Of a stretch of 64,000 bases of DNA, positions 1 to 64,000 are shown piece by piece. The notes under the pieces were generated by a model. The model saw only the letters and a program-made list of their open reading frames with translations. It searched no databases and was not told the origin of the DNA. The DNA is from Sphingomonas anseongensis (lineage in GTDB: Bacteria > Pseudomonadota > Alphaproteobacteria > Sphingomonadales > Sphingomonadaceae). The stretch lies in assembly GCF_023516495.1 (NCBI RefSeq), contig NZ_JAMGBC010000001.1, positions 1,178,001 through 1,242,000 on the forward strand, written 5' to 3'. Position 1 is the first letter of the stretch. Each line of letters starts with the position of its first letter. The translations under genes and the position numbers were made by a program.

Positions 1-883
1 GGCTTTGGAGCCGCTCGCACATCAGCTGCAGCGCCTCTTCCGCTACGCCGATGGTCCGCATGCAATGGTGGATCCGGCCCGGGCCCAAGCGGCCCTGGGC
101 GATCTCGAAGCCGCGGCCTTCGCCGAGTAGCAGGTTCGACGCGGGAACGCGCACGTCCTCCAGCGCGATCTCCATGTGCCCATGTGGCGCATCGTCGTAT
201 CCGTAGACGGTGAGCGCCCGCTCCACCCGCAGCCCTTGCGCGTCCATCGGCACCAGGATCATCGATTGCTGCTTGTGCGGCGGAGCGCCGGGGTCGGTCT
301 TGCCCATCAGGATCGTGAGCTTGCAGCGCGGGTCGCCGGCGCCCGACGACCACCATTTGCGGCCGTTGATGACATAATCGTCGCCGTCGCGCGCGATCGA
401 GCATTCGATGTTGGTCGCGTCCGACGAAGCTACGCCCGGCTCCGTCATGAGGAATGCGGAACGGATTTCGCCGCGCATAAGCGGCGCCAGCCACTGATCC
501 TTCTGCTCGCGCGTCCCGTAGCGGTGGAGGACCTCCATGTTGCCGGTGTCGGGCGCCGAACAGTTGAAGACTTCGCTGGCCCAGGGGATCCGCCCCATCT
601 CCTCGGCGCACAACGCATATTCGAGGTTGGTCAGCTGCTCGCCTTCGAAGGCGAAGCTGTCGTCGACCTGAGGCACTGCCGGAGCCGGCGGCATGAACAG
701 GTTCCACAAGTCCGCCTCGCGAGCCTTGGGCTTCAGCTCCTCGATGATTGGCAGGGGTTGCCAGCGGTCGCCGGCCGCGTGCTGGTCGCGGCAGTCCCCC
801 AGCCGCGGCCGGATCTGATCCTCCACGAACGCGCGAACCCGGTCGCGAAAGTGCGCCTGCCGCTGGGTGAGCTCGAAGTCCAC
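1..883 (-). CDS. Acyl-CoA dehydrogenase, ACAD10/11-like (C-terminus beyond the window edge)
   Basis: FAD enzyme that introduces a trans-2 double bond into an acyl-CoA and passes electrons to electron-transfer flavoprotein. Only the first 294 residues are visible. They open with [19 protein letters not shown], the usual N-terminus of the family, and contain the flavin-contacting segment [16 protein letters not shown], then [12 protein letters not shown], and near the cut [12 protein letters not shown], a form I associate with the ACAD10/11-like branch. The start is taken as the GTG at 883 because the family homology begins there; no in-frame ATG or clear ribosome-binding site lies just upstream. 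It follows the thioesterase stop by 41 nt on the same strand, so co-transcription is likely. The substrate chain length cannot be read from this fragment. Confidence 0.9.
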
Positions 884-924
884 GGCGCCAAGCGCTGCCA
901 GAATATAGGCGGCCGCGCCAGTGG

Positions 925-1314
925 TCAGACGGTAGTGGGACGCTCCAGAAGGAAGTTCAGCCTTGCGCTCGCGATAGGCTGGTCGCGATGCTCCTGCCAG
1001 GCGAATGCCTCGACGTTGGCAATCGTCGCGCCAAGACGCTCGATGACGGCGGTTGCATAGGTTTCGCGCTCGACCCCGGGACGCATGTAATCGACGGTCA
1101 CGGTGACCGGCTTCATCGCGACCGAGTCGTCGTCGAGCGCGCGCGAAAGCCCGGTGAACGCCGCAAATTCCAGGAGTCCCGCAATCGCTCCGCCATGAAG
1201 GAAGCCGGGCCTTCCGACCACGTCTTCGCCATAGGGCATCACGACGAGGGGTGCGCCCGCCTCAGTCTCGAAACGGAGGCGGAGCAGCCGGGCATAGGGC
1301 GGAAGATCTCTCAC
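925..1314 (-). CDS. PaaI-type hotdog-fold thioesterase
   Basis: A 129-residue hotdog-fold protein that probably hydrolyses an acyl- or aryl-CoA thioester. The hallmark is [19 protein letters not shown]: the HGG(A) loop and the start of the central helix of PaaI-type thioesterases, followed by VTVDYMRPG, the beta strand that usually lines the active site. It starts at a GTG at 1314 (reading [11 protein letters not shown]); no ATG alternative keeps the N-terminal region. It sits directly upstream of the acyl-CoA dehydrogenase on the same strand, which suggests CoA-thioester metabolism, but the substrate is unknown. Confidence 0.85.
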
Positions 1315-1358
1315 CCGTCGCTTCTAGACGAGCCGTCGCGGCTAGCAACGGCGAGCGG

Positions 1359-1511
1359 TCAATCGCCCTTGGACTTGTACCCGGAAAGGGCGCCCAGGAC
1401 GAAGCAGGTAAACAAGGCGAGCCGCACCTTTCCTTCGGGGTCGTGCCAACCGAAATAGGTCCCACCCCAGCCGAAAACCGCGACGAAGATGGCAAGAGCG
1501 AGCCAGACCAT
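1359..1511 (-). CDS. Small membrane protein of unknown function (50 aa)
   Basis: A 50-residue protein starting MVWLALAIFVAVFGWGG with two hydrophobic stretches (about residues 2-20 and 29-45) joined by a short polar loop (HDPEGKVR) and ending in the basic tail SGYKSKGD. The ATG at 1511 is chosen over a longer in-frame opening to 1691 because GGGGAGATTGGG lies just upstream and the extra residues look non-coding. It could be a small two-helix inner-membrane protein. It precedes the thioesterase by 44 nt on the same strand and may be in the same transcript. No family recognised. Confidence 0.6.
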   Translation of the reverse strand: MVWLALAIFVAVFGWGGTYFGWHDPEGKVRLALFTCFVLGALSGYKSKGD

Positions 1512-1622
1512 CCCAATCTCCCCAATAAGCCGGTTACAGGCCGGCACGCTCTCAACATGCGCGCTTCTGGTAAACAGAGGGTAAAGCTTGCCGCCGACGA
1601 GCTTCGCAGCCATAGGGCCGCC

Positions 1623-1856
1623 ATGAAAGCGCGCGTTTTCATTACCCTCAAGCCCGGCGTCCTCGATCCCCAGGGGAAGGCCATCCACCATGCTCTCGAA
1701 GGGCTCGGCTTTTCGGGCGTCAACGACGTCCGCGCGGGCAAGCTGATCGAGCTCGATGTTGAAGATTCAACCAGCGACTCGGACATCGAGGCGATGTGCC
1801 GTAAATTGCTGGCCAACACGGTTATCGAGAATTTCAGGGTCGAGCGAGGGGGCTGA
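1623..1856 (+). CDS. purS: Phosphoribosylformylglycinamidine synthase subunit PurS
   Basis: A 77-residue PurS, the small structural subunit that bridges PurL and PurQ in the FGAM synthase complex of de novo purine synthesis (FGAR + glutamine + ATP to FGAM). The N-terminus [20 protein letters not shown] and the GLGF/V-D-VR-GK-IEL pattern are typical. The ATG at 1623 gives the family's normal length of about 80 residues; the reading frame stays open upstream but that part is unlike PurS. It is followed after 2 nt by purQ. A separate PurS means the organism must also have a small PurL, which is not in this window. Confidence 0.95.
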
Positions 1857-1858
1857 AC

Positions 1859-2524
1859 GTGAAGACCGCGGTCATCGTCTTCCCCGGGTCAAATTGCGAT
1901 CGCGACCTCGCCGTTGCGCTCGAGCAGGTCACCGGGCGGGCTCCGGCCATGGTCTGGCACAAGGAAAGCGAGCTTCCCGACGGAACCGACTTCGTCGGCC
2001 TTCCCGGCGGCTTTTCCTACGGAGATTATTTGCGGTCAGGCGCAATGGCGGCGCGGTCGCCGATCATTCGCGCAGTAATCGACGCGGCCAATCGCGGAGT
2101 GCCGGTGATCGGCGTCTGCAACGGGTTCCAGGTGCTTACGGAGACCGGGCTTCTGCCGGGCGCGCTGATGCGCAACGGGCGGCTGAACTTCGTGTCGCGG
2201 CCGGTACCGTTGATCGTCGAGAACAGCCAGACCCTCTTCACCAGCGGCTATTCGAAGGGCGAGACGATCCACATCCCCGTCGCCCACCATGACGGAAACT
2301 ACCAGGCGGATGCGGAAACCCTGGACCGGCTCGAAGGCCAGGGCCGCGTCGCCTTCCGCTACGCCGCCGACGTCAACGGCTCCGCGCGCAACATCGCGGG
2401 GATCCTCAACAATTCCGGCAACGTGCTTGGAATGATGCCTCACCCCGAGCGCGCCATCGAGCCGGCGCACGGAAGCACCGACGGCAGACGCCTGTTCGAG
2501 GGGCTGCTCGAGACCGTCGCCTGA
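1859..2524 (+). CDS. purQ: Phosphoribosylformylglycinamidine synthase glutaminase subunit PurQ
   Basis: A 221-residue class I glutamine amidotransferase that releases ammonia from glutamine for FGAM synthase. The nucleophile is Cys87 in VIGVCNGFQ; the partner His195 and Glu197 lie in [10 protein letters not shown], so the catalytic triad is complete. [12 protein letters not shown] (about residues 48-59) is a typical PurQ oxyanion-side loop. It starts with GTG at 1859, 2 nt after purS, so translational coupling is likely. The gene order purS-purQ is standard in alphaproteobacteria. Confidence 0.97.
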
Positions 2525-2565
2525 CTCGTTTCGGCGAACAAGGTTATCCGATACACTGCAGCCAC

Positions 2566-2642
<77 letters not shown>

Positions 2643-2672
2643 GACTTTTTCGTGTCCCAGGAGTGATTTTTG

Positions 2673-3140
2673 ATGGCCATCCCCCGCGCGCAACGACAGC
2701 GCGCAATCGTCGACTTGCTTCGCGAACATTCGCCGCTCAGCCATGAGGAGGTCAGCGCTCGGTTGGCTGCCTCGGGCTACCAGGTCAGCCGCGCGACCGT
2801 TTCCCAAGACCTCGACCAGATCGGTGCAGTGAAGGTGAAGCGCGGGTCCAAGCTTGGCTATTCGCTGCCCGACCAGATCGCCGACCGCGACCGGTCGGGG
2901 ACCCGCCTTCGCCGGATATTCGCCGAATGGGTGCAGTCGATCAACACAGCGGGCAACATGATCGTCGTCAGGACGCCGCCGGGTTCGGCCGGCCTGGTCT
3001 GCCTCGCTCTCGACCAGGCAAAGCTTCCGGAAATCGTCGGCACCATCGCCGGCGACGACACCTTGTTCATCGCGGTCCGAAGCGGGCTTCCGGTTGAGCC
3101 GCTCGCCCAGCGCCTGCGGGACTTCGTCGACGGCGCCTAG
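2673..3140 (+). CDS. argR: Arginine repressor ArgR
   Basis: A 155-residue ArgR, the hexameric arginine-sensing regulator of arginine biosynthesis and catabolism. The N-terminal winged helix-turn-helix (about residues 5-65) contains the recognition helix SRATVSQDLDQIGAVKV; the C-terminal oligomerisation/arginine-binding domain contains PPGSAGLVCLALD and GTIAGDDTLFIAV, where the Asp pair binds arginine. I prefer the ATG at 2673 to the TTG at 2670: AGGAG at 2659-2663 is well placed. Its end overlaps the convergent oxidoreductase by 4 nt (shared CTAG). It follows tRNA-Arg(TCT) by only 30 nt. Confidence 0.96.
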   Translation: MAIPRAQRQRAIVDLLREHSPLSHEEVSARLAASGYQVSRATVSQDLDQIGAVKVKRGSKLGYSLPDQIADRDRSGTRLRRIFAEWVQSINTAGNMIVVRTPPGSAGLVCLALDQAKLPEIVGTIAGDDTLFIAVRSGLPVEPLAQRLRDFVDGA

Positions 3141-4552
3141 AGAAGCTTTCCGGGGTTCATGATTCCGAGCGGGTCGAGCGCCCGTTTGATCGCCTTCAGC
3201 GCCGCCAGGTCGCCGGGTGGCGCGAGGCGCTCGAGCTCCGTCCGCTTCATCTGCCCGATTCCGTGCTCGGCCGAGATCGATCCCCCTGCCTGAGTTACGA
3301 GATCGTCGACCAGCTGCGTGATCGCTGGCCCCTCCCGCTCGATCCAGTCGGAAGCCGCCCGGCTTCCGGCGCGGACATGGAAGTGGAGGTTGCCGTCGCC
3401 AAGATGTCCGAACGCGCTTGCGACCGCTCCGGGAAATGCCCGTTCGACCTCGACCTTAGAATTCAGCAGGAATTGCGGCATGTCCGCTACCGCGACCGAG
3501 ATATCGTGGGCAGTAGAAGGCCCTTCCGAGCGTTCGGCCTCGGAGATGGAATCGCGGATCTTCCACAAGGCTTCCGCCTGGGCTTCGGAGGAAGCGACCA
3601 TGGCGTCCTCGACCAGCTTCGTCTCGATCGCCTTCGCAAGCAGCGTCTGGAGAAGCTCGACAGGGTCTAGCTCCGCCGTCGCCGAAGTCGCTTCGATGAG
3701 CACGTTCCACGAATGCGGCTTTTCCAGGGGCGGACGAGTGCTCGGAACGTGTTTCAGAACCAGGGCGAGCGAATCCCCGGGGACCAGCTCGAAACCTTCG
3801 ATCGCGTCCGTCCGCGCCTCGAAATCCCGAAGCAGGGCGAGGGCGGCACCGGGGTCGCGAACTCCGGCCCAGCCCACGGCGCGTGAGTGGACCGCCGGAA
3901 CCAGCCTCAGCGAGGCGGCGGTGACGATCCCGAGCGTGCCCTCGGCACCGATCAGAAGCTGGTCGAGGCTGTAGCCGCGGTTGTCCTTCTTCAAGCCCGA
4001 AAGCCCGTCGTGGATCGATCCGTCCGGAAGGACCGCTTCCAGGCCGGCGATGAGCGAGCGCATGGTCCCGAACCGAAGAACCTGGGTGCCGCCGGCATTG
4101 GTCGAGACGAGGCCGCCGATCGTGCAGCTGCCCCGCGCACCGAGTGTCAGAGGAAAGCGTCGCCCGACGGCGGCGGCCTGCTCGTGGAGGTGAGCGAGGA
4201 TCACGCCGGCCTCCGCCACTGCCACGTTGTGCTCGGCGCTGATCGATCGGATGGCGCTCATGCGACGGAGCGACAGGATCAGCGCTGAGCCATCTGGGGG
4301 CGGAGTCGCGCCGCCCACCATGGACGTATTGCCGCCTTGCGGTACGAGCGGGACCCGGCATTGGGCAGCGAGATTGACGATTTCGGCTACTTCGGCGGTC
4401 GATGCGGGGGCCAGGATCGCTCCAGCCTTTCCGTGATAGCGACCCCGCCAGTCAGTCAGCCACGGCTCGATGTCGCCCGCATCGGTGATCGCAGCCTTGG
4501 AGCCGAACCGCTGCCGGACCTCGTCGATCAGTGATGCCTGGGCGTCGCTCAC
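3137..4552 (-). CDS. FAD-binding oxidoreductase of the GlcD / D-2-hydroxyacid dehydrogenase type
   Basis: A 471-residue flavoprotein oxidising a D-2-hydroxyacid (D-lactate, D-2-hydroxyglutarate or glycolate class). It has the PCMH-type FAD domain with PQGGNTSMVGGATP (residues 71-84), LGARGSCTIGGLVSTNAGG and GAEGTLGIVTAASLRL, and the C-terminal FAD-oxidase domain with the metal/substrate segment FGHLGDGNLHFHV and the terminal SAEHGIGQMKR, then LDPLGIMNPGKLL. It starts at GTG 4552, 45 nt from the divergent folA. No partner subunits (GlcE/GlcF) are adjacent, so a single-subunit D-lactate or D-2-hydroxyglutarate dehydrogenase is more likely than glycolate oxidase. Confidence 0.9.
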   Translation of the reverse strand: MSDAQASLIDEVRQRFGSKAAITDAGDIEPWLTDWRGRYHGKAGAILAPASTAEVAEIVNLAAQCRVPLVPQGGNTSMVGGATPPPDGSALILSLRRMSAIRSISAEHNVAVAEAGVILAHLHEQAAAVGRRFPLTLGARGSCTIGGLVSTNAGGTQVLRFGTMRSLIAGLEAVLPDGSIHDGLSGLKKDNRGYSLDQLLIGAEGTLGIVTAASLRLVPAVHSRAVGWAGVRDPGAALALLRDFEARTDAIEGFELVPGDSLALVLKHVPSTRPPLEKPHSWNVLIEATSATAELDPVELLQTLLAKAIETKLVEDAMVASSEAQAEALWKIRDSISEAERSEGPSTAHDISVAVADMPQFLLNSKVEVERAFPGAVASAFGHLGDGNLHFHVRAGSRAASDWIEREGPAITQLVDDLVTQAGGSISAEHGIGQMKRTELERLAPPGDLAALKAIKRALDPLGIMNPGKLL

Positions 4553-4597
4553 GTAGGATTACTTGGCATTCGCGCCGCCGCACGGCAAATCGCGGCG

Positions 4598-5092
4598 ATG
4601 GACCCTCGCCCGCGCATCACCCTGGTCGTTGCCCGCGCCCTCAACGGCGTGATCGGCCGCGAAGGCACCCTACCCTGGCGAATCCCCGCCGATCTGAAGC
4701 GCTTCAAGGCGATCACTATGGGAACGGCGATGATCATGGGGCGCCGCACCTTCGAAAGCCTCCCAGGCCTGCTTCCGGGGCGCCGGCATATCGTCCTGAC
4801 CCGCGACCGAAGCTGGAAAGCGGAAGGAGCGGAGATCGCGCATGGCGCCGAGGAAGCACTCGAGCTTGCCGCAAACGAACCGGTTTCGGTCATCGGCGGA
4901 GCGGACGTCTTTGCGCTGTTCCTGCCTCGCGCAGAGCGTGTCGAGCTTACGGAAGTCCTTGCGGACGTGCCCGGGGACACGATCATGCCCGATCCGCGGG
5001 AAAGCAGCGATTGGAGGGAGACCGAGGTCGAAGTCCATGCGCCGGAGGGAAACCGGCCAGGCTTCCGCTTCGTGACGCTGGACCGCGCCTAG
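4598..5092 (+). CDS. folA: Dihydrofolate reductase
   Basis: A 164-residue DHFR that reduces dihydrofolate to tetrahydrofolate with NADPH; the trimethoprim target. ITLVVARALNGVIGREGTLPW carries the Met20-loop region, WRIPADLKRFKAIT holds the catalytic acid (Asp in PADL), TAMIMGRRTFESL is the NADPH-binding segment and VSVIGGADVF the second glycine motif. Length is normal. The start ATG at 4598 gives the usual short N-terminal lead. It is divergent from the FAD oxidoreductase and shares its stop tetranucleotide CTAG with convergent adk. Confidence 0.97.
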   Translation: MDPRPRITLVVARALNGVIGREGTLPWRIPADLKRFKAITMGTAMIMGRRTFESLPGLLPGRRHIVLTRDRSWKAEGAEIAHGAEEALELAANEPVSVIGGADVFALFLPRAERVELTEVLADVPGDTIMPDPRESSDWRETEVEVHAPEGNRPGFRFVTLDRA

Positions 5093-5733
5093 GAGTCGAG
5101 GATCGCGTCGATCTCGGCGGCGACCTCTTCGACGCTCGCCATCCCGTCGACCCGGCGGACCAACCCCCGCTCCTCGTAATAAGGCAGGATCGGCGCCGTC
5201 TTGGCGCGATATTCTGCGAGCCGGGTACGCACCGTCTGCTCATTGTCGTCCGGCCGCCGCTTGAATTCGTGAGAGCCGCAGACGTCGCAAGTGCCCTCGA
5301 CTTGCGGCAGCTTGTACTGGTCGTGATAGGGCGCGCCGCAGCTGGCGCAGCTGAATCGGCCGGTGATCCGCTCGACCAGAGCTTCCTCGTCGACTTCCAG
5401 CTCGATCACATAATCGAGGGTTCTGCCCCGCTCGCCAAGAAGCAGGTCGAGCGCTTCCGCCTGGGGCCTGGTGCGCGGGTAGCCGTCGAAAATCGCGCCG
5501 TTGGAGCCGATGGAGTCGAGCCGTTCGCCGATCAGCGCGCTGACGATCGCGTCGCTGACGAGCTCACCCGCTTCCATCACGGCTTTCGCCTTCAGCCCGA
5601 CCGGTGTCGCTTGGGCGACTGCTGCGCGGAGCATGTCTCCGGTAGACAGCTGGACCATCCCGCGAGTGAGTTCGAGGCGGGCGGCCTGCGTGCCTTTTCC
5701 GGCACCTGGAGGGCCGAGCAGAATGATGTTCAT
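5089..5733 (-). CDS. adk: Adenylate kinase with a Cys4 LID domain
   Basis: A 214-residue long-form adenylate kinase (ATP + AMP to 2 ADP). The P-loop GPPGAGKGT is at residues 7-15, the AMP site has TGDMLR, and FDGYPRT is present. The LID carries Cys129, Cys132, Cys149 and Cys152 (CASC ... CDVC), a full metal site of the zinc type found in many Gram-positives and some alphaproteobacteria but absent from enterobacterial enzymes. The ATG at 5733 is used; a TTG seven codons earlier would add non-homologous residues. It is the last gene of the leftward ribosomal block, 25 nt after secY. Confidence 0.97.
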   Translation of the reverse strand: MNIILLGPPGAGKGTQAARLELTRGMVQLSTGDMLRAAVAQATPVGLKAKAVMEAGELVSDAIVSALIGERLDSIGSNGAIFDGYPRTRPQAEALDLLLGERGRTLDYVIELEVDEEALVERITGRFSCASCGAPYHDQYKLPQVEGTCDVCGSHEFKRRPDDNEQTVRTRLAEYRAKTAPILPYYEERGLVRRVDGMASVEEVAAEIDAILDS

Positions 5734-5758
5734 TTGCCGGCCCCCCACGACCAAGCGG

Positions 5759-7126
5759 CTATCGGCGACGCCCGCTCTTGAGCTTAGCCTTCTTGATCAG
5801 GTTTCCATATTCATGCGCGATGAGGTGGCTCTGGATCTGAGTCACCGTGTCCATCGTCACGTTGACGACGATGAGCAGGCTGGTGCCGCCGAGGCGGAAC
5901 GGGATGCCCGCCTGCGCAAAGAGGAATTCCGGGATCAGGCAGATCAGCGCCAGATAGGTAGCGCCGACGACGGTGACCCGGGTCAGCAGGTAGTCGAAAT
6001 AATGCTCGGTCGCCTTGCCCGGCCTGATTCCCGGAATGAATCCGCCGTGGCGCTTCAGGTTCTCGGCTGTTTCCTCGCTGTTGAACTGAACGGCGGTGTA
6101 GAAAAACGTGAAGAAGATGATGCCGCCGCCGTAGAGCAGCATGTAGAGCGGGCTTCCGCTCTGCAGATAGGTGCTGATCGTGATCAGCCAGTCGCTGGTC
6201 GCGCTGTCCGGGTTGGCCCCCTTGCCCATCCACTGGATCGCGGTGAGCGGCATCAGCAGAAGCGACGAGGCGAAGATCGGCGGGATGACGCCGGCCGTGT
6301 TTATCTTGATCGGCAAGTGCGAGCGCTCCTGCTGCATCGCGCCGCGCGCGGTCTGGCGCTTCGGGTACTGGATCAGCACCCGGCGCTGCGCGCGCTCCAT
6401 GAAGCAGATGAAGGCAACAAGGCCGATCGTCAGGGCGACCATTCCGGCGACGAGCACCGGGTTCATCGTTCCCGTACGGCCGCCTTCGAACAATTGAGCG
6501 ACGGCCTGCGGGAGACGGGCGACGATTCCGGCCATGATGATCAGCGAGACGCCGTTGCCGATTCCCCGGCTGGTGATCTGCTCGCCGATCCACATCAGGA
6601 ACAACGTGCCGCCGACGAGGCTGATTGTGCCTGCAGCCTCGAAGATCAGGCCCGGCTGGGCGACAGCCTGGATTCCCTGGCGAAGCGATTGGCTCTCCAG
6701 CCCGCGAACCACCATGAAGCCCTGAACGAGCACGAGCGCAACCGTCAGGTAACGCGTATATTGGTTGAGCTTCTGGCGGCCGCTTTCGCCTTCCTTGCGG
6801 AGCGCCTGCCAGGGTCCGTACATCGTCCCGCCGAGCTGAACGACGATCGAGGCGGTAATGTAGGGCATCACGCCAAGCGCGATGACGCTCATTCGCTCAA
6901 GCGCGCCGCCGGAAAAGGTGTTGAAGACGTCGAGGATTCCGCCGCTCTGAGTCTGGAACAGCGCCTGCATTCCGGCAGGATCGACGCCCGGAATCGGAAC
7001 GAACGACAGGAACCGGAATAGGATCAGCGCGCCAAGCGTGAACCACAGCCGCTTCTTGAGCTCTGTCGCCTTGGAAAAGTTCGCAAGGCTGATGCTTGAA
7101 GAAAGTTGCTCGGCTGCGGATGCCAT
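5759..7126 (-). CDS. secY: Preprotein translocase subunit SecY
   Basis: A 455-residue channel subunit of the SecYEG translocase, with about ten membrane-spanning segments. Recognisable blocks are RFLSFVPIPGVDP near the N-terminus, FNTFSGGALERMSVIALGVMPYITASI (plug and TM2 region), GLESQSLRQGI, and the C-terminal cytosolic loop RPGKATEHYFDYLLTR. Position in the spc operon after rplO is standard. It is separated from rplO by 70 nt in which I see no gene. Confidence 0.97.
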   Translation of the reverse strand: MASAAEQLSSSISLANFSKATELKKRLWFTLGALILFRFLSFVPIPGVDPAGMQALFQTQSGGILDVFNTFSGGALERMSVIALGVMPYITASIVVQLGGTMYGPWQALRKEGESGRQKLNQYTRYLTVALVLVQGFMVVRGLESQSLRQGIQAVAQPGLIFEAAGTISLVGGTLFLMWIGEQITSRGIGNGVSLIIMAGIVARLPQAVAQLFEGGRTGTMNPVLVAGMVALTIGLVAFICFMERAQRRVLIQYPKRQTARGAMQQERSHLPIKINTAGVIPPIFASSLLLMPLTAIQWMGKGANPDSATSDWLITISTYLQSGSPLYMLLYGGGIIFFTFFYTAVQFNSEETAENLKRHGGFIPGIRPGKATEHYFDYLLTRVTVVGATYLALICLIPEFLFAQAGIPFRLGGTSLLIVVNVTMDTVTQIQSHLIAHEYGNLIKKAKLKSGRRR

Positions 7127-7196
7127 TTACCTGAATTCCCCTAGACGCTCGGGCTCATATAGGCCGACTTGTCGCCATTGCGAGCGGCAGCGACGC

Positions 7197-7748
7197 TCAG
7201 GCGTTCGAAGACGCCTTGGCAGCCTTGTCCGCAATGCGCGCGTCGCGTGCCTTGCCCTTCTTGGCCGCGGCGAGCTCGGCCGGCTTTTTCGGCTCGATGA
7301 TCTCGACCGATCCGCCCGCTTTCTCGATCGCCTCACGGGCGCCCTTCGAGATGCCGGCGACCCGAACGTTGAGCTTCGCCTTGAGCTCGCCCTTGCCGAG
7401 GAGCCGGACTCCGTCGCGGCCGCCGCGAGCGAGGCCGGCGCCCTTAAACGAGTCATGGTCGAGCGTGCCCTTGGAGTCGAGCTTGCCGGCGTCGATCGCC
7501 TTCTGGACCGCACCGAGGTTCACCTCGGCAAAATCCTTGGCGAAGATGTTGTTGAAGCCGCGCTTCGGCAGGCGCATGTGGAGCGGCATCTGGCCGCCTT
7601 CGAAGCCGAACACGGAGACGCCCGAGCGGCTCTTCTGACCCTTCTGCCCGCGACCCGCGGTCTTGCCCTTGCCGGAGCCGATTCCGCGGCCGACGCGCAT
7701 GCGGCCCTTGCGGGCGCCCTGATTGTCTCGGATTTCGTTAAGTTTCAT
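7197..7748 (-). CDS. rplO: 50S ribosomal protein L15
   Basis: A 183-residue L15. The glycine- and basic-rich N-terminus [20 protein letters not shown], then [18 protein letters not shown], binds 23S r[21 protein letters not shown] is the family signature. Compared with the roughly 145-residue E. coli protein it carries about 30 extra C-terminal residues rich in Ala and Lys (from about 155 on), a milder version of the appendages on L3, L5, S5 and S17. It lies between rpmD and secY. Confidence 0.97.
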
Positions 7749-7802
7749 GTCGTTGCACTCGCTTTCGCTTTTGTCGCGCTGCGCCGTCAGGCGCGGGTCT
7801 GG

Positions 7803-7982
7803 TTAGGCGGTTTCGACATCCACAAGGTGCTGGACCTTGCGGACCTGGCCGCGGACTTCCGGAGTGTCGTCGATCTCCACGGTGCGGCCCATCTTGTTGA
7901 GACCGAGGCCGACAAGGGTCGCCCGCTGCGTCTTGTCGCGGCGGATCGGCGATCCGGTCTGGGTGATCTTGATCTTCGCCAT
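7803..7982 (-). CDS. rpmD: 50S ribosomal protein L30
   Basis: A 59-residue L30, too short for many ORF scans. The translation starts [19 protein letters not shown], contains [18 protein letters not shown] and ends [12 protein letters not shown], matching the family throughout. The ATG is at 7982, 5 nt after the rpsE stop, and TAA at 7803-7805. Order rpsE-rpmD-rplO is the usual spc operon order. Confidence 0.97.
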
Positions 7983-7987
7983 CAGTA

Positions 7988-8806
7988 TTACTCCGCGAGC
8001 GCTTCGGCCTGGGCCTCAGCCTCGGCGGTCGTCGCGCCGCCGCGGCCGAGCAGGTCGGCGACCTTCTTGCCGCGCCGCTGAGCCACCGAGCGCGGGCTCG
8101 TCTGTTCCTTGAGCGCCTCGAAGGTCGCTCGAATCATGTTGTACGGGTTCGACGTACCCACCGACTTGGTGACGACGTCGGCAACTCCGAGGCTTTCGAA
8201 GATCGCGCGCATCGGGCCGCCGGCGATGATCCCGGTCCCGGCAGGAGCCGAGCGAAGGGTCACGCGCCCGGCACCGAAGTGACCGAGACCGTCATGGTGG
8301 AGTGTACGGCCGTCGCGGAGCGGAACGCGGATCATCGCCTTCTTCGCCGCAGCGGTCGCCTTGCTGATCGCTTCCGGGACCTCGCGGGCCTTGCCGTGGC
8401 CGAAGCCAGCGCGGCCCTTGCCGTCGCCAACGACCACGAGCGCTGCGAAACCGAAGCGCTTGCCGCCCTTCACCGTCTTGGACACGCGGTTGATGTGGAC
8501 GAGCTTTTCGATCAGCTCCTCGCCGCCGTCATCATCGCCACGACCACGCCGGTCGTCACGACGGCCACGTCCGCCGCGGTCTCCGCCGCCGCGACCACGT
8601 CCGCCGCCACCGGGGCCTCCGCGACCGCCGCCGCGCCCGCCGCGAGGACGCTGCTGAGTCTGCTCGCGCTCAACCGGAGCGGCTTCGGCCGGAGCGGCTT
8701 CGGCCGCAGCCTCGGCCTGCACAGCTTCCTCTTTCGCCGGGACTTCGGCCTGCGCCTGCTCGGCGCCGCCCTCGGTCACTTCCGGAGTTTCGTTCTCTTG
8801 CACCAT
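7988..8806 (-). CDS. rpsE: 30S ribosomal protein S5 with a long RGG-rich N-terminal extension
   Basis: S5 of the decoding and proofreading side of the 30S subunit. The conserved protein starts only at about residue 96 ([20 protein letters not shown]) and continues through the dsRNA-binding fold ([21 protein letters not shown]) to the end. Residues 1-95 are an extra low-complexity arm: an acidic Ala/Glu part (1-50), an RGG/Gly-rich part (about 53-83) and an Arg/Asp part (84-94). The 272-residue length compares with 167 in E. coli. ATG 8806 abuts the rplR stop, so the long form fits the tight operon spacing; a start near the conserved part would leave a gap of nearly 300 nt. A perfect 15-bp tandem repeat lies in the Ala/Glu part (8674-8703). 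Confidence 0.96.
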
Positions 8807-9160
8807 CTAGAACTCCAATCCGCCTTCGCGAGCGGCATCGGCCAGCGCCTTCACGCGGCCATGAAACAGGAAGCCGCCACGGTCGAAGACCACGGCCGAA
8901 ACGCCGGCCTTCTTGGCGCGCTCGGCAATCGCCTTGCCGACTGCGGCAGCGCCGTCGCGGGTGGCGTTCGTCTTGCCCTTGAGATCCTTGTCGAGCGTCG
9001 AAGCGGCAGCGAGAGTCGTTCCCGCGCTGTCGTCGATGACCTGCGCATAAATGTGCCGCCCCGAACGATGCACCGACAGGCGCGGCTTGCCCGACGCGAC
9101 GCCCTGCAGCGCGGTACGGACACGCCTGCGGCGGCGGTCGAAGAGAGAGAGTTTCGCCAT
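8807..9160 (-). CDS. rplR: 50S ribosomal protein L18
   Basis: A 117-residue L18, which binds 5S rRNA in the central protuberance. The N-terminus [18 protein letters not shown] is the basic tail that contacts 5S r[21 protein letters not shown] and [21 protein letters not shown] are family signatures. It ends exactly where rpsE begins and starts 2 nt after the rplF stop. Confidence 0.97.
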
Positions 9161-9162
9161 GG

Positions 9163-9696
9163 CTACTTCTTCTTGCCTTCTTTGCGGAAGATGTACTCGC
9201 CGCGATACTTGATGCCCTTGCCCTTGTAGGGCTCAGGCTTGCGCCAGCGGCGAATTTCGGCCGCGACCTGGCCGACCTTCTGCTTGTCGATCCCGCTGAT
9301 CTCGACCGTGTTCTGGTCGGGAGTCTTGACCTCTACGCCCTCGGGAACCGGGAAGTTGACGTCGTGGCTGTAGCCGAGCTGCAGCCTGAGGTTGCGGCCC
9401 TGCGCCTGGGCGCGATAGCCGACGCCGTTGATCTCGAGGACCTTGGAGAAGCCCTCGGTAACCCCGGTCACGAGGTTCTGGACCAGCGTGCGCTGCATAC
9501 CCCAGAAGGCGCGCGCCGCCTTGGTGTCGTTGGCCGGGACGACGCTGATTCCGTTTTCGGAAATGTCGTACCGGATCTCGTCACGCATCTGCAGCTGCAG
9601 AGCGCCCTTCGGACCCTTGACGACGAGCGTCTGGTCTTCGGTGGTCGCGCTGACCCCTGAGGGCAGCTCAACCGGCCTTTTGCCGATGCGGCTCAT
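9163..9696 (-). CDS. rplF: 50S ribosomal protein L6
   Basis: A 177-residue L6, located near the GTPase-associated centre, with its two duplicated folds. [15 protein letters not shown] opens the protein; [19 protein letters not shown] and the C-terminal [17 protein letters not shown] are diagnostic. Its ATG overlaps the last base of the rpsH stop, consistent with coupled translation. Confidence 0.97.
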
Positions 9697-10091
9697 CAGA
9701 ACACCTCCGCAAGCACTTCGCCGCCGACGTTCTGGTCGCGAGCTTCCGCGTCGGAAAGCACGCCGCGCGGGGTCGATACGATGACCACGCCCAGGCCGTT
9801 GCGGATCCGGGGCAGCTCCTTGGCTCCGGAATAGACACGGCGTCCGGGCTTGGACACGCGCGCCAGATGCTGGATCGCGGGCTGGCCCTCGAAATATTTG
9901 AGCTCGATGCGCAGGCCTTTCTGCCCGGCAAGAACCTCTTCGGAATAGCCGCGGATGTAGCCTTCGCGCTGAAGCACATCGAGCACATGGGCGCGAAGCT
10001 TCGACGCCGGCGTCAGGACGGAGTCCTTGCGCGCCTGCTGGCCGTTGCGGATGCGGGTGAGCAGATCACCCAGAGGATCGGTCATCGCCAT
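9696..10091 (-). CDS. rpsH: 30S ribosomal protein S8
   Basis: A 131-residue S8, which binds helix 21 of 16S rRNA and in E. coli also represses the spc mRNA. The start [18 protein letters not shown] and the C-terminal [19 protein letters not shown] are typical; the final residues GEVLAEVF match the family end. It overlaps rplF by one nucleotide. A second ATG two codons in is also possible. Confidence 0.97.
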
Positions 10092-10105
10092 CTAATGATC
10101 CTCCC

Positions 10106-10411
10106 TTACCAGCTAGACTTGGTGACGCCCGGGATCAGGCCCTTGTTGGCCAGCTCCCGAAGCATGATCCGCGACAGGCGGAATTTGCGATAATAAGCAC
10201 GGCTGCGGCCGGTCAGCTCGCAGCGGTTGCGCACGCGCGTGGGGTTCCCGTTGCGGGGGATCTCCGCCATCTTCAGACGTGCGATCAGCCGCTCGGTCTC
10301 GTCCTTCGACTCGTCGTCCGCGATAGCCCTAAGCTTCTCGTACTTCGACGCGTATTTCAGGACGAGCTTCTTGCGACGCTCGTTCTTGTTGATCGAACTC
10401 AGTTTCGCCAT
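10106..10411 (-). CDS. rpsN: 30S ribosomal protein S14 (zinc-independent form)
   Basis: A 101-residue long-form S14. [20 protein letters not shown] is the signature near the C-terminus; the single Cys shows this is the zinc-independent version without the CxxC pairs of the short form. It lies between rplE and rpsH with gaps of 30 and 14 nt. Confidence 0.97.
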
Positions 10412-10441
10412 GACTTAAGTTCTTCTCCTATGCAGACCGCA

Positions 10442-11194
10442 TTAAGCGGCCTGCTTTTCCTCTGCTTCCGCGGGGAACGGGAAGTTGAACAAGCGCAGCA
10501 GCTCGCGCGCCTCCTCGTCCGTCTTCGCGGTGGTTGTCACGATAATGTCCATCCCCCGGACCTTCTCGATCTGGTCGTAGTTGATCTCGGGGAAAACGAT
10601 CTGTTCCTTCAGGCCCATCGCATAATTGCCGCGCCCGTCGAACGACCGGGGGTTGAGGCCCCTGAAGTCGCGGACTCGCGGAAGTGCGACGGTGACCAGC
10701 CGGTCCAGGAATTCGTACATGCGGTCGCGGCGAAGCGTGACCTTGCAGCCGATCGGCATGCCTTCGCGCAGCTTGAACTGTGCGATCGACTTCTTCGCCT
10801 TGGTGATCACAGGCTTCTGGCCGGCGATCGCCTCCATCTCGGCGGCGGCCGCTTCGACCTTCTTCTTGTCCTGGGTCGCCTCGCCGACGCCCATGTTCAC
10901 GACGATCTTGTCGAGACGCGGAACTTCGAGCCGGTTCTTGTAGCCGAACTTCTCGGTCATCGCCTTGACGATGCGGTCCTCATAGTCGGTCTTCAGGCGC
11001 GGCATATAGTCGGCCGGCTTCGACGACGCCTTGCCGGCTTTCTTCTCGGCCTTCTCAGCCTTCTCAGCCTTCGCCGGCTTTTCAGCCTGCTCGGCCTCGT
11101 CAGCCTTGGTCCCGGTGGCCTCAGCCTCGACAGCCTTGGTCTCGGTCGGCTCGACCTGCTCGGCCTCGTCGATCTTGTTTTCGTTGTCAGCCAT
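10442..11194 (-). CDS. rplE: 50S ribosomal protein L5 with a charged N-terminal extension
   Basis: L5 binds 5S rRNA and contacts the P-site tRNA side of the central protuberance. The conserved domain starts at about residue 64 ([16 protein letters not shown]) and runs to the end, including [16 protein letters not shown] and [16 protein letters not shown]. Residues 1-63 are an extra arm, first acidic, then an AEK/KAEKAEK repeat. Total length is 250 against about 180 normally. ATG 11194 has GGAG upstream and overlaps rplX by 8 nt; a start at the internal Met64 (11005) would leave about 180 untranslated nt inside the operon, so the long form is favoured. The AEK module is shared with the tail of rpsQ. 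Confidence 0.95.
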
Positions 11195-11504
11195 TGATCA
11201 GCTCTCCGGACTTGGCTGCGACGCGCACCTTCTTGCCGTCACGCTCCTCGAAGCGGACGCGGGTCGGGCTGCCGTCCTTGGGATCGGCGATCGCGACGTT
11301 CGAAATGTGCAGCGGCGCTTCCTTGCGCTCGATCCCGCCCTGCGGGTTCAGCTGCGACGGCTTGCGGTGGCGGGCATGCACGTTGACCCCCGAAACGACG
11401 ACCTTGTCGTCCTTCGGAATCACCTTCGTGACCTCGCCGCTGCGGCCCTTGTCCTTGCCGGCAAGCACCACGACCGTGTCGCCCTTCTTGATCTTCTGGG
11501 CCAT
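11187..11504 (-). CDS. rplX: 50S ribosomal protein L24
   Basis: A 105-residue L24, an early assembly initiator for the 50S subunit. It has the KOW motif [20 protein letters not shown] followed by [15 protein letters not shown] and [19 protein letters not shown]. It overlaps rplN by 1 nt upstream and rplE by 8 nt downstream, typical of a tightly coupled operon. Confidence 0.97.
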
Positions 11505-11872
11505 TACAAAACCTCCGGGGCGAGGCTGATGATCTTCATGTGCTTCTTCGCCCTAAGCTCGCGAACGACCGGGCCGAAGATGCGCGTTCCGATCGGCTCG
11601 TCCGCCTTGTTGACCAGCACTGCCGCGTTCGAATCGAAGCGGATCACCGAACCGTCGGGACGGCGGATGTCCTTGGCCGTGCGAACGATCACCGCGCGGT
11701 GAACGTCGCCCTTCTTCACTCGGCCGCGCGGAGCCGCTTCCTTGACGGAAACGACGATGATGTCGCCCACACCGGCAACCCGGCGCTTCGAGCCGCCAAG
11801 CACCTTGATGCACTGGACGCGCTTCGCGCCGCTGTTGTCCGCGACGTCCAGGTTTGACTGCATCTGGATCAT
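11504..11872 (-). CDS. rplN: 50S ribosomal protein L14
   Basis: A 122-residue L14 at the subunit interface. [19 protein letters not shown] is an almost invariant N-terminus; [17 protein letters not shown] and [11 protein letters not shown] are further signatures. Normal length, no appendage. It lies 29 nt after rpsQ. Confidence 0.97.
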
Positions 11873-11901
11873 TGTTCGACCCTATCCTCTTCCAAATCCG
11901 C

Positions 11902-12351
11902 TCAAGCGTCCGCTTCAGCGACGTCTTCGGCTTTCGCCTTGCCTTTGCCCTTCGAGGGCTTGGCGGGTTTCTTCTCGGTCTTTTCGACCTTCTCTGCCTT
12001 CGCCGGCTTTTCAGCCTTCTCCGGCTGCGCCTTCTCGGCCTTCGCCTCCGCGCTCGGCTCCATCTCGGAAGCCAGCACGTCCGGCTCGTTGATCTCTACC
12101 GCCGCCACCTTGGCCGCACCGATGCGCTCGATGACCGTCCAGGTCTTGTGCTTCGAAATCGGCTTGCACTCTTCGATGCGCACCTCTTCGCCGGTGCGGT
12201 ACGCATTGTCCGCATCGTGCGCGTGGTACTTCTTCGAACGGCGGATGATCTTTCCGTACAGCGGGTGCTTCACCCGCCGATCGACGCGGACGGTGACGGT
12301 CTTGTCACCCTTGTCCGAAACGATGGTTCCGATCAGGACGCGCTTTGGCAT
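11902..12351 (-). CDS. rpsQ: 30S ribosomal protein S17 with a lysine/alanine/glutamate C-terminal tail
   Basis: S17 binds the 5' domain of 16S rRNA. The conserved protein occupies residues 1-80 ([20 protein letters not shown], then [18 protein letters not shown] and [19 protein letters not shown]). Residues 81-149 are an added tail with an AEK/PAKAEK repeat, then a Lys/Gly-rich stretch and an acidic end. Total length is 149 against about 85-90 normally. The tail contains a 22-nt DNA block (11996-12017) identical to one in the rplE extension. Both flanks match normal operon spacing, and there is no frameshift. Confidence 0.96.
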
Positions 12352-12366
12352 CTCAAATAATCTCCC

Positions 12367-12573
12367 TTACGCCTTCGCCGCTTCGCGGGCGCGCTGGTTC
12401 TGAAGCGTCTTGATCCGCGCGATGGTCCTGCGGACCTCCGTCACTCGCGAAGGCTTCTCGAGCTGATTGGTCGCCGACTGGAAGCGAAGGTTGAACTGCT
12501 CACGCTTCAGCTGCAGCAGCTCCTGCTGAAGCTGGTCGTCGGTCTTGACCTTGAGATCGTCGATCGCGGCCAT
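12367..12573 (-). CDS. rpmC: 50S ribosomal protein L29
   Basis: A 68-residue L29, next to the polypeptide exit tunnel and part of the docking site for trigger factor and [22 protein letters not shown] and [15 protein letters not shown] are family signatures. Two nt separate it from the rplP stop, 15 nt from rpsQ. Confidence 0.97.
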
Positions 12574-12575
12574 TT

Positions 12576-13010
12576 CTAACGGTCCTCCTCAACCAGGGTC
12601 TCGCCCAGGCGAGCGATGACCTTGGTCTTGATCGGCAGCTTTTCGGCTGCGCGCTCAAAAGCGGTCTTGGCGAGCGGGCCGGGAATTCCGTCGAGCTCGA
12701 ACAGGATGCGACCGGGCTTCACCCGGGCAACCCAGAATTCCGGGCTTCCCTTGCCCGAGCCCATGCGGACTTCCGCCGGCTTGGAGCTGACGGGAACATC
12801 CGGGAACACTCGGATCCAGAGCCGTCCGGCGCGCTTGATGTGGCGCTGGATCGCGCGGCGAGCCGCCTCGATCTGGCGAGCGGTGATCCGGTCCGGCTCC
12901 ATGGCCTTGAGGCCGAAGGCGCCGAAGTTGAGCTCGGTCCCGCCCTTGGCATTGCCATGGATGCGGCCCTTGAAGGCCTTGCGGAATTTTGTGCGCTTGG
13001 GTTGCAGCAT
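12576..13010 (-). CDS. rplP: 50S ribosomal protein L16
   Basis: A 144-residue L16, needed for tRNA positioning in the A site and P site. [19 protein letters not shown] at the N-terminus and [19 protein letters not shown] in the centre are diagnostic; the latter contains the Arg that is hydroxylated in some bacteria. Order rpsC-rplP-rpmC is standard. Confidence 0.97.
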
Positions 13011-13027
13011 CGTTTGTTCCTAAAGCC

Positions 13028-13738
13028 TTAGCGACCGCGGTCTTCGCGGGCCGGGCGAACTCCGGAGGTCTGAGCCTCCATCATCAGCCGGTCCTGGGCG
13101 GTCGGGTCGTGACCCAGGATCTCGCCCTTGAAGATCCACACTTTCACTCCGCAGACGCCGTAAGCGGTGTGCGCTTCCGCCTCGGCGTAATCGACGTTGC
13201 CGCGCAGCGTATGCAGCGGCACGCGGCCCTCGCGGTACCATTCGGTGCGAGCGATCTCGGCGCCGCCAAGACGGCCGGCGCAGGTGATCCGGATGCCCTC
13301 GGCACCGAGGCGCAGGGCGGATTGAACCGCGCGCTTCATTGCCCGGCGGAACGCGATACGGCGCTCAAGCTGGTCGGCAACGCCCTGGGCGACGAGCTTC
13401 GCGTCGACTTCCGGCTTGCGGATCTCGACGATGTTGAGGCTGACGTCGCTGGAGGTCATCGCCTGCAGCGCCTTGCGCAGCTTCTCGATGTCCGCGCCCT
13501 TCTTGCCGATGATCACACCGGGGCGGGCAGCGTAGATGGAAATCCGGCAGATCTTCGCCGGACGCTCGATCACCACCTTCGAAATCGCCGCCTGCGGAAG
13601 CAGGTCGAGGATGTAGCGGCGGATCTTGAGGTCCTCGAGCAGAAGCCGGCCGTAATCCTGGCCTTCCGCGAACCAGCGGCTGTCCCAGGTACGGTTGATC
13701 TGCAGGCGAAGCCCGACAGGTGAGGATTTCTGGCCCAT
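13028..13738 (-). CDS. rpsC: 30S ribosomal protein S3
   Basis: A 236-residue S3 at the mRNA entry channel. [20 protein letters not shown] opens it; the KH domain has [17 protein letters not shown]; the C-terminal half contains [19 protein letters not shown] and [15 protein letters not shown]. Its ATG lies 2 nt after the rplV stop. Confidence 0.97.
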
Positions 13739-13740
13739 AT

Positions 13741-14118
13741 CTACGCTTCTTCCTGCTCGCGAACGACGACGCGAATTCGGCTGAACGGCTTGACGATGCG
13801 GCTCGAGCGGCCGCGTGCGCGGGTCGCGAAACGCTTCATCGAGAGCGACTTCCCGACGCTCGCCTCGGCGACCACCAAGGCGTCGACGTCGAGATTGTGG
13901 TTGTTCTCCGCATTGGCGACCGCGCTTGCGAGCACCTTGCGGACATCGTCGGCCATGCCCTTGGGCGAGAACTTGAGGATGTTCAGAGCTTCCTCGACCT
14001 TCCGGCCGCGGATCAACTGAGCAACCAGGTTCAGCTTGCGGGCCGAGCCACGGATGGTGTTGCCGACGGCGAGCGCTTCCTTGTCGCTCACCTTGCGGGG
14101 TGCAGCCTGCTTGCCCAT
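13741..14118 (-). CDS. rplV: 50S ribosomal protein L22
   Basis: A 125-residue L22, which lines the nascent peptide tunnel with its beta hairpin. [20 protein letters not shown] is the first helix region and [20 protein letters not shown] carries the tunnel hairpin. Its ATG overlaps the rpsS stop by 1 nt. Confidence 0.97.
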
Positions 14119-14393
14119 CAGCGCTTGCCCTTCTTGTCGGAGGCGTGGCCGTGGAAGGTGCGGGTCGGAGCGAACTCGCCCAGCTTCATGCCGACCATGT
14201 CCTCATTGACCGACACCGGCACGAACTTGCGGCCGTTGTAGACATTGAAGGTGAGGCCGACGAACTGCGGCAGGATCGTCGAACGGCGCGACCAAGTCTT
14301 GATCGGCGCACGGCCACCCTTGTCCTGAGCGCTCTCGGCCTTCTTCAGCAGCGAAAGCTCGACAAACGGGCCTTTCCAGACGGAACGGGCCAT
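14118..14393 (-). CDS. rpsS: 30S ribosomal protein S19
   Basis: A 91-residue S19 in the 30S head. [20 protein letters not shown] and [20 protein letters not shown], then [20 protein letters not shown], match the family from end to end. It is between rplB (3 nt gap) and rplV (1 nt overlap). Confidence 0.97.
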
Positions 14394-14396
14394 TGC

Positions 14397-15233
14397 TTAA
14401 CCCTTCTTCTTCGCGTGGCGGGACCGGATGATGAACTTGTCCGTCGCCTTGTTGTTACGAGTGCGGGCACCCTTGGTCGGCTTGCCCCACGGAGTGACCG
14501 GATGACGGCCGCCCGAGGTCCGGCCTTCACCACCGCCGTGCGGATGGTCGACCGGGTTCTTGGCGACGCCGCGGGTCAGCGGGCGCCTGCCCATCCAGCG
14601 AGTGCGGCCCGCCTTGGCCAGCGTCTGGTTGGCGTTGTCCGGGTTGGACACTGCGCCAACGGTGGCCATGCAGTCGGAGCGCACGTAGCGCTGCTCGCCT
14701 GAATTCAGCCTGACGATGACCATTCCCTTGTCGCGGCCGACGACTTGCACATAGGTGCCTGCGGCGCGGGCGATCTGGCCGCCCTTGCCGGGCTTAAGCT
14801 CGACATTGTGGACGATGGTTCCGACCGGCATCTGGCCGACCTCCATTGCATTGCCCGGCTTCACGTCGACCTTCTTGCCGGCGATGACCTTGTCGCCCGG
14901 AGCGAGACGCTGCGGAGCGATGATATAAGCCTGCTCGCCGCCCTCGTAGGTGATGAGCGCGATGAACGCGGAACGGTTGGGGTCGTACTCCAGCCGCTCG
15001 ACCGTGGCCCCAACGTCCCAGGTGCGGCGCTTGAAGTCGATGATCCGGTACTTCTGCTTGTGGCCGCCGGCGATTCCGCGGCTGGTAACATGGCCCTTGT
15101 TGTTGCGGCCGCCGGTCTTGCGCTTGCCTTCGACCAGCGTCTTGACCGGCTTGCCCTTCCACAGCGCCGACTTGTCGACGAGGATCAGGCCGCGGCGTGC
15201 GGGGCTCGTCGGCTTATATTGCTTGAGTGCCAT
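14397..15233 (-). CDS. rplB: 50S ribosomal protein L2
   Basis: A 278-residue L2, essential for subunit joining and peptidyl transferase function. [20 protein letters not shown] opens it; the C-terminal segment [20 protein letters not shown] holds the conserved histidine (HPHGGGEG) near the peptidyl transferase centre. Normal length. rplW ends 3 nt upstream. Confidence 0.98.
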
Positions 15234-15236
15234 GGC

Positions 15237-15551
15237 TTAGATCCCGCTCGTCACGTCGATCGTCTGGCCTTCGGCCAAAGTGATGATCGCTTTCTTGAAG
15301 TCCGACCGCTGATAGGGCTTGCCCTTCCAGCGCTTGCTCTTGCCCTTGGTCACGACGGTATTCACGCCGGTGACCTTGACGTTGAACAAAGCCTCGATGG
15401 CTTCCTTGATCTCCGGCTTGGAGGCGCCCGACGCGACCTTGAACACGACGGCGTTGTGCTCGGACAGCATCGTCGACTTCTCGGTGATGTGCGGAGCGAG
15501 AACCACGTCATAGTGGTTCACCTTCACCTCGGCCTGCTGCTTCTTAGCCAT
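15237..15551 (-). CDS. rplW: 50S ribosomal protein L23
   Basis: A 104-residue L23 at the tunnel exit, docking site for trigger factor and [22 protein letters not shown] and [18 protein letters not shown] are family signatures, as is [16 protein letters not shown]. It overlaps rplD by 8 nt. Confidence 0.97.
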
Positions 15552-16170
15552 TGAACCGGGCCTCCAGCTTCTCGACCGCGGCGCGGGTCAGGACCAGCGT
15601 CTCGTGGCGCATGATGTCGTAAACATTGGCTCCGAGCGCCGGCATCAGATCGATGCTCTCAAGGTTCGACGAAGCGCGGGCGAAACCGACGTTGAGCGCG
15701 TCACCGTCGATCACCAGCGCGCTCTTGCCGAAGCCGAGCTTGCCGAGCCTGTTCTTGAGCTCCTTCGTCTTGCCCTGCGGCAGGTCGAGATTGTCGACGA
15801 CGATGAGGTTGCCCTCGCGAGCCTTGGACGACAGCGCCATCTTCAGGCCGAGCGCACGAACCTTCTTGTTGAGGCTCGACACGAACACCCGGGCACGCGG
15901 GCCGTGAGCCTTGCCGCCGCCGACGAAAATCGGGGCGCGGCGATCGCCGTGACGAGCCGTACCGCCGCCCTTCTGGCGGCCGAACTTCTTGCCCGTGCGC
16001 GCGACCTCGCTGCGCTCACGGGCCGGACGCGCGGGAGCGCGGCGGTTGGTGAGCTGCCACGTCACGACGCGGTGAAGGATGTCAGCGCGCGGCTCGACGC
16101 CAAAGATGGCGTCATTGAGCTCGATGTCGCCCCCCTTGCCGGAGTCGAGGTTCTGGACCTTGACCTTCAT
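15544..16170 (-). CDS. rplD: 50S ribosomal protein L4
   Basis: A 208-residue L4 that reaches into the peptide exit tunnel. VAREGKKFG-like tunnel loop appears here as [38 protein letters not shown] follows. In E. coli L4 also regulates the S10 operon through its leader; no such leader can be identified here. It starts 3 nt after the rplC stop and overlaps rplW by 8 nt. Confidence 0.97.
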
Positions 16171-16173
16171 TGC

Positions 16174-17088
16174 TTAGCCTTCCTTGCTTTCGTCGGCAGC
16201 CGGGGCATCGCCCTCGGCAGCGCCGCCAGCATTGTCTTCGCCCGCTTCCGCAGCCTTGGCCTCGGCCTCGGCTTCAGCAGCGGCACCGGCTTCCTGCTCC
16301 GCTGCGATCGCCGCGACTTCGGCATCGCTCGGCAGCGCCGGGATCTCGTGAACCGCGCCCTCGTCGACGAGGCCGGCAGGAGCATGCTCTTCCTGGGCGG
16401 CTTCGGCCTTCTTCGGCTCGAACAGGCCGGCCGGGTACGGAGCATCCTCGCGGCGCGGGATCTTGATCGCGTCCTGAATGGTCAGCCAGCTGCCCTTGTG
16501 ACCCGGAACCGAGCCCTTGATGAAGATAAGGCCGCGCGCAGGATCGGTGCGAACGACCTCGAGATTCTGCTGGGTGCGATTGCGGGCGCCCATGTGGCCC
16601 GCCATCTTCTTGTTCTTGAACACTCGGCCCGGATCCTGGCGGTTGCCGGTCGAACCGTGCGAACGGTGCGAGACCGAGACGCCGTGGGTGGCCCGAAGAC
16701 CACGGAAATTCCAGCGCTTCATCGCGCCTGCAAAGCCCTTGCCCTGCGTGACGCCCGAAACGTCAACGAGCTGGCCGGCAATGAAATGCTCTGCGCTAAG
16801 GGTGGCACCGACCTCGAGCAGGGCATCTTCCGCGACGCGGAACTCGACGACCTTCGCCTTCGGCTCGACCTCGGCTTTGCCGAACGCAGCGCGCTGCGGC
16901 TTGGCGATGTTCTTCGCCTTCGCCTTGCCGGCGCCGAGCTGGACGGCGGTATAGCCGTCGCGATCGGCCTCGCGGCGGCCGACGACCTGCACCCCGTCCA
17001 GCTGCAGGACGGTCACGGGCACATGCCGGCCGTCCGCCTGGAACAGGCGGGTCATTCCTACCTTCTTCGCGATCACGCCAGTGCGCAT
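16174..17088 (-). CDS. rplC: 50S ribosomal protein L3 with an acidic C-terminal tail
   Basis: L3 is an early 50S assembly protein close to the peptidyl transferase centre. [20 protein letters not shown] and the [20 protein letters not shown] / [20 protein letters not shown] blocks are diagnostic. The conserved protein ends at about residue 218; residues 219-304 form an acidic, Ala/Glu-rich appendage with no Cys, Trp or Phe after its first few residues. Normal length would be about 210-240. The ATG at 17088 has AGGAG nine nt upstream; the TTG two codons earlier is less likely. It is preceded by an unusual 178-nt spacer after rpsJ. Confidence 0.96.
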
Positions 17089-17266
17089 GACCAAATGCTC
17101 CTACACAGAGGCACACGGGAAAATCCCCGAGTGCTTGCAGCCCGTTCAAATTTCCGCGTGCCCCGCCTGGGCTAGAGCTCCCTGGAAGGAGCGGCGGGGA
17201 CGCAGCCGGAGCTAATGCTCCGCGGTATCTCCCGATGTGACACGCCCCGAAGGGCGAGCGCCGGCA
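17089..17266 (-). promoter_or_regulatory. Structured intercistronic spacer between rpsJ and rplC
   Basis: 178 nt without a gene, inside what is normally a continuous S10 operon. On the transcript strand it contains: CGGAGC-N4-GCTCCG (17207-17222); a larger hairpin whose outer arms are CCCCGCC/GGCGGGG (17161-17167 and 17193-17199) with an inner GCTCC/GGAGC stem (17177-17181 and 17188-17192); and CGGG-N6-CCCG closer to rplC. The rplC ribosome-binding site AGGAG is at its end. It could hold a promoter, a processing site or a protein-binding leader; nothing here matches a leader I can name. Confidence 0.4.
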
Positions 17267-17578
17267 TTACGCCAGCTTGATCTCCACATCGACACCCGCG
17301 GCGAGGTCCAGCTTCATCAAAGCGTCGACCGTCTGCGGGGTCGGCTGCACGATATCGAGCAGCCTCTTGTACGTCCTCACCTCGAACTGCTCGCGCGACT
17401 TCTTGTCGATGTGCGGCGAGCGGTTGACGGTGAACTTCTCAATGCGCGTCGGAAGGGGGATTGGACCGCGAATCAACGCACCCGTGCGACGCGCCGTGTC
17501 GGCGATGTCGCCAGTTGCCTGATCGAGCACTCGATGATCGAACGCCTTCAGACGAATCCGGATGTTCTGCGTTTCCAT
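17267..17578 (-). CDS. rpsJ: 30S ribosomal protein S10
   Basis: A 103-residue S10 (NusE), which also takes part in transcription antitermination with Nus[41 protein letters not shown] and [19 protein letters not shown] match the family throughout. It begins the S10 operon order rpsJ-rplC-rplD-rplW-rplB-rpsS-rplV-rpsC-rplP-rpmC-rpsQ. It follows tuf after a 119-nt gap with a terminator-like hairpin. Confidence 0.98.
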
Positions 17579-17645
17579 GTCCCTACCGATGCGAAAGAGC
17601 CCGCGAACCGAAGCAGAAGCCGCGGCCCGCCAATTTCAAAACGTT

Positions 17646-17686
17646 AAAAGTGCGAGCCGCGCGAATCCTTCAGGAGCCGCGCGGCT
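17646..17686 (-). terminator. Terminator-like hairpin after tuf
   Basis: On the leftward strand a perfect 9-bp GC-rich stem AGCCGCGCG/CGCGCGGCT (17078-style arms at 17678-17686 and 17655-17663) with a 14-nt loop is followed by CGCACTTTTAACG. The T run is short (four Ts, at 17646-17649), so termination may be partial. It lies between tuf and rpsJ and would separate the str operon from the S10 operon or tune the ratio between them. Confidence 0.55.
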
Positions 17687-17697
17687 GGCGCCCTATA

Positions 17698-18888
17698 TTA
17701 CTTAGAGATCGAACCGACAACCCCTGCGCCGACGGTCCGGCCGCCTTCGCGGATTGCGAAGCGCAGGCCCTGGTCCATCGCGATCGGGGCGATCAGCTTC
17801 ACGCCGAGGGTGACGTTGTCGCCCGGCATGACCATCTCGGTGCCCTCAGGAAGAACGACCTCGCCGGTCACGTCCGTGGTCCGGAAGTAGAACTGCGGAC
17901 GATAGTTGGCGAAGAACGGCGTGTGACGGCCGCCCTCGTCCTTCGACAGGACGTAGACTTCCGCCTGGAAGTCCGTGTGCGGAGTGATCGAGCCGGGCTT
18001 GGCCAGAACCTGGCCGCGCTCGACTTCTTCACGGCCGACGCCGCGGATCAGAGCGCCGATGTTGTCGCCGGCCTGGCCCTGATCGAGCAGCTTGCGGAAC
18101 ATCTCGACGCCGGTGACGACCGTCTTGGCGGTGTCTTTGATCCCGACGATCTCGACTTCGTCGCCAACCTTGACGATTCCGGTCTCGACGCGGCCCGTGA
18201 CGACGGTTCCGCGGCCCGAGATCGAGAACACGTCCTCGATCGGCATCAGGAACGGCTTGTCGAGCGGACGCTCCGGAGTCGGGATCCACTCGTCGACGGC
18301 GGCCATCAGCTTGAGGATGGCGTCGTGGCCGATCTCGGGGTTCTTGTCCTCGAGCGCGGCGAGAGCCGAACCGGTGACGATCGGAATGTTGTCGCCGTCG
18401 AAGTCGCGCTTGGAAAGCTCCTCGCGGATCTCCAGCTCGACGAGTTCCAGGAGCTCCGGATCGTCGACCTGGTCGACCTTGTTGAGGAAGACCACCATGG
18501 TCGGAACGCCGACCTGCTTGGCGAGCAGGATGTGCTCCTTGGTCTGCGGCATCGGGCCGTCTGCGGCCGACACGACGAGGATCGCGCCGTCCATCTGTGC
18601 GGCGCCGGTGATCATGTTCTTCACATAGTCGGCGTGGCCCGGGCAATCGACGTGGGCGTAGTGGCGCGCAGCCGTTTCATATTCGACGTGAGCGGTCGAA
18701 ATGGTGATTCCGCGCTCGCGCTCCTCGGGGGCTTTGTCGATGTTCGCGTAATCGGTGTACGTGGCGCCGCCCGTCTCGGCCAGCACCTTGGTGATAGCCG
18801 CGGTCAGCGACGTCTTGCCATGGTCGACGTGACCGATGGTCCCGATGTTCACGTGCGGCTTGTTCCGCTCGAATTTAGCCTTCGCCAT
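17698..18888 (-). CDS. tuf: Translation elongation factor Tu
   Basis: A 396-residue EF-Tu, the GTPase that delivers aminoacyl-tRNA to the ribosome. G1 is GHVDHGKT at residues 19-26, G3 DCPGHADY at 81-88, and G4 NKVD at 136-139. Domains 2 and 3 follow ([40 protein letters not shown]). Full normal length. Order rpsL-rpsG-fusA-tuf is standard; this is the only tuf copy in the window. Confidence 0.98.
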
Positions 18889-18907
18889 TTTACGCCTCTC
18901 GTTGTTC

Positions 18908-18944
18908 GAAAATTCGGGCGCGCCGCCCGTTCGCGGACGCGCCC
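18908..18944 (-). terminator. Hairpin with short T run between fusA and tuf
   Basis: In the 74-nt gap between fusA and tuf the leftward strand contains GGGCGCG/CGCGCCC arms (18938-18944 and 18916-18922, a perfect 7-bp stem) followed by GAATTTTCG. It resembles a weak intrinsic terminator or a processing hairpin. As tuf must be expressed more strongly than fusA, an mRNA-stabilising or processing role is as plausible as termination. Confidence 0.4.
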
Positions 18945-18962
18945 ATAGCTACAAAATTACCG

Positions 18963-21056
<2,094 letters not shown>

Positions 21057-21122
21057 TTCAGTTCTTCCTTGGCGATGTGGGGAGCCGACAACGGCCGGCT
21101 AGCCACGATATAGGTGCGAAAA

Positions 21123-21593
21123 TTACCAGCGGTAGTGGCTGAAGGCGCGGTTCGCCTCGGCCATGCGGTGCGTGTCTTCCCGCTTCTTCACCGCGTTTCC
21201 GCGATTCTGCGAGGCGTCCATCAGCTCGCCCGAAAGCCGGCCGGCCATCGTCTTTTCAGAACGCGCGCGAGCGGCGGTGATCAGCCAGCGGATGGCGAGA
21301 GCCTGGGCGCGCTCCGGGCGAACCTCGACCGGTACCTGGTAGGTGGCGCCGCCAACCCGGCGGGAGCGGACTTCGATGCCCGGCTTCACGTTGTTGAGCG
21401 CGTCGTGAAAGACCGACAGCGGCTCCTTCTTCAGGCGCGCTTCGACATTGTCGAGAGCACCGTAAACGATGTTCTCGGCGACCGACTTCTTGCCGTCCAG
21501 CATGACGCTGTTCATGAACTTGGAGAGGACCTCGTCCCCGAACTTCGGGTCGGGCAGGATCTCGCGCTTCTCGGGGCGACGACGACGGGACAT
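21123..21593 (-). CDS. rpsG: 30S ribosomal protein S7
   Basis: A 156-residue S7, a primary 16S rRNA binder that organises the 30S head. [40 protein letters not shown] and [20 protein letters not shown] are family signatures, and the C-terminus [14 protein letters not shown] is intact. Spacing is 59 nt from rpsL and 66 nt to fusA. Confidence 0.98.
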
Positions 21594-21652
21594 AGTGAGC
21601 TTCCTTTCTCTTCAGCCGTTTCCGGAACCTGTCCGGGGCTTACTGCTCTGGA

Positions 21653-22024
21653 TTACTTGGGACGCTTGGCGCCGTACTTGGACCGCGACTGGCGGCGATC
21701 CTTGACACCTTGGGTGTCGAGCACTCCGCGAAGCACGTGATAGCGAACGCCCGGAAGGTCGCGCACGCGCCCGCCGCGGATCAGCACGACGCTGTGCTCC
21801 TGCAGGTTGTGGCCCTCGCCGGGGATGTAGCTGATCACTTCGCGCTGGTTGGTCAGGCGGACCTTCGCAACCTTGCGAAGAGCCGAGTTCGGCTTCTTCG
21901 GGGTCGTCGTATAGACTCGGGTGCAAACTCCGCGCTTCTGCGGATTCTGCTCCATCGCAGGGACCTTCGACTTGGCCTTCTGCGGTTCGCGACCCTTGCG
22001 GATCAGCTGATTAATCGTCGGCAT
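21653..22024 (-). CDS. rpsL: 30S ribosomal protein S12 with Arg at position 88
   Basis: A 123-residue S12 at the decoding centre. The ATG at 22024 gives [16 protein letters not shown], the normal N-terminus; an in-frame GTG four codons upstream is unlikely to be used. The loop [13 protein letters not shown] keeps Lys43, but the second loop reads [13 protein letters not shown], so residue 88 is Arg (CGC codon, 21761-21763) where E. coli has Lys88. The Lys-to-Arg change at this site is a well-known streptomycin-resistance substitution. It is the first gene of the str operon here; rpoC is not upstream. Confidence 0.97.
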
Positions 22025-22323
22025 GAAGCCCTTCACCTTGTTATATGCGGGAAAGCCCCGCGGTTACTTTGCCCAACAGAAAAAGCGCGGAGCCTGAGCA
22101 GCCGTTCGGCCGCCTGGCGACGCGCAAGTTGAGCAATGTTCAGCTCTTTGCCCGCTCGCTAACTGGGAAAACAGGTCGTGCGGACGGCCGGCCACATAGC
22201 TGTGGAGCCCGCCAGCGTCAACGCCTGTCGGGTAGGACAGCGCCTATGTGGGGCGAGCGGCGGAACGGACAAGGGCCCGTCTCGTTGCTTTTCCGCCCGC
22301 GACCACGAATGGGGAGCCATGAC
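22025..22323. other. Divergent intergenic region between rpsL and the PEBP lipoprotein gene
   Basis: 299 nt with no convincing gene on either strand. It must hold the promoter for the str operon (leftward). On that strand I can see a TATAAC element about 25 nt before the rpsL ATG and, just before it, a small GCGGG/CCCGC hairpin, but no well-spaced -35 box, so I do not call a promoter. On the rightward strand the only clear site is GGGGAG ahead of the lipoprotein start. Confidence 0.5.
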
Positions 22324-22869
22324 ATGTGGAAACGGCTGACTCCGGTGTTGCTGCTCACCGCGCTTGCGAGTTGCGGGGCCGCAACGGAGGCAAATCAAAT
22401 GAACGAAAGCAGCACCGTCGCCCGGTTCGCCATGAGCAGCCGGGACATGGAAGATGGCCGTCCGATCCCGCAGCCCTTCACCTGTGACGGAGTGGACCAA
22501 TCGCCCCAACTAAGCTGGGACGAACCGCCGGCAGGAACAAAGAGCCTCGCACTCGTCATGGACGACCCCGATGCACCGAGCGGCACATTCAGGCATTGGG
22601 GAGTTTACGACATCCCGCCCGGGACGCGGTCGATCGCGCTCGGCCAGCCGATCGGCAAGCAGGCCGTCAACGGCTTCGGCAAGCCCGGCTACGGGGGCCC
22701 GTGCCCGCCGAAGGGGCACGGACCGCACCATTATCGATTCAAGCTGTACGCGCTGGACATCGACACGCTGTCGCTGCCCGCCATTGCGAAGGTGGAAGAG
22801 GTCGAAGGTGAGGCGCTGAAGCACAAGATCGGGCTCGCCCAGCTCACCGCCACCTACGAGCGGAAATAG
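22324..22869 (+). CDS. YbhB/YbcL-type PEBP (Raf kinase inhibitor-like) lipoprotein
   Basis: A 181-residue protein of the phosphatidylethanolamine-binding fold. The signal peptide MWKRLTPVLLLTALASC ends in a lipobox (ALASC), so it is probably a lipoprotein of the envelope. The domain shows the family blocks FTCDGVDQSPQLSW, LALVMDDPDAPSGTFRHWGV and YGGPCPPKGHGPHHYRFKLY; the DPDAP and GPCPP...HHY segments form the anion pocket. The ATG at 22324 has GGGGAG seven nt upstream. The bacterial role of this family is poorly known. It converges on the winged-helix regulator with a 7-nt gap. Confidence 0.88.
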   Translation: MWKRLTPVLLLTALASCGAATEANQMNESSTVARFAMSSRDMEDGRPIPQPFTCDGVDQSPQLSWDEPPAGTKSLALVMDDPDAPSGTFRHWGVYDIPPGTRSIALGQPIGKQAVNGFGKPGYGGPCPPKGHGPHHYRFKLYALDIDTLSLPAIAKVEEVEGEALKHKIGLAQLTATYERK

Positions 22870-22876
22870 CGGCAGG

Positions 22877-23167
22877 TCACTTTCTCGGGACGAGCCCCGC
22901 TATCCGCTGCAACTCGGCGATATGCGCTTCGAAGGCGCGGCGGCCTGGGCCTGTCCTGATCAGCCAGGTGCGCTGCCGACCGTCGAGCGCTGCTTTGCGC
23001 TGTCGGACGTAATCCGCCTGCATCAGCGCCGAGATATGCTTCGACAGCACCGAATCGCTGACTCCCAGAATCTCGCGGAGCTTGGCGAACTCCATTTCCG
23101 AAACGCCGCCGAGCACCGCCATGATCTGAAGCCGCGCCGGCGGGTGGATGAGGGGATCGAGGCTCAT
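22877..23167 (-). CDS. Winged-helix transcriptional regulator (small MarR/ArsR-like)
   Basis: A 96-residue single-domain regulator. PLIHPPARLQIMAVLGG is the typical entry into this small winged-helix family, MEFAKLREILGVSDSVLSKH is the helix-turn-helix, and RKAALDGRQRTWLIRTGPGR the wing. No ligand-binding cysteines or metal motifs are visible. The start ATG at 23167 overlaps the stop of the upstream membrane-protein gene (ATGA), so the two are co-translated. Three palindromic sites ahead of the pair (23635-23704) are its likely operators; autoregulation is inferred, not shown. Confidence 0.85.
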   Translation of the reverse strand: MSLDPLIHPPARLQIMAVLGGVSEMEFAKLREILGVSDSVLSKHISALMQADYVRQRKAALDGRQRTWLIRTGPGRRAFEAHIAELQRIAGLVPRK

Positions 23168-23619
23168 CGGTCGCTTCTTAGCTCGCGCTGGTACGCGCGG
23201 CGCCACGCTAGGGAATAGAGCGCGCCCACCGGAACCATCAGCAACCCAAGCAGCGCTCCGAGCTCGGGCCGGTGGAGGTCATGTCCGCAATAGACGGCGC
23301 CGAAAACGGCTGCGAGCGCGATGACTAGGAACGCGATCGACACCGGCAAAGTCGGCCCGCGGCGAACGCCGTTGATGAAGAAGCCGTGCCGTCGCCGATC
23401 GGAGCGGGCGATGATTGCGATTGCGATCACCACTGCGGCGCTTCCGAACGTCGGGATCGGGAGCGGATATCCCTGCGCTCCAACCAGCACTCCGAACAAG
23501 AGGCCGATCAGCCAGTGCCGCCACCAGGGCAGGGACGATTCGGCCGCAAGGCGTGAACGGCCCTGCCTGACGCTTTCCAGCGCCTCGGCAGCGCTTCTTT
23601 GGTTCTCCGCTTCGGTCAT
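23164..23619 (-). CDS. Integral membrane protein of unknown function, paired with a regulator
   Basis: A 151-residue protein with an N-terminal cytosolic helix rich in charged residues (MTEAENQRSAAEALESVRQG) and four hydrophobic segments: about 35-50, 56-72, 92-110 and 121-137. No catalytic motif is visible. ATG 23619 lies 15 nt from the nearest of three operator-like palindromes. Its stop overlaps the start of the winged-helix regulator, a common arrangement in which a small repressor controls its own operon. Function unknown; a stress-induced membrane protein would fit. Confidence 0.75.
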   Translation of the reverse strand: MTEAENQRSAAEALESVRQGRSRLAAESSLPWWRHWLIGLLFGVLVGAQGYPLPIPTFGSAAVVIAIAIIARSDRRRHGFFINGVRRGPTLPVSIAFLVIALAAVFGAVYCGHDLHRPELGALLGLLMVPVGALYSLAWRRAYQRELRSDR

Positions 23620-23634
23620 CCAACGACTCCATTA

Positions 23635-23704
23635 CTTTCCAGTTCGGAAAGTGAGTAGTCGTCACTTTCCATATTGGCAAGTGAAATCTTTCCACATTGG
23701 AAAG
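23635..23704. promoter_or_regulatory. Array of three palindromic operators CTTTCC-N5-GGAAAG
   Basis: Three near-identical inverted repeats: 23635-23651 (CTTTCCAGTTCGGAAAG, perfect), 23663-23683 (CACTTTCC-N5-GGCAAGTG, one mismatch) and 23688-23704 (CTTTCCACATTGGAAAG, perfect). Centres are about 30 and 23 bp apart, near whole helical turns. On the leftward strand a TTGCCA (-35, 23675-23680) and TACTCA (-10, 23652-23657) with 17-nt spacing overlap sites 2 and 1. The only gene start nearby is that of the membrane protein at 23619, so the array should control the membrane-protein/regulator operon. Confidence 0.75.
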
Positions 23705-23715
23705 AGAACGTCGAA

Positions 23716-24450
23716 TCACGCTTCGGCGGTGATCCTGTGCGCCGCCAACCGCCCGTAATAGGGCCGCATCCGGTCGGCGAGACGCTGATCGGCTTCGGTC
23801 AGCTCGACAGGATCAGAGTCCGGTTCGCCGAAACCCGTGCTCTTCTCCACCGCATTGTACCAATGCGCCGCCCAGACTCCGTCCGTTTCCCGGCGGCCGG
23901 GAGCCCAGCGGAGCATCGCCGGATCCCAGGCGATGCCCAGCGCGCCGCACAGCTTCGACAACACGCGCTCGGGGTCCGCAAGAACGTCGTTCGCGTCGAT
24001 CACCGGAGGGGGATGTCCTAGCCGATCCGCCTCGCGCTCGAAGAACTCCGCCTGCTTCTCGAGCCCGAAATCCTCGAACCGCGCCGCCTCGCGCTTCTTC
24101 AGATAGGAAGCGATCATCCGCTCGGGCTCGCGGATCAGGAAGGCATGGCGAAAGCCGGCGAAATCCTCATAGCCGACGGGGCCGACCATCATGTGCCACA
24201 TGTGCTTCTGGTACCAGATGGGCGATCCGCCGGTCGGATCGCCGCGGAGTTCATCCATTACCGTCCGCCAGTCGCAATCCATCGAGGCGATGACCTCGTC
24301 GCGCATCGGATGCTGAAGGCCGGTGTCGGTCAGGAAGCAGCCGTAGAAAGGCTCGTCTGTCACGAACGTGTCCGCCCGGCTTTCGAAACTGCGCATCATC
24401 GCGGTGGAGAGGTTCCGAGGCCCCGACCACATCGCGATGCGGATGGTCAC
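23716..24450 (-). CDS. Sulfotransferase-like P-loop protein
   Basis: A 244-residue protein with a PAPS-type P-loop near the N-terminus: IRIAMWSGPRNLSTAMMRSF, where SGPRNLST corresponds to the 5'-phosphosulfate-binding loop. RHAFLIREPERMIASYLKKR matches the 3'-phosphate-binding region (R-P-x-R/ERM-SY). It starts at a GTG (24450) that overlaps the stop of the aminotransferase gene (GTGA), so translation is coupled. The substrate is unknown. A longer open frame upstream to 25602 is only the shadow of the aminotransferase. Confidence 0.8.
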   Translation of the reverse strand: MTIRIAMWSGPRNLSTAMMRSFESRADTFVTDEPFYGCFLTDTGLQHPMRDEVIASMDCDWRTVMDELRGDPTGGSPIWYQKHMWHMMVGPVGYEDFAGFRHAFLIREPERMIASYLKKREAARFEDFGLEKQAEFFEREADRLGHPPPVIDANDVLADPERVLSKLCGALGIAWDPAMLRWAPGRRETDGVWAAHWYNAVEKSTGFGEPDSDPVELTEADQRLADRMRPYYGRLAAHRITAEA

Positions 24451-25367
24451 GGACGAACTTGCTCCGCCACGTCGCGCTCCACGCGCTCCAGGTATAGCCG
24501 CTGCAGCCGTTCGACTATCGGGCCGCGGCCGTCGGTCAACTTGCGTCCGTCGACCTCCCGAACCGGGACGATTCCGGCGAAGGTGCCGGTGACGAACGCT
24601 TCGTCCGCGCCATAGACGTCGGTCAGCGAGAAGTCCTTTTCGATCGCGGGAATGCCGGCCTCGCGGGCGACTTCCAAAGCGAGCCCGCGGGTAATGCCGC
24701 CGAGGCAATATTTGCCGCTCGAGGTCCACACCTCGCCCTTCCGGACAATGAAGAAGTGCGTGGAATTGCAGGTCGCGACGAAGCCATGCGGGTCGAGCAT
24801 CAGGGCTTCGTCTGCCCCGGCCTGCGTCGCCTGAATCGAAGCAAGGATGCAGTTGAGCTTGGAGTGCGAATTGATCTTCTGATCCTGCACTGCCGGATCG
24901 CCGCGACGGACGTGGACGGTGAACAGCTTGAGGCCGCGCTCGTGAATGCCCTCGGGCGGCTGCTTGTATTCGGGGATGATGACGACGGTCGCTCCGCCAA
25001 CCACGACCCGCGGGTCCTGGTAGGGCGTTGACCGCACTCCGCGAGTCACCATCAGCCGGATATGGACTCCCTCGCTCATATCGTTGGCATCGAGCGTGTC
25101 GTAGAGCCGCTTGGCCAACGCTTCGCGCGACAGGCCGATGTCCATCGCGATCGCTTTCGCGCCCTCGAACAGCCGGTCGAGGTGGCGATTGAGGAAGGAG
25201 ATGCGGCCCTTGTGGACCCGAAGCCCCTCCCAGACACCGTCGCCGAGCATGAAGCCGCTGTCGAACACCGAAACCACCGCCTGCTCGCGCGGCTTCAGTT
25301 CGCCGTTGATGTCGATGAAGACCGACGCGTTGCGCGGGTCCGAAACGTCGTGGAGCGATTGCGCCAT
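24447..25367 (-). CDS. Class IV (D-amino-acid / branched-chain-like) PLP aminotransferase
   Basis: A 306-residue fold-type IV transaminase. Blocks: VVSVFDSGFMLGDGVWEGLR (N-terminal domain), GLKLFTVHVRRGDP, DQKINSHSKLNCILASIQA, which contains the candidate PLP lysine (Lys164 by position; Lys170 is the alternative), DEALMLDPHGFVATCNSTHF, and GGITRGLALEVAREAGI with the cofactor-phosphate loop. It is closer to D-amino-acid transaminase-like proteins than to IlvE. It overlaps the following sulfotransferase-like gene by 4 nt, suggesting a two-step pathway, but the substrate cannot be inferred. Confidence 0.85.
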   Translation of the reverse strand: MAQSLHDVSDPRNASVFIDINGELKPREQAVVSVFDSGFMLGDGVWEGLRVHKGRISFLNRHLDRLFEGAKAIAMDIGLSREALAKRLYDTLDANDMSEGVHIRLMVTRGVRSTPYQDPRVVVGGATVVIIPEYKQPPEGIHERGLKLFTVHVRRGDPAVQDQKINSHSKLNCILASIQATQAGADEALMLDPHGFVATCNSTHFFIVRKGEVWTSSGKYCLGGITRGLALEVAREAGIPAIEKDFSLTDVYGADEAFVTGTFAGIVPVREVDGRKLTDGRGPIVERLQRLYLERVERDVAEQVRP

Positions 25368-25402
25368 CGCCTAGTCGTGCAGCGGCGTGAGGCGGTTGGC
25401 AA

Positions 25403-26074
25403 CTAGCTCGTCTTACGCCCGAACACCGGCCGCTCGGGCATGGCCATCCTCGCGGGCGACGGCGACGACGGTTGCCGCGTCTCCGATTCCTTCGATGCGA
25501 GGTAGCGAGCGAGCGCCGCATCGGCGTCGAAGTCCGACCCGGGCTGCTCTTCTGTCGGCAGATCGACTCCCCAGCCGCGCTCTCCGGCACCCGCCATTGC
25601 AACGCCTGCCACGCCGACCGCCTCGATGTGCGCGGCCTGGAGAATCAACGCGATTTCCGCGGCGCCTCCGGCAGGCAGCCGCATTGTCTCAGTGGACACC
25701 CTGAAACGTTGGGCGCCGAAAATGCCGCCTTCGCAGGTAATCTCCAAATATTGATGCTTCCCGACCGGAAACACGCCCGCGTACTTCATTGTGAAAACCA
25801 TCAGCTTGATGCTGTGGACTTCGCGCCAAGGAATTTCTGCGACCCCCCCGAACGTCTTGCGGACCCACAATGTGTCACGATCGAACTTGATCGTCGGGGT
25901 GTGGTTGAAGGCATCATATGCCAGCTTCGCTGCTCCAGCCGCCATCATCAGCCCGAAAATTAGGACAATGACGGAGCCCGAGGACCGCCAGATCTCGTAG
26001 GAAGCGTAGGCAAAGGCAGCCAGGAAAGCGCTTCCCATCGCCGCTTTGTCCGGCCGATAATCATAGACGCGCAT
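25403..26074 (-). CDS. Membrane protein of unknown function with a PH-like domain
   Basis: A 223-residue protein: a short cytosolic N-terminus, two hydrophobic helices (about residues 12-29 and 33-50), then a beta-rich region (TIKFDRDTLWVRKTFGGVAE, IPWREVHSIKLMVFTMKYAG) that resembles bacterial PH-like domains, and a low-complexity C-terminus rich in Ala, Ser and Pro. Function unknown. ATG 26074 has an excellent ribosome-binding site, GGGGGAGG, but that site lies in the arm of a hairpin (26083-26103), so translation may be regulated. Confidence 0.65.
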   Translation of the reverse strand: MRVYDYRPDKAAMGSAFLAAFAYASYEIWRSSGSVIVLIFGLMMAAGAAKLAYDAFNHTPTIKFDRDTLWVRKTFGGVAEIPWREVHSIKLMVFTMKYAGVFPVGKHQYLEITCEGGIFGAQRFRVSTETMRLPAGGAAEIALILQAAHIEAVGVAGVAMAGAGERGWGVDLPTEEQPGSDFDADAALARYLASKESETRQPSSPSPARMAMPERPVFGRKTS

Positions 26075-26080
26075 CGACTG

Positions 26081-26103
26081 CCTCCCCCAGCAATGCGGGG
26101 GGA
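26081..26103 (-). promoter_or_regulatory. Hairpin that masks the ribosome-binding site of the PH-like membrane protein gene
   Basis: On the leftward transcript TCCCCC (26098-26103) can pair with GGGGGA (26083-26088), a 6-bp mostly G-C stem with a 9-nt loop. The second arm contains most of GGGGGAGG, the Shine-Dalgarno sequence six nt before the ATG at 26072-26074. Such masking is typical of thermosensor-like or translationally controlled leaders, but could be coincidental in GC-rich DNA. Confidence 0.4.
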
Positions 26104-26130
26104 AACTACGCGATCAGGAATAGCAAATTC

Positions 26131-26152
26131 TTAAAGAAGCCAGCGGCTTCCC
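26131..26152 (-). terminator. Weak intrinsic terminator after the cupin gene
   Basis: On the leftward strand GAAGCC-GCT-GGCTTC (26136-26150, 6-bp stem, 3-nt loop) is followed by TTTAAGAATTT. It lies 27 nt past the cupin stop and before the next gene of the same orientation. The stem is short and the T tract interrupted, so efficiency is doubtful. Confidence 0.4.
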
Positions 26153-26176
26153 CCGGAAATCACCGCGACCCAGCGC

Positions 26177-26581
26177 TCACTCTGTCGTTTCGCCTTCCCA
26201 CTCCTCGTGGGGATGGCGCCGGTCGGCCTCTTCCTTGGTGGCCTGAACGACCTGATCCTTGTGCTCCGGCGGGCCGTAGATGGTGTAGAGCCTCAAGGGC
26301 CGCGAACCGATGTTGCGGACGTTGTGCCGGGCGCCCGCGGGGACGATCACCGCGAAATCGCCTTCGACCCGATTCTCGCGGCCATCGATGTCGATGGCGC
26401 CCTCGCCTTCCTCGATCCGGAAGAACTGGTCGCGGTCTTCGTGGACCTCCTCGCCGATCTCGTCGCCGGGCTGGAGCGTCATCACCACCAGCTGAAGGTG
26501 ATGGCCCGTATAGAGGACCCGACGAAAATCTTCGTTCTTGAGCGTGACGCTCTCGATGTCGTCGCAATAGCCCTGTTTCAT
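26177..26581 (-). CDS. Cupin-domain protein
   Basis: A 134-residue single-domain cupin. The first conserved motif is EEVHEDRDQFFRIEEGEG (His, Asp/Gln and Glu ligands for a metal), the second GARHNVRNIGSRPLRLYTIY, close to the mannose-6-phosphate isomerase-like cupins found widely in proteobacteria. The C-terminus is acidic and His-rich. Its start overlaps the lipoprotein stop by 4 nt (ATGA), so it is co-translated with that gene. The ligand is unknown. Confidence 0.85.
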   Translation of the reverse strand: MKQGYCDDIESVTLKNEDFRRVLYTGHHLQLVVMTLQPGDEIGEEVHEDRDQFFRIEEGEGAIDIDGRENRVEGDFAVIVPAGARHNVRNIGSRPLRLYTIYGPPEHKDQVVQATKEEADRRHPHEEWEGETTE

Positions 26582-26832
26582 GGCCGCTCCTCCTCGTTGC
26601 TCTTGTTCGTCGGCTCGGTCGAATTTTGCTCAGTCGAGTTGTCCGTGCTGTTGAGGTCGCTGGCGTCGATGGTCGCCTCGTTGCCGGTCGTCTCCGGGCC
26701 AAGCGCCAGGTTGACTGCGGCCGGGTCGAGCGCATTGGCTTCCGGCGACATGACATTGTCCCCGGCCGACGACCCGCATGCACCAAGGGCGAGCGCCATT
26801 CCGGCGATCACGCAAAGCTTCTTCAACGCCAC
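26578..26832 (-). CDS. Small acidic lipoprotein
   Basis: An 84-residue putative lipoprotein. MALKKLCVIAGMALALGACG carries the signal peptide and lipobox LGAC; the mature part is a disordered, Asn/Thr/Glu-rich region without aromatic residues (ending NKSNEEERP). It starts with GTG at 26832, supported by GGAGG six nt upstream. It overlaps the cupin gene by 4 nt. No family recognised. Confidence 0.7.
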   Translation of the reverse strand: MALKKLCVIAGMALALGACGSSAGDNVMSPEANALDPAAVNLALGPETTGNEATIDASDLNSTDNSTEQNSTEPTNKSNEEERP

Positions 26833-26845
26833 GATCCGCCTCCGT

Positions 26846-27790
26846 TCAGCATGGTTCGGATTCCCATTTCGAGCCGAGCAAAGATCCCTTGCGCGGGCGA
26901 ATGTACAGCCTGCGCACCTGCGGCCAGTGCTTGTGCGCCTCCTCCTCGATCGTGCAGACGATATGCTCGACGTCCCCCGCGGAAATGGAATCGTCGAAGT
27001 CGACGCTGATCATTGCGGTGACCTGGTCGGGCGAGGAATGGACGGTCAGCACCTCCCCGGCGGCAACCACGCCCTTCTGGCTGCTTACGAGCTGTGCGAG
27101 CCCTGACACCAGCTCGGGCTCGGCAGCCTCGCCGATCAGCAGGCCTTTCGATTCATACGCAAGCAGGAACGCCGTGAGGCCGAGAATGAGGCCGATGACG
27201 ATCGATGCCGCTCCGTCGTAGAACGGGTTCCCGGTGATCTGCGCGAGGAAGAGACCGGCCGCCGCAGCAACGATCCCGGCCATTGCGGCACCGTTCTCGA
27301 GGAGCACGATGAAGCTCGGCGGGTCCTTCGACAGCCGGATCGCTTCGAACCAGCCGGTGCCGCCCTTGGCCGCCTTGAATTCCTGAAACGCCTCCAGCGT
27401 CGACCAGCCTTCCAGGAGGAAGGCGACCAGCAGGACTCCATAGGCGATGACAGGCGAGACCGCGTGTTCGGGATGAGCGATGTGGATGATGCCTTCGTAG
27501 ATCGACACGCCTGCGCCGAGCGCGAACACCAGCACGGCGACGACGAAGCTCCAGAAATAGAGCTCCCGCCCGTATCCGAACGGGTGATAGCGGTCCGGCG
27601 CGCGCTTGGCAGCGTGACGCCCCCACATCAGGAGCAGCTGGTTGGTCGAATCGACGACGCTGTGGACGCCCTCCGTCAGCATCGCCGAAGATCCGGTGAT
27701 CGCCGCAGCGACGAACTTCGAGACCGCTATCCCGAGGTTCGCGACGAGCGCGATCACGAGAGTCCGGGTGCTTGCGGTCGGAGAGCTCAT
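26846..27790 (-). CDS. Cation diffusion facilitator transporter, ZnT9-like branch
   Basis: A 314-residue CDF transporter with six predicted membrane helices and a C-terminal cytosolic ferredoxin-like domain. Helix 2 has EGVHSVVDSTNQ (His43 and Asp47), half of the usual transport site. Helix 5, normally HxxxD, reads FIVLLENGAAMAG (Glu165, Asn166), so the canonical second half of the site is replaced; this resembles the ZnT9-like branch. GYGRELYFWSFVVAVLVF is helix 3. It probably exports or balances a divalent metal such as zinc or manganese; specificity is uncertain. It overlaps the amidohydrolase stop by 4 nt. Confidence 0.88.
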   Translation of the reverse strand: MSSPTASTRTLVIALVANLGIAVSKFVAAAITGSSAMLTEGVHSVVDSTNQLLLMWGRHAAKRAPDRYHPFGYGRELYFWSFVVAVLVFALGAGVSIYEGIIHIAHPEHAVSPVIAYGVLLVAFLLEGWSTLEAFQEFKAAKGGTGWFEAIRLSKDPPSFIVLLENGAAMAGIVAAAAGLFLAQITGNPFYDGAASIVIGLILGLTAFLLAYESKGLLIGEAAEPELVSGLAQLVSSQKGVVAAGEVLTVHSSPDQVTAMISVDFDDSISAGDVEHIVCTIEEEAHKHWPQVRRLYIRPRKGSLLGSKWESEPC

Positions 27791-29076
27791 TGCGTTGCGC
27801 CAGGCCCCTTCACCAGCACGCCGCCCTTGATAACCGCATCGACATGCTCGAGCGTCGTCACGTCGCGCAGAGGATCGCCACGGACCGCGACCATGTCGCC
27901 ATAACGGCCAGGCTCGATCACGCCGACATCATTCCTTCCGAGCGCTTCGGAAGCATTCAGCGTCGCCGCCTGGATCGCCTGGAGCGGAGTCATGCCCCAC
28001 TGCACCATTTTCGCGAACTGCTTCCCATTGTCGCCGTGCGGGTAAACGCCCGCGTCGGTGCCGAAGATCATTTTCACTCCAGCCCTGACCGCGCGCTGGA
28101 AGGTCTGGCGCTGCTTCAGGCCGATCATCCGCTCCTTGTCGAGGCTCTGCTGCTCAGTGCCGTTGGCCGTGCCGGTCGCGAGGATATAGTCATCATTATA
28201 GATATCCATGTCGAACCAAGTGCCGTGCTGCTTCGCCAGCTGGATGGTCGCATCGGACGCGAGGCTGGCGTGCTCGATCGTGTCGATGCCGGCCAGGATC
28301 GCGTCGTGGATTCCCTCGTCGCCATGGGCGTGGGCCGCCACCTTCATGCCGAGCATGTGCGCCTCGTCGGCGATAGCCTTCATTTCCTCGAGGCTCAGCT
28401 GCTGGGCGCCAACCGAATCGCCGAGCGAGAATACCCCGCCGGTCGCGCAGATCTTGATCACCTCGGCGCCATATTTGCGCACCCAGCGCACCTTCTCGCG
28501 CGCCTGCTCCGGGCTGCTGACGATGCCCGGCGCAGTCTTGTCCGCGCCGAGCGACGGCGGAAGCCCGTTGGTGTCATCGCAATGGCCACCGGTCGCGCCG
28601 AGCAAATAAGTCGCGGGCACGATGCGCGGACCGACGATCCAGCCGCCGTCGATCGCCTGCTTCAGCCCGACGTCGTCGAAATCGCCCGAGCCCACGTTGC
28701 GAACCGTGGTGAAGCCCGCATCGATGTCCTTGCGCGCATTGAACGGACCGATCGCCGCCCAGAAACTGTCGGTATATTTCAACCCTTCATAACCGCCGAT
28801 CTCAGCCAGGCTGTTCATGTGAACGTGCATGTCGATCAAGCCCGGAACCAAGGTCTGGCCTGGGAGATCGATATGCTTGATCCCGGCGGGGAGCTGCATC
28901 GAAGCGAGATTACCGATCTGCTGCACCCGGCCGTTGTCGCCGATCACGATCGCCGGGTTGTCGATGTACCGGCCGGTCTTCACGTCGAGCAGCCGGTCGG
29001 CGGTGACGACCGTCGCCGCGCTTACCGGCGCGGCCAGCGAAACGGCCGCAACAGCGGCCAGCAAGAAATGCTTCAT
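27787..29076 (-). CDS. Secreted metal-dependent amidohydrolase (M38-type, Xaa-Pro dipeptidase-like)
   Basis: A 429-residue protein with a cleavable signal peptide (MKHFLLAAVAAVSLAAPVSA). The binuclear metal site is complete: HVH in LIDMHVHMN, the carbamylated lysine in EVIKICATGG, the His residues in AAHAHGDEG and DTIEHAS, and the Asp in MIFGTDAGVYPHG. This is the periplasmic amidohydrolase group that includes prolidase-like and imidazolonepropionase-like enzymes; the substrate (a dipeptide or cyclic amide) cannot be assigned. The CDF gene follows with a 4-nt overlap, which may supply or remove metal, but that link is speculative. Confidence 0.88.
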   Translation of the reverse strand: MKHFLLAAVAAVSLAAPVSAATVVTADRLLDVKTGRYIDNPAIVIGDNGRVQQIGNLASMQLPAGIKHIDLPGQTLVPGLIDMHVHMNSLAEIGGYEGLKYTDSFWAAIGPFNARKDIDAGFTTVRNVGSGDFDDVGLKQAIDGGWIVGPRIVPATYLLGATGGHCDDTNGLPPSLGADKTAPGIVSSPEQAREKVRWVRKYGAEVIKICATGGVFSLGDSVGAQQLSLEEMKAIADEAHMLGMKVAAHAHGDEGIHDAILAGIDTIEHASLASDATIQLAKQHGTWFDMDIYNDDYILATGTANGTEQQSLDKERMIGLKQRQTFQRAVRAGVKMIFGTDAGVYPHGDNGKQFAKMVQWGMTPLQAIQAATLNASEALGRNDVGVIEPGRYGDMVAVRGDPLRDVTTLEHVDAVIKGGVLVKGPGATQ

Positions 29077-29091
29077 TGGGGTCCCCTCCCG

Positions 29092-30504
29092 TCAGATATG
29101 GATCACCCGTCCGAACGCGGCGAGGACGCTCTCGTGCATCATCTCGCTCAACGTCGGATGCGGGAAAACAGTGTTGATGAAATCCTGCTCGACCAGCTCC
29201 GCAGTCTTGCCGATCGTATAACCCTGGATCAGCTCGGTCACTTCGGCACCGATCATGTGCGCACCAAGCAACTCGCCGGTCTTGGCGTCGAACACGGTCT
29301 TCACGAAACCTTCGGTCTCGCCGAGCGCGATCGCCTTGCCGTTACCGGGGAAGGGGAAGCGGCCGACCTTGACCTCGTACCCGGCTTCCTTCGCCTTCGC
29401 CTCGGTCAGCCCGACGCTTCCGATCTGCGGCCGGCAATAGGTGCAGCCGGGGATGTTCTTCGGGTCCATCGCGTGCGGATGGGCATCCTTGTTGCCGAGC
29501 TCCTGAGCGATCGCTTCGGCAGCGATGACGCCTTCATGGCTCGCCTTGTGCGCCAGCCACGGAGGAGCGGTCACGTCGCCGATTGCCCACACGCCCTTTG
29601 CGCTGGTGCGACAGTAGGCATCCGCGTCGATGTGGCCCTTGGTGGTTTTCACTCCCAACGCTTCAAGGCCGATGTTCTCGGTGTTCGGAGCGATTCCGAC
29701 GGCAACGATAACGTGGCTGAAGCGGCGCTCCGCGGTCTTGCCGTCCTTGCCCTTGATCGCGGCAGCGACACCCTTGGAATCCGCCTTCAGGCTTTCGACC
29801 CCCGCCGAGGTGAGGATCTCGACCCCTTGCCCCGTCAGCGACTTCGTAAGGGCGCGGCTTACTTCGGCGTCCTCGACCGGCACGATCCGGTCCAGCATTT
29901 CGACGACGGTCACCTTGGCGCCGAGGTCGTTGTAGAAGCTGGCGAACTCGATCCCGATCGCGCCCGAGCCGATGACCAGCAACTCCGTGGGCATCTCCGG
30001 CGGCGTCATTGCGTGGCGGTAGGTCCAGATTCGCTTCCCGTCGCTCTTCGCGAACGGAAGCTCGCGGGCGCGGGCGCCCGTCGCGACGATGATGTGCTTG
30101 GCTGCAAGCTCGGTCGTCTTGCCGGTCGCGGCCACGTTGAGCTTGCCGGGGCCGGTGAGCTTCCCTTCCCCCATGTGCACGTCGATCTTGTTGCGCTTCA
30201 TCAGGCCGGTGACGCCGCGGTTCATCTGCGCTGCAACGTCTCGGCTGCGTTCGACCACTTTCTTCAGGTCGAAATCCACTTTGCCGGCGCTGAGCCCGAA
30301 ACTCTCGGCATGCCTCATGTGGTGAAGGATTTCGGCGGAGCGGAGCAGCGCCTTGGTCGGGATGCAGCCCCAGTTGAGGCAGATTCCGCCGAGCAGCTCG
30401 CGCTCGACGATGGCGGTCTTCAGGCCGAGCTGAGCAGCCCTGATCGCCGCTACATAGCCGCCCGGCCCCGAACCGAGGACGACGAGATCATATTGCTCGG
30501 CCAT
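29092..30504 (-). CDS. lpdA: Dihydrolipoyl dehydrogenase (E3)
   Basis: A 470-residue E3 of the 2-oxoacid dehydrogenase and glycine cleavage complexes; it reoxidises dihydrolipoamide with NAD. The FAD motif VVLGSGPGGYVAA, redox-active Cys42 and Cys47 in GGICLNWGCIPTKAL, NAD motif LLVIGSGAIGIEFA, and the C-terminal catalytic base in HPTLSEMMHE are all present. No E1/E2 genes are adjacent; it could serve several complexes, including the branched-chain keto acid dehydrogenase needed before the valine cluster at 40-46 kb. Confidence 0.96.
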   Translation of the reverse strand: MAEQYDLVVLGSGPGGYVAAIRAAQLGLKTAIVERELLGGICLNWGCIPTKALLRSAEILHHMRHAESFGLSAGKVDFDLKKVVERSRDVAAQMNRGVTGLMKRNKIDVHMGEGKLTGPGKLNVAATGKTTELAAKHIIVATGARARELPFAKSDGKRIWTYRHAMTPPEMPTELLVIGSGAIGIEFASFYNDLGAKVTVVEMLDRIVPVEDAEVSRALTKSLTGQGVEILTSAGVESLKADSKGVAAAIKGKDGKTAERRFSHVIVAVGIAPNTENIGLEALGVKTTKGHIDADAYCRTSAKGVWAIGDVTAPPWLAHKASHEGVIAAEAIAQELGNKDAHPHAMDPKNIPGCTYCRPQIGSVGLTEAKAKEAGYEVKVGRFPFPGNGKAIALGETEGFVKTVFDAKTGELLGAHMIGAEVTELIQGYTIGKTAELVEQDFINTVFPHPTLSEMMHESVLAAFGRVIHI

Positions 30505-30576
30505 TCAGATGCTCCGGTTGGTCAGCCGCAGGCGCGTGCCGCCCCCTTATTGCATCGATGTGGAATCGCAACCGGT

Positions 30577-32067
30577 TCAGCCACGCTCTTCTGGGAGGAA
30601 GCCCTCGTCCACGCGGTCGCTGAACTTGGTGATCCGGCTGTCGAACTTCACCCGGACCTTGCCCGTTGCGCCGTGGCGCTGCTTCGACACCAGGATTTCC
30701 GCGAGGCCGTAGACCCGCCCCATCTCCTCCTGCCACGAAGCGAAATCGGGGTGGTCGTCGGCCGGCTGGCGGGCGGCGAGATAATAGTCCTCGCGATAGA
30801 TGAAGAGGACGATGTCGGCGTCCTGCTCGATCGAGCCCGACTCACGAAGGTCGGACAGCTGCGGGCGCTTGTCCTCGCGCTGCTCCACGGCTCGGCTCAG
30901 CTGCGAAAGGCCGATGACCGGGACGTTCAATTCCTTTGCCAACGTCTTCAGCCCGCGGCTGATCTCGGAAATTTCGTTGACGCGGTTCTCGTTGCTGTTG
31001 CGGCCGGTCCCCTGGAGCAGCTGAAGGTAATCGACGATGACCATCCCGATGCCCTTCTGCCGCTTGAGGCGACGAGCGCGGGCGCGCAGCGCGGCGATGG
31101 TCAGGCCGGGCGTATCGTCAATGTAGAAAGGCAGGCTCTCCAGCTCGGCTGCGGCGCGGGCAAGCTGGCGAAACTCCTGCTTGCTGATCTTGCCCATGCG
31201 CAGGTTCTCGGAGCTGATGCCCGACTGCTCCGCAAGGATACGCGTGGCCAGCTGGTCCGCCGACATTTCGAGGCTGAACATGGCGACGGGAGCGCCAGCG
31301 GATTTCTCCGGCTCGATCCCGTCCTCGACGTCGCGGAGGAACCGTTGTGCTGCGGCGAAGGCGATGTTGGTGCCGAGCGCCGACTTGCCCATGCCCGGGC
31401 GTCCGGCGACGATGATCAGGTCGGAATTGTGAAGGCCGCCGATCTTGCCGTTGAGGCTTTCGAGGCCCGTCGTCACGCCTGACAAATGGCCGCCGCTATT
31501 GAGCGCCCGCTCGGCGGTCTGGAGCGCATCGCGGGTAGCCTCGGCGAAGCTCTTCGCCTTGCCTTCGGCGCCGCCCTCCTCCGCGACTTTGTAGAGCTCG
31601 CTTTCCGCACGCTCGATCTGCTGAAGCGGAGCGACTTCCTCGCTCGTGTCGAGAGCGCTGTCGACCAGGTCGCGGCCGACTCCGATCAGCGCCCGAAGCA
31701 GCGCTAGGTCGTAAATCTGCTGGGCGAAGTCGCGAGCTGCGATCAGGGTCGCGCCCGAGCCCGTCAGAGTCGCAAGATAGCCCGCGCCGCCGACCTGCTT
31801 CATCGCCTCGTCGGCCTCGAACATCGGCCGCAGGGTCACCGGATTTGCGACCATGTTCTTGTCGGTGAGCTTGAGGATCGAGTCGTAGATCCGGCCGTGG
31901 AGTTCTTCGTGGAAATGGTGCGGCTTGAGCTTGAGGCCGACGTCTTCGACCAGGCGGTTGTCGAGCATCAGCGCGCCAAGGAGCGCGGCTTCGGCCTCGA
32001 CGTTAGCCGGGAGGCTCGGGGTAGCGGCGGGCTGCGCCGGGTCGGATAGTCTTACGATCTCTGCCAT
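30577..32067 (-). CDS. dnaB: Replicative DNA helicase DnaB
   Basis: A 496-residue hexameric replicative helicase. The N-terminal DnaG-interaction domain (about residues 20-125) opens with NVEAEAALLGALMLDNRLVE; the RecA-like domain has Walker A AGRPGMGKSA (221-230), Walker B MVIVDYLQLLQ and the motif RESGSIEQDADIVLFIYRED. No intein is present. I prefer the ATG at 32067 to the GTG two codons upstream. It is divergent from dcd; the 158-nt region between them contains DnaA-box-like sequences. Confidence 0.97.
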   Translation of the reverse strand: MAEIVRLSDPAQPAATPSLPANVEAEAALLGALMLDNRLVEDVGLKLKPHHFHEELHGRIYDSILKLTDKNMVANPVTLRPMFEADEAMKQVGGAGYLATLTGSGATLIAARDFAQQIYDLALLRALIGVGRDLVDSALDTSEEVAPLQQIERAESELYKVAEEGGAEGKAKSFAEATRDALQTAERALNSGGHLSGVTTGLESLNGKIGGLHNSDLIIVAGRPGMGKSALGTNIAFAAAQRFLRDVEDGIEPEKSAGAPVAMFSLEMSADQLATRILAEQSGISSENLRMGKISKQEFRQLARAAAELESLPFYIDDTPGLTIAALRARARRLKRQKGIGMVIVDYLQLLQGTGRNSNENRVNEISEISRGLKTLAKELNVPVIGLSQLSRAVEQREDKRPQLSDLRESGSIEQDADIVLFIYREDYYLAARQPADDHPDFASWQEEMGRVYGLAEILVSKQRHGATGKVRVKFDSRITKFSDRVDEGFLPEERG

Positions 32068-32122
32068 GCGCACGTCCTACGCGGATCGGCGGCCGCGCCA
32101 ATTGAGAACAAAAGTAGCACGC

Positions 32123-32174
32123 CTGTGGATAGGATGTGAATCCCGCAGTTTTCAGCCGCGCCCCTCATCCACAG
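32123..32174. promoter_or_regulatory. Inverted pair of DnaA-box-like sequences between dnaB and dcd
   Basis: TGTGGATAG (32124-32132, reverse complement CTATCCACA) and TCATCCACA (32165-32173) each differ at one position from the consensus DnaA box TTATCCACA. Their cores form a perfect 8-bp inverted repeat, CTGTGGAT/ATCCACAG, with arms 36 bp apart. They sit between divergent genes for the replicative helicase and dCTP deaminase, where DnaA control would make sense. No AT-rich unwinding region or further boxes are seen, so this is not proposed as an origin. Confidence 0.5.
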
Positions 32175-32225
32175 AAATAATGTCCGCCGATTGAAGGGCT
32201 CGAAGTCCACGGTTAGGCAGCGGCC

Positions 32226-32780
32226 ATGCCCATTCTCTCCGACCGCTGGATTCGCGAGCAGGCCCAGAACCACGGGATGATCGAGCCGTTCGTCGAGGCG
32301 CAGCGTCGCGAAGGCTGCATCAGCTATGGCCTTTCCTCCTACGGCTACGACGCGCGCGTCTCCAACCATTTCAAGATCTTCACCAACGTCGATTCGGCCA
32401 CTGTCGACCCGAAGGACTTCGCCGCGAACAGCTTCGTCGACCGCGAGGTCGACGTCTGCATCATCCCGCCCAACAGCTTCGCGCTGGCCCACACGGTCGA
32501 ATATTTCCGCGTGCCGCGCGACGTGATGGTGATTTGTCTCGGCAAATCCACCTACGCCCGCTGCGGGATCATCGTGAACGTTACTCCGCTGGAGCCGGGC
32601 TGGGAGGGGCATGTGACGCTGGAATTTTCGAACACGACGCCGCTTCCGGCCAAGGTCTACGCGAACGAAGGCGCCTGCCAGTTCCTGTTCCTTCAGGGCA
32701 ACGAGCCATGCGAGGTCAGCTACGCCGACCGAGCGGGCAAATATATGGGCCAGCAGGGCGTCACTCTTCCGAAGCTGTGA
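32226..32780 (+). CDS. dcd: dCTP deaminase
   Basis: A 184-residue trimeric enzyme converting dCTP to dUTP for dTMP synthesis. [14 protein letters not shown] opens it; [34 protein letters not shown] and [20 protein letters not shown] contain the nucleotide-binding and catalytic residues (the Glu of VTLEFSN; Ser and Arg of GKSTYARCG). Normal length. kynU starts inside its stop codon (GTGA). Confidence 0.97.
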
Positions 32781-34000
32781 CGCTCGAGGACGCCCAACAG
32801 CTCGACGAAGCCGACCCGCTAGCCTTCGCTCGCGAGCGGTTCCAGCTTCCCGAAAGCCTGATCTACCTCGACGGCAATTCGCTCGGCGCTCTTCCCGCGG
32901 CTACGCAGAGCCGCGTCGACAGACTGATCGCCGGAGAGTGGAGGGTCGACCTCATCTCCAGCTGGACCAAGCACGACTGGATCGACGCGCCGCTGCGGAT
33001 AGCCTCCAAGCTGGCGCCCATCGTCGGCGCGAAGCCAAACGAGCTCGCGATTGCCGATTCAACCTCGGTCTGCCTGTTCAAGCTGCTGTCGGCGGCGGTC
33101 CGCGCCCGCCCCGGCCGGCGCGTCATCCTTGCCCAGCAAGGCAATTTCCCGACCGACACCTATGTCGCCCAAGGCCTGGCGGAGATGCTCCGATTGGAGC
33201 TTCGGCTGGTGCCCGCGGACCACATCGGCAACGCGATCGACGAGCAGACGGCCACCGTCACGCTGAGCCACGTCGATTATCGAAGCGGCGCCCGCGCCGA
33301 TATGCGGGCCGTGAACGATGCGGCACGCGCAGCGGGAGCGCTCGTGGTCTGGGACCTGTCGCACAGCGCCGGGGCAATCGAGCTTCGCCTCGACGAAGCC
33401 GGCTGCGATCTGGCCGTCGGCTGCGGCTACAAATATCTGAACGGCGGCCCGGGCTCGCCCGCCTTCATGTTCGTCGCCGAGCGCCTCCAGGACGAGCTTC
33501 GACCGCCGCTGCAGGGCTGGTTCGGCCACTCCGAGCCGTTCGCGTTCGAGGAAAGCTACCGCCCGACGAGCGGGATTTCGCGTTTCCTGACCGGAACGCC
33601 CTCCATCATTGCGCTGGCGGCGCTCGAAGCTGGGATCGACACGTTCGAAGGCGTGGCGATGGCGGACGTCGAGGCCAAGTCGCGTGCGCTGCTCGCTCTG
33701 TTCATCGAGCAGGTGGAGAGGCGATGCGGCGGCGAAGTGTCGCTGTTCGGGCCACGCGATCTTGAGGCACGCGGAAGCCACGTCTGCTTTGCGCATCCGG
33801 ACGGCTATGCGGTGATTCAGGCGCTGATCGCTCGGGGCGTCGTCGGAGATTTCCGGGCGCCCGACCTCATGCGCTTCGGCTTCACGCCGCTCTACACGCG
33901 CTTTGAGGAAGCGTGCCGCGCGGGGGATATCCTCGCCGACATCCTTGCCAACCGTGAATGGGACCAGCCGCGCTTCCGCGAACGCAAGAAGGTAACCTAG
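32777..34000 (+). CDS. kynU: Kynureninase
   Basis: A 407-residue fold-type I PLP enzyme that cleaves kynurenine to anthranilate and alanine. [11 protein letters not shown] near the N-terminus and [20 protein letters not shown] are kynureninase signatures; [20 protein letters not shown] and [15 protein letters not shown] carry the cofactor Asp and the Schiff-base Lys219; [18 protein letters not shown] follows. It starts at GTG 32777, overlapping the dcd stop by 4 nt, so expression is probably coupled to dcd. No other kynurenine-pathway gene is in this window. Its stop shares CTAG with the convergent FMN reductase. Confidence 0.95.
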
Positions 34001-34614
34001 GCCGGCTGCTTCTGCTTTGCGGCGTGGGCAGAGTCTTCCGCGAGAGCGGCGCGTGAGCGGTGAATCATGTCGACCCAGTCGTGGAAGCTGTGGGCGAGCG
34101 TGGTGACCAGGTCCTTCAGCGGCCCGTCCTTGAGGCACCCGCTTTCATCGAAGCTGCCGTCGCTCACGTGGCCGAGATAGGCCTCCGGCTGCTGCATCAC
34201 CGGCATGTTGAGGAACACGCAGGACTGGCGGATCTGGTGGTTCGACCCGAATCCGCCGATCGATCCCGGGGAAGCCGTGACGATCGCGGCGGGCTTCTTG
34301 TCCCACACGCTCTGCCCGTAAGGGCGCGACCCCACGTCGATGGCGTTTTTGAGGACGCCCGGCATCCCGCGATTATACTCAGGCGAGACGAACAGGACGC
34401 CGTCCGCCGAGCGGACTTGATCGCGGAAACGGGCATATTGCTCCGGCTCACCGGGCGAGCCGTCATAGTCCTGGTTGTAGAGCGGCAGGTCGCCGATCTC
34501 GACCATCGAGCAATCGAGATTGTCGTTTCGGATCGCGCAGATCGACCGCGCGATCTTCCGGTTGATGCTGTCCTTGCGAAGGCTGCCGACGATGATCGCG
34601 ATCTTGTAGGCCAT
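33997..34614 (-). CDS. NADPH-dependent FMN reductase (chromate reductase/ArsH-like flavodoxin fold)
   Basis: A 205-residue flavodoxin-fold reductase. MAYKIAIIVGSLRKDSINRK supplies the FMN-phosphate loop (GSLRKDS), and VLFVSPEYNRGMPGVLKNAI is the diagnostic S/T-PEYN-G segment; ASPGSIGGFGSNHQIRQ completes the flavin site. The ATG at 34614 has AGGAG eight nt upstream. Likely a quinone, chromate or azo reductase of oxidative defence; the substrate is not determined. The C-terminal tail is longer than usual (Ala/Lys-rich). Confidence 0.88.
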   Translation of the reverse strand: MAYKIAIIVGSLRKDSINRKIARSICAIRNDNLDCSMVEIGDLPLYNQDYDGSPGEPEQYARFRDQVRSADGVLFVSPEYNRGMPGVLKNAIDVGSRPYGQSVWDKKPAAIVTASPGSIGGFGSNHQIRQSCVFLNMPVMQQPEAYLGHVSDGSFDESGCLKDGPLKDLVTTLAHSFHDWVDMIHRSRAALAEDSAHAAKQKQPA

Positions 34615-34664
34615 GTCCGGTTCTCCTTGCCCGCTCAATGACGGGGGGCGGTAATGGTTGCGGT

Positions 34665-34976
34665 TCAGCGCAAGACCAGGACCAGCAACAGGCCTGCCAG
34701 TAGCGCGAAGGCGAGGACCAGCAGGACTACCCGTACTCTCTGGAATCGGGCGATCCGGTCGCGGTCGTACGCAACCACGTCAATCCAATACTGACCCGGT
34801 TTTGCTTCGCGGATTATGCCGCGCTCGCTCATCCGTTCGAACATTCGCCGTTGCAGGCGGCTGCCCGGCTCGAACGACACCGCGTTGTCGGGCCGGACCG
34901 CATCCTGGCTGAAGAAGTGATGGCGGACGTCCCGCCGTGCCCTTGCTACTGCGGCTGCCGCTGCTGCCGTTGCCAT
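34665..34976 (-). CDS. Tail-anchored membrane protein of unknown function
   Basis: A 103-residue protein. It has an Ala-rich start (MATAAAAAAVARARRD), a basic soluble middle (FEPGSRLQRRMFERMSERG, then a segment GQYWIDVVAYDRDRIARFQR) and a single C-terminal hydrophobic helix (about 83-102) ending in Arg. The middle may be a small winged-helix-like fold, but I cannot assign a family. The ATG at 34976 is preferred over a longer frame reaching into rnr sequence because GGGGAGCGAGAG precedes it. It lies 34 nt after the rnr stop on the same strand. Confidence 0.65.
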   Translation of the reverse strand: MATAAAAAAVARARRDVRHHFFSQDAVRPDNAVSFEPGSRLQRRMFERMSERGIIREAKPGQYWIDVVAYDRDRIARFQRVRVVLLVLAFALLAGLLLVLVLR

Positions 34977-35010
34977 CGTCTCTCGCTCCCCAAAGGCTTG
35001 CCGAGATAGC

Positions 35011-37275
35011 TTAGCGCCTTCTGTTGTTATGGCGAATGTTCTTGGGCCGGCCCCGCCTCGGCGCCGGGCGGTGCACCCGGTCGCGCCGATCCTCGGGCCT
35101 GGCGGGCTCATGATCCGGAATTGCGAAGCGCAGCCCGCCGGTGATCGGATTGGACTCGACGATTCGAAGCTTGAGCTTCTGGCCCATCCGATAGCTGGTC
35201 CCAGTCTCCTCGCCGATCAGCTGCTGGGTCTTCTCATCGTAGCGGAAATATTCTGATCCAATGGTCGAGACGGGCACGATCCCGTCGCCGCCGAACTCGG
35301 CCACGGTCGCGAAGAACCCAAACGGCTGGACGCCGGTAATCCGGCACATCACGACCTGCCCGACCTGGTCCGCCAGATAGGCCGCGACATAGCGGTCGAC
35401 CGTCTCGCGCTCGGCCTCCATCGCGCGCCGCTCGAGCCGGGAAATCTGCTCCCCCACCTCGTCAAAGCGCTCGGCGTCCGCCTGCGGAAGGCCGCCCTCG
35501 CCCAACCTATACGCGCTGACCAGCGCGCGATGGACAAGCAGGTCGGCATAGCGGCGGATCGGCGAGGTGAAATGCGCGTATGTTCCCAGAGCCAGCCCGA
35601 AATGCCCCAGCCGCTCCGGCCCGTAGCGCGCCTGCATCTGCGTGCGCAGCAATTGCTCCATGATCTCCGGCCGGAAATCCGCATCGCCGACTCGGCTGAT
35701 GATGGCGTTGAACGACTCCGGCTTGATCACCTGGCCGAGCGTGAACGCTATGCCGAACGTGTCGAGATAATCCTTGAGTGCCGCCAGCTTCTCGCGGCTC
35801 GGAGGCTCGTGGATTCGGTACATGACCGGCGCCTTCTTCGCCTCAAGCGCCTTGGCCGCCGCGACGTTGGCGGCGATCATGAAGTCCTCGACCAGCCGAT
35901 GGGCATCGAGCCGCTCGCGCGGAGCGACCGAGGTGATCCGGCCCTTTTCGTCGAGCACCACCTGCCGCTCGGGCAGGTCGAGCTCAAGCGGCTGCCGCCT
36001 CTCGCGCGCCGACAGGAGCGCCCGCCAGCAGCCCCACAGGGGCCTGAGCGCTTGCTCGACGAGAGCGGCCGGAACGGGACCTTCGATCTCCGGCATCGAG
36101 CAGGTCGGCGAGGAGACTTCGACCCTTTCTTCATTCGCGATGTCGATCGCGGCTTGAGCATCTTCGTACGCAATGTTTGCAGCGACACAAATCTTTGCTC
36201 GCGTAAATCTCCAGCTCTTCAGGGTGCCGTCCTTGGCAATCTTCAGGTGGCACGCCATCGCCGCGCGTGTCTTGCCCTGCTTGAGCGAACAGATGTCCGC
36301 GGACAGCTCCTCGGGAAGCATCGGCACCACGCGATCGGGGAAGTAAACGCTGTTGCCGCGCGAGCGCGCGGACTTGTCGAGCGCTGAATCGGGCCGGACG
36401 TAGAAGCTGACGTCGGCGATCGCGACGATCGCGTTCCAGCCGCCCTCCCCGTCGGCTTCCGCCCAGATCGCGTCGTCATGGTCCCGCGCGTCGGCCGGAT
36501 CGATCGCGACGATGGGCAGATGTGTCAGGTCCTCGCGCTCGCCGAGCGGTTGCTTCGCTACTCGGCTGGCTTCGGCGATGACGGCTTCGCTGAATTCGTA
36601 CGGAAGCTCATACTTGTGGATCGCGATCAGGCTGAAGCTCTTGGGCGCGAACGGGTCGCCGAGGACAGCATCCACCTTCGCCGTCACCCGCGGCCCGCGG
36701 CCGGTCACTTCGCACAGCACTAGGTCCCCGGACTCGCCGTCCTTGACGTCACTGACCGGAAGCTCGCGCCGCTCCTTTTTCTCGACCGGGGTCAGCCAGA
36801 AGCGCGTGCCTTCCTTGCGAAGGACTCCGAGAACCAGCTCCGCCTTGCGAGCGAGCTTCTTGAGAGGGTGGGCGACGTAGCCGTTGCCGCGCTCCTCGGT
36901 TCGGGCGAGGATCCGGTCGCCAATCCCCAGTGCTCCGCGCCGCTCGCGTTCGATGACTCGAAGCTTCGGCGGCGGAATGTCGGCCTCCCAATGCTCCGGC
37001 TTGGCCCAGATGCTTCCGTTATCGTCAGCCTCGACGACGTGGAGCACGGTCACCTTCGGAATTCCGCCTAGCTTGTTGAAAGCACGGCCGCGCGACGTTT
37101 CGATCAGCCCCTCGTCGCCCATGTCGTTGAGAAGCTTCTTGAGAGCGATCTTCTCATTACCCTTGAGCCCGAAAGCGCGAGCGATCTCGCGCTTTCCCGC
37201 CGGCTGGTCGGACGAGGCGATGAAGTCGAGGATCTGCTGACGGCTCGGGAGGCCGGGTGTGGGCTTGCGGGCCAT
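35011..37275 (-). CDS. rnr: Ribonuclease R
   Basis: A 754-residue 3'-5' exoribonuclease of the RNase II/R family that degrades structured RNA. An N-terminal helix-turn-helix (QQILDFIASSDQPAGKREIA) is followed by cold-shock domains, the RNB catalytic domain with the Asp cluster DPADARDHDDAIWAE and HFTSPIRRYADLLVHRAL, an S1 domain (VMCRITGVQPFGFFATVAEF) and a strongly basic Arg/Pro tail of about 35 residues, as in other RNase R proteins. The ATG at 37275 is the natural start. Confidence 0.97.
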   Translation of the reverse strand: MARKPTPGLPSRQQILDFIASSDQPAGKREIARAFGLKGNEKIALKKLLNDMGDEGLIETSRGRAFNKLGGIPKVTVLHVVEADDNGSIWAKPEHWEADIPPPKLRVIERERRGALGIGDRILARTEERGNGYVAHPLKKLARKAELVLGVLRKEGTRFWLTPVEKKERRELPVSDVKDGESGDLVLCEVTGRGPRVTAKVDAVLGDPFAPKSFSLIAIHKYELPYEFSEAVIAEASRVAKQPLGEREDLTHLPIVAIDPADARDHDDAIWAEADGEGGWNAIVAIADVSFYVRPDSALDKSARSRGNSVYFPDRVVPMLPEELSADICSLKQGKTRAAMACHLKIAKDGTLKSWRFTRAKICVAANIAYEDAQAAIDIANEERVEVSSPTCSMPEIEGPVPAALVEQALRPLWGCWRALLSARERRQPLELDLPERQVVLDEKGRITSVAPRERLDAHRLVEDFMIAANVAAAKALEAKKAPVMYRIHEPPSREKLAALKDYLDTFGIAFTLGQVIKPESFNAIISRVGDADFRPEIMEQLLRTQMQARYGPERLGHFGLALGTYAHFTSPIRRYADLLVHRALVSAYRLGEGGLPQADAERFDEVGEQISRLERRAMEAERETVDRYVAAYLADQVGQVVMCRITGVQPFGFFATVAEFGGDGIVPVSTIGSEYFRYDEKTQQLIGEETGTSYRMGQKLKLRIVESNPITGGLRFAIPDHEPARPEDRRDRVHRPAPRRGRPKNIRHNNRRR

Positions 37276-37294
37276 GACAGCGCCCTAAACGTGC

Positions 37295-37558
37295 CTAGCG
37301 CAGCTGGCTATCCTTGCTTCCGCGCCGGTTGATCGTCGAATGGGTCACCGCCTTGTCGCGCTCCGACTGGCAGGCGATGCAGGTGCGCACACCCGGCAGC
37401 GCGTCGCGCCGCTTCTTCGGGATCGGCTCTCCGCAATCGTCGCATTCCTCGGCGCTCTCGCCCTTGGGCGTGAGCGCACGCGCGCGAAGCACGGCATCCT
37501 TCACCGTGTCCTCGATCTGGTCCTGAACCGCTCCGTCGCGGGTCCAACCGCCGGCCAT
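37295..37558 (-). CDS. DksA/TraR-family zinc-finger protein (YbiI-like)
   Basis: An 87-residue protein with the C4 zinc finger of the DksA/TraR family: Cys39, Cys42, Cys60 and Cys63 (CDDC ... CIAC), followed by QSERDK. It lacks the long coiled coil of true DksA, so it resembles TraR or the YbiI group. Short DksA-type proteins can act at the RNA polymerase secondary channel; whether this one does is unknown. It lies 19 nt upstream of rnr on the same strand. Confidence 0.85.
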   Translation of the reverse strand: MAGGWTRDGAVQDQIEDTVKDAVLRARALTPKGESAEECDDCGEPIPKKRRDALPGVRTCIACQSERDKAVTHSTINRRGSKDSQLR

Positions 37559-37576
37559 AACCTGCTCCTTCGAACC

Positions 37577-38515
37577 CTAGGTGGGCGCTGCAGCTTCAGC
37601 GGACAATGCCGCGAGCCGGTGAAGCCGGTGCTCGCGCCAGACGATCACCAGCCCGCTGGCAATAATGATCGGTGCGCCGACCCAGATCCACGGAGTCGGA
37701 AGCTCGCCGAAGATCCACTCGCCAAGGAGCACCGCCCAGAGCAGGCTCGTGTAATCCATCGGCATGACGAGGGCGACGGGCGCAAGGCGGAGCGCGCCGG
37801 TCAGTGTCAGCTGCGCTAGGCCGCCGACGACAGCGAGGCCGGCAAGCAACGCCCAACTTGCGGCATCATGCGAGTTGGCAAACCACAGCATCAGCAGCCC
37901 CAGGGGGACGAGCGAGCTCACCGCGAACCAGAAGACGGTGGTCGCCGCCCGTTCGGTCGCGCCGAGCTTCCTGATCACGATGGTCACCGACGCCGTCAGC
38001 AGTGCAGCCGCGAGCGCTACGGAAGCACCGAGCAGGGGAACGCCGCCGCTCCCTGGCTGGACGATCAGCAGCACTCCGGCGAAGCCCGCCGCGACCGCGC
38101 CCCAACGCCATTTGCCCGTCGGCTCGCCGAGCATCAGCGCGGCGAGGACGACCGAGAAGATGGGGACCGAAAAGCCGATTGTCGTCGCTTCGGCCAGGGG
38201 CAGCAATATGAACGCGAGGAAGTTCAACGCCATCGCCGTGAGCCCTAGCGCCATCCGGCCGACATGCGCGCCCACGCGCTTCGTCCGCAGGGAACCGAAG
38301 CCGGGTCCGATCGCGACGAAGGCCGTCGCTGCAAGCGCCGAGCCGCACTGCCGGTAGAACAAGCTCTCGACGACGTTGACGCCGCGCGTCGAGCCGAGCT
38401 TCACCAGCGCGAACATGACCGCGAGGAGGACTGCCGTCAGGAGTCGAAGCGCGATCCCCGCAAGCGGCCGCTGCTCTGCTGGGCGGTCGGTGTCGCGCGG
38501 TCCCCCTGCCGCCAT
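37577..38515 (-). CDS. EamA/DMT-family transporter
   Basis: A 312-residue membrane protein with ten predicted helices arranged as two EamA repeats. The end of the first repeat shows FSVPIFSVVLAALMLGEPTG and the second DYTSLLWAVLLGEWIFGELP, the characteristic P/Y...LGE blocks. Both termini are charged and probably cytosolic. It probably exports a small metabolite such as an amino acid or purine. It directly abuts the M28 peptidase stop and the DksA-like gene lies 18 nt downstream. Confidence 0.88.
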   Translation of the reverse strand: MAAGGPRDTDRPAEQRPLAGIALRLLTAVLLAVMFALVKLGSTRGVNVVESLFYRQCGSALAATAFVAIGPGFGSLRTKRVGAHVGRMALGLTAMALNFLAFILLPLAEATTIGFSVPIFSVVLAALMLGEPTGKWRWGAVAAGFAGVLLIVQPGSGGVPLLGASVALAAALLTASVTIVIRKLGATERAATTVFWFAVSSLVPLGLLMLWFANSHDAASWALLAGLAVVGGLAQLTLTGALRLAPVALVMPMDYTSLLWAVLLGEWIFGELPTPWIWVGAPIIIASGLVIVWREHRLHRLAALSAEAAAPT

Positions 38516-39880
38516 CTATTGCTGCGGTTTGGCGGGCGCCACGTAGGGCTTGAATGCGCCGCCCGGAACCGCCGAGGCGACGGGGCTTTCGAAGCCCTCC
38601 TTGCTTACCGAGGAGACCCCGAACACCCAGTCATCGACGCGGACGTGCGGCAGGATCGCCTTCGTCTCGCCTGCGGCGACGCGCAGGGTTTCTTGCCATT
38701 GGTTGGAATCGGTTCTGCGCCAGCGAACGACGTACCCGCCAGTTGCTGCCGGGACCGCTGCCCAACTGAGCGTCGTATCCGTGCTCACCGCGCCTTCCGC
38801 CTTGGGCTCGGGCGGCGGCGGAGCGCTGGCGATCGCGGCGAGCGCGGCGGCGTTCAGCTTCGTCACCTTCTCCAGATAATTGAAGTCCATATGGTCGATG
38901 GTGTCGCCATAGACCTTGCCGTTCTCGGTCCTCAGGTCCTGGTGCTGCCAGTCGTAATTTTCGACCGCGACACTGAGCCGCGCGGCCGGAAAGCCAAGCT
39001 CCAGGAACGGGATATGGTCGCCGCCGCGACCCCAGCGGTCGGTTCGCCAGATCTGCCGGACGTCGAGCCCGATGTTCAAATTGTCGGCCAGCCCGTCGAG
39101 GAAGCGCGAGATGTTGCGCGACGGAGCGTCATTCTCGCCACCGAGACTGTGCGTCTGCGCCGCCAACTCACCTTGGCCCTGGCTGCGCGGCCCTTCCGAC
39201 AGCACGCGAACATGCGTGTCATCACAGACGCCGTCGGCGCCGCAGCTGTTCCCGATAATGTCGTTGTTGAGGACGGTGACGACGTTCCAGCCCTGCGCCT
39301 TGGCGTAATCGGCCAGCACCTTGCCGCCGAGCAGGCCCTGCTCTTCCCCCGACAGCGCGGCGAACACGATCGTCCCCGGGAACTTGTGCTTGGACAGAAC
39401 TCGCGCGGCCTCGATGACCGCCGCGGTTCCGGAGCCGTCGTCGTTCGCGCCCGGCGCGTCGGAGGTGAAGTTCATCACGTCGGTCACCCGGCTGTCGATA
39501 TGGCCCTGGATGATGACGACGTCGTTGGGACGCTCGGTCCCGCGATGGATCGCGACCATGTCGCAGACGCGCGTCGGGTTGGGCACACGCCGGCCGGTCA
39601 CCGTGTCGCACGGCCGAACGGTCGGAAGGCCAAAGCTCTTGAATTGCCTCTCCGTCCAGTTGAGCGCCGCGCCGATCCCGCGCTTCGGGTCGGTTTGCGA
39701 GGAAAGCGTGTGCCGGGTTCCGAAGCTGACCAGCTTTTCCACCGTCTTTCTCATCTGCGCTCCGCTTACCGGGGCGACGATCTGGCGAAGCTGGGCATAG
39801 GGCTGGTTCGGCACCGGCGCCGGCGGCGGGGCGGCCCCAATCAGTGCAACGCCGCTCAACAGGAACGTGAAAGCCTTCAT
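38516..39880 (-). CDS. Secreted M28-family peptidase with a C-terminal fibronectin type III-like domain
   Basis: A 454-residue exported protein (signal peptide MKAFTFLLSGVALIGAAPPP). The zinc peptidase domain shows VVIIQGHIDS, GANDDGSGTAAVIEAARVL, ALSGEEQGLLGG and GRGGDHIPFLELGFPAARL, giving the M28 ligands and the catalytic Glu. The last 100 or so residues (TLSWAAVPAATGGYVVRWRR) look like a fibronectin type III fold. Two ATGs are adjacent (39883 and 39880); GGAGGAGA is better spaced for the second. A much longer open frame to 40249 is antisense to mmsA and is rejected. Confidence 0.9.
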   Translation of the reverse strand: MKAFTFLLSGVALIGAAPPPAPVPNQPYAQLRQIVAPVSGAQMRKTVEKLVSFGTRHTLSSQTDPKRGIGAALNWTERQFKSFGLPTVRPCDTVTGRRVPNPTRVCDMVAIHRGTERPNDVVIIQGHIDSRVTDVMNFTSDAPGANDDGSGTAAVIEAARVLSKHKFPGTIVFAALSGEEQGLLGGKVLADYAKAQGWNVVTVLNNDIIGNSCGADGVCDDTHVRVLSEGPRSQGQGELAAQTHSLGGENDAPSRNISRFLDGLADNLNIGLDVRQIWRTDRWGRGGDHIPFLELGFPAARLSVAVENYDWQHQDLRTENGKVYGDTIDHMDFNYLEKVTKLNAAALAAIASAPPPPEPKAEGAVSTDTTLSWAAVPAATGGYVVRWRRTDSNQWQETLRVAAGETKAILPHVRVDDWVFGVSSVSKEGFESPVASAVPGGAFKPYVAPAKPQQ

Positions 39881-39976
39881 CATCCTCTCCTCCGCCGCGC
39901 CAACTGGCATTTGAAGCCGCCCGGGTCTAGGGGAGCGGCGCCCCCAAAGACTCGAAACACAGGACAGATTTGACCC

Positions 39977-41476
39977 ATGTTGCGTGACATCGACCATTTC
40001 ATCGCCGGCGAAGCCTTCTCCTCCAGCGGACGGACCTCTGACGTGTTCGATCCGAATGCCGGCGAGGTCCAGGCGAAGGTGAAGCTCGGAACAGCGGCCG
40101 ACCTCCAGCGCGCGATCGACGCCGCCAAGGCCGCGCAGCCGGCATGGGCAGCGACCAACCCGCAGCGCCGGGCCCGGGTGATGTTCCGCTACAAGGAGCT
40201 GGTCGAGGCGCACATGGACGAGCTCGCCGAGCTGCTGTCGTCGGAGCACGGCAAGGTGCTCGCCGACTCGCGCGGCGACGTCCAGCGCGGGCTAGAGGTC
40301 ATCGAATATTGCTGCGGAATCCCGCAGGCCCTGAAGGGCGAATATACGCAGGGCGCGGGGCCGGGAATCGACGTCTATTCGCTGCGCCAGCCCCTCGGCA
40401 TCGGCGCGGGGATCACGCCGTTCAACTTCCCTGCGATGATCCCGATGTGGATGTTCGGGATGGCGATCGCCTGCGGCAACGCCTTCATCCTCAAGCCCAG
40501 CGAGCGCGACCCGTCGGTCCCCGTCCGGCTCGCAGAGCTGATGAAGGAAGCCGGCCTTCCCGACGGCCTCCTCAACGTCGTCCACGGCGACAAGGAGATG
40601 GTCGACGCGATCCTCGACCATGACGACATCAAGGCGGTGAGCTTCGTCGGATCGTCCGACATCGCTCAGTATATCTACTCGCGCGGCACCGCGAACAACA
40701 AGCGCGTGCAGGCGTTCGGCGGCGCCAAGAACCACGGCATCGTCATGCCCGACGCCGACCTCGACCAGGTGGTCAACGACCTCGCCGGAGCGGCCTTCGG
40801 CTCGGCCGGCGAGCGCTGCATGGCCCTGCCCGTCGTCGTCCCCGTCGGCGACGACACCGCCAATCGCCTTCGCCAGAAGCTCATCCCCGCGATCGAGAAG
40901 CTGCGCGTCGGAGTCTCGACCGATCCCGACGCCCACTATGGGCCGGTGGTCAGCAAGGCGCACAAGGAGCGGATCGAGCACTACATCCAGATGTGCATCG
41001 ACGAAGGCGGCGAGCTGGTCGTCGACGGCCGCGGATTCACGCTTCAGGGCAACGAGAAGGGCTTCTTCATCGGCCCCACCTTCTTCGACCACGTGAAGCC
41101 GAGCTTCCAGAGCTACAAGGACGAGATCTTCGGTCCGGTCCTGCAGATGGTCCGAGCCAAGGATTTCGACGAGGCGGTCCGGCTTCCCTCCGAGCACGAT
41201 TACGGCAACGGAGTCGCCATCTTCACCCGCAACGGCCACGCTGCCCGCGAGTTCGTCAACCGCGTCAACGTCGGAATGGTGGGCGTGAACGTGCCCATCC
41301 CGGTGCCAGTCAGCTACCACAGCTTCGGCGGCTGGAAGCGCTCCGGGTTCGGCGACATTGGCCAGTACGGGCAGGAAGGCCTTCGCTTCTGGACCAAGAA
41401 CAAGGTCGTCACCCAGCGCTGGCCCGACGGGTCTGTCACCGGCGAGAATGCCTTCATAATTCCGACGATGGGTTGA
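39977..41476 (+). CDS. mmsA: Methylmalonate-semialdehyde dehydrogenase (acylating)
   Basis: A 499-residue CoA-dependent aldehyde dehydrogenase that converts methylmalonate semialdehyde to propionyl-CoA in valine degradation. PLGIGAGITPFNFPAMIPMW is the MmsA version of the substrate/NAD region, ILKPSERDPS the adenine loop, and Cys281 in FGSAGERCMALPV the nucleophile. The usual ALDH Glu general base is absent, as expected for the acylating type (FGGAKNHG). It leads the valine cluster and is divergent from the M28 peptidase. Confidence 0.96.
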   Translation: MLRDIDHFIAGEAFSSSGRTSDVFDPNAGEVQAKVKLGTAADLQRAIDAAKAAQPAWAATNPQRRARVMFRYKELVEAHMDELAELLSSEHGKVLADSRGDVQRGLEVIEYCCGIPQALKGEYTQGAGPGIDVYSLRQPLGIGAGITPFNFPAMIPMWMFGMAIACGNAFILKPSERDPSVPVRLAELMKEAGLPDGLLNVVHGDKEMVDAILDHDDIKAVSFVGSSDIAQYIYSRGTANNKRVQAFGGAKNHGIVMPDADLDQVVNDLAGAAFGSAGERCMALPVVVPVGDDTANRLRQKLIPAIEKLRVGVSTDPDAHYGPVVSKAHKERIEHYIQMCIDEGGELVVDGRGFTLQGNEKGFFIGPTFFDHVKPSFQSYKDEIFGPVLQMVRAKDFDEAVRLPSEHDYGNGVAIFTRNGHAAREFVNRVNVGMVGVNVPIPVPVSYHSFGGWKRSGFGDIGQYGQEGLRFWTKNKVVTQRWPDGSVTGENAFIIPTMG

Positions 41477-41508
41477 AACCGCTTGTGCTGACGGCTGTTA
41501 AGCCGCCG

Positions 41509-41988
41509 ATGAAACTCTTTCTCGCACTCATCCCTATCGCTGCGCTCGCGGCCTGCGGGAGCGGCGACCCCGTGGCTAACAATGCCGCGAACACGTCTGC
41601 GCTTCCCGAGATCGAGCAATCGTCGCCGAGCCCCAGCGGCGCAGCGCCCGGCCAGGGCGCGCCGACCGGCAATGTCGTCACTGCCGCGGTGACCGAGATT
41701 CCCGCAGACATACGGGGTCGATGGGGCCTAACTCCGCGCGACTGCACATCGCCGCTCGGCGATGCCAAGGGCCTGCTGGTGATCAACGCGACCGAGCTTC
41801 GATTCTACGAATCGCGAGCGGTGCCGGCCGGGGACGTGCAGACTTCCGCAAATTCGATCAGCGGCGATTTCGCCTTCACCGGCGAGGGCCAGAACTGGAC
41901 CCGGCACGTGACTCTGGAGGTGCGCGACGGACAGCTCGTCCGGACCGAGCGCGACCCGATTGCAAGCTTCACCTACGTGCGATGTTGA
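41509..41988 (+). CDS. Putative lipoprotein within the valine cluster
   Basis: A 159-residue protein with a lipoprotein signal (MKLFLALIPIAALAACG, lipobox LAAC). A low-complexity Pro/Ser/Gly linker (about 30-60) leads to a conserved-looking domain (EIPADIRGRWGLTPRDCTSP, then LLVINATELRFYESRAVPAG and FAFTGEGQNWTRHVTLEV) with two Cys residues that could form a disulfide. The RGRWGL...C pattern resembles small sphingomonad lipoproteins of unknown function. It lies 32 nt after mmsA and 58 nt before the acyl-CoA dehydrogenase, and probably is only a passenger. Confidence 0.7.
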   Translation: MKLFLALIPIAALAACGSGDPVANNAANTSALPEIEQSSPSPSGAAPGQGAPTGNVVTAAVTEIPADIRGRWGLTPRDCTSPLGDAKGLLVINATELRFYESRAVPAGDVQTSANSISGDFAFTGEGQNWTRHVTLEVRDGQLVRTERDPIASFTYVRC

Positions 41989-42046
41989 GCACAAGCCGCG
42001 CGCGGGGGCTGGTGGACGAGAAACGGGCAAGCTAGAGGCCGCGCCC

Positions 42047-43189
42047 ATGCACCAGTTCGAGTTTACCGACGACCAACTCCAGATCCAGGAGATGGCGCGC
42101 AAGTTCACCGCCGACGCGATCACTCCGAACGCGGCCGAGTGGGACGAGAAGCACATCTTCCCCAAGGACACGATCCGCGAAGCCGCGGAGCTCGGCTTCG
42201 GAGCAATCTACGTCAGCGAGGAAAGCGGCGGGATCGGCCTCGGCCGGCTCGAGGCCGCGCTGATCATGGAAGCCATGGCCTACGGCTGCCCGTCCACCAG
42301 CGCCTTCATCTCCATCCACAACATGGCCAGCTGGATGATCGACCGCTTCGGCTCCGATGAGGTGAAGCAGAAGTATCTTCCGTCGCTGATCACGATGGAG
42401 CGGATGAGCAGCTACTGCCTGACCGAGCCGTCGTCAGGCTCCGATGCTGCGGCGCTCAAGACCAAGGCGGTCCTCGATGGCGACCATTATGTGGTTTCAG
42501 GGAGCAAGGCGTTCACCTCCGGAGGCGGCGCCAACGACCTGATGGTCGCAATGGTCCGTACCGGCGAGGATGGGCCGAAGGGGATCACCTGCTTGGTCAT
42601 CGAAAAAGAGATGAAAGGCGTCAGCTTCGGTGCGCAGGAGCGCAAGCTCGGCTGGCATTCGCAGCCCACCGCGCAGGTCAATTTCGACGAGGTCCGCGTT
42701 CCCGTCGCCAACCGCGTCGGCGCGGAGGGAGAGGGATTCCGGATCGCGATGATGGGCCTCGACGGAGGCCGGCTGAACATCGGCGCCTGCTCGCTTGGAG
42801 GCGCTCAGCGCTGCCTCGACGAGGCGATCAACTACACCAAGGAGCGCAAGCAGTTCGGCAAGGCGATCGCGGATTTCCAGAACACGCAGTTCACGCTCGC
42901 GGACATGGAAACCGAGCTCCAGGCGGCGCGCTATTTGCTCTACGTCGCCGCAGCCAAGGTCACCGCCAACGCGCCTGACAAAACCCGCTTCGCAGCGATG
43001 GCAAAGAGGCTCGCGACCGACACCGGGTCGTCGGTGGTCGACCGGGCGCTCCAGCTTCACGGCGGCTACGGCTACCTGATGGACTATCCGATCGAGCGGT
43101 TCTGGCGTGACCTCCGGGTCCATTCGATCCTGGAGGGCACCAACCAGATCATGCGGGTCATCGTCAGCCGCGACCTATTGCGCCAGTGA
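42047..43189 (+). CDS. Acyl-CoA dehydrogenase, probably isobutyryl-CoA dehydrogenase
   Basis: A 380-residue FAD acyl-CoA dehydrogenase. YCLTEPSSGSDAAALKTKA is the flavin/substrate segment, GSKAFTSGGGANDLMVAMVR follows, and the C-terminal helix has LQLHGGYGYLMDYPIERFWR and the catalytic Glu363 in SILEGTNQIMR. Position between mmsA and the 3-hydroxyisobutyryl-CoA hydrolase argues for isobutyryl-CoA to methacrylyl-CoA, the ACAD8-like step. A short/branched-chain enzyme with wider range is possible. The next gene starts within its stop codon. Confidence 0.92.
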   Translation: MHQFEFTDDQLQIQEMARKFTADAITPNAAEWDEKHIFPKDTIREAAELGFGAIYVSEESGGIGLGRLEAALIMEAMAYGCPSTSAFISIHNMASWMIDRFGSDEVKQKYLPSLITMERMSSYCLTEPSSGSDAAALKTKAVLDGDHYVVSGSKAFTSGGGANDLMVAMVRTGEDGPKGITCLVIEKEMKGVSFGAQERKLGWHSQPTAQVNFDEVRVPVANRVGAEGEGFRIAMMGLDGGRLNIGACSLGGAQRCLDEAINYTKERKQFGKAIADFQNTQFTLADMETELQAARYLLYVAAAKVTANAPDKTRFAAMAKRLATDTGSSVVDRALQLHGGYGYLMDYPIERFWRDLRVHSILEGTNQIMRVIVSRDLLRQ

Positions 43190-44244
43190 CCGACGACGTC
43201 CTGATCTCTGCCGAGCGCGGTGTCGCGCGGCTCCGGCTCAACCGGCCCAAGGCGATCCACGCGCTCACCACCGAGATGTGCGAGGCGATGAGCGAGGCGC
43301 TGCTGCGGTGGCGGACGGATTCGAACATCCAGTGTGTCGTCATCGACCATGCCGAGGGTCGCGGCTTCTGCGCCGGCGGCGACGTGGTGATGCTTGCGAA
43401 AAGCGGCGCCGGGGATGCCCACAAGGCGAAGGAGTTCTTCTTCGCCGAGTACCGGCTCAACCACCTCCTCTTCACCTACGACAAGCCGACGATCGCGATC
43501 ATGGACGGGATCACGATGGGAGGCGGCGTTGGTATCTCCCAGCCCTGCACGCTCCGCGTCGCGACGGAGAACACCCGGCTGGCGATGCCGGAAACGGGCA
43601 TCGGCCTGTTCCCGGACGTCGGTGGAGGCTGGTACCTGTCGCGGCTTCCGGGCCGCGTCGGCCAGTTCATGGCTTTGAGCGGCGCTCGGCTCGACGGCGC
43701 CGAATGCGCCTATCTTGGCCTCGCCACTCACTACATTCCGAATGCGTCTCTCGGCGAGCTGGTGGAGCGAATCGTCAAGGCGCCCGACCGGGTGCAGGGA
43801 ACGCTCGGCGCTGCTGCCGAAACGCCGCCCGAGCCCAAGATCGCCGGCAACCAAGCGCTCATCAACCGGCTGTTCGCTTCCGACCGGCTCGAGGAAATCC
43901 TCGCCGCGCTCGAGGCCGACGAGAGCGAATGGTCGGAAAAGGAGCTGCTCACGCTCCGGACCAAGAGCCCGCTTTCGTGCAAGGTTTCCCTTCGCCTGCT
44001 CGCTGAAGGGGCCGACCGGGCGAGCTTCGCCGACGAGATGCGCGCCGAATATGCGCTCGCCGGCCGCGTCGTCCGCACCCACGATTTCAAGGAGGGCGTC
44101 CATGCCCTCCTGATCGACAAGCACAACCAGCCGCAGTGGAACCCGCCGATCGCCGAAGGCGTAAGCGACGATATGCTCGACGAGCTGTTCGCCCCGCTGC
44201 CGAAGTCCGAGCAATGGACGCCGTTCCCGGAGACTGGAGAATGA
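43186..44244 (+). CDS. 3-hydroxyisobutyryl-CoA hydrolase (enoyl-CoA hydratase fold)
   Basis: A 352-residue crotonase-fold enzyme, longer than enoyl-CoA hydratases, as is typical for 3-hydroxyisobutyryl-CoA hydrolases. [12 protein letters not shown] forms the first oxyanion strand, [20 protein letters not shown] the second, and [20 protein letters not shown] carries the catalytic Glu and the Asp that distinguish hydrolases. The C-terminal [20 protein letters not shown] is also diagnostic. It starts at GTG 43186 (GTGA overlap with the acyl-CoA dehydrogenase) and overlaps the next gene by 4 nt, so the cluster is translationally coupled. Confidence 0.93.
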
Positions 44245-45020
44245 CCGAATATCGAACCGTCCTCGTCGAGAAGCGCGGCGCAGTCACGCTCGTCACGCTG
44301 AACCGGCCGGAAGCGCTCAACGCGCTCAACAGCGAGGTCCTCAAGGAGCTGACCGAGGTCTTCGGTGACTACGATTCCGACGCGTCGCAGCGCTGCCTTG
44401 TGCTGACGGGGAGCGGTGAGAAGGCGTTCGCGGCGGGCGCCGACATCAAGGAGATGCAGCCGCAGGGCTTCGCGGACATGTATTCGGCGGACTTCTTCGC
44501 CGGCTGGGAAAGGATCACCTCGACCCGCAAGCCGTGGATAGCGGCGGTCGCGGGCTATGCCTTGGGCGGCGGCTGCGAGGTCGCGATGATGGCGGACTTC
44601 ATCATCGCCGCCGACACCGCGAAATTCGGCCAGCCGGAAATCAAGCTGGCAGTCACGCCCGGGATGGGCGGGTCGCAGCGGCTCGCTCACGCGATCGGCA
44701 AGGCCAAGGCGATGGAAATGTGCCTGACCGGACGGATGATGGATGCAGCCGAGGCGGAGCAGTCGGGCCTCGTGGCCAAGGTCGTTCCTGCGAACGAACT
44801 CGTTACCGAGGCGGTGAAGACGGCCGAAGCCATCGCTGCGATGCCGCCTCTGGCAGCGATTGCGGCCAAGGAAATGGTCAACGCCGCCTTCGAGCTTCCG
44901 CTCGCCCAGGGCATCCGCTTCGAGCGCCGGCTGTTCCACGGACTGTTCGGAACCGAGGACCAGAAGGAAGGCATGGCCGCTTTCGTCGAAAAGCGGCCCG
45001 GGAATTGGAAGGGACGGTAA
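44241..45020 (+). CDS. Enoyl-CoA hydratase
   Basis: A 259-residue crotonase-fold hydratase. [15 protein letters not shown] and [19 protein letters not shown] form the oxyanion hole; [19 protein letters not shown] carries the first catalytic Glu, and the second is expected just before the SGLVAKV segment (here ERRLF and EAEQSGL are nearby). In this cluster it would hydrate methacrylyl-CoA to 3-hydroxyisobutyryl-CoA. It overlaps the hydrolase by 4 nt (ATGA) and precedes mmsB by 1 nt. Confidence 0.94.
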
Positions 45021-45021
45021 C

Positions 45022-45912
45022 ATGGCGCGCATCGCATTCATCGGCCTGGGCCACATGGGCGGCGGAATGGCGCCGAACCTGGTCAAGGCGGGCCATGAGG
45101 TTCGCGCGTTCGACCTGAGCGAGGACGCGCTCTCCAAGGCCTGCGAGCAAGGCTGCGGCCGCGCCGGATCGACAGAGGAGGCGGTGAAAGACGCCGAGGT
45201 GGTCGTCACGATGCTTCCCGCCGCCAAGCATGTGCTCGACGTCTACCGAAGCAACGTGTTCGGCAATGCGCCGACCAGCGCGCTCCTGATCGACTGCTCG
45301 ACGATAGACGTCGCAAGCGCGCGCACCGTCGAGGAGGAAGCCAAGGCCAAAGGCTACGAGATGGTCGACGCTCCGGTTTCGGGCGGGATTGCCGCCGCTG
45401 CGGGCGGCACCCTCGCCTTCATGGTCGGCGGGTCGGACGAGGCTTTTGCCCGCGCCAAGCCGTTCATCGAGCCGATGGCCAAGGCGGTGATCCACGCCGG
45501 CGGTCCCGGCGCTGGCCAGGCGGCGAAGATCTGCAACAACATGATCCTTGGCGCGACCATGGCGGCGACCTGCGAGGGCTTCGTGCTTGCGCAGAAGCTG
45601 GGGCTCGACCCGCAGGTTTTCTTCGACATCTCGTCGCAGGCGTCGGGCCAGAGCTGGTCGATGACCAGCTATTGCCCGGTCCCCGGCGTGGGCCCGAAGA
45701 CTCCCGCCGATAACGGCTATGAAGGCGGCTTCGCCGCCGCGCTGATGCTCAAGGACCTCAAGCTGGCGATGGAAGCGGCCAAGCAGGCAGGCGTCGACGT
45801 CGAGATGGGCGAAGAAGCCGAGGAGCTCTACGAGGAGTTTGTCGGCAAGGGCGGCGGGAACAAGGACTTCTCCGGAATCATCAAAATGATCGACGGCACC
45901 TGGAACGCCTGA
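45022..45912 (+). CDS. mmsB: 3-hydroxyisobutyrate dehydrogenase
   Basis: A 296-residue NAD-dependent beta-hydroxyacid dehydrogenase that oxidises 3-hydroxyisobutyrate to methylmalonate semialdehyde, the substrate of MmsA. The Rossmann motif IAFIGLGHMGGGMAPNLVKA, DAPVSGGIAAAAGGTLAFMV (substrate loop) and GAGQAAKICNNMILG with the catalytic Lys are all present. It completes the sequence isobutyryl-CoA to propionyl-CoA together with the four enzymes upstream. Confidence 0.96.
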   Translation: MARIAFIGLGHMGGGMAPNLVKAGHEVRAFDLSEDALSKACEQGCGRAGSTEEAVKDAEVVVTMLPAAKHVLDVYRSNVFGNAPTSALLIDCSTIDVASARTVEEEAKAKGYEMVDAPVSGGIAAAAGGTLAFMVGGSDEAFARAKPFIEPMAKAVIHAGGPGAGQAAKICNNMILGATMAATCEGFVLAQKLGLDPQVFFDISSQASGQSWSMTSYCPVPGVGPKTPADNGYEGGFAAALMLKDLKLAMEAAKQAGVDVEMGEEAEELYEEFVGKGGGNKDFSGIIKMIDGTWNA

Positions 45913-45931
45913 ACAGCGCGAGGACAATCGA

Positions 45932-46465
45932 ATGAACTCGAAGACCCTTATTCTTCTTTGCGGAGTCGCATTGCTCGCCGCCTGCAAGCAGCAGCCGCAG
46001 GCCGACCAGGCGAAGAGTGTAACTCCCTCGGCCGAGACCCGTATTGCGGCGGCCGCGGCGCCCCTGTCGCACGATCAGGCGGTGGCGGTGATGAAGGAGC
46101 GCCACGAGGGGATGGAGAAGATCGGCAAGGCGACCAAGGTTGCCGGCCAGCAACTCAAGCTTTCCTCGCCCGACATGAATGCGATCCGCAAGTCGGCGGC
46201 GACGATGGCGGAGCTCGCTTCGAAGGTGCAGTCCTGGTTCCCGGAAGGAACCGGCCCCGACGTCGGCAAGACCCGCGCGAAGGCCGAAATCTGGCAGAAG
46301 CCTGAAGACTTTGCGCTCAAGGCTCATGATTTCAAAACCGCGGCCCAGCAGTTCGACGCAGCCGCGAAGCGCGGCGATTTGACCGAGGTCAATGGCGCGT
46401 TCGCGGCGACCGGTAAGACCTGTAAGGCCTGCCATGACCTCTACCGCGCCCCCGAAAAGCACTGA
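45932..46465 (+). CDS. Cytochrome c' lipoprotein
   Basis: A 177-residue four-helix-bundle cytochrome c'. The signal peptide ends in LLAAC (Cys18 as lipid anchor), so the protein is probably membrane-tethered in the periplasm. Heme is bound near the C-terminus by Cys164, Cys167 and His168 (CKACHDLYR), the cytochrome c' pattern. Cytochromes c' bind NO and CO and may protect from nitrosative stress. The next gene encodes a b-type cytochrome, a frequent partner. It follows mmsB by 19 nt but is functionally unrelated to it. Confidence 0.9.
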   Translation: MNSKTLILLCGVALLAACKQQPQADQAKSVTPSAETRIAAAAAPLSHDQAVAVMKERHEGMEKIGKATKVAGQQLKLSSPDMNAIRKSAATMAELASKVQSWFPEGTGPDVGKTRAKAEIWQKPEDFALKAHDFKTAAQQFDAAAKRGDLTEVNGAFAATGKTCKACHDLYRAPEKH

Positions 46466-46472
46466 CGCCCTG

Positions 46473-47129
46473 ATGAAACAGCGTGTCTGGGACCTGCCCA
46501 CGCGGCTGTTCCACTGGACGCTGGTGGTCGTGGTCGCCCTTGCCTGGTGGAGTGCGGAAACCGATCAGCAGGACCTTCACCTCTACCTCGGCTATGGGGC
46601 TCTCTCGCTGCTGCTGTTCCGAATCGGGTGGGGCCTGTTCGGAAGCTCGACGGCGCGCTTTTCATCCTTCGTCAGGGGGCCCTCGTCGGTCGCGAAATAT
46701 GTCCGCGCCCGCTTCAACTGGCCGCTGGCGGGCCACGCTCCGCTTGGCGCTCTTAGCGTCCTAGCGCTGCTTGCGATGCTCTTCATCATGGTCGGGACGG
46801 GACTGTTCGCTTCCGATGAGGACGGGCTGTTCAGCGGCCCTCTCGCCTATCTCGTGAGCGTCGATGTTGCGGACCTCCTGACCGAGCTTCACGAGGAATT
46901 GTTCAACGTCCTCCTAGTCCTCATCGGACTGCACGTCGCGGCGATCCTGCTCTACCGGCTGGCGCTGGGGAAAAACCTGCTCGGCCCGATGATCACCGGC
47001 AAGGCGGATCTGGCGCCCGGAGTCGAGCCGATGCGCCCGGGAAAATGGTGGGTCGCACTGATCTGCCTCGTCGTCGCGATCGCGATTACCCGCTGGATCA
47101 TCGGCGGAGCGCCACCCTTCGGCACTTGA
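46473..47129 (+). CDS. Cytochrome b561-type membrane protein
   Basis: A 218-residue four-helix di-heme b-type cytochrome of the b561/HydC class. MKQRVWDLPTRLFHW begins helix 1 with His14, LHLYLGYGALSLLLFRIGWG gives helix 2 with His36, and LHEELFNVLLVLIGLHVAAI provides late His ligands. A further hydrophobic helix ends the protein. It would pass electrons from quinol to the cytochrome c' encoded immediately upstream. ATG 46473 is chosen over an earlier ATG at 46434, which would overlap the cytochrome c' gene. Confidence 0.85.
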   Translation: MKQRVWDLPTRLFHWTLVVVVALAWWSAETDQQDLHLYLGYGALSLLLFRIGWGLFGSSTARFSSFVRGPSSVAKYVRARFNWPLAGHAPLGALSVLALLAMLFIMVGTGLFASDEDGLFSGPLAYLVSVDVADLLTELHEELFNVLLVLIGLHVAAILLYRLALGKNLLGPMITGKADLAPGVEPMRPGKWWVALICLVVAIAITRWIIGGAPPFGT

Positions 47130-47160
47130 TCGGCCCGCTGCCCGGGGCCACATCGCAACC

Positions 47161-47727
47161 ATGCTGATCCGCACCGAGCACACGCCCAACCCGTCGACCC
47201 GCAAGTTTCTTCCCGGCCAGCCGGTGATGGACAGCGGTACCCGCGACTTCCCCGACGCCGAGAGCGCAGCCGCCTCCCCGCTCGCCGAGAACCTGTTCTC
47301 AACCGGCATGGTCGAAGGAGTCTTCTACGGCAGCGACTTCGTCTCGGTGACGGCTGCTCCGGGAGTCGCCTGGTCCGACCTCGAGCCGATCGTCGTCGAG
47401 GCGTTGCTCGACCATTTCGTCACCGGCGCGCCCTTGTTCAAAGCGGGAAGCGCGGCGGGAATCGAGGTTGACTCCGACTTCGAGGAAGATCCCGGCGATG
47501 CGGAGATCATCGACCAGATCAAGGAGCTGATCGAAACGCGCGTGCGTCCGGCGGTCGCCCAAGACGGCGGAGACATCGTCTACAAAGGCTATCGCGACGG
47601 GCACCTCTTCCTGTCGATGCACGGCGCCTGCCAAGGCTGCCCGTCCTCGTCCGTGACGCTCAAGCGCGGCATCGAGAGCCTGATCAAGCATTACGTGCCG
47701 GAAGTAGAGTCCGTTGAAGCCGTCTGA
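47161..47727 (+). CDS. NfuA-type Fe-S cluster carrier (Nfu domain protein)
   Basis: A 188-residue Nfu protein with an N-terminal Nfu_N domain (MLIRTEHTPNPSTRKFLPGQ) and a C-terminal NifU-like domain containing the CxxC that holds a 4Fe-4S cluster between two subunits: Cys157 and Cys160 in MHGACQGCPSSSVTLKRG. It delivers Fe-S clusters to apoproteins; MiaB, a radical SAM enzyme encoded at 50.6 kb, is one possible client. Stand-alone gene with a short leader. Confidence 0.94.
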   Translation: MLIRTEHTPNPSTRKFLPGQPVMDSGTRDFPDAESAAASPLAENLFSTGMVEGVFYGSDFVSVTAAPGVAWSDLEPIVVEALLDHFVTGAPLFKAGSAAGIEVDSDFEEDPGDAEIIDQIKELIETRVRPAVAQDGGDIVYKGYRDGHLFLSMHGACQGCPSSSVTLKRGIESLIKHYVPEVESVEAV

Positions 47728-47780
47728 GGCTTCATAGGGACTCTCGGTCGAACCCGTTTAACCCAGTGGATTGCGGCAAA

Positions 47781-47796
47781 AGGTCATATGTGACCT
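47781..47796. promoter_or_regulatory. Palindrome upstream of tsaB
   Basis: AGGTCA-TATG-TGACCT, a perfect 6-bp inverted repeat with a 4-bp spacer, ends 10 nt before the tsaB ATG at 47807. TTGCGG (47771-47776) and CTATTC (47795-47800) flank it at 18-nt spacing, which would put the repeat across a promoter, as a repressor operator would be. The site is single, and no regulator can be named. Confidence 0.4.
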
Positions 47797-47806
47797 ATTC
47801 GGCGCG

Positions 47807-48415
47807 ATGATCCTCGCGCTCGACACCTCTACCGCAGCGTGCACTGCCGCCCTGTTCGATGGGAACGGAAGCTGCGTTGCCAGGGCCGACGAGCTGATCG
47901 GCCGCGGCCATGCCGAGCGGCTCGTGCCCATGCTCGAAGAGCTGCTGGCCGGACGCAGGGCCGATACGATCCTCGTCGGCACTGGCCCCGGAAGCTTCAC
48001 CGGAATCCGCGTCGGAATCGCCGCCGCTCAGGGATTGGCGATCGGCTGGAATGCCGAGCTGGCTGGAATGTCCTCGCTCGCGCTTCTCGCGGCATCGAGC
48101 GGCGTCGACGGCGAAATGGCCGTCGCCATCAACGGCGGCCACGGCGAGCTTTTCGTCCAGCAATTCGACGCTAGTCTGAAGCCGATGAGCGAGCTTTGGA
48201 ACCTTCCGCCTCGCGAAGCCGCGGCAGCCGCTTCCGCAAGCACTGTGGTGGGCCCGGGAGCGCAGGCGCTGGTGGACGCCGGAGGCAGCGCGCGCGCCAT
48301 CGAAGGCTGGCCCTCCGCGGCCAACGCGCTACGGCTTCCGGAAGAGCTTCGAAGCCTGACGCCCGCGCCGCTCTACGCCCGAGCGCCCGATGCCAAGGTC
48401 AGGACCGCAGCATGA
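47807..48415 (+). CDS. tsaB: tRNA threonylcarbamoyladenosine biosynthesis protein TsaB
   Basis: A 202-residue TsaB, the scaffold partner of TsaD in forming t6A37 on ANN-decoding tRNAs. MILALDTSTAACTAALFDG opens it; GTGPGSFTGIRVGIAAAQGL is the diagnostic TsaB motif, and INGGHGELFVQQF follows. The ATG at 47807 gives the standard N-terminus. rimI starts within its stop codon (ATGA). Confidence 0.95.
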   Translation: MILALDTSTAACTAALFDGNGSCVARADELIGRGHAERLVPMLEELLAGRRADTILVGTGPGSFTGIRVGIAAAQGLAIGWNAELAGMSSLALLAASSGVDGEMAVAINGGHGELFVQQFDASLKPMSELWNLPPREAAAAASASTVVGPGAQALVDAGGSARAIEGWPSAANALRLPEELRSLTPAPLYARAPDAKVRTAA

Positions 48416-48879
48416 TCGCGCAACTTTCGCAGGGCTGTGCCGACGACCTCGACGCGGTGATGCGGGTCATGACGTCCGCCTTCCCCGATCGCTACGGGGA
48501 GGCCTGGACCCGTTCCCAATGTGCCGGAATCCTACCGATGGCAGGCGTGAAGCTGGTCCTTGCCGAGGACGGCGAAGCCAATGTCGTCGGATTTTCGCTG
48601 TACCGGACGATCGTCGACGATGCCGAGCTGCTGCTTCTTGCAGTCGAGCCGAATTCGCGCGGCAAGGGCATCGGCCGGCAGCTGCTTTCCAATTTCATCG
48701 CTGATGCAAAGTCGAGCGGCGCGACGCGAGTTCACCTTGAGGTGCGCGACGGAAATCCCGCGATCCAGGTCTATGAAACCGCGGGGTTCGAACAGGCAAA
48801 CCGCCGCCGCAATTACTATCGCGGCCGCGACGGCGCTGCGTTCGATGCATTGACGTTCGTTTTGACGACGCAAGATTAA
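48412..48879 (+). CDS. rimI: Ribosomal-protein-alanine N-acetyltransferase RimI-type (GNAT)
   Basis: A 155-residue GNAT acetyltransferase. The acetyl-CoA site is LLLLAVEPNSRGKGIGRQLL (V-x-P-x-x-RGKGIG), and HLEVRDGNPAIQVYETAGF, then RRNYYRG, is typical of RimI, which acetylates the N-terminus of S18. The tsaB-rimI pairing with a 4-nt overlap is common in bacteria. Length is normal. Some relatives acetylate other proteins, so S18 specificity is inferred. Confidence 0.92.
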   Translation: MIAQLSQGCADDLDAVMRVMTSAFPDRYGEAWTRSQCAGILPMAGVKLVLAEDGEANVVGFSLYRTIVDDAELLLLAVEPNSRGKGIGRQLLSNFIADAKSSGATRVHLEVRDGNPAIQVYETAGFEQANRRRNYYRGRDGAAFDALTFVLTTQD

Positions 48880-48886
48880 CTGCAAT

Positions 48887-48905
48887 CAATAGGCGAGCTC
48901 TATTG
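48887..48905. promoter_or_regulatory. Inverted repeat in the mucR leader
   Basis: CAATAG-N7-CTATTG is a perfect 6-bp inverted repeat, 79 nt ahead of the mucR ATG and just past the rimI stop. Its AT-rich arms are unusual in this GC-rich window. It could be an operator for MucR autoregulation or a weak hairpin at the end of rimI (no T run follows). The palindrome GCCGCGCGCGGC lies immediately after it. Confidence 0.35.
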
Positions 48906-48984
48906 CCGCGCGCGGCATGATTAGCTAGTGCCGAGCAGCCGCAGCCAAATCTATCCGCGGCGAGATCAATGGAGATTGAGTAAA

Positions 48985-49410
48985 ATGGCCGATAATGGAG
49001 CGGCAGAAGATACATTGCTCACGCTGACTGCCGATATCGTCGCAGCGCACGTAAGCAATAACAGCGTTGCAGTGAACGATCTTCCGAACTTGATCCAGAA
49101 TGTGCACCAGGCTCTTACGGGAGTTTCGGCGAACGCTTTGGCTTCGGAAGAAAAGCAGGAACCGAAAGTTTCGATCCGTTCCTCAATCAAGCCCGATCAC
49201 ATCAGCTGTCTCGAATGTGGGAAGAAGCAGAAGATGCTCAAGCGTCATCTGATGACCAACCACGAGATGACCCCGGCCGATTATCGCCAGAAGTGGCGGC
49301 TCGCAGCCGATTATCCGATGGTCGCGCCCAATTACGCCGAGCAGCGGCGGACCCTCGCCAAGTCGATCGGTCTCGGCACCAAGCGCCGCCGGACCCGCAA
49401 GTCCAAGTAG
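48985..49410 (+). CDS. MucR/Ros-family zinc-finger transcriptional regulator
   Basis: A 141-residue regulator. The N-terminal half is the oligomerisation domain; the C-terminal half holds the prokaryotic zinc finger with Cys75, Cys78, His88 and His93 ([19 protein letters not shown]), followed by [20 protein letters not shown] and a basic tail KRRRTRKSK. MucR/Ros proteins bind AT-rich sites and regulate polysaccharide, motility and cell-cycle genes in alphaproteobacteria. The ATG at 48985 gives the family start; an in-frame ATG-rich extension to 48928 looks non-coding. A terminator-like hairpin follows the gene. Confidence 0.92.
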
Positions 49411-49418
49411 GTCGGACG

Positions 49419-49447
49419 GAAGGGGCGCCATTGAGCGTCCCTTCTTT
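49419..49447 (+). terminator. Intrinsic terminator after mucR
   Basis: GAAGGGGCGC (49419-49428) pairs with GCGTCCCTTC (49435-49444), a 10-bp stem with one G-U pair and a 6-nt loop CATTGA, followed by TTTACC. It starts 9 nt after the mucR stop and separates mucR from fur. Confidence 0.6.
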
Positions 49448-49480
49448 ACCGGCGCGGCTGTCGCGCTTACCTTCCCAGGC

Positions 49481-49906
49481 ATGAGCCACGCAGTCATCGA
49501 CGTCGAAGCGCTTTGCGCCGACAAGGGTCTCCGGATCACAGAGCAGCGGCGGGTTATCGCCCGAATCCTGTCCGAATCCGAAGATCATCCCGACGTCGAG
49601 ACTCTTCATGAGCGCGCGTCGGCGATCGACCCGAAGATTTCGATCGCGACGGTCTATCGAACGGTGCGGTTGTTCGAGGAGGCGGGAATCCTCGCCCGGC
49701 ATGAGTTCGGGGACGGACGCGCTCGCTACGAGGCGGCGTCCGACGACCATCACGACCATCTGATCGACGTCGAGACAGGCAATGTCGTCGAGTTCGTCGA
49801 CGAAGAGCTCGAGGCTCTCCAGAAACGGATCGCGGAAAAGCTCGGCTTCCGCCTCGTCGATCACCGGATGGAGCTGTACGGCGTCTCGCTCAATCGCAAC
49901 CGGTAA
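49481..49906 (+). CDS. fur: Ferric uptake regulator family protein (Fur)
   Basis: A 141-residue Fur-family repressor. The winged helix spans about residues 13-85 (RITEQRRVIARILSESEDHP; PKISIATVYRTVRLFEEAGI). The regulatory metal site has DDHHDHLIDVETGNVVEF, the Fur-type His cluster. There are no CxxC pairs at the C-terminus, so the structural zinc site of Zur or PerR is lacking, in agreement with Fur/Mur/Irr-like alphaproteobacterial proteins. Which metal (Fe or Mn) is sensed cannot be decided. It overlaps or abuts plsC, which has no ordinary start. Confidence 0.92.
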   Translation: MSHAVIDVEALCADKGLRITEQRRVIARILSESEDHPDVETLHERASAIDPKISIATVYRTVRLFEEAGILARHEFGDGRARYEAASDDHHDHLIDVETGNVVEFVDEELEALQKRIAEKLGFRLVDHRMELYGVSLNRNR

Positions 49907-49925
49907 TCCGCCACCTTCCAAGCTT

Positions 49926-50645
49926 CTGGCGGCCATTCGAATCGCCGCGCTGCTGCTGCTGTTCCTCGGTTGCGTCCCTTTCCACGTTGCGACCAAGGCA
50001 TTGTTCGGCCGCTCCGGATGGCCGCCGAGGTTCCTCGCTGCAGCCGCGTGGATATGCGGAGCGCGGGTTCGAGTGTCCGGAGCCCGGCTGAAGCCGCACA
50101 CTTTGCTCGTCTGCAACCACACCAGCTGGCTCGACATCCCGGTGATCGGCGGCGCCACGGGCTGCGCGTTCGTGTCGAAGCATGAGCTCGGCCACTCGCT
50201 GATCCACTGGATGGCCGACCAGGGTGGCACCCTCTACGTGCGGCGGGACCACCGTCGCGGAGCGCCTCACCAGGCAGAAGCGATTGCCCGCAAGCTCCAG
50301 GAGCCCCAGCCGGTCGCTCTATTTCCCGAGGGGACTACGGGTCCCGGCACGCACATGCTGCCCTTCCGGTCGACATTGTTCGCGGCCGTCGCGCCCGTTC
50401 CGCCGGGGGCGAACGTGCGGCCGGTGGCCATCGATTATGGCGAGGCTGCGCAGGACATCGGATGGTACCAGGAGCCTGGAAAGGCGAACGTCTTTCGAAC
50501 GCTCGGCCGACGACGATCGCTTCCCATCACCATCCGCATCCTGGACCCGCTTCCGCCGATGGACGACCGAAAGGCGCTCGCTCATTCGGCGCGCGAGGCG
50601 ATCGAAGCCGCACTGGCTTCAAGTCGCGGCGGCGCTCGCGTATAG
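49926..50645 (+). CDS. plsC: 1-acyl-sn-glycerol-3-phosphate acyltransferase PlsC (start codon uncertain)
   Basis: A lysophosphatidate acyltransferase of about 240 residues that makes phosphatidic acid at the inner membrane. One N-terminal helix (IRIAALLLLFLGCVPFHV) is followed by the acyltransferase motifs CNHTSWLDIP (the NHxxxxD/H motif), LYVRRDHRRG and LFPEGTTGPG. The frame has no ATG, GTG or TTG between the fur stop and the helix. The nearest near-cognate codon is CTG at 49926, used here as a provisional start; the only canonical in-frame option is ATG 49782, deep within fur, which would add about 48 Ser/Arg-rich residues. Translation is probably coupled to fur. Confidence 0.85.
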   Translation: MAAIRIAALLLLFLGCVPFHVATKALFGRSGWPPRFLAAAAWICGARVRVSGARLKPHTLLVCNHTSWLDIPVIGGATGCAFVSKHELGHSLIHWMADQGGTLYVRRDHRRGAPHQAEAIARKLQEPQPVALFPEGTTGPGTHMLPFRSTLFAAVAPVPPGANVRPVAIDYGEAAQDIGWYQEPGKANVFRTLGRRRSLPITIRILDPLPPMDDRKALAHSAREAIEAALASSRGGARV

Positions 50646-50654
50646 CCCGGCCGA

Positions 50655-51956
50655 ATGACCCCCAAGACCTTCAAGATCAAATCCTTCGGCTGCCAGATGA
50701 ACGTCTATGACGGCGAGCGCATCGCCGAGCTGCTCGCCGAGCAAGGCATGACCGCCTCCGCGGACGATGCCGACCTCGTCGTTCTCAACACCTGCCATAT
50801 CCGCGAGAAGGCGGCCGAAAAGGCCTATTCCGATGTCGGGCGGCTTCGGCGCGATGACGGATCGAAGCCGTTGATCGCGCTGGCCGGCTGCGTCGCCCAG
50901 GCCGAAGGCAAGGAGGCCAAGGCCCGCTCTGCGATGATCGACATGGTCGTCGGCCCGCAGGCCTATCACCGCCTTCCGGAAATGATCGCCGAGGCAGCTC
51001 GCGGCGGGCGCCCGGTCGACACAGACCTGCCCGCGCTTTCGAAGTTCGACTCGCTTCCGAAGCGCCGCCGCGCCAATCCCAGCTCGTTCCTCACGGTTCA
51101 GGAAGGCTGCGACAAATTCTGCACCTATTGCGTCGTCCCCTACACTCGCGGAGCCGAGATATCGCGGCCGTGGGCCGATGTCGTGGCCGAGGCGCAGGCG
51201 CTGGTCGATGGCGGAGCGTTGGAAATCGTCCTGCTCGGCCAGAACGTGAATGCGTGGGCGCATGACGGTCGCGGCCTGCAGGAGCTGATCCGCGAAATCG
51301 CCAGGATCGATGGCCTGGAGCGGATCCGCTACACGACCAGCCACCCCGCGGACATGAGCGACGCGCTGATCGCCGCCCATGGTGAAGTCGAAAAGCTGAT
51401 GCCTTACCTGCACCTGCCGGTGCAGTCAGGCAGCGACCGCGTTCTCAAGGCCATGAACCGGAGCCACACGACCGACACCTATTTGCGCACGATCGAAAAG
51501 GTACGTGCCGCGCGGCCAGACATCGCCATCTCGGGCGACTTCATCGTCGGCTTTCCCGGCGAGACCGAAGAGGAATTCGAGGCGACTCTGCAGATCGTGG
51601 ATGCGGTTCGCTACGCGTCGGCCTATTCGTTCAAATACAGCGCGCGGCCGGGAACGCCCGCGGCGCAGATGGAGGGTCAGATCCCGATCGAAGTCATGGA
51701 CGAACGCCTCCAGCGGCTGCAGGCGCGGATCACCGATAACCAGCTCGCCTTCAACCGCTCCACCGTCGGCCTCGGCACTCGGGTGTTGATCGAACGGCCG
51801 GGCAGGCGCGCCGGCCAGATGATCGGCCGGTCGCCCTGGCTTCAGTCGGTGCATGTGCATACGGACGCCAAGCCCGGCGACATCCTCGACGTGACGCTCG
51901 TCGAAGCGGGTCCGAACAGCATGGCCGGCGCGGTTCGCCAGCGGGAAGCCGCCTGA
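50655..51956 (+). CDS. miaB: tRNA-2-methylthio-N6-dimethylallyladenosine synthase MiaB
   Basis: A 433-residue radical SAM methylthiotransferase acting on i6A37 in tRNA. The N-terminal domain has three Cys for the auxiliary cluster (FGCQMNVYD, NTCHIREKA, LAGCVAQAE); the radical SAM cluster motif is CDKFCTYCVVPYTRG; the C-terminal TRAM domain ends the protein. Position before phoH and ybeY is conserved in alphaproteobacteria. Its stop overlaps the phoH start (TGATG). Confidence 0.97.
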   Translation: MTPKTFKIKSFGCQMNVYDGERIAELLAEQGMTASADDADLVVLNTCHIREKAAEKAYSDVGRLRRDDGSKPLIALAGCVAQAEGKEAKARSAMIDMVVGPQAYHRLPEMIAEAARGGRPVDTDLPALSKFDSLPKRRRANPSSFLTVQEGCDKFCTYCVVPYTRGAEISRPWADVVAEAQALVDGGALEIVLLGQNVNAWAHDGRGLQELIREIARIDGLERIRYTTSHPADMSDALIAAHGEVEKLMPYLHLPVQSGSDRVLKAMNRSHTTDTYLRTIEKVRAARPDIAISGDFIVGFPGETEEEFEATLQIVDAVRYASAYSFKYSARPGTPAAQMEGQIPIEVMDERLQRLQARITDNQLAFNRSTVGLGTRVLIERPGRRAGQMIGRSPWLQSVHVHTDAKPGDILDVTLVEAGPNSMAGAVRQREAA

Positions 51957-52948
51957 TGGCGCGCCGCGACGTAGCAGCAGTCCCGGACCTCGCCCGGCTC
52001 GAGCTCGAGTTCGAGGAGCCCTATCTGCTCGGCCCGCTGTTCGGAGATTACGACCGGCACTTGATCACCATCGAAAGCCGGCTGGGCGTTCACATCGCCG
52101 CGCGCGGCAACCGGGTGCAGATAGAGGGACTGCCAGACGCGGCGGCGCGCGCCCGCGACGTGCTAGTCGGCCTCTACAAGAGGCTCGAGCAGGGCCACGA
52201 CATCGATGCCGAAGCGGTCGACGCAGTCCTGGGGATGGCGGCTCAGCCAAGCCTCGACGGAATTATCGCGCCGGAGGTCACGTCGCCTCCTGGAGTGATG
52301 ATCCGCACCCGCAAGAAGACGATCGTCCCGCGCTCACCCACGCAGACGGTCTACATGGAGGCGCTTTCCCGCGACGACATGATCTTCGCGCTGGGCCCGG
52401 CGGGCACCGGCAAGACCTACCTCGCCGTCGCGCAGGCCGTTTCGCAGCTGATTTCCGGGAGCGTCGACCGGCTGATCCTCTCGCGACCTGCAGTGGAAGC
52501 CGGCGAGCGGCTGGGTTTCCTTCCCGGCGACATGAAGGAGAAGGTCGATCCCTACCTCCGCCCGCTCTACGACGCGCTCTACGACATGCTTCCGACCGAG
52601 CAGGTGGAGCGGCGGATCGCCAGCGGCGAGATAGAAATCGCGCCCATCGCCTTCATGCGCGGCCGAACCCTGAACGACGCCTTCATCATCCTCGACGAGG
52701 CGCAGAACACCACGCCCGCGCAGATGAAGATGTTCCTGACGCGCTTCGGAATGCGGAGCCGGATGGTGATCTGCGGCGACCCCAAGCAGGTCGACCTTCC
52801 CGAGCCCGGCAAGTCCGGTCTCCACGACGCCGTCTCGCGCCTCACTGACGTGAAGGGGATCGCAGTGGTGCCGTTCACGACCGCCGACGTGGTCCGCCAC
52901 CCGTTGGTCGGGCGTATCGTCGAAGCTTATGAAGGGCCGGGGGCCTGA
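51956..52948 (+). CDS. PhoH-family ATPase (YbeZ-like)
   Basis: A 330-residue PhoH-like ATPase. The Walker A motif is GPAGTGKT at residues 147-154, Walker B DAFIILDEAQNTTPAQMKMF, and sensor-like SRMVICGDPKQVDLP. An N-terminal KH-like region (about 25-75) is typical of YbeZ. It is encoded next to ybeY, with which YbeZ interacts in rRNA processing. It overlaps miaB by 1 nt and is 2 nt from ybeY. Confidence 0.95.
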   Translation: MARRDVAAVPDLARLELEFEEPYLLGPLFGDYDRHLITIESRLGVHIAARGNRVQIEGLPDAAARARDVLVGLYKRLEQGHDIDAEAVDAVLGMAAQPSLDGIIAPEVTSPPGVMIRTRKKTIVPRSPTQTVYMEALSRDDMIFALGPAGTGKTYLAVAQAVSQLISGSVDRLILSRPAVEAGERLGFLPGDMKEKVDPYLRPLYDALYDMLPTEQVERRIASGEIEIAPIAFMRGRTLNDAFIILDEAQNTTPAQMKMFLTRFGMRSRMVICGDPKQVDLPEPGKSGLHDAVSRLTDVKGIAVVPFTTADVVRHPLVGRIVEAYEGPGA

Positions 52949-52950
52949 GG

Positions 52951-53460
52951 ATGATGCTCGACATCCAAATCGACGCCGATCCGGAGTGGGACAGTAGCAC
53001 CGGCTGGGAATCGCTCGTCCGGAGCGCAGCCGAAGCAGCGATCGCCGAAAGCGCCTTCCCGCAACTCGCTCGATCGCAGCGGCCGGTCGAGTTGTCCGTT
53101 CGCCTGACCGGCAACGACGAAGTCCGGGCGCTGAACGCCCAATGGCGCGGCAAGGACAAGCCGACCAACGTCCTGTCCTTCCCGCAGCTCGAGCCCCGGC
53201 AGCTTCGCGATGTCGCGGGCGAAGGACCCGAGCTGATGCTCGGCGACCTGGTTCTCGCCCGCGAGACCTGCGAGCGCGAAGCCGAGGAGAAGCGGATCCC
53301 GTTCAAGGATCATGCTGCCCACCTCATCGTCCACGGCACGCTTCACCTGCTCGCCTACGATCACCAGGACGACGAATCGGCCGACGAGATGGAATCGCGC
53401 GAGGTGCGCGCCCTCGCCCGGCTCGGAATCGCCGATCCCTATCTCGCTGAGGAGCTGTGA
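52951..53460 (+). CDS. ybeY: Endoribonuclease YbeY
   Basis: A 169-residue metalloprotein needed for 16S rRNA 3'-end maturation and ribosome quality control. The zinc ligands are His128, His132 and His138 in HGTLHLLAYDH. GKDKPTNVLSFP and MLGDLVLARETCEREA are also family blocks. It starts 2 nt after phoH; its stop overlaps the corC start region. Confidence 0.96.
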   Translation: MMLDIQIDADPEWDSSTGWESLVRSAAEAAIAESAFPQLARSQRPVELSVRLTGNDEVRALNAQWRGKDKPTNVLSFPQLEPRQLRDVAGEGPELMLGDLVLARETCEREAEEKRIPFKDHAAHLIVHGTLHLLAYDHQDDESADEMESREVRALARLGIADPYLAEEL

Positions 53461-54341
53461 TGGCCACTCGCGACGACGACACCGGTTCCCGGCTGTGGCG
53501 CGGAATGCGGCTCCTGATCTTCGGCGACGAAGGCGAGCAGACGCTTCGCGAGGAGATAGAGGAAGCGATCGACGAGGCCGAGGAATCGCGGCCTGTCGCC
53601 GGCGACCTGACGCCCGTGGAGCGGCAGATGCTCCGCAACCTGCTGCACTTCGGCGACGAGACGGCGGGCGACATTTGTGTGACCCGCGGCGACATTATCG
53701 CGGTCCCCGCGACCATCTCGTTCGAGGATCTGGTGAAGGCGTTCGGCGAGGCCGAACACAGCCGCCTTCCCGTCTACGGCGACAGCCTCGATGAGATCAT
53801 CGGAATGGTCCACATCAAGGACCTGTTCGCGGCGATGATCAACGAGGGCCGCGACCGCTCCATCCAGGCGCTTCTGAGGACGCCCTTGTTCGTCCCGGAA
53901 TCGATGGGCGTGATCGACCTCCTCGCGCGGATGCGGTCGGAGCGGATCCACCTGGCGATCGTCGTCGACGAGTTCGGCGGCACCGAGGGATTGGTGACGA
54001 TCGAGGACGTGGTGGAGGAGATCGTCGGCGAGATCGAGGACGAGCACGACATCGAGGAGGCAGGACTGCTCACCCGACTCGACGATGGCGTGTGGGAAGC
54101 CGACGCCCGGGTCGAGCTCGAGGAGCTTGCAGAGACCGTCGACGCGCGCCTTCGCTGGGACGAGGACGATGTCGATACGCTCGGCGGGCTGGTGTTCCTG
54201 CTTGCCGGCCATATCCCCGCCAAGGGCGAATCCGTCGTCCATCCGTCCGGCTGGCGGCTCGAGGCGATCGACTGCGACCAGCGCAAGATCCTGCGCGTCC
54301 GGCTCCACGCGCCCGAGCCGGAAGGCGGAGAGGCCGCCTAG
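53460..54341 (+). CDS. CorC-type CBS-domain protein (hemolysin C family)
   Basis: A 293-residue cytosolic CBS-pair protein without the DUF21 membrane domain, the CorC/YbeX type. The CBS domains include [20 protein letters not shown] and [20 protein letters not shown], and the C-terminal CorC_HlyC domain has [17 protein letters not shown]. Relatives are linked to magnesium/cobalt efflux or to ribosome-related processes with YbeY. The ATG 53460 (TGATG with ybeY) is preferred; the GTG one codon earlier is possible. Its stop shares CTAG with the convergent VOC gene. Confidence 0.93.
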
Positions 54342-54760
54342 CTCTTCGCGAACAGGTTTTCCGGTTTCGCCATCGCCTTGAACTCGAGCGCGTTCCCCGC
54401 AGGATCGAGCAGGAACATCGTCGCCTGCTCGCCGGGCTGCCCTTCGAAGCGGACCGTCGGCGGGATGATGAAGTCGATCTTCGCCTCGACCAGCCGCTCG
54501 GCGAGCGCCTTCCACTCGCTCACGCCCAGCACGATCCCGAAATGCGGGACAGGCACGTCCTCTCCATCCACGGGATTCGTCGCTCGGGCGCGAACCGCCT
54601 CTGGAGCGAGATGCGCGACTATCTGGTGTCCGTACAAGTTGAAGTCGATCCAATCGTCGGCGCTTCGGCCCTCCGGGCAGCCGAGAAGCTCGCCGTAGAA
54701 GCCGCGGGCGGCGGAAAGATCGTCGACGGGAAAGGCAAGATGGAAGGGCGGAAGGGTCAT
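54338..54760 (-). CDS. Glyoxalase/VOC-superfamily protein
   Basis: A 140-residue protein with two beta-alpha-beta-beta-beta modules. [28 protein letters not shown] begins the first (given here over the 20-residue form only as start [10 protein letters not shown] and helix [10 protein letters not shown]), [11 protein letters not shown] and [15 protein letters not shown] the second; the final Glu is a likely metal ligand. It could be a dioxygenase, glyoxalase or resistance protein; nothing points to a particular substrate. ATG 54760 gives the family N-terminus. It is inserted in reverse between corC and lnt, which are usually adjacent. Confidence 0.85.
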
Positions 54761-54874
54761 GCCCAGCCCCGTGGTCATGAAGCGCGGCTCTGTCCAGACT
54801 TTCGTTTGCCCGGCGACTTCGGCTACCGAGTGCATCACCACCCGCTGTTTTCCACCCGCTCGGGAGTTTGGCCG

Positions 54875-56422
54875 TTGAGACGTGTCGCCTCGCCAGCAAT
54901 GGCGCTCCTTATCGCGGCGGGAACGGGCGCGGCCTCGGCCTGCGCCTTCGAGCCGCTCGGCTTGTGGCCGCTAATGCCCGTCGCCTTCGCGGTGGTGCTG
55001 TGGCTCCTGTCGGAAACCAGGAGCCTTCGGCGCTCGCTCCTGATCGGTTACCTGTTTGGCTTCGGCCAGTTCGTCATCGGGCTGAACTGGATCGTCACCG
55101 CCTTCACATTCCAGTCGGCGATGCCGCCCTGGCTGGGCTGGGTCGCGGTCGTCCTCTTGTCCCTCTACCTCGCCGTCTATCCGGCGCTTGCCACCGGCCT
55201 CGCCTGGAGGATCGGACGCGGCAACGAGGCCGGCCTCGCGCTCGCTCTCGCCGGAAGCTGGGCGATCACGGAATGGCTTCGGGCAGGCCTGTTCACGGGC
55301 TTTGCGTGGAACCCGGCCGCGGCAGCGATGGTGCCGACCGCGCTCATTTCGGTGACGCCGCTGATCGGCACTTACGGGTTATCGGCACTGACCGTGCTCC
55401 TGGGAGGCGTCGTCTTCCTCGAAATCCATCGCAAGTGGCTTCCAGGCGTACTCATCGTCCTTGGAACCGCGCTTCTTTGGGCTCTCCCCTCGTCTCCCGT
55501 CCCGGACGATCCCCTGACGGTCCGCCCGATCCGCATCGTCCAGCCCAATATCGGCCAGGACGTGAAGTGGCGACCGGAGTTTGCCGAGCGCGGAGCACGC
55601 GAACTTGCCGCTCTGTCAGCCAGGCCAGGAGGCGTACGCCCGCGGCTGCTGTTCTGGCCGGAGGCGGCGGTGACCGAGCCCTTGCAGGACGAGCGCAAGG
55701 GCCCGCCGAGCGACTTCGCGGGCTATGTCCGGGCGCGCGCAGCAGCCTCCGTCGCTCCGGGCGACTATTTGCTGACCGGCGGGATCACCCTCGCGTCGAA
55801 GGATGGCGAGACGATTTCGGGCGCGACCAACAGCATCTTCATCCTGGCGCCCGGCGGGCAGGTCGTCGGCCGCTACGACAAGGCGCACCTGGTCCCTTAC
55901 GGCGAATATCTGCCGATGCGGCCGCTGATGTCCTCGCTCGGCCTGTCGCGGCTCGCGCCAGGCGAGGCGGACTTCAATTCCGGGCCGGGGCCGGTGACCA
56001 TCGAAATTCCCGGGTGGGGAAGGGTCGGCCTCCAGCTGTGCTACGAAATCATCTTCTCGGGCCAGGTTGTGAATGAGGCCAAGCGCCCCGATTTCATCTT
56101 CAATCCCTCCAACGATGCATGGTTCGGAAGCTGGGGCCCGCCGCAGCATCTCGCGCAGGCCCGGCTCCGCGCCGCGGAGGAAGGCCTGCCCGTCATCCGC
56201 TCGACGCCCACGGGCATAAGCGCGATCATCGACGGCCGCGGCGAAGTCGTCAGGCAGCTCGGCTGGCATGAGGCGGGCGTAATCGACGGGTACATTCCGG
56301 CAGCTTCGCAGGCGCCGACATTGTTCGGCCGGATGGGCAACGCGCTCCCGCTCCTGCTTGCCGCCCTGCTCCTGCTCGGCGGCATTGCCCTCGCCGGGAC
56401 GTGGCGCTATCGGCGCATATAA
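54875..56422 (+). CDS. lnt: Apolipoprotein N-acyltransferase Lnt (TTG start)
   Basis: A 515-residue integral membrane enzyme that adds the third acyl chain to lipoproteins. Several N-terminal helices ([20 protein letters not shown] and on) precede the nitrilase-like domain with the Glu-Lys-Cys triad: [23 protein letters not shown] and [15 protein letters not shown]-terminal helix follows. The start is taken as TTG 54875 because GGGAG sits 8 nt upstream and it supplies the short basic lead RRVASPA before helix 1; ATG 54899 would start right at the helix. Several lipoproteins in this window are potential substrates. Confidence 0.94.
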
Positions 56423-56485
56423 CGAATCCTTTATATCACCATTCGCCGACCCCAGCGGCACCGCCGGAAGGACGCTTTCCAGCAT

Positions 56486-57721
56486 ATGCGCAGCAACTAT
56501 CTCTTCACTTCAGAATCGGTTTCCGAAGGCCATCCGGACAAGGTTTCCGACCAGATTTCCGACGCGATCGTCGACCTGTTCCTGTCGAAGGATCCCGAGG
56601 CGCGAGTCGCCTGTGAAACGCTGACCACCACCCAGAAGGTGGTCCTCGCCGGCGAGATCCGCGGCAAGGGAATCATGGACGAAGCGGGCAATTGGGCGCC
56701 CGGAATCGAGCAGGAAATCGAAGACACCGTCCGCAACACGGTTCGCGAGATCGGCTACGAGCAGGACGGCTTCCACTGGCAGACGCTCGACTTCTCGAAC
56801 AACCTTCATCCGCAGTCGGCGCACATCGCCCAGGGCGTCGACGCCAGCGGCAACAAGGACGAAGGCGCCGGCGACCAGGGCATCATGTTCGGCTTCGCCT
56901 GCGACGAAACTCCCGACCTGATGCCCGCCACTCTCGACTACAGCCACAAGATCCTGGAGCGCATGGCCGCGGACCGCCACTCGGGCGCCGCCCCGTTCCT
57001 CGAGCCCGACACCAAGAGCCAGGTCACACTTCGCTTCGAGAACGGCAAGCCGGTCGCGGCGACGGCGATCGTCGTCTCGACCCAGCACGGCAAGGGCTAT
57101 GACGAGGGCGACAAGGAAGCCGAGCTCCACGCTTATGTGAAGAAGGTGATCGCCGACGTTCTTCCGGCAGAGCTGCTTTCCGACGAAACCGAATATCACA
57201 TCAACCCGACGGGCAGCTTCGAGATCGGCGGACCCGACGGCGACGCCGGCCTGACCGGGCGCAAGATCATCGTCGACACCTATGGCGGCGCGGCGCCGCA
57301 CGGCGGCGGCGCCTTCTCCGGCAAGGACCCGACCAAGGTCGACCGCTCGGCCGCCTACATCACCCGCTACCTTGCGAAGAACATCGTCGCGGCAGGCCTG
57401 GCCAAGCGCTGCACGATCCAGCTCGCCTATGCGATCGGCGTGTCGAAGCCGCTGTCGCTCTACGTGGACACGCACGGCACGGGCAGGATCGGCGACGACG
57501 CGATCGAAGCGGCGATCAAGAGCATCGACAAGCTGGGCGGGCTGACTCCGCGTGCCATCCGAACCCACCTCGGCCTCAACAAGCCGATCTACAAGAAGAC
57601 CGCCGCCTACGGCCATTTCGGCCGCAAGGCGCAGGGCGACTTCTTCCCGTGGGAGCGCCTGGACCTGGTCGAGGACCTGAAGGCGGCCGTCGGCGCGAAG
57701 GCCGAGACCGCCGACGCCTGA
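56486..57721 (+). CDS. metK: S-adenosylmethionine synthetase
   Basis: A 411-residue enzyme making S-adenosylmethionine from methionine and [38 protein letters not shown] and [20 protein letters not shown], and [19 protein letters not shown] are the family signatures and contain the ATP, methionine and metal residues. A Sphingomonas-type insertion between TTTQKVV and the dimer loop makes it slightly longer than E. coli MetK. The 63-nt leader shows no recognisable SAM riboswitch. SAM feeds MiaB, TrmB and the methyltransferase at 63 kb. Confidence 0.97.
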
Positions 57722-57722
57722 G

Positions 57723-58196
57723 CTAGAGGTCGGCCCGGTCGTGGACGCCGACCCCGTGCTTGAAGACAAGGTCGCCTCCCTTCCAGCCGCTGTAGAGCAG
57801 GATCAGGACGACCACTCCGGAGATGTACACCCCGGTTGAATGGACGAAGTCGGGGTTGTTCACACGGAGCGCGAGGTTCACCACCTCCAGCACCACTGCT
57901 GTCACGTTGGCCAGCATGTGCTTGACCGCGTCGCCGAGCCTCCGGATTCGGTCGTCGCCGAGGAAATCGGTAAGGCCGGCGACCGCCGCGAGTGCCGCCA
58001 TCAGGAGGCCTATTCCGAGGAGCCAGAAGGACGCCGTCGCCCAACCCTGGTCGTTGCTCGAATTGTAGACGATGTCGGTGACGAACGCCCCGATGAAGCA
58101 GACGATCGGGAACGGGATGAGCATCGGGTGGATCGGATGACCGCCGATTTGGGCGGTGCTCCGGGGATGGGCATGAGATCGATCGCTGTCTGACAT
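57723..58196 (-). CDS. DUF2231-family membrane protein
   Basis: A 157-residue protein with four membrane helices. IGGHPIHPMLIPFPIVCFIG is the DUF2231 signature (HPxHPxLxxFP), followed by a helix pair, DRIRRLGDAVKHMLANVTAV and a C-terminal helix SGVVVLILLYSGWKGGDLVF. The conserved His residues suggest heme or metal binding, but the role is unknown. It lies in reverse between metK and trmB, with its stop 2 nt from the metK stop. Confidence 0.9.
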   Translation of the reverse strand: MSDSDRSHAHPRSTAQIGGHPIHPMLIPFPIVCFIGAFVTDIVYNSSNDQGWATASFWLLGIGLLMAALAAVAGLTDFLGDDRIRRLGDAVKHMLANVTAVVLEVVNLALRVNNPDFVHSTGVYISGVVVLILLYSGWKGGDLVFKHGVGVHDRADL

Positions 58197-58315
58197 TCCC
58201 CCTTCTCCTTGCTGTCGCCTGGCTCGAGTCAGGCCTCCGCATTGACGCGGCCACCTTCGTTAAGTTCCCGATTCGGTTGCCCTCGCCGCTCTCGCGAAGG
58301 TAAGCGCCCGCGGCG

Positions 58316-59017
58316 ATGACAGCGCACAAACAGGGCGACCCGACGACGATCAACCGACTGTACGGCCGGTCGAGGGGACACAAGCTCCGAAAGAGCCAGC
58401 AGCAGCTTGTCGACGAGCTGTTGCCGCAGATCGCGGTTCCGTCGGAAGGCGAGATCACCTCGGAGCGCTTGTTCGGCGACGAGCGGCCTTTGCACCTGGA
58501 GATCGGCTTCGGCGGAGGCGAGCATCTTGCCTATCGCGCGGACCTGTTGCCCGACCACGGATTCATCGGCTGCGAGCCCTTCCTCAACGGGGTCGCGACC
58601 GCGCTTGCTCACGTGCGTGAGCAGCATCTCGCCAACATTCGCCTGTGGCGTGGTGATGCGCTCGATGTGCTTCGTCGAGTTCCGGACGGAAGCCTGGGCT
58701 TCGTTTACCTGCTTCATCCGGACCCGTGGCCGAAGGCCCGCCATTCCAAGCGGCGGATGGTCAACGACGGGCCGATCGACCTGATCGCGGCGAAGATGCG
58801 GCCGGGCGGCGAGCTTCGGATCGCGACCGACCATCCCGTCTACCTGGACTGGGCACTGATGGTGATGGCGCGCCATGCGGCCCAGTTTGCCTGGCTTGCG
58901 GAGAAACCTTCGGATTTCCTTGAGCGGCCCGGCGGCTGGCCCGCCACGCGTTACGAGGCGAAAGCCGTTCGGGAAGGCCGCCGCGCTTATTATTTGCGCT
59001 ATCGCCGCGCCGACTGA
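58316..59017 (+). CDS. trmB: tRNA (guanine-N7-)-methyltransferase TrmB
   Basis: A 233-residue SAM-dependent enzyme making m7G46 in tRNA. RLYGRSRGHKLRKSQQQL is the N-terminal basic region, LHLEIGFGGGEHLAYRA the SAM-binding motif, LLHPDPWPKARHSKRRMVN the catalytic segment and GGELRIATDHPVYLDWAL a further motif. Normal length. In many alphaproteobacteria it is followed by rimP; here five other genes intervene. Confidence 0.97.
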   Translation: MTAHKQGDPTTINRLYGRSRGHKLRKSQQQLVDELLPQIAVPSEGEITSERLFGDERPLHLEIGFGGGEHLAYRADLLPDHGFIGCEPFLNGVATALAHVREQHLANIRLWRGDALDVLRRVPDGSLGFVYLLHPDPWPKARHSKRRMVNDGPIDLIAAKMRPGGELRIATDHPVYLDWALMVMARHAAQFAWLAEKPSDFLERPGGWPATRYEAKAVREGRRAYYLRYRRAD

Positions 59018-59057
59018 CCCTTTTGCGGCGGCGGTGGCGCTCCTACATGGCTGGCTC

Positions 59058-60110
59058 ATGCAGGTAAGCGAAACCGTTCTCGACGCGATCGGCAACACGC
59101 CGCTGATCAAGCTCCGCCGCGCCTCGGAAGAGACCGGGTGCAATATTCTCGGCAAGGCCGAATTCATGAACCCGGGCCAGTCGGTAAAGGACCGTGCAGC
59201 GCTCGGGATCGTTACCGACGCGATCGGTGACGGCCGACTTCGCCCTGGCGGCATCATCGTCGACGGGACTGCGGGAAACACCGGCATCGGGCTGACCGTG
59301 GTCGGCAACGCGCTGGGGATGCGCACCGTGATCGTCATTCCCGACACGCAGACCCAGGAGAAGAAGGACGCTCTGAGGTCGCTCGGGGCAGCGCTCGTCG
59401 AGGTCCCGGCGGTCCCCTACAAGAACCCCAACAATTACGTGAAGGTCGCCGCGCGGCTGGCCGAGCGCCTCAATAACGAGGATGAGGACGGCGCGATCTT
59501 CGCGAACCAGTTCGACAATGTCGCCAACCGCGACGCGCATGTCCGGACCACCGGCCCGGAGATCTGGGAACAGACGGACGGCAAGGTCGACGCCTTCGTC
59601 AGCGCGGTCGGCACCGGCGGAACCTTGGCCGGCGTCGCAATGGCGCTCCGAGAGCGCAATCCGGACATCACCATCGCGCTGGCCGACGTTCCGGGAGCGG
59701 CGCTCTACAGCTATTACACGACCGGCGAGCTTGCCTCGGAAGGAAGCTCGATCACCGAGGGCATCGGCCAGGGGCGGATCACGGCAAATCTCGAAGGGCT
59801 GGAGGTGGACCACGCCTTCCGGATCCCGGACGACGAGATGCTCCAGACGCTTTACTCGCTCATCGCGGACGAAGGGCTGGCGCTCGGTACCTCGTCGGGT
59901 GTGAACGTCGCGGGAGCCATCCGACTCGCTCGTGAGCTGGGCCCCGGCAAGACCATCGTCACAATGCTCTGCGATCCCGCGACCCGGTACCAGTCGCGGC
60001 TGTTCAATCCCGAATTCCTGCGTTCGAAAGGCCTTCCGGTCGCCCCCTGGCTGGAGAAGCCCGTCCACATCCAACCCGATTTCATTTCACTCGAGGAGCA
60101 AACTCAATGA
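59058..60110 (+). CDS. Cysteine synthase (O-acetylserine sulfhydrylase family)
   Basis: A 350-residue PLP enzyme of the CysK/CysM family making cysteine from O-acetylserine and sulfide. The Schiff-base Lys44 lies in NPGQSVKDRAA; TAGNTGIGLTVVGNALG is the substrate loop (TAGNTG in place of CysK's TSGNTG); VGTGGTLAGVAMAL binds the PLP phosphate. MLCDPATRYQSRLFN near the C-terminus is typical of the longer alphaproteobacterial version. ATG 59058 is the first Met fitting the family start MQVSETVLDAIGNTPLIKL. It overlaps the peroxiredoxin gene by 4 nt. Confidence 0.93.
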   Translation: MQVSETVLDAIGNTPLIKLRRASEETGCNILGKAEFMNPGQSVKDRAALGIVTDAIGDGRLRPGGIIVDGTAGNTGIGLTVVGNALGMRTVIVIPDTQTQEKKDALRSLGAALVEVPAVPYKNPNNYVKVAARLAERLNNEDEDGAIFANQFDNVANRDAHVRTTGPEIWEQTDGKVDAFVSAVGTGGTLAGVAMALRERNPDITIALADVPGAALYSYYTTGELASEGSSITEGIGQGRITANLEGLEVDHAFRIPDDEMLQTLYSLIADEGLALGTSSGVNVAGAIRLARELGPGKTIVTMLCDPATRYQSRLFNPEFLRSKGLPVAPWLEKPVHIQPDFISLEEQTQ

Positions 60111-60769
60111 CTCTTTCCATCGGCAGCACCGCCCCCGATTTCACGGCCGATACCACCCAGGGGAAGATCAACTTCCATGAGTGGATCGGCGACGGCTGGG
60201 CGATCCTCTTTTCGCACCCCAAAGCGTTCACTCCGGTGTGCACGACGGAGCTCGGCTACATGGCCGGCCTCAAGGACGAATTCGCCAGGCGCAACACCAA
60301 GATCCTCGGGCTGTCGGTCGACACCAGCGACGACAACAGGCGCTGGCTTCCCGACATCGAAGAAGTGAGCGGCAACAAGGTCGAATATCCGATCATCGGC
60401 GACACCGACCTGAATGTTGCCAAGCTGTACAACATGCTTCCGGCTGACGAGAGCGGCACGAGCGAGGGACGAACCGCCGCGAACAACGCGACCGTCCGGA
60501 CCGTCTACATCATCGGTCCCGACAAGAAGATCCGAGCGATGCTTCTCTATCCGATGTCGAACGGCCGCAACTTCGACGAAATCCTTCGCCTCCTTGATAG
60601 CATCCAGCTGACCGAGACCAAGGGAGTCGCCACGCCGGTCAATTGGAAGCATGGCGAGGATGTCATCATCCCGCCGTCGGTGAACGACGAGGCCGCGAAG
60701 GAAAAATATCCGAGCGGCTGGAAGACTCTGAAGCCCTACCTGCGGACCATACCGCAGCCCGCCGACTAG
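60107..60769 (+). CDS. 1-Cys peroxiredoxin (Prx6-type)
   Basis: A 220-residue peroxiredoxin of the Prx6 group, which reduces H2O2 and organic peroxides. The peroxidatic Cys45 is in HPKAFTPVCTTELGY; the long C-terminal domain (WKHGEDVIIPPSVNDEAAKE and GWKTLKPYLRTIPQP) is diagnostic for the 1-Cys class, and no resolving cysteine is seen. It starts within the cysteine synthase stop (ATGA), which suggests joint expression, perhaps in response to oxidative or sulfur stress. Confidence 0.95.
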   Translation: MTLSIGSTAPDFTADTTQGKINFHEWIGDGWAILFSHPKAFTPVCTTELGYMAGLKDEFARRNTKILGLSVDTSDDNRRWLPDIEEVSGNKVEYPIIGDTDLNVAKLYNMLPADESGTSEGRTAANNATVRTVYIIGPDKKIRAMLLYPMSNGRNFDEILRLLDSIQLTETKGVATPVNWKHGEDVIIPPSVNDEAAKEKYPSGWKTLKPYLRTIPQPAD

Positions 60770-60772
60770 CAC

Positions 60773-62038
60773 TTACCGGGCGGGGTCGAGCCTCAACAGC
60801 CGGCCCCGCCCGGGCGCTTCCCCATCCTCGAGCAGGTAGACGCTTCCATCCGGCCCCTGGTCGACCGCGCGGATGCGCGCTTTCATGTCCCACTGGTCGG
60901 CCTTCCTGGCTTTGTCGCCGTCGATATCGACATGGATCAGCGCCTGTCCCGATAGGGCGGCGACAAGCGCGTCGCCCTTCCACTGAGGAAATCTGTCGCC
61001 GGTGTAGATGATGAAGCCGCCGGGCGAGATGGAGGGGTTCCAAAAGACCTTGGGAGCCTCGAACCCATCACCGGCTTTGTGGTCCGGGATCGGCACCCCG
61101 TTGTAATTGTCGCCGTTCGAGACGAGGGGATAGCCGTAGTTTTTGCCGCGAACGATCAGGTTCAGCTCGTCTCCGCCGCGCGGACCCATTTCAACCTGCC
61201 ACAGCCGCCCGTCGGGCGCGAAGGCGAGGCCGAGCGGGTTGCGATGACCGTACGTCCAGGTCTCGGCCGGAGTCAGGTTCGTGCCCGGCCATTTCACCGT
61301 GCGTGACGGCGCCTTTTTCGCGGCTTCCGAATCCTCCGGCGGATCGGTGACCCGGACGCTCGCCGCGCCCGCCTTTCCTGTCCACGGATTGTCGGCCGCC
61401 GGCTTCCCGTCCAACGTGAGGTGAAGGATCTTGCCCATGGGCAGGCTCATGTCCTGCGCCGGAGAGAACCGCTGCCGCTCGCCCGCGCTCAAGAAAAGCG
61501 ACCGGCCGTCGGGGGCAAAAGCGATCCGGGCTCCGTAATGGCCTCCCTTGCCTCCGGTCGGATTGCGCCAAATGACCTGCAAATTCTCCAGCTTCGGCTG
61601 TGCACCCATGACCAGCCTGGCCCGCGCCAGCGCAAGCTGGCTGCCGCCGTTCGAGGAGGCTTCGGAAAAGGTCAGGTAGATCATCCCGTCGCCGGCGAAG
61701 CTCGGCGCTGTGACGACGTCCAGCAGCCCGCCCTGCCCTTGAGCGACGACGGCCGGAGTCCCGGACACTTCCTTCCGATCGCCGGTGGCGACATTGACCA
61801 GCAACAGCCTGCCGTCTTTCTCCGTCACCAGAGCCGCATTGGTCAGCGGCAGGCCGCTTCCGGGAAGGAAGTCCATCGCCCACGGCGCATCGAACTTCAT
61901 CACCTCGGTGACGGTGAAGGGGCGCTCTGCTTCGGAGAGGCCGCTGTCCGACTGCCCTGGCTGGGCCGAAGTCGGGGCAGGCGCACCGCAAGATGCGACC
62001 ACTAACATTAGCGAGGCTTGTATTAAGCGCAGGGTCAT
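60773..62038 (-). CDS. PQQ-dependent sugar dehydrogenase-like lipoprotein (GSDH family)
   Basis: A 421-residue beta-propeller protein of the glucose/sorbosone dehydrogenase family. The start MTLRLIQASLMLVVASC is a lipoprotein signal (VVASC), placing it on the periplasmic face. GLLDVVTAPSFAGDGMIYLT, WRNPTGGKGGHYGARIAFAP, YGHRNPLGLAFAPDGRLWQV and MGPRGGDELNLIVRGKNYGY match the family, including the His and Arg that contact PQQ in sGDH-type enzymes. Whether it binds PQQ, or what sugar it oxidises, is not shown. The ATG at 62038 is used; the longer frame to 62083 adds residues before the signal peptide. Confidence 0.88.
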   Translation of the reverse strand: MTLRLIQASLMLVVASCGAPAPTSAQPGQSDSGLSEAERPFTVTEVMKFDAPWAMDFLPGSGLPLTNAALVTEKDGRLLLVNVATGDRKEVSGTPAVVAQGQGGLLDVVTAPSFAGDGMIYLTFSEASSNGGSQLALARARLVMGAQPKLENLQVIWRNPTGGKGGHYGARIAFAPDGRSLFLSAGERQRFSPAQDMSLPMGKILHLTLDGKPAADNPWTGKAGAASVRVTDPPEDSEAAKKAPSRTVKWPGTNLTPAETWTYGHRNPLGLAFAPDGRLWQVEMGPRGGDELNLIVRGKNYGYPLVSNGDNYNGVPIPDHKAGDGFEAPKVFWNPSISPGGFIIYTGDRFPQWKGDALVAALSGQALIHVDIDGDKARKADQWDMKARIRAVDQGPDGSVYLLEDGEAPGRGRLLRLDPAR

Positions 62039-62099
62039 ACCAGTTGTTGCACTCCCGTAAGGGAACATGTGGGGCTGCCACACTGTCTAAGGATGCATA

Positions 62100-63146
62100 A
62101 TGCAACCGTGCAGCCTTCTATCCCTCGCGACCGCAGTGCCTCCGCACGTCGTCGCTCAGAATCAGGCGAAAGAACTGGCTCGCGAAGCTTGGGGCGGAAG
62201 GCCAGCCCTTTTCGACCGGCTGTCGGGCGTGTTCGACAATGCAGGGATCGCAAAGCGCCACGTCGTCGCTCCGCTCGACTGGTATGACCGGCCGCATGGC
62301 TGGCGCGACCGCAACGCCCTCTATTTGGAGGCCGCGCAGGACCTTTTCGAGCGCGCAGCGACCGCTGCAATCGAAAAGGCGGGCCTCGACCCGTCCGAAA
62401 TCGACGGCGTCGTCACCGTTTCCACTACCGGAATCGCGACACCCAGCCTCGAGGCTCGGGTCGGGCCGAAGATCGGCCTTCGCCCGGACGTCCGGCGAGT
62501 CCCGATCTTCGGGCTTGGCTGTGCGGGCGGGGTGAACGGCCTCGCTACAGCGGCGCGCCTCGCGGCCGCAGAGCCTGGATCCAACTGGCTGTTCGTCACC
62601 GTCGAGACCTGCTCCATTTCGATCAGGCTCGACAGCGACGATCCCGCCGCGATCGTCGCAACCGCCTTGTTCGGGGACGGGGCGGCGGCCGCGGTCTTGA
62701 GGAGCGGCACCCATTGCATCGGTCAAATCACGGGCGCTGCCGAAAAGCTGTGGCCGGACACGCAGCGGATCATGGGCTGGAACGTCGAGGACCCGGGCCT
62801 CGCCGTCGTCTTCGACCGGGCGATCCCGCCGTTCGTCGAGGAAAATATGGCTACGGCCGTCGACGAGATGCTTGCCTCCCTCGGCCGCACCCGCGACGAC
62901 GTCGACCGCTTCTGCTGCCATCCCGGCGGGGTTAAGGTGGTCGACGCGATCGAGAGCGCGCTCGACCTTCCGCAGGGCGAGCTCAACCTCGAGCGCGAAG
63001 TACTCAACGACTACGGCAACATGAGTGCGCCGACCGTCCTCTTCGTGCTCGAACGCCTCATTGAGCGCGGGCTTCCAAAACGCGTTATGTTGACGGCTTT
63101 CGGCCCGGGCTTCACCGGCGCCGGCCTGATGCTGGAGTCCGCATGA
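62100..63146 (+). CDS. Type III polyketide synthase (chalcone/stilbene synthase fold)
   Basis: A 348-residue homodimeric type III PKS. The catalytic triad is complete: Cys141 in FGLGCAGGVNGL, His274 in FCCHPGGVKV and Asn307 in DYGNMSAPTV; TAFGPGFTGAGLML is the C-terminal G-FGPG loop. ATG 62100 has AGGA eight nt upstream. Enzymes of this type in bacteria extend a fatty acyl-CoA with malonyl-CoA to alkylpyrones or alkylresorcinols. Coupling to the next gene, a membrane methyltransferase, supports an alkylpyrone-type product that is then methylated. Confidence 0.9.
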   Translation: MQPCSLLSLATAVPPHVVAQNQAKELAREAWGGRPALFDRLSGVFDNAGIAKRHVVAPLDWYDRPHGWRDRNALYLEAAQDLFERAATAAIEKAGLDPSEIDGVVTVSTTGIATPSLEARVGPKIGLRPDVRRVPIFGLGCAGGVNGLATAARLAAAEPGSNWLFVTVETCSISIRLDSDDPAAIVATALFGDGAAAAVLRSGTHCIGQITGAAEKLWPDTQRIMGWNVEDPGLAVVFDRAIPPFVEENMATAVDEMLASLGRTRDDVDRFCCHPGGVKVVDAIESALDLPQGELNLEREVLNDYGNMSAPTVLFVLERLIERGLPKRVMLTAFGPGFTGAGLMLESA

Positions 63147-63631
63147 ACCTCTTCGCAGTCGCGATCCTCGGCTATGTGACTCTCGAGCGGCTCGCCGAGC
63201 TCATCTTCGCCGACAGGAACACCAAGAGGCTGAAAGCGCAGGGCGCTACCGAGCATGCCGCTGGCCATTACCCCCTCATCGTCGCCGTCCATGTGTTGTG
63301 GCTTGGCTCGCTTTGGCTCCTCGCAAATGACCGCTCGCCGGACATGTTCTGGCTGGCGATGTATGTGATCCTGCAAGCCGCGCGGCTGTGGGTGCTGGCA
63401 ACGCTGGGGCCGCGCTGGACGACGCGGATCATCGTCGTTCCAGGCGAAGATCTGGTGAAGGAAGGCCCGTACCGCTTCGTCAACCACCCGAACTATTGGG
63501 TCGTGATCGGCGAAATCGCAGTGCTTCCGCTCGTCTTCGGGCTTCCTTGGGTGGCGCTGATATTCAGCCTTCTCAACGCTGCCGTGCTCACGGTTCGCGT
63601 CCGCGAGGAGAACCACGCGCTCCGCGGCTAA
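63143..63631 (+). CDS. Isoprenylcysteine carboxyl methyltransferase-like membrane protein
   Basis: A 162-residue membrane methyltransferase of the ICMT/PEMT family with about five hydrophobic segments. The SAM-binding C-terminal region shows GPYRFVNHPNYWVVIGE (the G-x-Y-x-x-x-RHPxY-type motif) and REENHALRG. Its ATG overlaps the polyketide synthase stop by 4 nt. In Bacillus the BpsA/BpsB pair has the same arrangement, where BpsB methylates alkylpyrones; the same is inferred here. Confidence 0.88.
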   Translation: MNLFAVAILGYVTLERLAELIFADRNTKRLKAQGATEHAAGHYPLIVAVHVLWLGSLWLLANDRSPDMFWLAMYVILQAARLWVLATLGPRWTTRIIVVPGEDLVKEGPYRFVNHPNYWVVIGEIAVLPLVFGLPWVALIFSLLNAAVLTVRVREENHALRG

Positions 63632-63759
63632 GCTCGCTTGCGCGGCTGCCTCGACAAGCCTATATCGCGCTTCTCTCCTCGACATCGTCATTGATGCTGA
63701 GGCTGGTCGCTTCCCAGCGGCCGGTCCGAGAGACGTTTTGGATTAAGCAGGACGAGCAA

Positions 63760-64000
63760 GTGGCCGACAATGCCGCGCTTACACGATTGATCGAGCCCGA
63801 GCTGAAATCGCTCGGCTACGATCTCGTGCGCGTCGCGATGATCGGCGGGACCTCCGATCCCACGCTCCAAGTGATGGCCGAGCGGCCCGACACCCGTCAG
63901 CTTCTCATCGACGATTGCGAGACGATCTCGAGGCGGCTGTCCGAGCTGCTCGACGAGAAGGATCCGATCGAAGGCGCGTACCGGCTGGAGGTCAGCTCGC
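63760..64000 (+). CDS. rimP: Ribosome maturation factor RimP (N-terminal part, cut by window edge)
   Basis: The first 80 residues of RimP, which is needed for 30S maturation. ALTRLIEPELKSLGYDLVRV and LQVMAERPDTRQLLIDDCET, then SRRLSELLDEKDPIEGAY, match the N-terminal domain. GTG 63760, preceded by AGGACGAG, gives the usual family start; an in-frame ATG at 63694 would add 22 non-homologous residues. nusA is expected just beyond the window. Confidence 0.93.
   Translation, partial: MADNAALTRLIEPELKSLGYDLVRVAMIGGTSDPTLQVMAERPDTRQLLIDDCETISRRLSELLDEKDPIEGAYRLEVSS

Follow-up and report, generated by a model that had tools for sequence, protein, structure and literature searches.

Introduction

Is the arginine at residue 88 of ribosomal protein S12 a native feature of the organism from which this DNA comes, and could it make that organism resistant to streptomycin? 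The first-pass annotation of the window (the whole 64-kb stretch of DNA analysed) took the residue to be apparently the wild-type state rather than a selected mutation, and proposed it as a possible intrinsic cause of the streptomycin resistance of sphingomonads. Natural resistance has been described in this group. Sphingopyxis granuli TFA and strain Kp5.2 are naturally resistant (PMC4741004), as is Sphingomonas wittichii RW1, which has been grown at 50 ug/ml streptomycin (PMC3425912). In a never-treated orchard, according to earlier work cited in PMC3357425, Sphingomonadales accounted for 100% of the cultured resistant bacteria. Zymomonas mobilis tolerates 300 ug/ml streptomycin (PMC2877685). 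Arginine at RpsL position 87, in a numbering without the initial Met, has been described in Sphingomonadaceae, Erythrobacteraceae and strain TFA, and was proposed as a possible reason for their natural resistance (PMC4741004, BMC Genomics 2016).

The trait has been put to use. Streptomycin has served for selection on the grounds that a natural rpsL mutation makes most Sphingomonas resistant (PMC9907089), and counterselection with the engineered sensitive allele rpsL1 relies on natural resistance (PMC11165598, PMC11837543). In Sphingopyxis granuli, rpsL1 led to slower growth on streptomycin, with streaks equal after 18-20 h, and its effect differs between species (PMC11165598).

The same exchange is known as a mutation elsewhere. 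K88R alone gives E. coli a streptomycin MIC of >32,768 mg/L (PMC13390409), and is the exception among first-step rpsL mutations of E. coli, which cost substantial fitness (PMC12416847). The natural streptomycin resistance of Agrobacterium fabrum is enzymatic, through strB; among eight sequenced resistant mutants of a strain without strB, two carried K88R and six K43R (PMC10521367). Our literature search on K88R combined with natural resistance surfaced mycobacterial reports alone, and a search by title, with most subscription journals outside it, found no report on streptomycin-sensitive Sphingomonadaceae.

Results

The window encodes a full-length S12 in an rpsL-rpsG-fusA-tuf cluster (Table 1). 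The open reading frame list starts rpsL at a GTG four codons 5' of the ATG. As the first-pass annotation had read them, residue 88 is Arg and Lys43 is unchanged. The protein is 98% identical to S12 of named Erythrobacter and Croceicoccus. The comparison with E. coli S12, which has Lys at position 88, covers the mutation-table positions given below. A search of the source genome (2,226,119 bases, 2 contigs, 99.95% complete) with the S12 protein gave one rpsL match, and thus no Lys88 S12 is present beside the Arg88 copy.

Table 1. Positions in the window of rpsL, its codons of interest and the neighbouring genes of the cluster.
Feature	Position	Strand	Remarks
rpsL, ribosomal protein S12, 123 aa	21653..22024	minus	ATG at 22024, stop at 21653
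rpsL codon 88, CGC, Arg	21761..21763	minus	streptomycin-resistance residue
rpsL codon 43, AAG, Lys	21896..21898	minus	unchanged; other main streptomycin site
rpsL codon 61, Arg	21842..21844	minus	
rpsG, ribosomal protein S7	21123..21593	minus	used for tree; name by recognition
fusA, elongation factor G	18963..21056	minus	used for tree; name by recognition
tuf, elongation factor Tu	17698..18888	minus	end of rpsL-rpsG-fusA-tuf cluster; name by recognition

Residue numbers count the initial Met and agree with the E. coli mutation table of PMC13390409, in which A263G is K88R and A128C is K43N, and which also includes P42, K44, R86, P91 and G92. The window S12 reads P42, K43, K44, R86, V87, R88, D89, L90, P91 and G92. 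Within positions 42-44 and 86-92, the 95 family sequences described below varied at position 88 alone.

The family is taken here as that of the sphingomonads in a broad sense, including Erythrobacter, as inferred from S12 proteins of named organisms that are 94-98% identical. In an even sampling of this family, 95 of 99 genomes gave an S12 match (G065, G082, G085 and G093 had none); 81 of these proteins have Arg88, 14 have Lys88, and all have Lys43. With 25 new loci from a search of the order and 20 picked genomes, mostly less similar ones and genus mates, the family set reached 140. Comparison of rpsL across the family and its outgroups, as the first-pass annotation had suggested, found Arg88 in 125 of these 140 genomes and Lys88 in 15. 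All 13 genus mates listed by the order search have Arg88. All 19 genomes read from the order's other families (20 stretches fetched, one genome having been drawn twice) have Lys88. Arg88 was likewise absent from the 47 genomes read from the class outside the family, the 27 best-scoring and 20 picked among 161 matching genomes, and 24 of 24 further loci from the phylum (115 matching genomes) combine Lys43 with Lys88. The 80 named loci among the matches listed comprise 73 with Lys88 and seven with Arg88 (Croceicoccus, two Erythrobacter, Sphingobium, Actirhodobacter, a Sphingomonadaceae bacterium and Altererythrobacter), counts that are not independent of the others because some named records appear to duplicate unnamed ones. 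A metagenome-assembled genome labelled Sphingomonadales is one of the 73. Arg88 is therefore a lineage-level, wild-type state. The suggestion that it is lineage-wide holds for one clade (see below) but does not extend to the family, given the 15 Lys88 genomes.

Two irregularities were observed in these searches. One genome of the class (G415, ~0.9 Mb) carries Arg43 together with Lys88, the sole Arg43 among the 20 picked class genomes. In G261 and G156, two weak S12 matches each stood in place of one full match.

Of the 125 Arg88 family genomes, 123 use CGC at codon 88 and two use CGA, with no AGG or AGA; of the 15 Lys88 genomes, 14 have AAG there and one AAA. A stricter motif count over 160 Arg88 loci, repeats included, gave 155 CGC, four CGA and one off-motif locus, which keeps CGC and differs at a neighbouring position. 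CGC matches neither lysine codon, AAG or AAA, at any of its bases, and a lone sequencing error or a lone selected base change therefore does not account for it. That the arginine is a laboratory-selected mutation or a sequencing error at 21761-21763 is extremely improbable, since the same residue occurs in all 13 genus mates and in most of the family genomes read. The three base differences and a state common to the clade also speak against a recent origin by one base change in a sensitive parent.

The history of the residue was read on trees built from rpsG and fusA, with rpsL left out. They hold 69 rows, from genomes with enough sequence fetched: 38 Arg88 genomes of the family (out of 125), all 15 of its Lys88 genomes and 16 of the 19 order genomes. 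A quick tree required one change of residue 88 and gave the Arg88 group an SH-aLRT of 96. A careful tree unites the 38 Arg88 rows, the source genome among them, in a single clade (UFBoot 100 / SH-aLRT 99), and 100% of 200 bootstrap trees contain a branch that separates the Arg88 group from all other rows. On the careful tree two changes are needed for the Lys88 family rows, which thus are not one group. With the order genomes as outgroup, the quick tree placed 11 of the 15 Lys88 rows as sister to the Arg88 clade and four outside both; one Lys88 row (L243), on a long branch, is of unsure placement. Because the Arg88 rows are one clade on an outgroup-rooted tree, Arg88 is derived and has a single origin in the sample. 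In the genomes compared, Arg88 replaced Lys88 once inside the family. The source genome has Arg88, Lys43 and a place in the Arg88 clade, and so carries the published sphingomonad rpsL trait.

The Arg88 clade also contains an unresolved early branch, a 2.1-Mb genome (G024) with Arg88 and 49.8% G+C around rpsL.

Arg88 is accompanied by other changes in S12. All 125 Arg88 family sequences carry Arg61, as do all seven named Arg88 loci among the matches listed. Arg61 is found in none of 134 Lys88 sequences (15 from the family, 19 from the order, 27 from the class and 73 named loci among the matches listed), in 107 of which position 61 is Phe or Tyr. Ser19 is also found in all 125 Arg88 family sequences, but is shared by 39 of the 73 named Lys88 loci among the matches listed. 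Since the Arg88 tree rows stem from one branch, the company of Arg61 and Arg88 is a single event, which alone is no evidence of coupling.

The Asp adjoining residue 88 is the site of methylthio modification by RimO. A tie between Arg88 and loss of RimO was considered and rejected, as RimO matched above the cut-off in 92 of 99 family genomes, the source genome included. The seven without one comprise four Lys88 genomes (G005, G007, G022 and G097), two Arg88 genomes (G018 and G025) and G082, which gave no rpsL match. In the even family sample these genomes, mostly fragmented or incomplete assemblies (G005 is not), make up 4 of 14 Lys88 and 2 of 81 Arg88 genomes.

The source genome was also searched for other routes to resistance. 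The APH(6) family had no match in it; this control is weak, with one of 14 control genomes matched, below the cut-off. A search for AadA_C found no match in the source genome, but as none of the control genomes was matched either, this carries no weight. The rsmG gene is present as an uninterrupted frame of 211 aa. The 16S rRNA search found none in the source genome and none in 5 of 14 control genomes, and an Rfam search over the 64-kb window at gathering thresholds gave one tRNA.

Discussion

The window very probably encodes the ordinary S12 of a sphingomonad belonging to the Arg88 clade. In this reading Arg took the place of Lys88 a single time, in an ancestor within the family, and has persisted. 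Judging from other species, Arg88 would lie in a loop of S12 next to where streptomycin binds the 30S subunit, and there it may weaken drug binding or drug effect at little growth cost. If so, the source organism should be streptomycin-resistant with no need for a resistance enzyme. We strongly infer that it is resistant. The proposal that Arg88 is the intrinsic cause gains support from the sufficiency of K88R in E. coli (PMC13390409); it is not a new idea, having been put in print before (PMC4741004), and for this organism the causal step is an extrapolation from other species.

It is unlikely that Arg88 is an incidental neutral change and that natural resistance comes mainly from the rRNA, uptake, efflux or a modifying enzyme. 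Such a reading could draw on the other S12 changes that accompany Arg88, above all Arg61, and on the 16S rRNA of the source genome, which escaped the search. The natural resistance of Agrobacterium fabrum is indeed enzymatic (PMC10521367), and the sensitivity conferred by rpsL1 varied by species and was partial in Sphingopyxis granuli (PMC11165598). However, K88R alone suffices in E. coli (PMC13390409) and was selected in an alphaproteobacterium, Agrobacterium (PMC10521367). That rpsL1 renders naturally resistant sphingomonads more sensitive (PMC11165598) indicates that S12 matters. The APH(6) result for the source genome points the same way, within its weak control.

A different question is why Arg88 was fixed. 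It may have been fixed, perhaps jointly with Arg61, for its effect on ribosome function, such as the accuracy or speed of decoding, and resistance would then be a by-product that played no part in the fixation. This is a tentative proposal about the reason for fixation, somewhat less probable than its opposite, and it is compatible with the preferred explanation, a single replacement that was then kept. Many genera of the family sample fall within the Arg88 clade, no Arg88 sequence in the sample lacks Arg61, and K88R has no substantial fitness cost in E. coli (PMC12416847). On the other side, Arg61 and Arg88 on one branch count as a single event, and the data do not separate cause from by-product. 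The combined proposition that a large clade fixed Arg88 once with Arg61 as its partner change, and that Lys88 lineages of the same family are sensitive and so have been overlooked by streptomycin enrichment, seems to us evenly balanced.

The Arg88 trait and its causal proposal are already known. The Arg87 trait of PMC4741004 is the same in residue, lineage and proposed consequence; where the accessible text of that paper speaks of both families in general, 15 of the 140 genomes compared here have Lys88 and the origin lies on one branch. The known trait is refined here by the Lys88 lineages and the single origin. This refinement was not met in the parts of the literature covered, to which no dedicated search contributed. 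The K88R mutants of E. coli (PMC13390409) and Agrobacterium (PMC10521367) share the residue and the exchange, but, as described there, arose by mutation in sensitive parents (A263G in E. coli), whereas Arg88 here is clade-wide and encoded by CGC or CGA. Selection with streptomycin (PMC9907089) is an applied method with the same basis, natural resistance attributed to rpsL; rpsL1 counterselection (PMC11165598) is also an applied method, with an engineered sensitive allele.

Arg88 would explain why streptomycin serves as a selective agent for sphingomonads. For the natural rpsL mutation in Sphingomonas, PMC9907089 cites Vanbroekhoven 2004. By the same reasoning, Lys88 lineages of the family are predicted to be missed by streptomycin enrichment and to be unsuited to rpsL counterselection. 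Resistance-gene scans that flag rpsL K88R in genomes of the Arg88 clade would report the normal state, not acquired resistance. In lake metagenome-assembled genomes, 31 rpsL genes with resistance mutations have been reported, other groups included (PMC9726936).
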